NCBI GenBank assembly: GCA_029564595.1
Contig: JAKQPS010000154.1
Span: forward strand, 1 to 33,409
Direction: 5' to 3'
Source of the DNA: a bacterium
GTDB lineage: Bacteria > UBP15 > UBA6099
Length of the DNA: 33,409 nt
Every line of letters starts with the position of its first letter. Position 1 is the first letter of the stretch. Under the pieces are notes generated by a model. That model did not search any database. It saw only the letters and a program-made list of their open reading frames with translations, and was not told the origin of the DNA. The translations under genes were made by a program, and so were the position numbers. Positions 1 to 33,409 of the stretch are shown in pieces.

Positions 1-124
1 CCTTTCCCAATACCTTTTCGCATGATACGCGCCGACGGGAAGAGCGAAGCCTTTCCATCGGCGCTAGCTTGAAAGATTTTGAAAGGGTTTTTAAGGGAAA
101 ACTTTTTCAAAAGTTTTCCCTTAA
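1..124 (+). repeat. Composite hairpin repeat, type A copy 1
   Basis: A GC-rich hairpin (29-64) is followed by a linker containing TTGAAAGATTTTGAAAGGG and a near-perfect AT-rich hairpin (91-124, 16-bp arms, 2-nt loop). Bases 1-125 are identical to 284-408. The copy may extend past the window edge. Short reading frames across it only translate the repeat and are not genes. Confidence 0.85.
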
Positions 125-136
125 CAACATTAAAAG

Positions 137-244
137 CGCCTCCGGCGGCCAAAGAGAAACTTTTGAAAAAGTTTCTCTTTGGATTCTCTTCAAAACTTTT
201 CAATGCGCGACGGGAAGGGACGCTACCGCGTCCCTTCCCGTCGC
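137..244 (-). repeat. Composite hairpin repeat, type B copy 1 (inverted)
   Basis: Read on the minus strand the order is GC hairpin (207-244, 38 nt, 17-bp stem), linker, AT-rich hairpin (149-182, 34 nt) and mini hairpin CGCC-TCC-GGCG (137-147). The AT hairpin matches the copy at 7862-7895 on the opposite strand. The outer flank at 245-260 matches 7784-7799. It sits between the two identical type A copies. Confidence 0.85.
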
Positions 245-283
245 TCCTGTGAAATCATTTATAAATAAGATTCCTCTGATAAT

Positions 284-407
284 CCTTTCCCAATACCTTT
301 TCGCATGATACGCGCCGACGGGAAGAGCGAAGCCTTTCCATCGGCGCTAGCTTGAAAGATTTTGAAAGGGTTTTTAAGGGAAAACTTTTTCAAAAGTTTT
401 CCCTTAA
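284..407 (+). repeat. Composite hairpin repeat, type A copy 2
   Basis: This is an exact copy of 1-124, with GC hairpin at 312-347, linker at 348-373 and AT-rich hairpin at 374-407. It lies 25 bp past the stop of the minus-strand zupT-like gene, so the AT hairpin could also act as that gene's 3' end structure or terminator. That function is inference. Confidence 0.85.
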
Positions 408-432
408 CTCCCCTCTCTTATTCCTTCCATTC

Positions 433-1200
433 TCATTTCAGCAATGCAAGGCTCGCCGCCATGACAGCCATTCCGGCGATAATGCCGAATATCGGCGCGT
501 GTTCAGAATCGTAAGATTTCGCCACCGGAACAATTTCATCGACGGATATAGCGGTCATGATCCCGGCAACGGCGGCGAGCATGATGCCGAGCGCGGCGGT
601 CGTTAGCAAAGGCATCAGCGCCACAGCCGCAACGAGCGCTCCAAGCGGCTCGAACAACCCGGAATAGAACGACCACAGAAACGCCTTGCGGCGGCTGCCC
701 GTCGCCTCGTACACCGGCACGGTTATCGCAAGCCCTTCCGGGATATTGTGTATGGCTACCGCCACCGCTATCGCCGCTCCCAGATGATAGTCTTCCAGCG
801 CCCCGGCGAACGTCGCCATCCCCTCCGGAAAATTGTGTATCCCGATGCCTACCGCCATCAACAGCCCCGTCCGCTCCAAATTCAACTTGTTCTTCATGCT
901 GTCCGGGTGGTCGTGCTGACCGATGTAGTCGTGCGGAATCAGCAAGTCTATGAGGAAATACACGATCATGCCCGCGAAAAACGCTATGTAGGCATTCGCG
1001 CCGCCCGCTTTCTGCGCGCCCAGCGGCACAAGCTCCATAAACGACACCCACAGCATTACCCCCGCCGACAATCCGAGCGTGAACGCCATGAATTTCGGCC
1101 CCGGCTTTTTCACCGCCAGCCCCAGAACCGCGCCTATCGCGGTGGCCATGCCCGCAAACGCCGTGAGCGTCAGCGCGGATATAACTCTCTCGTCGAACAT
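433..1200 (-). CDS. zupT: ZIP-family divalent metal transporter (ZupT-like)
   Basis: This is a 255-residue inner-membrane protein predicted to import zinc, iron or other divalent metals. It has about eight hydrophobic segments and the two paired ZIP metal-site motifs, HNFPEG at 122-127 and HNIPEG at 151-156, at the spacing seen in ZupT. Length matches the family (about 257 residues), and the N-terminus lines up with the first membrane helix, supporting the ATG at 1200. AGAGG lies unusually close to the start. The gene stands alone; downstream are only composite hairpin repeats. The metal specificity cannot be read from the sequence. A CDF metal transporter lies about 4.6 kb away, but nothing ties the two together. 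Confidence 0.93.
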   Translation of the reverse strand: MFDERVISALTLTAFAGMATAIGAVLGLAVKKPGPKFMAFTLGLSAGVMLWVSFMELVPLGAQKAGGANAYIAFFAGMIVYFLIDLLIPHDYIGQHDHPDSMKNKLNLERTGLLMAVGIGIHNFPEGMATFAGALEDYHLGAAIAVAVAIHNIPEGLAITVPVYEATGSRRKAFLWSFYSGLFEPLGALVAAVALMPLLTTAALGIMLAAVAGIMTAISVDEIVPVAKSYDSEHAPIFGIIAGMAVMAASLALLK

Positions 1201-1339
1201 GCCTCTATTTTACCAGAACTAATCCGCGCTGCGAACCGTCAGCATAAAACCAAAGCTTTCGAGCAAGCGGCTCAATGCGGCCGATCCCCTTTCGCTTAAG
1301 CGCCGCGCAATCATAAAACACGCAGCCCCTCTTCCAAAA

Positions 1340-1368
1340 TTGACAGTAAAAAACAGCGGCGCTATCAT
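1340..1368 (+). promoter_or_regulatory. Sigma70-type promoter for the sialidase-like gene
   Basis: A perfect -35 TTGACA (1340-1345) is separated by 17 bp from -10 TATCAT (1363-1368). The predicted transcript start is about 25-30 nt before the TTG start at 1402. Confidence 0.7.
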
Positions 1369-1401
1369 TCACCTGCCGATATTGAATCCGGAGGAAGCAG
1401 A

Positions 1402-2478
1402 TTGACAGCCAAGCGACTCGACGCAGAAATAGTTCCGCTGGCGGAAAACAAATCCCGCCGTTGCGCGCAACCCTGCGCCACTCGCGTGCGCGACAACTAC
1501 TATCTTTTCATCCATCACGACTCGAAATCGTCCGAGCCTCCCGGAATTCTCAAGTCCGACGGCGCGCTAAGGGCTATGGTCGGCTCCTCCCCTATGTCTC
1601 CCGACCTCTCGACAGCCAGAAATATTCCAAGACTCACCCGCGCCGGAACCGCCCCATCTGTCATCAGACTGTCAGACACCCGCGCGCTCGCCATAGATAA
1701 CAGGTGGCTTATCTACAACTGGCTAGGCGAGCCTGACGTCCAGCTCCTCAAAGGCAGCGAGCTTGTCACCGTCCTTGTCGGCGCTTGCTCAGTTATGATC
1801 GACTGTTCAGGAGACAAACCTCTTTTTGGCATTCCGAAGTTCATTCGCGCCCTCCACTACCCTGTCGTCTCAAGTTACGACTCCCCCGTCGTTCTTGATG
1901 ACGGTTCGATTCTATGCCCAGTCGATTACGATTCCTATTGTACACAGATGGGCGATAGACCATGGGAAACCGTAATATTAAAAAGCGACAAAGACTGTTC
2001 GGACTGGAAACTTTACGCCGAGATTTTTATGCAGAAAGACAACCCCGACATGCCCCCGATGTGCCGGCCCTCTGTCAAGCGCGCCGCTGACGGCAACCTG
2101 ATTTGCGCGATGCTTGGTGCGAATGAAAAACAACAGATTTATGTTTCGGTTTCAAATAATGAAGGAAAAACTTGGAGCCTGCCCACACCATCCGGCTTCA
2201 GCGGAACCACTCATTCATTGATCCCGCTCGCCGACGGTCGTCTTCTGATAGCCTACACCGACTATCAAGCTCCTTTTGGAATTCACATTCGCGTCAGCGA
2301 AGACTCCGGGAGAACGTGGCCGGACTTTGAATGCCGCCTCCTTGATGACTCTTCTGTTTCAGGCGACTGCGGCTGGACTCGCGGATTTCAGTTGGACGAC
2401 GGCTCCGTCTTCATTTCATACTACGTAACCGGCAAGAAAAAAACTACCTCCATCTTAGGCGCTGTTTTTCAAGTCTGA
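1402..2478 (+). CDS. Sialidase-superfamily (Asp-box/BNR) protein
   Basis: This 358-residue protein starts at TTG, set by GGAGG at 1390-1394, seven bases upstream. It carries two Asp-box motifs, SNNEGKTW (251-258, Asn replacing Asp) and SEDSGRTW (299-306), the turn signature of six-bladed sialidase propellers. The pattern DDGS(I/V) repeats at 166-169 and 332-335, as in BNR-type exo-sialidases. There is no signal peptide or membrane anchor, so it appears cytoplasmic and may act on imported oligosaccharides. I could not identify the full Arg triad and Tyr/Glu nucleophile pair, so glycosidase activity is unproven; a carbohydrate-binding or other propeller function is possible. It is less GC-rich than most genes here. 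Confidence 0.75.
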   Translation: MTAKRLDAEIVPLAENKSRRCAQPCATRVRDNYYLFIHHDSKSSEPPGILKSDGALRAMVGSSPMSPDLSTARNIPRLTRAGTAPSVIRLSDTRALAIDNRWLIYNWLGEPDVQLLKGSELVTVLVGACSVMIDCSGDKPLFGIPKFIRALHYPVVSSYDSPVVLDDGSILCPVDYDSYCTQMGDRPWETVILKSDKDCSDWKLYAEIFMQKDNPDMPPMCRPSVKRAADGNLICAMLGANEKQQIYVSVSNNEGKTWSLPTPSGFSGTTHSLIPLADGRLLIAYTDYQAPFGIHIRVSEDSGRTWPDFECRLLDDSSVSGDCGWTRGFQLDDGSVFISYYVTGKKKTTSILGAVFQV

Positions 2479-3640
2479 CCTATCTTCATCTCGTCTCAAT
2501 TCCGCTAATTTTGTCGCCGGGCCTCTGAAATCTATTTGCTTGCTTCAATCCGCCTTCTTTCGCATCATCGCGAGAAAGAACTAAATTTTACCATTGCGCA
2601 AATATCTTGCTTTTTTGCCTTTGTTGCTATTTAAGAGTTTCTCCTCTTTCTGTCCACTTGTCCAACACATTTGCCAATAGCTAATTATTGGCTTAATTAC
2701 TATCATATTACGATTCTTCAACATCGGCCTGCTCTACTAGGCATTTCGTTATAACTCTTTACTCATCACTAGACACGCCCACTTTGCTTGATTCGATGCT
2801 TTGTCCATTTATGGAATGCCACACTGGTCCGCGCCGCTCTTCGTTATTTTGTCATATAGCAATGCTTTTTCCTGAAACCTTGCGGAGAGCCTTTTTCTTC
2901 TATCCGTAATCTCCTTATTCAGACATGCAACAAAGCATAACGCAGATGTTTTTTTCTTTTTAATAAAAGCATATTTAAATATATCATGCTTCATGATTTT
3001 TGCGCGTGTTCACAGCGCTTCATGCGGATATCAGACATGCGAACACTGTTTTCAGCATTATGTCCATTTCAATTATTCCTTTATAAATGCTTTTTTTTAG
3101 ATTTATAGAAAGATTTTATCGCATGTGTTTTAGTTGTTGCGACATCTTGTCCGCTCAATATCGGTTTTCTTCTTTTTCACATCTCGCGTTATTGCGAAAA
3201 TTGCTTGCCAGACATTCTAAGCATATTTTTACTTGATTTATATCTAGTTGGACACCATATCATGCCGTTGTCTTTTTGTAAGTGAAAGGCGCTGCACGGA
3301 TTATTCAATCAACAAAAACAAACACTTATCAAAGTAAAATCTCGTTTGCGGCAATATGCCGCGATTGATTCTCGGCCTGAATAAATTCCACGATAAGCAC
3401 AAAGGACAAGTGCGGCGACTTAAGAGGTTGCTCCGGTCGCTCGCTTTCAAAGCCCCCTGCATATCGTCAAGTCAATCAGCGCATCATACCAACAAACCTA
3501 GTCGTGACACGGAACATAGGCAACGTGATATTTGACTCGGAAGTTAACAGCCTATTGTTTTGGATAAAGAAAACAATATCTTTGTGCATCGCCGCCTCTA
3601 CTGCCTTTCGGCTTGTTTTTCTTTTTTAATTATTGTCGCG
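2479..3640. other. AT-rich gene-poor region
   Basis: About 1.2 kb holds no convincing gene. It is much richer in A/T than the flanks. From 2480 to about 3260 the plus strand is pyrimidine-rich, which is the skew expected if minus-strand genes once lay here. A ribosome-binding-site-like AAGGAAT precedes a minus-strand ATG at 3067, but the frame hits TGA after 15 codons. A 61-codon minus frame (2809-2994) is Lys-rich, has no family signature and is probably chance. A small perfect hairpin (GCGGCA-ATA-TGCCGC) lies at 3348-3362. Confidence 0.5.
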
Positions 3641-3677
3641 CAAGAAAAAAGGCGGAAGCATTTATTGCCACCGCCTT
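3641..3677 (-). terminator. Intrinsic terminator of nrfHA
   Basis: On the minus strand, AAGGCGG (3677-3671) pairs with CCGCCTT (3655-3649), with an inner GCA/TGC pairing, and runs straight into a T-rich tract. It lies about 43 bp past the nrfA stop. Confidence 0.75.
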
Positions 3678-3719
3678 GTATCTTTTGAAATTGACTAATA
3701 TTCGATGATCGAAATGAAG

Positions 3720-5111
3720 CTAATTTGCGGCTAAAATCCTCATTGCCGATATCTGGCCTTGCCGCGAGAAGTCAATCGACTCGGCCAGCAGTCGCATGGC
3801 TTCTTGGGGCGCATGGAAGCCCATCGAGTTTTCGGAAGAAACATAATCGAGCCTCCATTGAGCCTTTCGCTGCAGGGCTAGCGAGGGCGCGAGGGCATCT
3901 TCTGAAGCGCCGGCATTTTTAGCCGCGACGACAGCGTCGAGCATGTCGGTGTAAGCCTTGGCGGCTTCCGTCATTAGAACATAAGTTTTGTCCTGAATAT
4001 TATCTACGCGAGCTTTAATTTCGGTTTCCGAAATATTGTGACAAGGCTGGCAGGCGCGGTTTATGTTGAGTAGAGGACTGCGCACCCAATGGTCCGCCGT
4101 CTTGCCCGCTCCGACCCTCATGTAGGGCATGTGGCAATCCACGCAAGCCACCCCGGCGCGCGCATGTATTCCTTGATTCCACATTTCGAATTCCGGATGT
4201 TGAGCCTTAATGACGCCCGCGCCTGTTTCCGCGTGAGTCCAGTCGTTGAATTGAACTTCGTCATAATATTTCTCTATGTCGTCGGCTTTGAGGCCGTTGT
4301 GCCATGGGAAGGTGAGAGTTTTGCCTTCGCCCTTGAAGTAGTATTCGACATGGCACTGACCGCAAACATAGCCGCGCATTTCGGCGCGGGTGGCGTCCCG
4401 GTTGACATCGTAGTCGGCGACGCCCTGACTGGCCTTGTATTGTTTTATGCCATTAATGAAGCCGGGGCGGGTGACGCGCACTTTCATAGTCATCGGCTCA
4501 TGGCAGTCTACGCAGCTCACGGGGTGTTCGACGAGTTTTTTGCCGTCGGCGTTAGTGATGGCGGCCGCTTCCTCGTAAGGCATGGCGTTGACGATGTCGA
4601 AGCCCTTCATAACGTCGCCGTCGCCTTTAAATCGGTAGGCGGCAATTATGGAAGAGTGGCAGTGGAGGCAGGCTCCGGGCTGTTTCCTCTCCTTGACGCG
4701 GCGGGTTTCCTGTTGGTCTTCAAGCATATAGGCGTGGCCGCGCCGTTCGCGATAGTCTAGGGAGAACGCGTATCCGGCATAGAGGCGGAGCAGCCACGGG
4801 TCGCGCTCGGATTTCTGCGGCGGAAGAGCCTCGCTGCCGCCGAACCGGGTGTGCGTGGCGTCCACCGTTTTTAGATAGTTGTCGTATTGAAGAGGGAAAG
4901 TGCGGCCCCACACTTCGGGGTCGGTTGTGTTTTCGTCGACGTCGGCCAGCCAAGTGAACGGAGTGTAAGACTCCGCTTTGCGCGTCTGGATGTTGATGAG
5001 GAGCGCGGCGACGGCGGCGGTCAGGGCGGCGGCGGCGATGAACACCGCGACTATAAGCAACAGGGACGCCGCTCCCTTCTGGGCTGAACTGTTGTTCCCG
5101 TCTGATTTCAT
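3720..5111 (-). CDS. nrfA: Pentahaem cytochrome c nitrite reductase, catalytic subunit
   Basis: NrfA reduces nitrite to ammonium with six electrons on the periplasmic side of the membrane. The 463-residue protein has an N-terminal hydrophobic signal/anchor (about 14-40) and five haem motifs: CLHCH (148), CVDCH (200), CGQCH (250), CVDCH (323) and CQPCH (354). CGQCHVEYYF contains the family's conserved active-site Tyr (257), and HPEFE (305-309) the distal His. The first, catalytic haem motif is CxxCH rather than the usual CxxCK. The ATG at 5111 is chosen because GGAGG precedes it; a longer frame to 5288 overlaps nrfH and adds no plausible signal. It follows nrfH by 68 bp and ends at a clear terminator. 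Confidence 0.95.
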   Translation of the reverse strand: MKSDGNNSSAQKGAASLLLIVAVFIAAAALTAAVAALLINIQTRKAESYTPFTWLADVDENTTDPEVWGRTFPLQYDNYLKTVDATHTRFGGSEALPPQKSERDPWLLRLYAGYAFSLDYRERRGHAYMLEDQQETRRVKERKQPGACLHCHSSIIAAYRFKGDGDVMKGFDIVNAMPYEEAAAITNADGKKLVEHPVSCVDCHEPMTMKVRVTRPGFINGIKQYKASQGVADYDVNRDATRAEMRGYVCGQCHVEYYFKGEGKTLTFPWHNGLKADDIEKYYDEVQFNDWTHAETGAGVIKAQHPEFEMWNQGIHARAGVACVDCHMPYMRVGAGKTADHWVRSPLLNINRACQPCHNISETEIKARVDNIQDKTYVLMTEAAKAYTDMLDAVVAAKNAGASEDALAPSLALQRKAQWRLDYVSSENSMGFHAPQEAMRLLAESIDFSRQGQISAMRILAAN

Positions 5112-5179
5112 GCTTTTTCCTCCATGCTGTATGTTGGCGCGCGTCGCCGGGAGACCCCGCAGGGCGCGCTTAATGCCGA

Positions 5180-5665
5180 TCATTTCGGGCCGTGTCCGAC
5201 GCTCTTGTGGCAGTGGACGCATTTTGCGCCTTCCCCGTTGCCCATCTTTTCCATCGCGACGATGTTTTCCACCATGTCCTTGTGGCATCTTTCGCAGTTT
5301 TCCTGAAGTATCTCTGCGTTGTGGGGTTTGATTCTAATCGGCCAATCGAAGTTCTGGAGTGTGAACGCTGCGGAATGGTGGTAGCCGTTCATACTTTTGG
5401 CGAAATATTTTCCGGCGATATCGTGAGGCAGATGACAATCGACGCAGAGGGCTTTTTCCCTGTGCGGGCTGTTGTTCCACGAGTCGAACTGCGTGTTCAT
5501 GATATGGCAGTTGCGGCAGGCTTCGGGTTCGGACGACATGTAAGAGAGTCCGTGAGCGTAGTGGAAAGTGAAAGCGCCGATGCCGGCGGCGGCGCCGAAG
5601 ATGGCGGCGGCAACGGCGAGCCAGCCGAAGTTCGAAGAGACGAAGGTTCGAATCCGGTTGAGCAA
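5180..5665 (-). CDS. nrfH: NapC/NirT-family tetrahaem quinol dehydrogenase
   Basis: NrfH takes electrons from menaquinol and passes them to NrfA as its membrane partner. The 161-residue protein has one N-terminal membrane helix (about 14-36) and four haem motifs at 50, 74, 124 and 149. The first is CRNCHIM, the CxxCHxM form that gives NrfH-type haem 1 its Met. The start is TTG at 5665, with GGGGGAG eight bases upstream. It is first in a two-gene operon with nrfA, the usual order. A good promoter precedes it at 5725-5752. Confidence 0.95.
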   Translation of the reverse strand: MLNRIRTFVSSNFGWLAVAAAIFGAAAGIGAFTFHYAHGLSYMSSEPEACRNCHIMNTQFDSWNNSPHREKALCVDCHLPHDIAGKYFAKSMNGYHHSAAFTLQNFDWPIRIKPHNAEILQENCERCHKDMVENIVAMEKMGNGEGAKCVHCHKSVGHGPK

Positions 5666-5724
5666 AGGGACACTCCCCCGCGCCGACGGAGCGGCGCTTG
5701 TCTTATATGTTTGATTCAGGTATT

Positions 5725-5752
5725 ATTATACTACAATTTGCCCGTCTGTCCA
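5725..5752 (-). promoter_or_regulatory. Promoter of nrfHA
   Basis: On the minus strand, -35 TGGACA (5752-5747), a 16-bp spacer and a perfect -10 TATAAT (5730-5725). The leader to the nrfH start is about 60 nt. I see no convincing FNR or NarL site. Confidence 0.6.
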
Positions 5753-5764
5753 TACCCGCGCGAG

Positions 5765-5800
5765 AAAAAATTCTTGCCGTCCCTCGCGTTATTCCGACGG
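5765..5800 (-). terminator. Possible terminator of the CDF gene
   Basis: On the minus strand CCGTC (5800-5796) and GACGG (5781-5777) can pair around the end of the CDF gene, followed five bases later by a run of T. The stem is short. Confidence 0.35.
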
Positions 5801-6694
5801 CTCGATGTGGATAATGACGTCCACGACGTCCTGAACGTCGAACACGACGCGCCCGCGCGCGGCGGTCGCTATGTCGTGTCCGGCCCGGACGGAGATGTCC
5901 GGATCGACGAGGATGTGAAGGTTGACTTCGAAGCCGGAGCCGATGTGGCGGGCGCGGATTTTGTGCGCGGCTCGGACGCCGTCGACAGACAGCGCGGCGC
6001 GCTCGACGCGCCGGACGAGGTCTGCGGGAGCCCCGGCGTCCATAAGCTGATTGACGGCGGGCCACGATATGCGCCACGCCGCGTGCAAAATGAAAGCGGC
6101 AACGACGACCGCTCCGACATGGTCGAGGAACTGAGCGCCGGGCAGCAGGCGCGCGCCCGCCACCGCCGCCGCCGCTGGGATCGAGCTTAATGCGTCCGAC
6201 CTGTGATGCCACGCGTTGGCGGCCATCGCCGGAGAGTTGACCTTCGCGGCCGCCGCCGCAGTCCATCTGTATAGAATCTCCTTTATTACTATCGAGCCGA
6301 GGGCCGCCCAGAGCGCGATCATGGCGGGCGGCGAAGAATGGCGCTCCTCAAAGGTGGTCAAGGCGTTGTAGATCAGGCCGACCGCGACCGCCGCCAGCGC
6401 CGTCCCTATAAAAACCGTCACGGCCGTCTCGATGCGTCCATGACCGTGCGGATGGTCTTCGTCCGGCGGCTTATGCCAGAACATAGATCCGACTATCACC
6501 GCGATATCCGTTACGGTGTCTGAAAGGCTGTGTATGGCGTCCGCGACCATTGCTTGGCTGCCGCCGAAAATCCCGGCGACGAACTTGGCCGCAGAGAGCG
6601 CGATATTGATAACGAGGCCGACGGAAGTGACACGCCTTGCCGCTCGCGCCGCCGCCGCGGGGCCTCCCGGAAAATGCCTTCTGATATTAGCCAT
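5789..6694 (-). CDS. Cation diffusion facilitator metal exporter
   Basis: This 301-residue inner-membrane protein should export a divalent metal in exchange for protons. Six membrane segments are followed by a C-terminal cytoplasmic dimerisation domain (about 215-301). The transport site is two HxxxD pairs, H55/D59 in AIHSLSD and H163/D167 in WHHRSD, the combination typical of Zn/Cd-type members rather than DxxxD manganese types. A His-rich loop HPHGHG is at 81-86. It lies 30 bp after the YkgJ-like gene on the same strand, so the two are probably co-transcribed. GGAGG lies 13 bases upstream of the ATG, slightly far. Substrate metal is not proven. Confidence 0.92.
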   Translation of the reverse strand: MANIRRHFPGGPAAAARAARRVTSVGLVINIALSAAKFVAGIFGGSQAMVADAIHSLSDTVTDIAVIVGSMFWHKPPDEDHPHGHGRIETAVTVFIGTALAAVAVGLIYNALTTFEERHSSPPAMIALWAALGSIVIKEILYRWTAAAAAKVNSPAMAANAWHHRSDALSSIPAAAAVAGARLLPGAQFLDHVGAVVVAAFILHAAWRISWPAVNQLMDAGAPADLVRRVERAALSVDGVRAAHKIRARHIGSGFEVNLHILVDPDISVRAGHDIATAARGRVVFDVQDVVDVIIHIEPSE

Positions 6695-6724
6695 GCTTTT
6701 TGTTTTTCCTCCGATTTGGCGATT

Positions 6725-7408
6725 TCAGCAATGGCACGGCAATAGCAGTTTCTCGCGCAAACAGGCCACAACTAGGCGGCGGACTCCGAGCGAGGCGTCT
6801 CCTGCGGCAGACGCAAAATGCGCCCTCGCCTGCTCTTCCACATCCCCCAGCCGCTTGCCTGCGCCGAACATCAGAAACACTTCCACAATCTGCTCATCCG
6901 TGGCTCCCGGCCACGGCGGCGGGACGGACGCCATCGAATCAGCGCATAGCTCCCTGTCCCTGTAAAGCAAAAATACTCTTTCCCGCCCCGGCTCCGCGAT
7001 GACCGCTTTGAGCCTGACCGACGGGTTGAGCGAAAACGACATCCCGGCGCTCAGCCGCATCATGTCCCTCTCGCCGTATATCGTCTTCTTCCTGCCGTCC
7101 GGGCCGCCGAAACCGCAACTGAAACCCGCGCAAACTTCCGGCCTCCGCTCGTATATGCCGCACCTGTCGTCTTCTCCCAGATACACGCACACGAGCGACC
7201 TCGTCCGGCACTGGATTATCTTGTGGTAACATTCAATGTCTTTATCGCACAACTCTTTCTTCTTCAGACAGAACGTTTCCGTCTCGTATTGCCCGGAAGC
7301 GATTTCATCGGGCGTCAGCATGGTTCCGCCCATGCGGCAGCACATCGCACTGCAATGCGCGATAAGCTCCAAACACTGCGGCATCGCGCCGCTCTCTCCC
7401 GGTTCCAT
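6725..7408 (-). CDS. YkgJ-family cysteine-cluster protein
   Basis: A 227-residue cytoplasmic protein with at least twelve Cys in the first 100 residues (12, 19, 23, 24, 47, 54, 60, 67, 74, 83, 93, 98). The pair CSAMCCR and the closing YERRPEVCAGFSC form the signature of the YkgJ (UPF0153) family, thought to bind zinc or an iron-sulphur cluster. No enzymatic role is established. The C-terminal half (about 130-227) is not recognisable and ends in CHC. The ATG at 7408 has AGGGAG about ten bases upstream. The CDF gene follows 30 bp downstream, which fits a metal-related role, but that is inference. Confidence 0.75.
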   Translation of the reverse strand: MEPGESGAMPQCLELIAHCSAMCCRMGGTMLTPDEIASGQYETETFCLKKKELCDKDIECYHKIIQCRTRSLVCVYLGEDDRCGIYERRPEVCAGFSCGFGGPDGRKKTIYGERDMMRLSAGMSFSLNPSVRLKAVIAEPGRERVFLLYRDRELCADSMASVPPPWPGATDEQIVEVFLMFGAGKRLGDVEEQARAHFASAAGDASLGVRRLVVACLREKLLLPCHC

Positions 7409-7489
7409 ATCGAAAACGCTCCCTGTGTTTCATTATACTGCCACCGCCGCCGCCGCAAGGAGAGTTAAGGGAAAACTTTTAAGGGGAAA

Positions 7490-7582
7490 TAAGGGAAAAC
7501 TTTTAAAAAAGTTTTCCCTTAAACCCTTTCAAAACGTTTCATGCTAGCGCCAAAGTCGGAGCTTCGCTTCCGCCTTTGGCGC
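7490..7582 (-). repeat. Composite hairpin repeat, type A copy 3 (diverged, inverted)
   Basis: On the minus strand the order is GC hairpin (7547-7582, 36 nt), linker, AT-rich hairpin (7490-7521). The GC hairpin has the same length and the same GCTTCGCT apex as copies 1 and 2, but different stem bases that still pair. The flank resembling TCATGCGAAAAG is also kept (7586-7597). An extra half arm of the AT hairpin lies at 7465-7481. Confidence 0.8.
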
Positions 7583-7629
7583 GTGTCATGCGAAAAGAGA
7601 GGGAAAAGAAAAAAATAAAGCGACGTGGC

Positions 7630-7753
7630 CGCCTTCGGCGATTGGGGAAAACCCTTTGAAAAGGGTTGTTCCCCAAACCCCTTTCCTAAATTCTTCAATT
7701 TTGTTTTGGCGGTTGCGATTGCGAAAACGCAGGGGCGACCCGCCGGGTCGCCC
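7630..7753 (-). repeat. Composite hairpin repeat, type C copy 1
   Basis: Mini hairpin CGCC-TTC-GGCG (7630-7640), AT-rich hairpin beginning TTGGGGAAAACCC (7642-7676), linker containing TTGAAGAATTTAGGAAAGGG on the minus strand, and GC hairpin GGGCGACCC/GGGTCGCCC (7733-7753). Its module order matches types A and B. The AT hairpin recurs at 20033-20067. Confidence 0.75.
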
Positions 7754-7799
7754 GGATAGGATGACTCGTTGGAATATGTTTCCAAATGATTTCACAGGA

Positions 7800-7907
7800 G
7801 CGACGGGACGCGACGCTGGCGCGTCTCGTCCCGTCGCGCATTGAAACGTTTTGAAGAGATTCCAAAGAGAAACTTTTTCAAAAGTTTCTCTTTGGCCGCC
7901 GGAGGCG
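7800..7907 (+). repeat. Composite hairpin repeat, type B copy 2
   Basis: GC hairpin (7800-7837), linker containing TTGAAACGTTTTGAAGAG, AT-rich hairpin (7862-7895) and mini hairpin CGCC-GGA-GGCG (7897-7907). It is an inverted copy of 137-244. With the two preceding elements it forms a three-element cluster upstream of the hybrid kinase. The rest of 7908-8075 holds only AT-rich leader sequence. Confidence 0.85.
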
Positions 7908-8075
7908 CTTGCGAATATTGCCGCTACATTGTCATGGTTTTAATAAGTATTTCAAAAATGGAAAATTAGCGCTACTATGTTATTGAATCAAACAAATCGA
8001 ATATGACGAATCTTATATGTCGTTCATGGCGGCTTTTGCGACAGAGACTTATTGAGAGATTCAAGGAGCACAACG

Positions 8076-11000
8076 ATGACAGGAACTCTTGATTTCGTTT
8101 ATGCAATGAATCTCGCTACGGCTGTGGCGATAATAAGCGCGCTTCGTTTCATTGAGATGTTTCGCATAATATTTGATAAAATGTCGCAACCGCCCGATTC
8201 AGGCCCGGAATCATCGGCTCTTATCATTGCCAACAAGGCAAACACGAGACAATACAATAAACGAGGCGCATCAAGCGCCGAGCGCTCTCTTGCCGTAAAG
8301 CTGTGCGTTTCCGGGCTAATCTTTTTGGTTGCGGCAATCGCAATGCTGAGTCCTTTTCAGGCCTGCGCCACTGAAACAATCGCGCCTGTGGTTCGAAGCG
8401 CCGCGGAGATTGATTATCCTCCCTTTTCCATTGTCCACGAAGATGGGAGGGCCGACGGTTTTTCCGTCGAATTGATGAGAGAGACTCTCGGTAAGATGGG
8501 CCGCAAGGCAACCTTCCGAACCGGGCCATGGGCGGAGGTAAGAGGATGGCTGGAAAAAGGCGAGATTGACGCTCTGCCGCTTGTGGGACGGACGCCGGAA
8601 CGGGAACATCTCTTCGACTTCACATTCCCTTACATGACAATGTATGGCGCGATTGTCGTGCGGAAGGAAGCGAATGCTCGAAGTCTGGCGGATTTACGAG
8701 GACAGCAGGTATGTGTCATGAAAGGCGACAACGCGGAGGAATTTCTTCGGCGAGAGAAAAGGGATTTCATAATCTCCACGACGCCCTCTTTTACAGACGC
8801 TTTCCATGCGCTGTCGAAAGGAAGCTGCGACGCTGTGGTTGTTCAACGACTCGTCGCGTTGCGTCTTTTGGAAGAAACCGGGATAAGGAATCTGAAAATA
8901 GTCGATGCCCCGGTTTATGGGTTTTCGCAAGATTTCTGCTTTGCGGTCAAGAAGGGCGACAGCAAGTTGTTGTCGGTTTTGAATGAAGGACTGGCTTTAG
9001 CCGTAGCCGACGGGACGCACCGACGGCTGCACGCCAAGTGGTTTGCGCATCTTGAGTTGCCGTCTGACCGCACTATTGTCATTGGCGGCGACCACAACTA
9101 TCCGCCCTTTGAGTTTTTGGATGAAAAGGGCCGCCCTGCGGGATTCACCGTAGAGTTAACGCGGGCTGTCGCGCGCGAGATGAATATAGACGCGCGGATT
9201 CAACTGGGGCCGTGGGCCGACATGGTAGACGCGTTGCGCGACGGAAAAATCGACGCGCTTGAAGGAATGTTCTACAGCCCGGAACGCGATCGCGTTCTGG
9301 ATTTCTCGCCGAGATATTTAGTGATTCATTGCGTCGGCGTAGTGAGGAAAGGCGAAGGGCCGCCCCCCTCTAAAATCGAAGAATTGCGGGGTCGAGACCT
9401 AGTCGTGCAAGCCGGGGACGCCATACTGGACGCGCTAGCGGAACACGGAATCGAGGCTAGGGTAACCACCGTCGAGACGCAGGAAGATGTCGCGCGCGCG
9501 GTGGCCGAAGGCCGGAACGACATCGGACTTATGACCCGGTTCGGCGCGCTGCACGCTGTCAGAAAATACGGATGGAAAAATATCGAGATCGGCCGTCAGG
9601 CATTCTATTCAGGCGAGTACGCCTACGCCGTGCCGCAGGGAAACGAAGCGCTGCTTGCACAATTCACGGAGGGGCTGCGGATACTTAAAGACTCCGGAGA
9701 GTATCAGCGGATTTATGAAAAGTGGCTTGGCGTATATGAGCCGAGCATATCCTCGCGGGAGGCAATAAGGCGCGTCGCCCTCGTTGCCGCTCCGCTGCTT
9801 ATGATCGTGATATTAGCCCTGCTATGGTCTTGGTCTTTGCGACGGCAGATAGCGGTCCGCACGAGGGAACTCAGAGAGAGTCTGGAGCGTTTTAGGGCTG
9901 TGTTCGAGGCGGCGAACGTGGGAAAATCCATAACATTGCCGACGGGCGAGATTAATATCAATAAGGCTTTTGCCGATATGCTCGGCTACTCGGTTGATGA
10001 CCTTAAGGGTAAATCTTGGCAGGAACTCACCCCGCCCGAAGACGTGCCGGAGACGGAGCGGCGCATCGCCCCTTTGCTCGATGGCAAGGAAGACCACACG
10101 CGTTTCGATAAGAGATACGTCCGCAAGGACGGCAGCGCTGTATGGACGGACGTCAGTTCGACAATCCGGCGCGACAGCAATAACAACCCTCTTCACTTCA
10201 TCACCACGGTGGTTGATATAACAGAGCGCAAGCGGGCCGAGAAGTTTCTGCGCGAAAGCGAGGAAAGATACCGTTCGACACTAGACGGAATGCTGGAAGG
10301 ATGCCAGATAATCACGCCGGAATGGAAATACGCCTACGTAAACGAAGCGGCCGCCCGCCACGGCCGCAAAAGAACTGATGAACTGATCGGCCATACTATG
10401 ATGGAGGCGTATCCGGGCATCGAAGACACCGAACTTTTTTCTGCGCTTCGGGAATGCATGATGGAACGCGTTCCCCGGCGTTTCGAGAATGAGTTTAAAT
10501 ATGCCGACGGCGGGCGGGGCTATTTTCAACTCAGCGTCGAACCTGTGCCTGAAGGCTTGTTCATTCTCTCACAGGACATCACTAAACAGCGCATCATGGA
10601 AGCCCAACTGATACAATCCCAGAAGATGGAGTCTGTCGGGCGGCTGGCCGGGGGCGTGGCGCACGATTTCAACAACATGTTGTCAGTAATAATCGGCAAC
10701 GCGGAAATTGCTATGGCGAGCATGGATGCCGCAGATCCCATCTATAAAGACATTGAGGAAATTCACAAGGCGGGGGAACGGTCAGCCGAACTTACTCGCC
10801 AACTGCTGGCTTTCGCCCGCAAACAGACTGTTTCTCCCGTAGCGATGGACTTGAACAAAAGCGTGTCGAACATGTTGAAAATGCTGCAACGGCTCATCGG
10901 CGAGGATATTGACCTTGTATGGAAACCGGGACACAACATCTGGACGATAAAAATTGACCCATCACAGATCGACCGGATCATTGCCAATCTGATAGTGAAC

Positions 11001-11741
11001 GCTAGAGAATCAATCGCCGGCGTGGGCAAGGTTACTATAGAAACGGAAAACACGGCGCTGGATGAAGAGTACTGCGCCGACCATATTGGTTTTATTCCGG
11101 GTGAATACGCGATGATCGCGGTAAGCGACGATGGGTGCGGCATGGACACTGAAACGCTTAATAACATATTCGAACCTTTCTACACCACTAAGGGAAAAGG
11201 CACCGGGCTTGGGCTGGCTACCGTTTATGGAGCCGTCAGACAGAATAACGGTTTCATCAACGTGTACAGCGAACCGGGCAAAGGCTCCACGTTCAAGGTG
11301 TATCTGCCTAGATTCGAAAGCGAAAACGGCGAAGAGACGGCAAAAACCGGGCCGCCTCGCTTACGGCCAACAGGCACAGAGACTGTTCTGATAGTTGAGG
11401 ACGAGCCGGCGATTCTGTCGCTGGGAAAGAGAATTCTAGAAGGGTTGGGCTATAAGACGCTCGCCGCCAAAACGCCGTCAGAAGCTTTTCAGAAGGCTGA
11501 GGAATACGCCGGAGATATTCATCTGCTGCTTACCGATGTGGTAATGCCGGAGATGACTGGACGCGAAGTCGCGGAGAAACTCGGCGCAACACGGCCTAAC
11601 ATGAAATTTCTGTACATGTCCGGCTATACCGCTAACGTAATCGCGCATCATGGCATTTTGGACGCCGGCGTGCGCTTCGTTCAGAAACCATTTTCGGTAG
11701 ACGAACTTGCGCAAAAAATCCGGGAAGCGCTCGACGGTTGA
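8076..11741 (+). CDS. BvgS-like hybrid sensor histidine kinase
   Basis: A 1221-residue inner-membrane sensor. In order: a hydrophobic segment (about 5-26), a second hydrophobic/export segment (about 72-95), two SBP_bac_3 solute-binding domains (about 100-325 and 330-548), a membrane helix (about 567-588), two PAS domains (about 600-725 and 730-850), a HisKA domain with GGVAHDFNNM (phospho-His 863), an ATPase domain with N box NLIVNARESI (N975), DDGCGMD and GKGTGLGLA, and a receiver with LLTDVVMP (phospho-Asp 1154). Paired SBP domains recall BvgS/EvgS, which sense small periplasmic solutes. AAGGAG at 8063-8068 sets the ATG at 8076. No partner regulator lies in the window, so its targets are unknown. 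Confidence 0.93.
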   Translation: MTGTLDFVYAMNLATAVAIISALRFIEMFRIIFDKMSQPPDSGPESSALIIANKANTRQYNKRGASSAERSLAVKLCVSGLIFLVAAIAMLSPFQACATETIAPVVRSAAEIDYPPFSIVHEDGRADGFSVELMRETLGKMGRKATFRTGPWAEVRGWLEKGEIDALPLVGRTPEREHLFDFTFPYMTMYGAIVVRKEANARSLADLRGQQVCVMKGDNAEEFLRREKRDFIISTTPSFTDAFHALSKGSCDAVVVQRLVALRLLEETGIRNLKIVDAPVYGFSQDFCFAVKKGDSKLLSVLNEGLALAVADGTHRRLHAKWFAHLELPSDRTIVIGGDHNYPPFEFLDEKGRPAGFTVELTRAVAREMNIDARIQLGPWADMVDALRDGKIDALEGMFYSPERDRVLDFSPRYLVIHCVGVVRKGEGPPPSKIEELRGRDLVVQAGDAILDALAEHGIEARVTTVETQEDVARAVAEGRNDIGLMTRFGALHAVRKYGWKNIEIGRQAFYSGEYAYAVPQGNEALLAQFTEGLRILKDSGEYQRIYEKWLGVYEPSISSREAIRRVALVAAPLLMIVILALLWSWSLRRQIAVRTRELRESLERFRAVFEAANVGKSITLPTGEININKAFADMLGYSVDDLKGKSWQELTPPEDVPETERRIAPLLDGKEDHTRFDKRYVRKDGSAVWTDVSSTIRRDSNNNPLHFITTVVDITERKRAEKFLRESEERYRSTLDGMLEGCQIITPEWKYAYVNEAAARHGRKRTDELIGHTMMEAYPGIEDTELFSALRECMMERVPRRFENEFKYADGGRGYFQLSVEPVPEGLFILSQDITKQRIMEAQLIQSQKMESVGRLAGGVAHDFNNMLSVIIGNAEIAMASMDAADPIYKDIEEIHKAGERSAELTRQLLAFARKQTVSPVAMDLNKSVSNMLKMLQRLIGEDIDLVWKPGHNIWTIKIDPSQIDRIIANLIVNARESIAGVGKVTIETENTALDEEYCADHIGFIPGEYAMIAVSDDGCGMDTETLNNIFEPFYTTKGKGTGLGLATVYGAVRQNNGFINVYSEPGKGSTFKVYLPRFESENGEETAKTGPPRLRPTGTETVLIVEDEPAILSLGKRILEGLGYKTLAAKTPSEAFQKAEEYAGDIHLLLTDVVMPEMTGREVAEKLGATRPNMKFLYMSGYTANVIAHHGILDAGVRFVQKPFSVDELAQKIREALDG

Positions 11742-11843
11742 TCCTCTTTTTTTTTGCGCCTGCTTTGAATAAAGCAAAAAACACAGCGCGTCAAATCATG
11801 CTGAATTCATCATTAGGATTAGGGCTTAAACATTTTCACAGGA

Positions 11844-11938
11844 GCGACGGGACGCGACGCTGGCGCGTCTCGTCCCGTCGCGCATTGAATCGTTTTGAAG
11901 AGATTCCAAAGAGAAACTTTTCAAAAGTTTCTCTTTGG
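11844..11938 (+). repeat. Composite hairpin repeat, type B copy 3
   Basis: GC hairpin (11844-11881) identical to that at 7800-7837, linker with one base change, and AT-rich hairpin (11906-11938, one T shorter). The mini hairpin is missing. It lies between the convergent 3' ends of the hybrid kinase and wecB genes, where it could serve as a two-way terminator. Confidence 0.85.
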
Positions 11939-11960
11939 CTTATCGCTTTTTTCTATGTTT

Positions 11961-13115
11961 TCATGCGTTTTCTGGAGAGGCGAATTCATCGGGGCGGGAT
12001 TGGGCGTGGTTGAATTTATAGAGGAGGAAATCGGCGATGCGGCGGGAGGCAAGGCCGTCGCCGTAGGGATTGGAGCCGCGAGTCATTGAAGCATAGAAGA
12101 CCTCGTCGTCCAAAAGTCGGGAGGCGAAGGAGAAAATCTTTTCGCGGTCAGGACCGATGACGGCGGCGGCTCCGGCGGCGACGGCTTCCGGGCGTTCGGT
12201 GACTTTGCGGAGCACCAGCACGGGGGTTTTAAGGGAGGGGGCTTCCTCCTGAACGCCGCCGGAATCGGTAAGAATGAGGCGGGCGCGTTTCATGAGGGAG
12301 ACGAACGGGAGATAGTCCTGCGGGGGCAGGATGTGGGCGCGCGGGAGTCCGCCGAGAATTTCGCGGGCGACATCCTGAACTGCGGGATTGAGGTGAGCCG
12401 GGAAAACGATGTGGGCGTCCGAGCGTTTTTCGGCGATGTCGCGCAGGCCGAGGCAGATTTCCCGCATGGGAGCGCCGAGGTTTTCCCGCCTGTGCGTTTC
12501 GACGAGGATGATGCGGGCGTCTTCCGGAACTCCGTCCGGCAACGCGGACGGGGCCGGCATTTCGGCCGCTAGCAGAAGCGCGTCTATCACCGTGTTTCCG
12601 GTGATGAATATGTTTTCCGGCGGTTTGTTTTCGGCGAGCAGTGTGTCGCGCGCGCCTGATGTGGGAGCAAGAAGGATATCGGCAAGCGAGTCGATCATGG
12701 CGCGGTTCATTTCTTCAGGGAACGGGTTGTAGCGGTCGCCCGTTCTGAGGCCGGCTTCGACGTGGCCGACGGGGATGCGCGCGTAGTAAGAAGCGAGAGC
12801 GCCGACGAAGGATGTCGTGGTGTCTCCATGCACGAGAACAATGTCGGGAGATATGGTTTCGAGCGCGCGTTCCATGCCTTCTAGCGCGCGGGTGGTCACT
12901 TGGGTGAGCGTCTGGCGGTCGAGCATTATGTTCAGGTCGATGTCGGGTTTGAGGCCGAACAGCGACAGCATCTGGTCCAGCATCGCGCGGTGCTGGCCGG
13001 TGACGACAATTTTGTGGTCGATCTGCGGCCGGCGGGCGAGTTCGAGGGCGACGGGGGCCATTTTTATCGCTTCCGGCCTCGTTCCGAACACCGAGCACAC
13101 TTTCAGTTTCTTCAT
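11961..13115 (-). CDS. wecB: UDP-N-acetylglucosamine 2-epimerase (non-hydrolysing)
   Basis: WecB/MnaA interconverts UDP-GlcNAc and UDP-ManNAc in the cytoplasm for surface polysaccharides. The 384-residue protein matches family length and carries GTRPEAIK (11-18), HGDTTT (96-101), GHVEAGLRT (117-125), PFPEEMNR (131-138), a DSGGVQEE motif and TERPE, which together build the UDP and active-site pocket. It begins four bases after the wecA stop and is almost certainly translated with it. There is no clear ribosome binding site beyond the end of wecA. No wecC-type UDP-ManNAc dehydrogenase follows, so the fate of ManNAc is not shown here. Confidence 0.95.
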   Translation of the reverse strand: MKKLKVCSVFGTRPEAIKMAPVALELARRPQIDHKIVVTGQHRAMLDQMLSLFGLKPDIDLNIMLDRQTLTQVTTRALEGMERALETISPDIVLVHGDTTTSFVGALASYYARIPVGHVEAGLRTGDRYNPFPEEMNRAMIDSLADILLAPTSGARDTLLAENKPPENIFITGNTVIDALLLAAEMPAPSALPDGVPEDARIILVETHRRENLGAPMREICLGLRDIAEKRSDAHIVFPAHLNPAVQDVAREILGGLPRAHILPPQDYLPFVSLMKRARLILTDSGGVQEEAPSLKTPVLVLRKVTERPEAVAAGAAAVIGPDREKIFSFASRLLDDEVFYASMTRGSNPYGDGLASRRIADFLLYKFNHAQSRPDEFASPENA

Positions 13116-13119
13116 TGTT

Positions 13120-14148
13120 TCACGCCTTGGGCTTGTTTTTTTTCACGACTTTGCCGATGCCGATGAGCAAAAGCGCCACGGCGGCGACGGACAGCATGAG
13201 ATAGAGCGCGAGCAGCCATTCCTTGATTATAGCCAGCGAGACGGCGCTGAGCGCGAACGTTATCAGGTAGCAGAGTATGACCGCGTCCCGGTGATGCCAG
13301 CCGCGCGCGAGGAAGCGGTGGTGGAGGTGTTCCTTGTCCGCGCCCGACATCACGGGCTTTCGGCTGTAGAGCCTGCGGACGATGGCAAACCCGGTGTCGA
13401 AGATGGGCACTCCGAGCGCGAATATGGGAATGAGCAGCGTGAGGGTGGATGTGATTTTGAACGCGCCGGTGACGGCGAGCGCGGCTGCGGTGAATCCGAG
13501 AAAGTACGCGCCTGAGTCGCCCATGAAAGTCTTTGAAGGAAAGAAGTTCCAGCGGAGGAAGCCCGCCGAGGCGCCGACGAGCGCGAGGGCCATGAGCGCG
13601 CTTTCTGTCTGGCCTCTGCTTGCCGCCACGAGAAAAAATGTGAGCGAGGCGATGTTGACGATCCCGGCCGCCAGCCCGTCCAGCCCGTCTATGAGGTTCA
13701 CCGCGTTTGTTACGCCGACCAGCCACGCCACAGTGACGGCGAACGACAGCCAGAGGGGGAGCGGGAAGACGCCGCCGGCGGGGTTGGTGACGAACTGAAC
13801 GCGAACGCCGAGCGAGAATACGAGGCAGGCTACCGCGATCTGAGCGATAAGCTTCGGGAGCGCTCGAAGAGAGCGAATATCGTCCGCCAGCCCTATGCAG
13901 AGAGCGAGAAACGAGCCGAGGATGACCGGGCCTCTGAGGGGAGCGTCGCCTCCCGCGACAAGCAGCGCCGCGGCGAAGGCGAAGAACATGGCCGGGCCGC
14001 CCATGCGCGCGGTGGGTTTCACGTTGACCCTGCGCGGGCCGGGCATGTCCACCGCGCCCCACTTGAACGCCAGCCGCACGAACGTCGGCGTCATCAGCAA
14101 CGACACCGCCAGAGCTACCGCAAAAGTGACAAGATAGTTTGATGTCAT
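13120..14148 (-). CDS. wecA: Undecaprenyl-phosphate GlcNAc-1-phosphate transferase (WecA/TagO family)
   Basis: This polytopic membrane enzyme transfers a HexNAc-1-phosphate from UDP-sugar to undecaprenyl phosphate, the first step of many O-antigen, common-antigen or teichoic-type glycans. The 342 residues contain about ten helices and the family motifs DD (89-90), NAVNLIDGLDGLA (148-160), MGDSG (209-213) and HLHHR (274-278); the last sorts it with WecA/TagO rather than MraY. It lies 41 bp after der and 4 bp before wecB. The start ATG at 14148 has no clear ribosome binding site. UDP-GlcNAc is the likely donor given wecB next to it. Confidence 0.93.
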   Translation of the reverse strand: MTSNYLVTFAVALAVSLLMTPTFVRLAFKWGAVDMPGPRRVNVKPTARMGGPAMFFAFAAALLVAGGDAPLRGPVILGSFLALCIGLADDIRSLRALPKLIAQIAVACLVFSLGVRVQFVTNPAGGVFPLPLWLSFAVTVAWLVGVTNAVNLIDGLDGLAAGIVNIASLTFFLVAASRGQTESALMALALVGASAGFLRWNFFPSKTFMGDSGAYFLGFTAAALAVTGAFKITSTLTLLIPIFALGVPIFDTGFAIVRRLYSRKPVMSGADKEHLHHRFLARGWHHRDAVILCYLITFALSAVSLAIIKEWLLALYLMLSVAAVALLLIGIGKVVKKNKPKA

Positions 14149-14189
14149 GTTTTATACGCGCGCGCGCCGCGCTTTCAAACGCCGCGCTT

Positions 14190-15521
14190 TCACTTTTTCT
14201 TCTTCACGGGAGCGCCCGACAGCTTCAGGTCCAGCGGGACTCCGACAAGGTCGAACACTCCGCGGATCCTGTTTTCCACCAGCTTGACGTAAGCCTGCGG
14301 GAAAAGCTCCGGATCATTTACTTTGATTATTATGCGGGGCGGGTTGGCGCTGTCGTGCACCACGCCCCTTATCTCGCCCATCTTCCTGCCTCGCGAGCCG
14401 GGGGAATACATCGAGCGGACGTCATAAACGACGTTGGTCAGCAGCTCAAGCGGCAGCATGAATCTCATGCGGGCGCTCACCTCTGAGAGCCGGTCGAGCA
14501 GCGCCTCCATCCCCGCGCGCTCCCGCGCCGACACGAACAGTACGGGCGTATGCATCAGGAACGGGGCTTCGGTCTTGATGTGGTGCAGGAAGTTGTCGTA
14601 GTCGGGGTTGTCGACGAGGTCCATCTTGTTGCACACGATGACGAGGCCGCGCTTCAAATCGATGGCCTCGTTTATTATTCTTTTGTCGCCTTCCAGCAAC
14701 CCGTCCCGCGAGTCCAGAACCAGAGCCACGACGTCGGATTCGGCCATCGCGCGCCGGGTGCGCGTCGAGCTGTAGAATTCCAGCCTGTCCATCTTCGACT
14801 TGCGGCGCTTAAGCCCGGCGGTGTCCACTATCACGAACCTGCGCCCGTCGTGAACGAATTCGGCGTCCACTTTGTCCCGCGTGGTTCCGGGAACGTCGGA
14901 TACCACGCACCGCTCCTCGCCGAGGACGGCGTTGACGATGGAGGATTTTCCCACATTCGGCCTGCCGACTACGCAGAACCTCGTCTCAGGCGTCTCGAAC
15001 GACGCTCCGCGCGCCTTCGGAAGCAGCGCCGCTACGCGCTCCCTGAGCGCCTCTATGTTGTCGCCGTGCAGGGCGGACACGGCTATCGGCTCGCCCATGC
15101 CGAGAGCGAAAAACTCCGAGGCTCCCTGCGCGATCTTTCCGCTGTCGGATTTGTTCGCGGCCAGAATCACCGGCTTATTGTGCTTGCGCAGGACATCGGC
15201 CACAATCCGGTCCTCCGGCATCACGCCCGCCGCGGCGTCCGCCACGAAAACGAGGACGGCCGAGCTTTCAAAGGACATCAGTATCTGTTTTTCTATATTG
15301 CGGTCCAGCTCCGATTTTCCGCCGGGGGTCAGCCCTCCGGTGTCCACAAGGAACGCGGGAACGCCGCCGAATCCGCATCTGGCGAATATCCTGTCGCGGG
15401 TCACTCCCGCCATATCGTCCACTATAGACACTCTGCGGCCAAGCAGCCGGTTGAACAGAGTGGACTTGCCCACGTTCGGCCTGCCGACTATGGACACCAA
15501 GGGAGGCGTTTCAGTTTTCAA
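14190..15521 (-). CDS. der: Ribosome-assembly GTPase Der (EngA)
   Basis: Der is an essential GTPase with two tandem G domains that helps mature the large ribosomal subunit. Both P-loops read GRPNVGKS, with later DTGG/DTAG switch and NKSD/NKMD base-recognition motifs, and a C-terminal KH-like domain ending in a Lys tail. I choose TTG at 15521 (443 residues), because GGAG lies nine bases upstream and it avoids overlap; an in-frame TTG at 15539 would overlap yjbQ by 14 bp with no ribosome binding site. It follows yjbQ and precedes wecA in a likely operon. Confidence 0.96.
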   Translation of the reverse strand: MKTETPPLVSIVGRPNVGKSTLFNRLLGRRVSIVDDMAGVTRDRIFARCGFGGVPAFLVDTGGLTPGGKSELDRNIEKQILMSFESSAVLVFVADAAAGVMPEDRIVADVLRKHNKPVILAANKSDSGKIAQGASEFFALGMGEPIAVSALHGDNIEALRERVAALLPKARGASFETPETRFCVVGRPNVGKSSIVNAVLGEERCVVSDVPGTTRDKVDAEFVHDGRRFVIVDTAGLKRRKSKMDRLEFYSSTRTRRAMAESDVVALVLDSRDGLLEGDKRIINEAIDLKRGLVIVCNKMDLVDNPDYDNFLHHIKTEAPFLMHTPVLFVSARERAGMEALLDRLSEVSARMRFMLPLELLTNVVYDVRSMYSPGSRGRKMGEIRGVVHDSANPPRIIIKVNDPELFPQAYVKLVENRIRGVFDLVGVPLDLKLSGAPVKKKK

Positions 15522-15525
15522 TATA

Positions 15526-15942
15526 TTATTCTCCGACAATCTGCACTATCAGATTGCGCATCCTCGCCCGCGTGTCAAAATCCACGAAGACAATCTGTTG
15601 CCATGTGCCGAGAGCAAGCGCGCCGTCCGTCAGCGGGACGGTCAGCGACGGGCCGAGCAGAGACGCGCGCAGATGCGAATGCCCGTTGCCGTCTCCCCAC
15701 CGCGCGTTGTGCGCGTAATCTTTCCCTTGCGGAGCCAGCCGCTCCATAAGCTCGGCGAAATCTTTCACAAGGCCGCTCTCATACTCGATGGTGGTGACCG
15801 CTCCGGTAGCCCCCGGCACAAACACCGTCACTATGCCGTCCTTGATGCCCGACTCCTCCGCCGCCCTCGACACCTCGGCGGTGATGTCCGTCATCTGGCC
15901 GTTGCCTTCGGTGTTCAACTCCAGTTCGGACTGTCTGACCAT
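15526..15942 (-). CDS. yjbQ: YjbQ/UPF0047 family protein
   Basis: A 138-residue cytoplasmic protein with the near-invariant family core HNARWGDGNGHSH (78-90), followed by SLLGPSLTVPL and LGTWQQIVFVDFD. The clustered His/Asp residues form a probable metal or phosphate site. Members have been reported to show weak thiamin-phosphate synthase activity, but the true role is unsettled. The ATG at 15942 is preceded by GGGAGGAA. It is immediately upstream of der on the same strand, four bases from the preferred der start. Confidence 0.92.
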   Translation of the reverse strand: MVRQSELELNTEGNGQMTDITAEVSRAAEESGIKDGIVTVFVPGATGAVTTIEYESGLVKDFAELMERLAPQGKDYAHNARWGDGNGHSHLRASLLGPSLTVPLTDGALALGTWQQIVFVDFDTRARMRNLIVQIVGE

Positions 15943-15972
15943 TTCAAGTTCCTCCCGTCGCGCTCTCCCGGC

Positions 15973-16001
15973 TATTCATTTTACATTACCCGGCCTATAA
16001 T
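15973..16001 (+). promoter_or_regulatory. Possible promoter for the gene at 16080
   Basis: A perfect -10 TATAAT (15996-16001) with a poor -35 TATTCA (15973-15978) at 17 bp. It lies between two divergent genes. Confidence 0.35.
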
Positions 16002-16079
16002 GGAAACAGCGGCGGCGGCAACCTCGCCCGGCGCGGCTTGACGCCGACCGCGCGGGAATATTTCCTCCGGAGCCGGACG

Positions 16080-16445
16080 TTGAGCTTCTTCGACAATATC
16101 CAGAGCGCGGCAGCAAGAGACGAAGAGGTCGAACTTTTCGACATCCTCGGTTCGGGCTATTACGCCTATCTGGAGACCGGCGAACGACTCGACATCCAAC
16201 GCGCTTTCAACTTTCAGCCCCGCATCGACGACTTCAACGACTATTACTCGGTTATGTTCGCGGAAACGCCCTCCGCGTTTTTCGTGTTCCGCCAGCGCGT
16301 CACGGAAGGAAAAGCCGCCCCGTGGAGAACTTTTCTTGAGATAAAGGCGCGCAGACCGAGCGTGTTCTACGCGCAGGCATGCTCGCTCGCCTGCCGTCTA
16401 CGCGAACTTTACGGCAGACCCCGCGACGCCGCCCCTCCGGGTTGA
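16080..16445 (+). CDS. Small hypothetical protein
   Basis: I do not recognise this 121-residue protein. It is soluble, acidic in its first half, and rich in Phe, Tyr and Asp (for example FNFQPRIDDFNDYYSVMF), a composition unlike chance translation of GC-rich DNA, which supports a real gene. TTG at 16080 is chosen because GGAG lies seven bases upstream; an in-frame TTG at 16038 would add 14 residues but has no ribosome binding site. No signal peptide, membrane helix or Cys cluster is seen. It ends 74 bp before the next plus-strand gene, which has its own promoter. Confidence 0.6.
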   Translation: MSFFDNIQSAAARDEEVELFDILGSGYYAYLETGERLDIQRAFNFQPRIDDFNDYYSVMFAETPSAFFVFRQRVTEGKAAPWRTFLEIKARRPSVFYAQACSLACRLRELYGRPRDAAPPG

Positions 16446-16469
16446 AGACTTTTGAAATGGGTATATAAT
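16442..16469 (+). promoter_or_regulatory. Promoter of the bifunctional-nuclease-family gene
   Basis: -35 TTGAAG (16442-16447), 16-bp spacer and perfect -10 TATAAT (16464-16469). It overlaps the stop of the preceding gene. Confidence 0.6.
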
Positions 16470-16519
16470 TAGTTCAGTGGCGGGCGACCGCAATCTCTAC
16501 TACGGAAGGACTCTCAACT

Positions 16520-17014
16520 TTGTCCAGCGACGAAATGGTCCCGGTCGAGGTATACTGCGTCCGGTTCGACATATTCAACAAAGTCCCCGTCGTGCTGCTA
16601 AAAGACAGCGCCGGCGACAGGTTTCTGCCCATCTGGATAGGCATGTTCGAGGCCACCCAGATCGAGATAGCCCTCGAAGGCGTCTCCGTCCCCCGACCCA
16701 TGAGCCACGACCTCATGAAGTCTCTCCTCGAAAGCTTCGACCTCAAACTCAAGGAAATCAGGATACACGACATAATAGAGGGCACGTTCCACGCAAAAAT
16801 GCTCGTCAGCAAGGACAACGGCGACCCGGTGCTGGTGGACGCAAGGCCCAGCGACGCCATCGCCCTCTCTCTCCGCACCGACACGCCGATATATGTCTCA
16901 AAACGAATCATAGACGAGGCGGCCATCGTCGGCGGCCCCCCGGACGACGAGGAAATTCAGAAATTTAAAGAATTCGTCCAGAACATCAAACCCGCAGACT
17001 TCAAAGAATCATAA
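16520..17014 (+). CDS. Bifunctional nuclease family protein (DUF151)
   Basis: A 164-residue cytoplasmic protein with the full DUF151/BFN core: LPIWIGMFEATQIEIAL (36-52), RPMSHDL (59-65) and DARPSDAIALSLR (107-119). Plant and some bacterial members are reported to have RNase and DNase activity; the bacterial physiological role is poorly known. TTG at 16520 has GGAAGGA nine bases upstream; the ATG at 16535 is an alternative but lies 24 bases from that site. The C-terminal tail after about 138 is acidic. It faces hypB tail to tail. Confidence 0.9.
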   Translation: MSSDEMVPVEVYCVRFDIFNKVPVVLLKDSAGDRFLPIWIGMFEATQIEIALEGVSVPRPMSHDLMKSLLESFDLKLKEIRIHDIIEGTFHAKMLVSKDNGDPVLVDARPSDAIALSLRTDTPIYVSKRIIDEAAIVGGPPDDEEIQKFKEFVQNIKPADFKES

Positions 17015-17016
17015 CC

Positions 17017-17040
17017 CGGTTTTTTCACAAGAAAAATCCG
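17017..17040. terminator. Possible two-way terminator
   Basis: CGGTTTTTT (17017-17025) pairs with AAAAATCCG (17032-17040) with one mismatch. It lies between convergent genes, but the stem is mostly A-T. Confidence 0.35.
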
Positions 17041-17072
17041 TGAAATCGAATAAAAAGCGATCTGCTCAGTTG

Positions 17073-17747
17073 TTATTTGATTTTTCGTTTTTTCGACGCG
17101 GACAGGCCTCGCAGCCAGTCCAGCCATTCGCAGACGCCTTCGCCTGTTTTCGCGGACAGCTTCATCGCGCGCAGGCCGGGGTTTGCCGCCCTGATGTTTC
17201 TTTCAAGCAATTCCATGTCGAAATCCAGCGCGGGCAGCAGGTCGATCTTCGAGACCACGCACAGGTCGCACGACCTGAACATGATGGGATATTTGGCGGG
17301 TTTGTCCTCGCCCTCCGTCACGCTTATCAGCACGACGTTGGCGTCTACGCCGAGGTTGAATTCCGCCGGGCAGACGAGGTTGCCCACGTTCTCGACGAAC
17401 AGCAGATCGACGAGCGAGAGGTCAAGCTGCTCTGCGGCGCTCCGCACCCAAGCGGCCTCCAGATGGCAGTCGCCCCCGAAAGGGCCGGTGTTTATCTGCG
17501 CCGTCTGAATTCCGAACCGGGCTAGGCGCTCGGCGTCCAGAGTCGTGAGAATGTCGCCCTCGACCACCGCCGCGCCAAGTTCCCCGCCAAGCGCCTCCAA
17601 CGTCTTCTCAAGAAGAGCCGTTTTGCCGGACCCCGGAGAACTCATCATGTTCACCGCCGCCACATTCATGTCGGAGAAAAATTTCCTGTTGATTTCAGCG
17701 TCGGCTTCCTGCGCCGCCATAAGTTTTTTCAAAACTTTGATTTCCAT
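17073..17747 (-). CDS. hypB: Hydrogenase nickel-incorporation GTPase HypB
   Basis: HypB is a GTPase that helps insert nickel into NiFe-hydrogenase or sometimes urease. The 224 residues contain the P-loop SSPGSGKT (36-43), the G-domain metal site C94-H95 with C126 in NLVCP, the stretch SVTEGEDKPAKYP, and SKIDL (166-170) as the base-recognition motif. The extra N-terminal Cys motif (CxxCGC) found in E. coli HypB is absent and there is no His-rich stretch, as in many short HypBs. AGAGG lies upstream of the ATG. No hypA, other hyp gene or hydrogenase gene is in the window. Confidence 0.93.
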   Translation of the reverse strand: MEIKVLKKLMAAQEADAEINRKFFSDMNVAAVNMMSSPGSGKTALLEKTLEALGGELGAAVVEGDILTTLDAERLARFGIQTAQINTGPFGGDCHLEAAWVRSAAEQLDLSLVDLLFVENVGNLVCPAEFNLGVDANVVLISVTEGEDKPAKYPIMFRSCDLCVVSKIDLLPALDFDMELLERNIRAANPGLRAMKLSAKTGEGVCEWLDWLRGLSASKKRKIK

Positions 17748-17870
17748 TCGAGCCTCTCATGCCGCTTTCAGCGTTTTGCCGTCTATCTAGAATCCTAACG
17801 ATTAATTCATGCTCGTGGCAATGATGAAAAATTTTTTGACGGAGCCGGCGTTGCGCGTCTGGACCGGGGG

Positions 17871-18383
17871 TTATTTTGAGCGAGAGAGGAAAACGAAGTC
17901 TTTGTTCGCGGCGGCGGCGTGGCAGGAGGCGCATTTTTCCACTTTGCCGAGCGTCGTCTCGGAGAATCCGGGGTCGGTCTGAATGTACGCCCAGTCGCCG
18001 CCTTCAGGGTGGTATCCGGCGTTCATCTTCACCATAGCTGTGAGCGCCATTAACGCGCCTTTTTCACCGCCGGAAAGAAATTCAAAGTTCTCTTTGACTA
18101 TTATCGACCCTGCGGGAAACGGGACCTCGCCCGACCTGAAAGAGGCGATTCCCCGGTCGTTCACATACACGTCCTTGATGGCGCTCATGTGAGCGTCCGT
18201 GTTGACGTTTGCGACGGCGCGCTGCCAGTCGCGGTATCCTTTTATCAACTCGACGCTGATTTCGGTTGGAGCTTGGGGAGCGGACTGTTCGGCATTGCCT
18301 GCGGTTTTTCTTCCGCTGCACCCTGCGGCCAAACAAGAGATCAAGACAAATGCGATGATAGCGGCCGATGCTTTCAGGCTCAT
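17871..18383 (-). CDS. Haem lipoprotein of the cytochrome P460 type
   Basis: A 170-residue lipoprotein: a Sec signal with lipobox LAAGC (18-22, lipid Cys 22), a Ser/Ala/Pro-rich linker, a globular domain, and one haem motif CASCH (151-155) near the C-terminus followed by KDFVF. The layout, with the closing W-Y..GF..C..CH..KDFVF pattern, resembles cytochrome P460/cytochrome c'-beta proteins, which bind small nitrogen oxides in studied cases. The cross-linking Lys cannot be assigned with certainty. ATG at 18383 is preceded by GGAGG; an upstream in-frame ATG (18398) has none. It lies 123 bp upstream of hypB on the same strand. Confidence 0.75.
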   Translation of the reverse strand: MSLKASAAIIAFVLISCLAAGCSGRKTAGNAEQSAPQAPTEISVELIKGYRDWQRAVANVNTDAHMSAIKDVYVNDRGIASFRSGEVPFPAGSIIVKENFEFLSGGEKGALMALTAMVKMNAGYHPEGGDWAYIQTDPGFSETTLGKVEKCASCHAAAANKDFVFLSRSK

Positions 18384-18672
18384 AAACCCGCCCTCCATGT
18401 TTCGCGGACGACGTCCGCTAAACGGTGTCTTCTATGCTGCGACGCGGAGACCGGCCAACCTCTCGCGTCCCGATTAATATTTTCTGATCACACTTACAAT
18501 GTTACGCGTCTTTCGCCTGAAGGTCAACTGCCTAGCCGCAAATAATCTTTTCGCAACATCGGTTTTGTCGCATGCGTCTGATATGGACAAATTGCTCTTT
18601 TTGGCGGCGTATTTCGTATTGATATGCATAGCCGCAGCCGGAGCGCCGTTTTTTCGGCTCTATTGCGCTCGC
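18384..18672. other. Intergenic region between divergent genes
   Basis: No gene is supported. A 69-codon plus frame at 18499-18708 contains one hydrophobic stretch but lacks a ribosome binding site and overlaps the ROK promoter. No strong hairpin is seen. Confidence 0.4.
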
Positions 18673-18701
18673 GAGACAAACAGGATGAAAAAAGGTATAA
18701 T
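18673..18701 (+). promoter_or_regulatory. Promoter of the ROK-family gene
   Basis: -35 GAGACA (18673-18678), 17-bp spacer and perfect -10 TATAAT (18696-18701). The predicted transcript starts about 35 nt before the ATG at 18743. Confidence 0.55.
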
Positions 18702-18742
18702 CTATTGAAAATCAAAGAATGGCGGAGCCTGCCGGGGGACGG

Positions 18743-19957
18743 ATGGCGAGTGAAGAACTGATAGTGGGGCTTGACCTTGGGGGCACGAAGCTTGCGGCGG
18801 CTCTTTTTGCGCGCCGGGACGGCGGCGCCATCGAGTTCCTGCGCGCTCTGGAAGATATACACTACGACGGCATATTCGGAAACGGCAGTCGGAAACTTAG
18901 CGCGGAGGCGAAATCGGAGCTTATCGCGGACGCTATGGGGCGGGCGGTCGCGGAACTGACCGACGGCAGGGGCCGTCCGGCGGCGGTCGGCGTCGCCAGC
19001 GCGGGCTTCGTCGAGCGCGGCTTCATCGTCGAGGCGTGGAACACCGGAATGAAGAATTTCCCGCTTCGCTCCGAAGTGGAAAAACGGGCGGGAGCGCCGG
19101 CTTTCCTTTTTAAAGATTCTTGGGCTCCGGCTTTCGCGGTGAACCCGGACCAGCCCGCTATCATATTCAGCATCGGCACGGGCTTCGGCGGCGTGTCGTG
19201 CGAACCCGGTCCCTCCATCAAAATCCTCAGCTACTCCGCCCGGAAACGCATCCTCTGGATCCCGATGCTTTACTGCAACGACGATCCGGGATACGCGATA
19301 TCTTTTTCCGTCGAGCAGTCGGCGGAGATGATAAAGCGGGGAGTTGAGAAGGCGGCGGCGGCGGGCGCGCGGATTTCGCCTGAGCCGGGGGGGCGGGATT
19401 TCGAAAAATGGGCGGCGGCCCTCAGGGACACCGCAAAAGCCCGCAAACGGCTTTCCCCTTCGTGGCTCGAACTCTCTGTCGCCAAAGGGCTTGCTCGCGA
19501 GGCCGCGGGCCGCATCAGGCCGGGCGAGGTGTTTGCGGATGTTCCCGGCGCCGCAATCATGCCCGGCATCGCCTTCTACTGGTTGACCGGAGAAGAGCTT
19601 CCTCCTGAAAAAATCGACGCTATGCTCAAGGCCGGAGACCCGGCGGCGCGGACAGCGTTCTTCATTCAAGCGGAATTCATCGGTCATATCCTTTTCCGGA
19701 TGCAGAAGGAACGCATGGAGTTCAGGCTGCCGCGCGCGCGACTCGTGTACGGAACCGGCTCCGGCTATAACGCGGCGACGCACGACGCGCTCTGCCGCCC
19801 CATCATCGAATCAATGTCCCGTCAGTGCGAGGAAAACGATGTGCCCTGCTCCGGCGTCGAAGATGTCCGGCTTCTGTGCAAACCGGACGGGGCCGCCACC
19901 ACTCTCTCATGCTACGGCGCTGCCAGAGGGGCCGCCCTAGGCGTCGCTATGGACTAG
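18743..19957 (+). CDS. Divergent ROK-family protein (sugar-kinase fold)
   Basis: A 404-residue cytoplasmic protein with an N-terminal phosphate loop GLDLGGTK (9-16), GVASAGFV, a KDSWAPA segment (Asp about 125) where ROK kinases carry the catalytic Asp, and GTGFGG (about 145-150). The zinc motif CxCGxxGCxE normal in ROK kinases is absent, and a long insert of about 100 residues follows GTGFGG. Sugar kinase activity is therefore likely but the substrate is unknown. ATG at 18743 has GGGGGAC just upstream; the earlier in-frame ATG at 18719 has no site and adds only eight residues. Alone on its strand. Confidence 0.75.
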   Translation: MASEELIVGLDLGGTKLAAALFARRDGGAIEFLRALEDIHYDGIFGNGSRKLSAEAKSELIADAMGRAVAELTDGRGRPAAVGVASAGFVERGFIVEAWNTGMKNFPLRSEVEKRAGAPAFLFKDSWAPAFAVNPDQPAIIFSIGTGFGGVSCEPGPSIKILSYSARKRILWIPMLYCNDDPGYAISFSVEQSAEMIKRGVEKAAAAGARISPEPGGRDFEKWAAALRDTAKARKRLSPSWLELSVAKGLAREAAGRIRPGEVFADVPGAAIMPGIAFYWLTGEELPPEKIDAMLKAGDPAARTAFFIQAEFIGHILFRMQKERMEFRLPRARLVYGTGSGYNAATHDALCRPIIESMSRQCEENDVPCSGVEDVRLLCKPDGAATTLSCYGAARGAALGVAMD

Positions 19958-20019
19958 AGTAAATAAAGATAAGTCAAAGAAAAGAATAAGAAAAAGAATA
20001 AAGAAGCAACAAACGCCCG

Positions 20020-20067
20020 CCGCCTGCGGCGGTTGGGGGAAATCCTTTGAAAAGGGTTGTTCCCCAA
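20020..20067 (-). repeat. Composite hairpin repeat, type C copy 2 (partial)
   Basis: Mini hairpin CCGCC-TGC-GGCGG (20020-20032) and AT-rich hairpin TTGGGGGAAATCC/GGGTTGTTCCCCAA (20033-20067), then a linker resembling that of copy 1. The GC hairpin is missing; a small hairpin GCTAAT/ATTAGC lies at 20105-20121 instead. It sits between convergent genes. A purine-rich run (19965-20010) precedes it. Confidence 0.7.
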
Positions 20068-20125
20068 ACCCCTTTCCCAAACTTTTTAATCCTGTTAACA
20101 TGTGGCTAATACGCAATTAGCGCGT

Positions 20126-20521
20126 TTATTTAATTTTAAGGTAAATGCGGGTTTTACGTTTTTTTTGGCCGATTAAGACGGTGGCGGTTGATTTGCGCAT
20201 GACTGTGCCGAGGTTCTCGAACTTGTCTAGCGCGGCAGTTTCGCCGTCTGTTAATCCGAGCAGAACGACTCCGTGAACGCAAGCTCCCGGTTTTTCGGCC
20301 ATTGAGAAGAAGTCGGGCGTGCGTCTGCGGGAAAAACCTACCGCGGTGGCCGGGGCAAAACACGGCGTCCGCCCGATAATGCCTTTGACGAACTTGTGGC
20401 TCATAAGCTCTCCCCACACGAAAACGGCGTCGGGATCGTCCAGTATTTCGGGGGCGGCTTTTTTTCCGGCAGCGTGAAAAACAGTCGCCAGTTCGTGTTT
20501 GAAAAATGTGGCGTCAAGCAT
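20126..20521 (-). CDS. Gamma-glutamylcyclotransferase-like (GGCT/AIG2) protein
   Basis: A 131-residue cytoplasmic protein with the cyclotransferase fold pattern: VFVWGELMS (33-41) in place of the usual VFVYGTLM, GVVLLGL after a strand, then LDKFE with Glu 102 at the catalytic position. Family members cleave gamma-glutamyl amino acids or amines to 5-oxoproline. The substrate here is unknown, and the Tyr-to-Trp change in the glycine loop is unusual. GGGAGG lies seven bases before the ATG. It starts 14 bp after the SDR gene, so the two form an operon. Confidence 0.75.
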   Translation of the reverse strand: MLDATFFKHELATVFHAAGKKAAPEILDDPDAVFVWGELMSHKFVKGIIGRTPCFAPATAVGFSRRRTPDFFSMAEKPGACVHGVVLLGLTDGETAALDKFENLGTVMRKSTATVLIGQKKRKTRIYLKIK

Positions 20522-20535
20522 GTTGTTCCTCCCGT

Positions 20536-21540
20536 TTATCGTTTCAACAGATCGTTGGAAAGCTGTTTTTTCAGTTCGGCGCGTCCGCCTCGGATGTATG
20601 AAAAATAGGTTTCTGCCATAGCGGAAGCGGCGTCAGTCGTCGGGCGATAGCCGAGAACCCGTTTGGCTTTGTCGATGGAATAGTCGCAATCGGACAGAGA
20701 GAACAGGAAGTGTTCGCGGGCCACCGGGGAGAGGCGTAGCGATTGAAGCGCCTCCTCGACAGGCGCGGCGACGGCGGACGGAATGGAGAACACTCGGGAC
20801 TTCGACCCCGCCTTTTCAATCACGTCCTCTAAAAACCTTCTATGGGTGAACACATCGTCCGCACAGATGTTGAAAGCTTCGCGGCAAACGCCGGGGGTTC
20901 GAGCGCACAAGAGAAGCGCGGCGACGGCGTCCCGCGCGGCTACCATCCGGCCTTTCCTCGCTCCGTCGTCCAGCACGAATACGGGCAGATTCATCGAAAT
21001 CGCCTCGAAGAACCATAGTATCAGCTTGAAATGATAGAAGCCCGCGCCGAGAATCATCGGGAATCTGGGGAACACCGTTTCGATGCCGGTTCTGAGAGCA
21101 AAATCGGACAGCATTTGCTCTCCCTGAAGCTTGTGGGCCGGGTATCCGGGAGGCGGGTTCTTGGGGCTGTCCTCGCTGCAGGGGACTTCGGGTTTGACGC
21201 CGTAAAGCTCGATAGTGGAGGCGAACACGATGCGGCGGACGCCGGATTTTTCGGCGCAGTCCATGAGATTTTGCAGGCCGCCGATGTTGACGCCGCGCGC
21301 CAGCGCGGGGGAGCCGCCGCCGACATGCATCAGCGCGGCGAGATGATACACGGTTTCGACGCCTTCGAGCGCCTCGCTGACATCTTTCTCGTTCCTGATA
21401 TCGCCCTTGACGAACTCCGCTCCCTTTGGGGCGCGGTCCGGCGTCCGGAAGTCGAAGAGCCTCGCGGGGACTCCGTCGCTTATCAGCGCCCGCGCCAGAT
21501 GTCCGCCCAGCAATCCCGCTCCGCCTGTTATCAACTCCAC
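20536..21540 (-). CDS. NAD-dependent epimerase/dehydratase (extended SDR)
   Basis: A 334-residue cytoplasmic enzyme with the Rossmann motif TGGAGLLG near its start and, about 130 residues later, the catalytic YPAHK (YxxxK), with FASTIELYG supplying the Ser/Thr. These mark an extended short-chain dehydrogenase acting on a nucleotide sugar or a sterol-like ring; which one cannot be read from sequence. GTG at 21540 is chosen because GGAGG lies eight bases upstream. A TTG at 21555 would place the start inside that ribosome binding site. It is first in a two-gene operon and divergent from glpD. Confidence 0.88.
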   Translation of the reverse strand: MELITGGAGLLGGHLARALISDGVPARLFDFRTPDRAPKGAEFVKGDIRNEKDVSEALEGVETVYHLAALMHVGGGSPALARGVNIGGLQNLMDCAEKSGVRRIVFASTIELYGVKPEVPCSEDSPKNPPPGYPAHKLQGEQMLSDFALRTGIETVFPRFPMILGAGFYHFKLILWFFEAISMNLPVFVLDDGARKGRMVAARDAVAALLLCARTPGVCREAFNICADDVFTHRRFLEDVIEKAGSKSRVFSIPSAVAAPVEEALQSLRLSPVAREHFLFSLSDCDYSIDKAKRVLGYRPTTDAASAMAETYFSYIRGGRAELKKQLSNDLLKR

Positions 21541-21637
21541 GGCCGCCCCCTCCAAATGTCGTTTAGCGACAGTTTATCACGGATGGGCGCGCGGGGGCAA
21601 ACCTCGCGAGGGTGTTTCTGCATTGCGCCCGCTGCTG

Positions 21638-21643
21638 TATAAT
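21638..21643 (+). promoter_or_regulatory. -10 element of a possible glpD promoter
   Basis: A perfect TATAAT with no convincing -35. The leader to glpD is about 75 nt and includes a small GGAGCG...CGCTCC hairpin. Confidence 0.35.
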
Positions 21644-21722
21644 TACCGGGAGGAGCGGGTTTCGCTCCCTGCGGAAACCGGCGAGCGCGGCGCGCTAGGC
21701 CGGAGACTCGGAGACAGCAACC

Positions 21723-23360
21723 ATGATTAGAGACCTGAAACGTCTGGGAACGGAGAAGTTCGACCTGCTGGTTATAGGAGGAGGGATAACGGGGGCGTGC
21801 GTCGCGTGGGACGCGTCGATGCGCGGGCTGTCCGTCGCCATGATAGACAAGAGCGACTTCGGGGCGGCCACATCGTCCGCCACATCGAAGCTGATACACG
21901 GCGGCCTTCGCTACCTGAAGAACTTCGAGCTGGGCATTGTGCGCGAAAGCCTCAAAGAGCGGCGCATAATGGAGTTCATCGCCCCGCACCTCGTGTCTCC
22001 GTTGCCGTTCGTCATCCCCAACTACGGGATGAAAGACACTCTGATGCTGAAGGCCGGGATGACGCTTTACGACATGCTCGGATACGACAAGGGGCGGCTG
22101 GCGGATCCCGACAAGAGGATTCCCAGCCACCGGGGCATGTCCAAGGTCGAGTTGACGAAGATGTTTCCGCGAGTCCCCGGCGAGGGCCTTTCCGGAGGGT
22201 TCCATTACTATGATTGCCAGATGATATCTTCCGAGCGGCTGACGCTGAGCTTCGTGAAGTCGGCGGCCGCGGCGGGCGCTGCGGTCGCCAACTGGCTGGC
22301 TGTCGAGTCCTTCAAGATGAGCGGCGGGACGATTCAGGCGGCGGTCGCGCGCGACGAGATAGGCGGCGGAACAATCGAGATTCAGGCGAGCTGCTACCTG
22401 AACGCATCCGGCTGCTGGGCGGACAGGCTGCTCGGCATGGTGTCCGGCGGCGAATCGAAAACCCGCATCGCCCGCTCGAAAGGCATTCATATTGTCATTC
22501 CGCAACTGCATCCGGCGGCGGCTATCGCGATGATAACAAAGACCCGCCGCCATGTTTTCCTTATGCCGTGGCGGGGCCTCGCCATCGCCGGAACCACAGA
22601 CACTCCCTTCAAAGGCGACCCGGACAAGCTGACGGTGACGATGAAGGACATCGAGGATTTCACCGGCGAGATAAACGGCTGCATGCCGTCTCTGAATCTG
22701 ACGCCGGACGACGTGATAATGACTTACGGGGGGCTGCGCCCTCTGGCCGATCCCGACGGAGCGGTGGAGGACAGCTACGACGCATCCCGCAAACACGAGG
22801 TGATTGACCACGCCCGCGAGGGCCTCGCCGACAACCTGCTGTCAGCGCTCGGAGGGAAGTACACCACCTCCCGGTTCCTCGCGGCGCAGGTGACGGACGC
22901 GGTGTTCGGGAAGCTGGGCAAGGCCGCCGCGCCGTGCAAGACAGCCGCTACCCGGCTGGTTAACGCTCCTGACGCGAACATGGCCGACTACAAGAAGGAC
23001 GCCCTCGCGCGCCACCCAGAACACCCCTCGGAGCTAGTGGCCCATCTCTCCACTCAATACGGGACCGAATGGGAAAAGGTCGCCTCCCTGCTGGACGCGC
23101 CCGGGATGAAGGAGAAACTTGTCCCCGGCTCGGAAGACGTGGCGGCGCAGATGAAATTCGCGGCGGAATCCGAATGCGCGGCGCATCTGGACGACGCGCT
23201 GCTGCGGCGAACGGATGCTTTGCTGTTTGGCAAACGCGCCCGCGCGGAGCTTGTCGCGCTGGCGAAGGTTATGGCTCCCTCGCTCGGCTGGGACGACGCG
23301 CGTTGCGAGGCCGAGGCCTCGCGTGTGGAGAATATCATAAAATCAAAATTCGCGGATTGA
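21723..23360 (+). CDS. glpD: FAD-dependent glycerol-3-phosphate dehydrogenase
   Basis: GlpD oxidises glycerol-3-phosphate to dihydroxyacetone phosphate at the membrane and passes electrons to quinone. The 545 residues match family length, with the FAD-binding DLLVIGGGITG (14-24), the typical SSATSKLIHGGLRYL (51-65), a TTDTPF segment and YGGLRPL, then the C-terminal GlpA/GlpD domain (about 400-545). GGAG lies nine bases before the ATG. No glpK, glpF or glpB/C is adjacent, so glycerol uptake genes lie elsewhere or the enzyme serves lipid turnover. Confidence 0.95.
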   Translation: MIRDLKRLGTEKFDLLVIGGGITGACVAWDASMRGLSVAMIDKSDFGAATSSATSKLIHGGLRYLKNFELGIVRESLKERRIMEFIAPHLVSPLPFVIPNYGMKDTLMLKAGMTLYDMLGYDKGRLADPDKRIPSHRGMSKVELTKMFPRVPGEGLSGGFHYYDCQMISSERLTLSFVKSAAAAGAAVANWLAVESFKMSGGTIQAAVARDEIGGGTIEIQASCYLNASGCWADRLLGMVSGGESKTRIARSKGIHIVIPQLHPAAAIAMITKTRRHVFLMPWRGLAIAGTTDTPFKGDPDKLTVTMKDIEDFTGEINGCMPSLNLTPDDVIMTYGGLRPLADPDGAVEDSYDASRKHEVIDHAREGLADNLLSALGGKYTTSRFLAAQVTDAVFGKLGKAAAPCKTAATRLVNAPDANMADYKKDALARHPEHPSELVAHLSTQYGTEWEKVASLLDAPGMKEKLVPGSEDVAAQMKFAAESECAAHLDDALLRRTDALLFGKRARAELVALAKVMAPSLGWDDARCEAEASRVENIIKSKFAD

Positions 23361-23410
23361 GCGCGCCGCGCCCGGCTGCGCCATACGACGCGTTTTTGCC
23401 GTCAGCGTGT

Positions 23411-23438
23411 TTGTTTTGTGTTAAAGTTTTCATATATT
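23411..23438 (+). promoter_or_regulatory. Possible promoter of the PHP-protein gene
   Basis: -35 TTGTTT (23411-23416), 16-bp spacer, -10 TATATT (23433-23438), about 37 bp before the ATG. Confidence 0.4.
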
Positions 23439-23474
23439 TAAAAGCGGTTTGAAACCTGAAAGGAAAAAGAAGAC

Positions 23475-24560
23475 ATGGCGATGAGGAAACTGGCGGCGGT
23501 TGCGGCGTTGGCGATAGCGCTGTTCGGGGCGGGATCTGCCCTCTCTCAGGAGAAAAAAGACGGATTTGTGATTATACCGATATGGTCTCACACTCACACC
23601 AACATCGAAGGCGACGACGGAAGCCACGCGCCGAGCGAAACGAAGGAATATCTGCGCGCGAACAAATTCGAAGGAGTAATCTTCACGCCCCACACGAGCG
23701 CCCGGCTCCCCTTCCCGGAAATCAGGCGGCTCGCGGACGAGTTGACGGAGACCGACTTCTTAGTCGTAGGCGGCCGCGAAGTCTCCGCCCGCGTCGTAAG
23801 AGAAGAGGATCAGGAAGGCAGGCTGATGTGCCATCTGAACGCCGTCGGCGACACGGACGACATACTTGTCCGAGACGGACAGTTCAACTCGAAAGAGCTT
23901 GACGCCCTGCTCGCAAAGCTAGACGAGGAGGGAGCGTATTACTGGTGGAACCACCCGTGGACGTGCCCGCAATGGTCGCCGCTCGCCAACAAATTCTACG
24001 GCATCGAGATGTTCAACAACATCGGGCCGGGATATACCGACGGCTCTTCATACGCGATGACGAGAGACGCCTATCTGGCAGCGCTGAAAGGCGGAAAAAA
24101 ACTGTTCGTCACGTCCGGGATAGACATGCACGTGCTGGCGCAGGCGCATTTCGCGGATTTCTACACGCACGTTCTCGCCGATGAATTTTCCCGCGAATCC
24201 CTTAAAGCCGGGATGCTCGCCGGACACACCATAGCGGGGTTCAACGCGAAGCTGCTGTTCATAAGCGCGAGGCCGTCGTTCAAGCCTGCCGCCGCGCTCG
24301 GCGCGTCGTTCGCCGTGAAAGGCGGAGTGGCGATAAAGACAGTGGCTGGAGTCCAGCCCTCGCTGGTCGTATACAAGAACGGCGAGGAGGCCGCCACCGC
24401 CGCGCCGGCGGTTCTGGAAAAGCGCGGCAAGGCCGCGAAAGGATACTCCACATTCGAGTTGTCGTTCGGCGACACGCTCCGGCCCGGCGAGACCGCCTGC
24501 TACGTGTTCGAGATTCCCAGATATATGATTTCATCGCCGTACTGCTACAAGGCGGAATAA
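23475..24560 (+). CDS. Secreted PHP-domain metal-dependent hydrolase
   Basis: A 361-residue protein with a Sec signal peptide (about 1-24, cleavage near SALS). The mature part has the metal-ligand series of the PHP fold: SHTH (H39, H41), an Asp near 47, TPHTS (H73), GREVSA (E102), H120, WNHPW (H160) and GIDMH (D217, H219). PHP enzymes hydrolyse phosphoesters with two or three metals; export to the periplasm is unusual and suggests a scavenged or cell-surface substrate. The last 100 residues form a beta-rich domain. AAAGGA precedes the ATG. The glycosyltransferase gene follows 43 bp later. Confidence 0.82.
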   Translation: MAMRKLAAVAALAIALFGAGSALSQEKKDGFVIIPIWSHTHTNIEGDDGSHAPSETKEYLRANKFEGVIFTPHTSARLPFPEIRRLADELTETDFLVVGGREVSARVVREEDQEGRLMCHLNAVGDTDDILVRDGQFNSKELDALLAKLDEEGAYYWWNHPWTCPQWSPLANKFYGIEMFNNIGPGYTDGSSYAMTRDAYLAALKGGKKLFVTSGIDMHVLAQAHFADFYTHVLADEFSRESLKAGMLAGHTIAGFNAKLLFISARPSFKPAAALGASFAVKGGVAIKTVAGVQPSLVVYKNGEEAATAAPAVLEKRGKAAKGYSTFELSFGDTLRPGETACYVFEIPRYMISSPYCYKAE

Positions 24561-24603
24561 TAAGAGGATGGCCGCCGGAGAGCAAGCCCCGGCGGATGCC
24601 GCT

Positions 24604-25821
24604 ATGAAAATTCTGGCAGCAAGCTATTCGTTTCCGCCCGACGCGTCCCCGCGAGCGTCTCAGGTGTCGCGCGTTCTGGCGGCGCTTCCGGCGGAAACGA
24701 CGGTTGTTTGCGCGGACAATCTGGAAGGGACGCCCGACCAGACGGTGGCCCCCGGCATCGACTCGCGGCTCGCCGAAATCGTCAGGCTCCCCCACGGCAG
24801 GCCGCTTCTGTCCAGAAGGCTAGACTACGCCGGATACCGGCTGAAAATCTCGTGGGCGCACGCGCCCGACCCTCAACGCCCGTGGGCGGACAATGCCCGC
24901 GACCTTATCCTCGAACGCCTCTCGCGCGGAACTCTCAATCCGGATATCCTCATCACCTACGGCGCGCCGATGTCCGGACACCTCATCGGCCCGCCCGTGA
25001 AAAAATCCGCCCGCATCCCGTGGGTGGCCCACTTCAGCGACCCTTGGGCGGACAACCCCTACAGGCGCGACAACCCAGCCACCGCCTTCATCAACAGACG
25101 TCTCGAACGCCGTGTCGTCGAACTCGCGGACGCCCTCGTTTTCACGTCCCCCGAAACCGTTGACCTCGTCATGAAAAAATACCCGAAGGACCTCAGGCGC
25201 AAAGCGCGCTATCTTCCGCACTGCTTCGACCCCGCCGCGTATCCGCCCGGAGACCCGCCGGATGGCGAATACGCAATGCGGATGCTCGGCGGGCTTTACA
25301 CACTTCGGACGCCTGAGCCGTTTTATAAAGCGGTCGAACGCGCCGCCGCGTCTGACCCCGGCTCCCTATCCGGCGCGCGCTTCGAGTTCTACGGCTACAT
25401 CGAATCGCGACTTAAAAACCTCATCGACAAATATCCCGCCGCGAAACGCGCCATCTCCTTTCACGGCAACGTAAGTTACGCTGAAAGCCTGCGCCTGATG
25501 AAAACCGCGCATTGCCTTCTGGCAATTGACGCTCCGGCTAGCTTCTCAGTGTTTTTCCCGTCGAAAATAGTGGACTACCTCGGAAGCGGGCGGCACATCT
25601 TCGCAATCACCCCTCCGGGCGCGTGCGAGAGAGTGACGCGCGAGCTGGGCGGAACTGTGGCAGCCCCCTCGGACGATGAAGCTGTCTACCGCGCCCTTCT
25701 CGGAATACTCCGCGACCGCCCCTCCTCCTCCCGCCTCGACTCCGGCTCCGCATACCTCTGCTCCAATGTCGCCGCAGACACCATGTCTCTTTTATCATCT
25801 GTGTCAAGTTTCAATAAATAA
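24604..25821 (+). CDS. GT4-like glycosyltransferase
   Basis: A 405-residue GT-B-fold cytoplasmic glycosyltransferase. The N-terminus MKILAASYSFPPDASPRASQ, the AHFSDPWADN segment near 142-151 and the C-terminal FPSKIVDYLGSGRHIFAI nucleotide-sugar region are typical of group 1 enzymes that build surface glycans. Donor and acceptor are unknown. I choose ATG at 24604; the earlier in-frame ATG at 24568 adds twelve low-complexity residues and its AGAGG touches the start codon. Probably co-transcribed with the PHP gene. Confidence 0.85.
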   Translation: MKILAASYSFPPDASPRASQVSRVLAALPAETTVVCADNLEGTPDQTVAPGIDSRLAEIVRLPHGRPLLSRRLDYAGYRLKISWAHAPDPQRPWADNARDLILERLSRGTLNPDILITYGAPMSGHLIGPPVKKSARIPWVAHFSDPWADNPYRRDNPATAFINRRLERRVVELADALVFTSPETVDLVMKKYPKDLRRKARYLPHCFDPAAYPPGDPPDGEYAMRMLGGLYTLRTPEPFYKAVERAAASDPGSLSGARFEFYGYIESRLKNLIDKYPAAKRAISFHGNVSYAESLRLMKTAHCLLAIDAPASFSVFFPSKIVDYLGSGRHIFAITPPGACERVTRELGGTVAAPSDDEAVYRALLGILRDRPSSSRLDSGSAYLCSNVAADTMSLLSSVSSFNK

Positions 25822-25883
25822 ATCGACTTACTACCAACCAGCGCTTCCGCCCATTCCTAAGAACAACTCTCCATTCTTCTTCG

Positions 25884-25912
25884 TTGACAATATGAGAAAC
25901 ATAGCGCTAATG
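25884..25912 (+). promoter_or_regulatory. Promoter of the membrane-protein gene
   Basis: Perfect -35 TTGACA (25884-25889) with weak -10 candidates at 25906-25913. The predicted transcript start near 25918 argues for ATG 25963 over GTG 25915. Confidence 0.5.
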
Positions 25913-25962
25913 TAGTGTTCATAACACTTAAGTTAGATAAATACGCTGGAGCTTCTAATCTA

Positions 25963-27081
25963 ATGAGCGGCGAATATCCGCAAAAAACCTTGAATATTGA
26001 GCGCAGCCCTCTTCAGGCGATGAGAGATGGAGCGCCTTTCATTGCCGTTTACATGTGTTTATACGCTGCGGCAAGATTCCTTTCAAACAAATCGTTCTTG
26101 GAATATTTTGGCATAAAACAAACGGTCTCATATTCCTTAGTCGCTATGGCGGTGTCTCTTTTCATATGTTTTTATCTTGCGTGCATTCTTGCCGCTTTAT
26201 TTGCGCGAATGACAAATACGCCTATGGCGCGAGGTTTTTTCAGGAGCGGCTGGCAAGTTTTCCCTCAAATGATTTTCGCGCAGCTCTGCATTTTCATTAT
26301 CGGGCTGTTCCTGCTGTTTCCTGCCTATGTTGCGACTTTGGCGTTGTCGGGGCTTCGCGGCGCTGTTCCACCTGATGTATTTGACAAAGACAGTATATGG
26401 TTGCCGTTCAGTATCGCGTATTTGCTGGGCATATACATGGATTCAATGATTGTGATTTCGAGAAACCATCCGGTCGGCGAGTATTATTATATTAAAGCAT
26501 GGTTCATCGACGGCCCGAGGTTTCTTCTAAAGAACTTAAAAAAATCATCCGGTTTGATAATCCTTAGCGCGGCTATTACGGCGATAGGCATGCTGACCAA
26601 GAGAATCCTATCTCCATCTGAGCAGATGTTTGCCACTATCGCGATATGGGTGTTCTTGGATTTTCTGTTTATATATATCAAACTCTCCGCGATAAGCATT
26701 CTAATAAAAAGCGGTTGGAATCCCTTTGCGGAGCATCCATTTCAAATGGAGTTGGCCTATGAAACATCCGACCCAGAAGAAGCGCGAATAGCGGCGCGGG
26801 CGCTGGATGAAGAACGGATTTTTTACAAAACATATCCCGGCTTCGAAAACGCCGCCGTTGGGCTTGAACAAAAGTTGTTTGACACAGCGGGATTCTACGT
26901 GAAGTTAGACGGCTCAATCATAACCGCCTCGGATTTGATAGATAACGGGTTGAGAGAGGCGCGCGGCGAAAAACTTTCTCCCGAACAACAAGTTGAGAGA
27001 TCGGAAAACACTCGTTTGATGATCGAACAATTGAGGGAGAAGCGAGGTTCGATTCGGCAAAGAAATAGAAAGAAACGATAG
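25963..27081 (+). CDS. Unknown six-helix membrane protein
   Basis: I do not recognise this 372-residue protein. Six hydrophobic helices lie at about 24-40, 56-81, 102-127, 145-165, 196-211 and 222-248, followed by a soluble, probably cytoplasmic domain of about 120 residues containing an ETSDPEEARIAARAL segment and a strongly basic tail (REKRGSIRQRNRKKR). The gene is clearly more AT-rich than its neighbours, a possible sign of transfer. ATG at 25963 has GGAG eleven bases upstream and lies after a good -35; GTG 25915 lacks a site. It meets the minus-strand gene tail to tail with 17 bp between. Confidence 0.75.
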   Translation: MSGEYPQKTLNIERSPLQAMRDGAPFIAVYMCLYAAARFLSNKSFLEYFGIKQTVSYSLVAMAVSLFICFYLACILAALFARMTNTPMARGFFRSGWQVFPQMIFAQLCIFIIGLFLLFPAYVATLALSGLRGAVPPDVFDKDSIWLPFSIAYLLGIYMDSMIVISRNHPVGEYYYIKAWFIDGPRFLLKNLKKSSGLIILSAAITAIGMLTKRILSPSEQMFATIAIWVFLDFLFIYIKLSAISILIKSGWNPFAEHPFQMELAYETSDPEEARIAARALDEERIFYKTYPGFENAAVGLEQKLFDTAGFYVKLDGSIITASDLIDNGLREARGEKLSPEQQVERSENTRLMIEQLREKRGSIRQRNRKKR

Positions 27082-27098
27082 GCAATAGACGCGCGCGT

Positions 27099-27422
27099 TC
27101 AGCTTTTCGGCTGTCTGCTTTCGAGGTCCGCTTTCCGGACGGCTTCCGTTTTTTCGGCGCGTTCGGCGTTGATGCGGTCGCGCTCGCCTTGAAGCTGAGC
27201 CTCAAGTTCTGGGAGAAGTTGCCGTATCTCTTCCTGAGAGAACTGGGACTCGGCTTCGCGAAGCCGGGCGGACACTTTCAGCTCGATCTCCGCAATGAGG
27301 GCGTCGAACTCCCTGTTAATGTCGCGTATCTGTTGTTTGGCTTCTTTCGAAAGCTCCATCGGGTCGTCCTGAGGGACGATGTCCTTAGTTTTTTCGAGAG
27401 CCAGTTCGAGAGCGGATTTCAT
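27099..27422 (-). CDS. Small coiled-coil protein
   Basis: A 107-residue protein, mostly one charged helix with heptad pattern (about 22-100), beginning MKSALELALEKT. Short proteins of this shape occur in several bacterial groups, but I know no function. ATG at 27422 has GGGAGG eight bases upstream; the longer frame to 27491 would add 23 residues with no site. It follows the GH84 pair by 85 bp on the same strand. Confidence 0.65.
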   Translation of the reverse strand: MKSALELALEKTKDIVPQDDPMELSKEAKQQIRDINREFDALIAEIELKVSARLREAESQFSQEEIRQLLPELEAQLQGERDRINAERAEKTEAVRKADLESRQPKS

Positions 27423-27507
27423 TATCGGGCCTCCCGCCGGAGAGCGTTTCCCGGCGCACATAAGTTTATGAACTTTTCCGCAAAACGACAACGACTTCGC
27501 CGAGGAT

Positions 27508-28464
27508 TCACCTGACGCCGAAAACGGACCCGCCGAAATATAGTATGGCGTAAGGAGTTGAATCGGCGAGAGTGAGGTCGCGGTTGGAAGGGGCGATGCC
27601 GCCGGTTCCGCAGTATATCTTCAATCCGCGTTCGGGCTTTGGCGTTAGCTTGTCTATAGCGGCGGTCATGCAGATTCTGCGTCCAGCGACCTTAACTTCA
27701 GCCTCTCCGGCTGCTGCTCCCTCGTTGGCCAGCTTGTCCAGAGTGTAAAGCCCGCTGAGGTTGAGCGCGGGCAGATGGGCCATAAACCCGGAAGTGTTGT
27801 CTATGGAACTTCTGCTGGGCCTGAAGCGAACGTCATCGGGGATGTAGCCGACGATGAGGGCGGCTGCCCCGATGTTGGTGAAAGACTGGAAGACGGCGCG
27901 GGTCTCTCCGCAAACCATCAGAGATGAGCCGTTGTGCCCAGCCTCCGCCCCCAAGATATCCAACGAGGCGGGAATATCATTGTCCTCGCCGTCGGCGACA
28001 ATCGGAGTCAGAAGCGCGGGTCGGAAGTCATCGAGTTTGGGAAGCTGTATGACCTCGTTGCCGACCTCGTCTGCGGCGCGTATGAAGAATTCGGCCTCGC
28101 CCGCCGGGATGGAATCTGCGACAGCCGTCCACCACAAGGGCCTAGCTGGGTCGGGAGACATCAGGATGTCCGCCGGTTTCAATTCGCCTCCCGCGCGGAT
28201 GGCGAACACGCGCGCGGATTTGACCTTGAACTTGCTGATCTCCGGGTCGACCCATATCTTGGCGGATACTGCCACCGAGCCGGGGGCGGTTCCGGGAGAA
28301 AGCGAGACTTCAAGGATGTCCGGCGGGACGTCCTGAAGGTTGTTCCCGAACGCTTGAGGGATGTTGTTGAAGATGGAGTCGGGCATCTGCTGGGCGCAGG
28401 CCGCCGAGGCTGTCAGAGCCGCCGCCGCAACGGCGGACATGATTGTTTTCGTAAGTTTTTTCAT
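27508..28464 (-). CDS. Secreted protein of unknown function, GH84 partner
   Basis: A 318-residue exported protein with a clear Sec signal (about 1-24, cleavage near ACA). The mature part is beta-rich with a fibronectin-like opening (about 45-155: alternating strands, a WWTAV segment, FFIRAADEVGN typical of Ig/FN3 strands), then an unassigned domain. No catalytic motif is recognised. Its ATG overlaps the GH84 stop by four bases (ATGA), so translation is coupled. A carbohydrate-handling partner role is inference. Confidence 0.75.
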   Translation of the reverse strand: MKKLTKTIMSAVAAAALTASAACAQQMPDSIFNNIPQAFGNNLQDVPPDILEVSLSPGTAPGSVAVSAKIWVDPEISKFKVKSARVFAIRAGGELKPADILMSPDPARPLWWTAVADSIPAGEAEFFIRAADEVGNEVIQLPKLDDFRPALLTPIVADGEDNDIPASLDILGAEAGHNGSSLMVCGETRAVFQSFTNIGAAALIVGYIPDDVRFRPSRSSIDNTSGFMAHLPALNLSGLYTLDKLANEGAAAGEAEVKVAGRRICMTAAIDKLTPKPERGLKIYCGTGGIAPSNRDLTLADSTPYAILYFGGSVFGVR

Positions 28465-30161
28465 TTTTTCAGTCCGAGGATTTTTTTGATGTCGTCTATG
28501 CTCGCGGAGTCCGCCGGGAGAGACATTGAAGCGAGAGCGGCGGACGCGCGGGAGAAAGCGTCCAGCCCTTTTTCAAGCGCCGGAGCGACCTCCGCCGCGA
28601 ACATGGGCGACAGTTCCGCCGCCGGGAGCGCTGATGAATAGCTGTTCAGCAACTCACGCAGGCTCGCCGCCGAGCCGGCGGCTTTCGAGGCGTCGGACAG
28701 CGATTCGAGCAGAGCGGGAATATGCGCGATGTTAGCCGGAGAAACCTTCTCTCCCTTTATCAGCAGGGCCAGCAGAAGCGCGTCTCCCGCCGGCTGCCCG
28801 CCAGCGATTATTTCCGACGCGCGGCGGATAGACCGCGCCGGGTCGTAAGCTTCCGGGTTCCACCCGTAGTCCGCGACTGTGGAATCGACGAAGCGGGACA
28901 TCTTGGCGCGGGAGTCGTCGGCGAATCCGTAAGGGTTGTTCAGATAGCTTGAAGTCAGCTTGTAGATGTCGGGGTCGCGCCGTTCGACCGGGCCGAGAGG
29001 AGACCAGTTGTCGCCGATGGCGGGCGGCCGCCCAACCAACTTGATGAACTCTCTTACGTCGTCGGCGGGAATGGAGTTTGACACTATGTCTCGGCCCGTC
29101 CAGCCGATGTCGATGTCCGGGTGAAGCTTTTCGCGAACGATGCGCATGTAGTCCGTCGGCGTCCAGCCCCAGTACTGGTTGGGCACGAAGAAGAGCTTCA
29201 CGTCCCGGTCGCGCTCGCGCAGCGCGTCGAGAAGCTTGTTCGTCACTTCAACTTCCGCTTCCGCTATGTTCTTGTACGCCGCCCTGTCTGCGGGCGTCGA
29301 AAGGTAGGGAAGCACATCGTCGAAGAATATGCCGAACCGCCTGACGCCGATTTCCTGCATCCGGGCGTACTTGGCGGCGAGGACCTCAAACTCCGCCGGG
29401 TCGGAATACTCCATAGACATGGCGGGGGAAAGAGAATAGGCAAATTCCACATGGTTGCGGGCGCTCGCTTCGACGTACTGCTTGAACCATTCCATCTCTT
29501 CGTCGGGATGGGGGGCGCGCCACCTGCGCCTGAAATACATGCCTTCCTTCGGCGCGTATATAAAAGAGTTCATTTTCATCTTGCCCGTCCACTCGATGAT
29601 GGCGAGGCGTTTCTCGTGCGACCACACGCTGTAGCCGCCTTCGAGCACGCCCCTGTACGAAAAGGCCGGGAAATCAATCACTTCGCCCGCCGCGAGTTTC
29701 GCGCCGCCTTTGGCGATAAGCTGTTCGAGCGTCAGCGCGGCGTAGAAAAACCCCGCGCCCGTCCGGGCCGATATCTTTATCTCCGACCTGTCTCCCGCCG
29801 AGACTTCAATACGGTATCCCTCTTGCCGGAAAACGGTCTCGTGTTCCGGGCCGCCGAACTCGAAGGAGATAAGCCCCGCGCCGTCTGCCGGAGACGCTGA
29901 CATTCCTTTTTTTTCGAGAGCTTCCGCGAGGTAGTCGAGCGCCTGAGAGCCGACAAGTTTCTCGTCCGCGTCGATCTCGAAAGACGCGGGCGCGGATATC
30001 CAGCCCGTCAGGCATGCCTGTTGAGGAGCCGGGTAAATGACAGCCGCGGCGTCTATGGCGCATTCCGCCGCCGCTCCACTCGCGGCGAGAGTCGCCGTCA
30101 GAGCGAAAGCCAGCGCCGCGACCAAAGCGATTCTTGATACGTTCTGTTTTACTTTTATCAT
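28461..30161 (-). CDS. GH84 beta-N-acetylglucosaminidase
   Basis: A 566-residue exported enzyme predicted to remove terminal beta-GlcNAc. After a signal peptide (about 1-32) comes a small alpha/beta domain (about 45-165) like that preceding GH84/GH20 catalytic barrels. The barrel has GVLEGGYSVWS (171-181), YAPKEGMYFRRRWR, FAYSLSPAMSM (240-250) and the catalytic Asp pair in FGIFFDDV (D281-D282), the family's substrate-assisted pair. The usual GFYG reads GGYS. A helical C-terminal domain follows. GH84 also covers hyaluronidase-like and O-GlcNAcase enzymes. It is first in a three-gene run. Confidence 0.9.
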   Translation of the reverse strand: MIKVKQNVSRIALVAALAFALTATLAASGAAAECAIDAAAVIYPAPQQACLTGWISAPASFEIDADEKLVGSQALDYLAEALEKKGMSASPADGAGLISFEFGGPEHETVFRQEGYRIEVSAGDRSEIKISARTGAGFFYAALTLEQLIAKGGAKLAAGEVIDFPAFSYRGVLEGGYSVWSHEKRLAIIEWTGKMKMNSFIYAPKEGMYFRRRWRAPHPDEEMEWFKQYVEASARNHVEFAYSLSPAMSMEYSDPAEFEVLAAKYARMQEIGVRRFGIFFDDVLPYLSTPADRAAYKNIAEAEVEVTNKLLDALRERDRDVKLFFVPNQYWGWTPTDYMRIVREKLHPDIDIGWTGRDIVSNSIPADDVREFIKLVGRPPAIGDNWSPLGPVERRDPDIYKLTSSYLNNPYGFADDSRAKMSRFVDSTVADYGWNPEAYDPARSIRRASEIIAGGQPAGDALLLALLIKGEKVSPANIAHIPALLESLSDASKAAGSAASLRELLNSYSSALPAAELSPMFAAEVAPALEKGLDAFSRASAALASMSLPADSASIDDIKKILGLKK

Positions 30162-30315
30162 GATGATTTCTCTACCCCGCCGGAGTTTCTTTGCCGATGA
30201 AACCCGCTGTTGTCATAACGGATTCGCCGAAAAACGAGACGTCTTCGGCCTAAAGCCAACCAACAGGATAATTTGAAGCCTGCCGTTGTGTCAAATAAAT
30301 TGCCCGCAAACCTAG

Positions 30316-30360
30316 TGATCGCCGGCCGCTGCGGCGGGTCATTGGCGAATCGCCCCTGCC
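30316..30360. repeat. GC-rich palindromic cluster upstream of the GH84 gene
   Basis: Two perfect small hairpins, GCCG-CTG-CGGC (30325-30335) and GGCGA-A-TCGCC (30344-30354). On the minus strand it contains GCAGGGGCGA, shared with the GC hairpin of the repeat at 7630-7753. No gene lies in 30162-30400. Confidence 0.45.
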
Positions 30361-30400
30361 ACGACAAGATTGACTCTTAACCACATCCTCGCATCCCAAG

Positions 30401-31249
30401 TTAATCCAGTTCGAACATGCGGCGCGCGTTTTCCCTGAAGACGCCGCGAAGAAATGCGTCGTCGAAGCCTCTGCGTTTCAGTCCGTCCACAGCTTCTGAG
30501 AAGTCGTAGGGGATGTTGGGAAAATCGCTTCCGAAAACAATGCGGTCGGCGAAAGGCAGCAGCCTTTCGTCGGGGAGGGCGAATGCGGAGTCGAAGACCT
30601 TTGCGTCAACGAAAATCATCGCCGTGTCCAGATGCAGGTTCGGGAATTTTTCCATCATGGCGAGAGCTTTTTCAAAGTCGAATCCGCCCATGTGGCAAAG
30701 GATTGTTTTAAGCTCAGGGATATCTGAAAGAAGAGCCTCAAGGTCGTCTAGGCTGGTGAACTCGTTGGGGTAGGGAGCGGTTCCGGCGTGGACGACGAAC
30801 CATTTGCCGCGTTCGGCCATAAGCTCGAAGACGGGATACATATCAGTCTGATTTATCGGGCGGCAGGAGACGAGAGGCTGCATCTTTAGGCCCCGGAATC
30901 CCCAGTCGCCGAACCAGCGCGCGGCCGCTTCGAAGTTGCCCGGCTCTCCGGGCAGAAGAGAGCCGAAAGGGATGGAGCCTTGTTGCCGCGCGGCAAAATC
31001 GCGGGTCCATTCGGCGAGGCCGTCCCTGACGCCGGGTTTGTGCGGATAGTTGAGAACGGTGAAATGAGACGCGCCGAACCCGCGAAGAACGTCCGCCAGA
31101 AAATCGGGATCGCCCTTGTAGTTTATCCGCCAGTTGTGAGTTTCGAAAAAGTCCCACACCGCGCTGAACATGCGAGGCGGAAAGAAATGCGCGTGCGCGT
31201 CCACGAATCCGCCGGGAAAGAGACTCGATGTAGATTCCGTTCCGTTCAT
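30401..31249 (-). CDS. Amidohydrolase-family (Amidohydro_2) metalloenzyme
   Basis: A 282-residue cytoplasmic TIM-barrel enzyme with the metal ligands of the family: DAHAHFF (H19, H21), LKMQP (K122 region), H154 in VVHAGT, H186 in CHMGG and D242 in FGSDFP. Relatives include decarboxylases and C-N or lactone hydrolases, so the reaction cannot be fixed. GGAGG lies just before the ATG, which overlaps the upstream stop by four bases (ATGA). It is the last gene of the formyltransferase-glycosyltransferase operon. Confidence 0.88.
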   Translation of the reverse strand: MNGTESTSSLFPGGFVDAHAHFFPPRMFSAVWDFFETHNWRINYKGDPDFLADVLRGFGASHFTVLNYPHKPGVRDGLAEWTRDFAARQQGSIPFGSLLPGEPGNFEAAARWFGDWGFRGLKMQPLVSCRPINQTDMYPVFELMAERGKWFVVHAGTAPYPNEFTSLDDLEALLSDIPELKTILCHMGGFDFEKALAMMEKFPNLHLDTAMIFVDAKVFDSAFALPDERLLPFADRIVFGSDFPNIPYDFSEAVDGLKRRGFDDAFLRGVFRENARRMFELD

Positions 31250-32394
31250 ATCCTCCGCCTTCCGGTTAAGCGAGCGCGGCGTTCCGCAGCGACCCGTTCG
31301 AACATGTCCGCGTATTCGGAAGCCATTTTTTCGATGGTGAAAAGGCGGGCGCGGCGCGCTCCTTTTTCAATGAGACTCTCCCGCAGTCCCGGCTCGGCAA
31401 GCGCTCTGGTTATGCCGTCCGCGATGGCTTGCGGCTCAGGCGCGACGACAATAGCGGCGTCGCCGACGACCTCCGGCAGCGAAGCGGCGTTCGAGCAGAC
31501 GACAGGCGCTCCCATAGCCATAGCTTCGAGTGGCGGATAGCCGAAGCCCTCGTATTTTGAGGGATAGACGAAGACGGAGCATCCGGCGGCTAGGGCCGCC
31601 GCTTCCGCGTCGCCGACGTATCCGACGAAAACGACATCCGGCGAGCAGCAAAGCTCGCGCGCGATCTCTGACAGCCGCTCGAACTCGCCCGACTTCGCGC
31701 CCGCCACCGCCAGCTTGTGTCTATTACGCAACTCAGGCGGCAGAGCGGCGAACGCCCTGACGAGCGCGCCGACGTTCTTCGACGCCCTGAGATGCCCCAG
31801 ATAGAAAATGTATCCTCCCGGAATCAAACCGGATTTAGCCGCCGCCGCCGCTATCTTGGCGGGGTCTTTCTCCGGCCCGGAGCCTTCTCGAAGTCCGGGA
31901 TAAATCACCTGTATCTTCGCCTCGTCCACTCCGGCGCGGGCGATCTCCTTTTTCGAGAACTCCGAATCAGTGGCAACGCGGGAGGCTTTTGCGGCGTACG
32001 CCGGGAGCATGTTAGAGAGGTAGAATTTTTTCGCCGCCGCCGCCGCGCCTTTTTCGGGCATCTTTATGGGAATGAGATCGTGAACTGTGATTATCGCCGG
32101 ACAAGGAGCGGTCAGCGGGCATTTATGGTATATGGAGTAGTAAACGTCGATATTGTCGCGGCGCAGAGCGCGCGGAAGCAGCAGTTGGTCCCAGAGGACA
32201 GTGGGGCTGTCCGGCAAAATGCGGAACTGCGCGCCCGGCGGGAAAAAACCGTCCGCCGGTTTCCGACGCGCGTAAAGGACAAGAGAGATGTCGGGCCGTT
32301 CGGATGAAATCCAGCCGATGAGGCCCTTAAGGATGCGCGCCATGCCTGTGGCGCCGCCGCCCTCGAATTCGCGGCAGTCGATGCCAAGCCTCAT
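31246..32394 (-). CDS. GT4 glycosyltransferase
   Basis: A 382-residue GT-B enzyme. The N-terminal MRLGIDCREFEGGGATGMAR is the acceptor-domain start seen in mannosyl- or rhamnosyltransferase relatives; FYLGHLRASKN (197-207) and EGFGYPPLEAMAMGAPVV (282-299) are the donor-binding segments with the EX7E pair. ATG at 32394 overlaps the formyltransferase stop by four bases; a longer frame to 32619 would lie inside that gene. Donor and acceptor are unknown; likely cytoplasmic face of the membrane. Confidence 0.9.
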   Translation of the reverse strand: MRLGIDCREFEGGGATGMARILKGLIGWISSERPDISLVLYARRKPADGFFPPGAQFRILPDSPTVLWDQLLLPRALRRDNIDVYYSIYHKCPLTAPCPAIITVHDLIPIKMPEKGAAAAAKKFYLSNMLPAYAAKASRVATDSEFSKKEIARAGVDEAKIQVIYPGLREGSGPEKDPAKIAAAAAKSGLIPGGYIFYLGHLRASKNVGALVRAFAALPPELRNRHKLAVAGAKSGEFERLSEIARELCCSPDVVFVGYVGDAEAAALAAGCSVFVYPSKYEGFGYPPLEAMAMGAPVVCSNAASLPEVVGDAAIVVAPEPQAIADGITRALAEPGLRESLIEKGARRARLFTIEKMASEYADMFERVAAERRARLTGRRRI

Positions 32395-33173
32395 GATCCG
32401 GAGTCTCCGTTCGGAGCGCCGCCGCGCCTTCCCGTCCTGCGGCTCGACATCTCTCGAAACCGCCGCCAGTCGTTCTTGTCCGGCCTTCGGAAGTACGGCC
32501 CTTCTTCCTGCTGCGGGACAGGTTTTGCGCGCCCCGCGGCTATTAGCGCCGCCGCCTCCGCCGCCGCTTCCGCCCCGGCGGGCGCGAGCTTCTTTTCCAT
32601 GCTTGCGATGTCGTCCCAATCCTCGACAGCGACTTTTTTCTGAACGATTATCCCCCCTGTGTCTATCCCCCTGTCGAGCAGGTGGGCGGTCACTCCCGTT
32701 TCTTTCTCGTTGTGATACAGCGCCCAGAACACCGGGGCCGGTCCTCTGTATTTCGGCAGAAGGCTCGAATGCAGGTTGAACGCGCCGAGTCGCGGTATAG
32801 CGATTGTTTTCTCCGAGAGTATCTGACTGAACGTGCTAGTTATCAGGATGTCCGGAGCGAGCGACCTTATCAGCTCGGATGACGCGTCGCTATTAATGTC
32901 TTCCACGACATAATGCGGGATGCCGGCGCCGGAAAGAAATTTTTCAAGTTCAGGCCTTACGAGTTTCGATTTAATTTTTGCGGCAATCTTTCGGAGGATG
33001 AAGCGCGCGCCGTACTTGGCGACGAGCGCGAGGGGATCATCCAGTTTCACCGAGCCTTTCGAGGAAGAAACGACTCCGGCGACGACATGGCCGTCCTTAA
33101 TCAGGCGCGACAGATGGATATCCTTGTTTCTTGAGTCGGCGTTGGTGAGAAAGACGATTCTGGCGCTGCTCAT
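32391..33173 (-). CDS. Formyltransferase-family protein (Fmt/sugar N-formyltransferase-like)
   Basis: A 260-residue cytoplasmic protein with the formyltransferase core AFNLHSSLLPKYRG, whose N133 and H135 pair with D171 in DRGIDTGGII, the N-H-D triad that uses 10-formyltetrahydrofolate. It lacks the C-terminal domain of Met-tRNA formyltransferase; the tail past about 235 is low-complexity and basic. Coupling by ATGA overlaps to a glycosyltransferase and an amidohydrolase makes an amino-sugar N-formyltransferase more likely than Met-tRNA formylation. ATG at 33173 has only a weak GCGAGA upstream. Confidence 0.85.
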   Translation of the reverse strand: MSSARIVFLTNADSRNKDIHLSRLIKDGHVVAGVVSSSKGSVKLDDPLALVAKYGARFILRKIAAKIKSKLVRPELEKFLSGAGIPHYVVEDINSDASSELIRSLAPDILITSTFSQILSEKTIAIPRLGAFNLHSSLLPKYRGPAPVFWALYHNEKETGVTAHLLDRGIDTGGIIVQKKVAVEDWDDIASMEKKLAPAGAEAAAEAAALIAAGRAKPVPQQEEGPYFRRPDKNDWRRFREMSSRRTGRRGGAPNGDSGS

Positions 33174-33409
33174 GGTCTCGCTTTCGCGCGCGGGGTCTGA
33201 GCTGAAGCCGCGCTCCGGGAGACGTTTGCAGGGTTCCCGGAGCGCGGCGGCTGCGGCGCGGTAGAATTAACCCGGATTCGTCGATAGAGCCGACGAACCG
33301 GGGCGATTTTCATAGCGGCGAACTGCTTCGTTGCCGCCGCATTTTTTTGTTCATGAACCCTATGTTCTATTCACTGCAAAAACGCGTCTTGCGCCTCGCA
33401 TTTCATCCG
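33174..33409. other. Structured leader/intergenic region
   Basis: No gene is supported. It contains a perfect 13-bp inverted repeat (33208-33220 with 33235-33247), a second with one bulge (33271-33283 with 33291-33302), and a plus-strand hairpin (33315-33336) followed by seven T that resembles a terminator although no plus-strand gene precedes it here. Confidence 0.5.

Follow-up and report, generated by a model that had tools for sequence, protein, structure and literature searches.

The closest described systems are the RAYT-associated REPIN and BIME elements, dispersed extragenic palindromes whose inverted pairs can be folded into a clover or a long hairpin and whose copies are found nested and clustered. 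It has been reported that TnpA-REP reads strand-specific features, namely a bulge, mismatches and the loop, on single-stranded REP (PMC8266576, PMC3116915), and that GNA and GNNA loops closed by at least two G-C pairs form extraordinarily stable DNA mini-hairpins (PMC4686876). The repeats analysed here, found in a bacterial DNA stretch of 33,409 nucleotides (the window), share with REPINs and BIMEs the extragenic dispersion, the foldable inverted pairs and the nested and clustered copies; they resemble REP also in occurring in tens of copies (49-62 A halves per genome), in never lying inside called genes (0 of 126 repeat islands) and in carrying a strand-specific bulge, mismatches and loop on the folded strand. 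Unlike REPINs and BIMEs, however, the present unit is longer (about 270 nt with its terminal palindromes) and contains two different hairpins, A and B, whose stems vary in sequence while fold and apex stay, and no Y1 transposase was found in the present genome or in G003. MITEs and the palindrome-associated elements of IS200/IS605 are likewise short and non-coding, with inverted symmetry and subterminal hairpins, but here, among the loci and sites compared, neither an autonomous partner nor a clean empty site flanked by duplicated target sequence was found, unit positions are mostly common to congeners, and mobility is only putative. Integron attC sites, where recognition based on the fold with a variable stem and bases unpaired on one strand would look similar, differ in their R'/R'' core boxes and cassette array, which were not noticed here. 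The apices GC-GNA-GC of A and GC-GNNA-GC of B fit the published mini-hairpin rule (PMC4686876); that rule comes from oligonucleotide chemistry, whereas here it appears as a conserved, strand-specific feature of a genomic repeat, known from sequence.

The hairpins are the parts that vary within a dispersed, composite inverted repeat, which is restricted to a single genus. In the typical unit, hairpins A and B face outward and are flanked by two terminal palindromes with an AT core, in the order palindrome B, hairpin B, linker, hairpin A, palindrome A (Table 1). Ninety-three adjacent B/A pairs face outward, with an anchor spacing that is mostly about 148 nt and in most cases within 145-153 nt. 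In a DNA fold of the unit at 134-408 arm closes onto arm, so that the inverted doublet can be folded as one structure; the unit closes on itself because the B arm is complementary to the A arm.

Table 1. Repeat components located in the window (strand given where one is assigned).
Feature	Position	Strand	Remarks and basis
Hairpin A	29..64	+	exact duplicate of 312-347; end of the preceding unit, cut by contig start; direct repeat 1-125/284-408 (identity 100%); covariance model match G000:C72:11-92
Terminal palindrome A, TTAAGGGAAAACTTTTTCAAAAGTTTTCCCTTAA	91..124	.	repeat family D2
Terminal palindrome B, CCAAAGAGAAACTTTTGAAAAAGTTTCTCTTTGG	149..182	.	repeat family D2
B arm	183..206	-	complement of A arm 348-373; sequence and DNA fold of 134-408
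Hairpin B	207..244	-	sense is minus strand; apex GC-GGTA-GC (GNNA)
Linker, hairpin B to hairpin A	245..311	+	in other copies often holds other nested repeats
Hairpin A	312..347	+	sense is plus strand; apex GC-GAA-GC, bulged base 5' of apex; covariance model match G000:C72:294-375
A arm, TAGCTTGAAAGATTTTGAAAGGG...	348..373	+	sequence
Terminal palindrome A	374..407	.	repeat comparison
Terminal palindrome A of second, inverted unit	7489..7522	.	repeat comparison
Hairpin A of second unit, sense GCGCCAAAGGCGGAAGCGAAGCTCCGACTTTGGCGC	7547..7582	-	10/27 is G.A; covariance model match G000:C72:7519-7600
"Type C", different palindromic repeat nested in linker of second unit	7619..7705	.	repeat family D6; second copy 20019-20096
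Small GGGCGACCC hairpin, a further repeat inside linker of second unit (nested)	7733..7753	.	
Hairpin B of second unit	7800..7837	+	apex TGGC (reverse complement of GCCA)
Terminal palindrome B of second unit	7862..7895	.	repeat comparison
Hairpin B of lone B half, between convergent genes	11844..11881	+	repeat family D4
Terminal palindrome B of lone B half	11906..11939	.	repeat comparison

A search with a covariance model of the A half gave 62, 49, 54 and 54 copies in four congeneric MAGs, whereas 56 other genomes had no match; the relatives are deposited under UBP15/ADurb.Bin236. BLAST agrees with the model on the family and its restriction. To our knowledge the lineage has no cultured member, and a literature search on the taxon names returned, among the matches listed, only the yeast and plant protein Ubp15. 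The repeat islands lie between convergent genes in 47 cases, codirectional in 29 and divergent in 11, against 43, 258 and 79. The sister genus, represented by G004, has a stem unrelated to that of this genus; the base of that stem is conserved and the apex is variable, once reversed, and the apex rule is therefore limited to this genus. The idea of an apex conserved across genera, taken from a single G004 copy, was dropped after 26 G004 candidate sites had been considered.

The first-pass annotation had compared the 36-nt hairpins at 312-347 and 7547-7582, and these do lie, in opposite orientation, inside copies of one repeat. The GCTTCGCT apex, which it placed on the minus strand, is found there only in the first hairpin (312-347); in the second (7547-7582) it lies on the plus strand, and in both window copies it belongs to the antisense strand of the element. 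Among the pairs said to have changed on both sides with pairing kept (numbered from the hairpin ends), 6/31, 12/25, 13/24 and 14/23 are indeed Watson-Crick in both copies, although the last depends on the register because a single base bulges out of the type A stem close to its apex (position 14/15, sense strand); as described, 11/26 pairs C-G in one copy and is an A.C mismatch in the other. At 8/29, instead, pairing in the first copy survives as a T.G wobble on the minus strand only, the sense strand of the element having a C.A mismatch, and at 10/27, which had been omitted, the G-C pair of the first copy corresponds to an unpaired T.C in the second (G.A on the sense strand), so that one pair was lost. 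The parallel drawn with type B is similarly partial, since A-T at 10/29 was replaced by C-G, whereas at 12/27 the G-C pair became the mismatch C.T.

These differences had been read as compensatory changes; five such changes made in place are not supported by the orthologous sites, which often show the whole hairpin replaced by another allele. In 24 of 77 orthologous pairs (mean flank identity 0.926) a 36-nt hairpin stands opposite one of the GCGGCGGAGCG class, to which it is unrelated; among the 34 pairs with 36-nt hairpins on both sides, 14 differ at no fewer than 9 of the 36 positions. Since sites with flanks about 93% identical often bear a different allele, the differences between the window copies are mainly due to block exchange by recombination: for the most part they are two pre-existing variants exchanged between sites, and the comparison is one between two members of an allele pool. 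Hairpin alleles at orthologous sites differ in whole blocks, and in some cases recombination at the apex has brought together different arms. Apart from insertions nested in units, the only events seen there are deletions and rearrangement junctions, including, in G003, a deletion by recombination between palindrome cores and, at one unit, a junction of two segments.

The larger alignment that had been proposed as a check nevertheless contains covariation. In 63 distinct 36-nt A alleles 93.5% of cells pair, compared with 86.2% after shuffling (0 of 500 shuffles reach 93.5%), slid structures attain at most 46% pairing, and the covariation score is 0.245 against 0.112. With all pairs as hypotheses a tree-aware test gave the helix pairs E values of at least 0.2; the R-scape-style two-set version, then used, found 8-29, 11-26 and 13-24 significant (E about 0.0007-0.0025), at a threshold that, since alleles fall into linked classes, is passed by 7 of 511 pairs outside the helix as well. 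Type B alone (34 rows) gave no significant pair in the two-set test. Where alleles are two changes apart, both sides of one pair are affected in 15 of 84 cases, compared with 6% expected, although such counts overstate the number of events, the alleles being non-independent. In each hairpin the fold is preserved although the stem varies in sequence, and the constraint acts on one strand.

This strand is recognisable from loops, mismatches and stability. The sense strand carries a G-N-A apex in 108 of 109 A copies and a GNNA tetraloop in 52 of 65 B copies; since only 9 of these 52 have a purine at the third place, the B loops are not of the RNA GNRA type. Sense-strand mismatches in distinct A alleles are G.T in 31 cases and A.C in 10 (with contexts collapsed, G.T 16 and A.C 8, G.A 14 and C.T 3), and in B they are G.A in 130 and C.T in 9. 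With DNA parameters the sense strand is the more stable one in 45 v 6 A hairpins and 55 v 9 B hairpins; RNA parameters also favour it, less strongly. The first-pass annotation had left the fold to RNA or a cruciform, and the evidence leans rather towards single-stranded DNA.

We therefore favour, with a probability of about 0.58, a REPIN/BIME-like repeat whose sense strand folds as single-stranded DNA and whose alleles are spread by homologous recombination. Replication, repair or recombination would expose the sense strand, which could then form mini-hairpins closed by GNA or GNNA loops, while the whole unit may adopt a clover fold; as in REPINs and BIMEs, the folded hairpin would be what is recognised or tolerated. 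Homologous recombination among copies would spread alleles, make mismatched chimeras, delete units and join chromosome segments. It is highly doubtful, in our opinion, that the hairpins are swappable cassettes, actively exchanged among dozens of sites by a putative recombinase or HUH-type enzyme of the lineage that reads the single-strand fold (bulge plus GNA/GNNA loop), a RAYT-less REPIN-like system diversifying in sequence with its DNA shape kept. The PF01797 profile for Y1 (REP/IS200-type) transposases had no match in the present genome (97% complete) or G003, with a positive E. coli control. The one Y1 gene seen near units, in G001, was rejected as partner, having REP-like hairpins of its own. 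Two loci have a long B-A spacing: L091, which contains a nested RAYT segment with the Y1 gene between different hairpins of its own, and L107, with an unrelated 283-aa ORF. The bases 5' of A are mostly GATAC or GACAC, not the REP-type GTAG, a motif that differs among REP groups.

The strong enrichment between convergent genes, with none in genes, could also suggest RNA elements at gene 3' ends, transcribed from the convergent genes, whose hairpins serve as terminators, mRNA-end stabilisers or a protein-binding stem-loop, with pairing selected in RNA, and G.T (G.U) intermediates at A pairs 6/31 and 12/25 and the sense-strand preference under RNA parameters would agree with this. We consider it unlikely, since no single transcript has both good apices, hairpins A and B of one unit having their sense on opposite strands, and the B loops mostly have a pyrimidine at the third place. 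Moreover, the palindromes appear to be without a clear T tract, the only repeat-associated matches in a terminator scan of 1-12000 being 149-182 (+), 155-139 (-), 7635-7617 (-) and 7753-7733 (-), with weak tails; Rfam had no match in the window at gathering scores, and REP-like repeats also stand at gene ends merely through tolerance there.

Selection for the fold, as the annotation had proposed, must also be weighed against mutation, as template switching at replication (quasipalindrome correction), copying arm onto arm, is a published source of compensatory pairs at which stable loops are enriched (PMC8794818). Paired changes would then arise with no selection on the fold, stable DNA loops raising their frequency; several alleles differ by multi-base paired blocks, and a loop inversion distinguishes the window's own B hairpins, whose apex is TGGC, from relatives in G001 and G002, whose apex is GCCA. 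As a sole explanation this is distinctly unlikely: correction is not dominant because perfect pairing at all of the 8 variable pairs is seen in only 12 of 64 A alleles (19 of 109 copies), loop orientation is almost fixed in A, and the surviving mismatches are strongly strand-biased, whereas a duplex-symmetric process predicts no such bias. Loops and mismatches that are strand-specific speak for a constraint acting on the folded strand more than for mutation bias alone. A very remote reading, finally, is that of functionless independent self-palindromes, one per locus, alike only through shared ancestry of the frame; the block differences between hairpin classes and the unrelated stem of the sister genus would fit, but the shared allele pool largely rules it out, alleles being common to several loci and genomes and showing paired single-position changes, with frame, bulge, apex rule and spacing all conserved.

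The favoured reading, a repeat folding as single-stranded DNA, makes this family a natural case, multi-copy and multi-species, where sequence allows a test of selection acting on a hairpin of DNA and not of RNA: the GNA/GNNA loops familiar from oligonucleotides are kept on one strand, which tolerates mainly the mismatches that it can absorb. It also calls for caution in covariation tests on dispersed repeats, where allele exchange by recombination mimics recurrent compensation, and an uncultivated bacterial genus contributes a further REPIN-like family, one that is RAYT-less.

Both hairpins under study, on a 33.4-kb contig within a 4.40-Mb MAG, are copies of a single repeat half, A, and an inverted half B commonly lies upstream of A (parts and coordinates in the table). 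Adjacent outward-facing B/A pairs (93 within 700 nt) mostly have an anchor spacing of 145-153 nt, while those with wider spacing (~230-300) contain other, nested repeats. The B arm is complementary to the A arm, and the predicted DNA fold of the 275-nt unit is a clover with both GC hairpins and two terminal hairpins at its sides. With the covariance model R2, 62, 49, 54 and 54 copies of the A half were found in four congeners (deposit names include UBP15_UBA6099, ADurb.Bin236 and USCA_metabat.19_sub) and none in 56 other genomes; unit copy counts are lower bounds, since the MAGs are fragmented, frequently at these repeats. Units within a few hundred bases of a contig start or end were seen at position 1 of the window and on contigs C22, C68, C69 and C107 of the same MAG. 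The sister genus has a related architecture (arm and palindrome) with another stem, GCAATTCC/GGAATTGC, and a variable apex; the stem base there is fixed and the apex varies widely, once appearing reversed (GCTTCGC for GCGAAGC, L156 compared with L151). None of 126 islands of the repeat lies within a called gene, and their context is convergent in 47 cases, codirectional in 29 and divergent in 11, against 43/258/79 for other gene pairs, counts that are approximate because genes were called by our own ORF and codon score.

Repeat parts and neighbouring features (L numbers are loci of the genomes compared)
Feature	Position	Description
A half		leader CTTTTCRCATGATAC; 36-nt GC hairpin; arm TAGCATGAAANNTTTTGAAAGGG; terminal palindrome TTAAGGGAAAACTTTTTCAAAAGTTTTCCCTTAA
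B half		palindrome CCAAAGAGAAACTTTTNNAAAAGTTTCTCTTTGG; arm; 38-44-nt hairpin; linker
Duplicated segment	284-408	identical to 1-125
A-half copy	7490-7597	inverted and diverged
B hairpins	7800-7837, 11844-11881	apex TGGC where L193 and L088 have GCCA (inverted loop)
Type C palindromic repeat, GCCGCCTTCGGCGATTGGGGAAAACCCTTTGAAAAGGGTTGTTCCCC...	7619-7705	nested in linker of unit 2
Type C palindromic repeat, GCCGCCTTCGGCGATTGGGGAAAACCCTTTGAAAAGGGTTGTTCCCC...	20019-20096	second site, between convergent genes
GGGCGACCC...GGGTCGCCC hairpins	7733-7753; L035, L036, L040, L048	further repeat family in linkers of many units
GAACCCGAATCCGTC...GACGAATCCGGGTT segments	L110:1378-1558, L078:1400-1493, L085:2121-2471	another repeat family; inserted in units or intergenic regions; clearly present in one species, absent in another
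RAYT-like Y1 transposase gene	L091:1201-1920	185 aa; between inverted GTGGCACGCACAAACTTGNTTTGTGCGTG hairpins, inside a B-A interval
Long secreted-looking protein gene	L036:1622-5845	about 1400 aa; units on either side; relatives in L063, L067, L073, L111; 68-90% between copies/species, divergence well above most flanks

The first-pass annotation had read five double changes between the two window hairpins as compensatory. Four are Watson-Crick to Watson-Crick, but 8/29 (positions in the 36-nt hairpin) pairs only via a T.G wobble on the antisense strand of the element, and 10/27, where pairing is lost, had been omitted; in type B, the one two-sided change (10/29) is accompanied by one lost pair (12/27). 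Across 63 distinct 36-nt A alleles, pairing holds in 93.5% of cells (86.2% when shuffled, at most 46% in slid structures), with two-sided changes at 8 pairs. The larger alignment that had been proposed as a check was evaluated by a phylogeny-aware G-test of R-scape-like design (our own script, 300 nulls), whose tree assumption is violated because alleles recombine: pairs 8-29, 11-26 and 13-24 reach E <0.003, those at 12-25, 9-28, 15-23 and 6-31 have E values of 0.1-0.18, and 7 of the 511 pairs outside the helix clear the threshold too; no type B pair is significant (34 rows only). Where A alleles are two substitutions apart, both sides of one pair changed in 15/84 comparisons (expected 6%), and at 12/25 intermediates are present (G-C 67, G.T 24, A-T 14, A.C 0 copies). 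The covariation in hairpin A is genuine, but modest after allowing for relatedness.

Compensation within each copy is nevertheless not the better reading of the window pair. Grouping orthologs by their unique right flank gave 30 groups and 77 pairs between genomes, whose flanks average 0.926 identity, with occupied sites over-represented because the relatives' loci were selected by exact palindrome match. Twenty-four of these pairs set a 36-nt hairpin against the unrelated GCGGCGGAGCG class. Both members are 36-nt hairpins in 34 pairs, of which 14 differ at >=9 positions; the remainder comprise 6 with class 4 in both genomes and 13 left unclassified. Within one genome, hairpins at different loci resemble each other slightly more than hairpins of different genomes do (permutation p 0.03), as predicted by concerted evolution. 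Arm-swap chimeras of perfect alleles number thirteen, and just 12/64 alleles are perfect across the 8 variable pairs; the chimeras could alternatively represent stepwise change caught at its G.A intermediates, and both accounts fit the data. One congener, G001, has the unit at 7489-7895; in another, G003, it is deleted from one palindrome core to the other, leaving the hybrid palindrome AAGGGAAAACTTTTGAAAAAGTTCTCTTTGG. The L032 unit lies at a junction of two segments found on separate contigs in relatives. On this evidence, the differences between the window hairpins are best explained by their being two alleles of a common pool.

Judged from sequence, the unit would work in a way similar to REPIN/BIME elements. 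However, a defining partner of these, a Y1 transposase, is lacking: the PF01797 profile has no match in the window's own genome or in G003 (E. coli control positive). The Y1 gene within one G001 unit (L091) was ruled out as partner, its own GTGGCACGCACAAACTTG hairpins bracketing it as a nested element, apparently a second, RAYT-bearing REP system between the B and A halves.

Concerning the folding strand, the A apex on the sense strand (the one read in the order hairpin, arm, palindrome) is GC-GNA-GC with an adjoining bulged base in nearly all of 109 copies (loops GAA 86, GCA 15, GTA 6, GGA 1, other 1). In B, 52/65 hairpins end in a GNNA tetraloop, only 9 of these 52 with a third-place purine; RNA would prefer GNRA loops. 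GNA and GNNA loops on >=2 G-C pairs form extraordinarily stable DNA mini-hairpins (PMC4686876). Sense-strand mismatches are skewed to G.T and G.A, and the sense strand comes out as the more stable one for both A alleles (45 v 6 under DNA parameters, 31 v 10 under RNA parameters) and B hairpins (55 v 9 and 50 v 14, respectively), tallies that are not independent trials because alleles are related. Since the halves face outward, the favoured strands of A and B are opposite strands of one unit, so no single RNA could use both. The inverted TGGC loop of the window's B hairpins is possibly a template-switch footprint. Loops, mismatch skew, strand stability and opposite favoured strands together lead us to prefer, with moderate confidence, a putative folding of the hairpins as single-stranded DNA, as in REP/REPIN and IS200-type hairpins (PMC3116915, PMC8266576).
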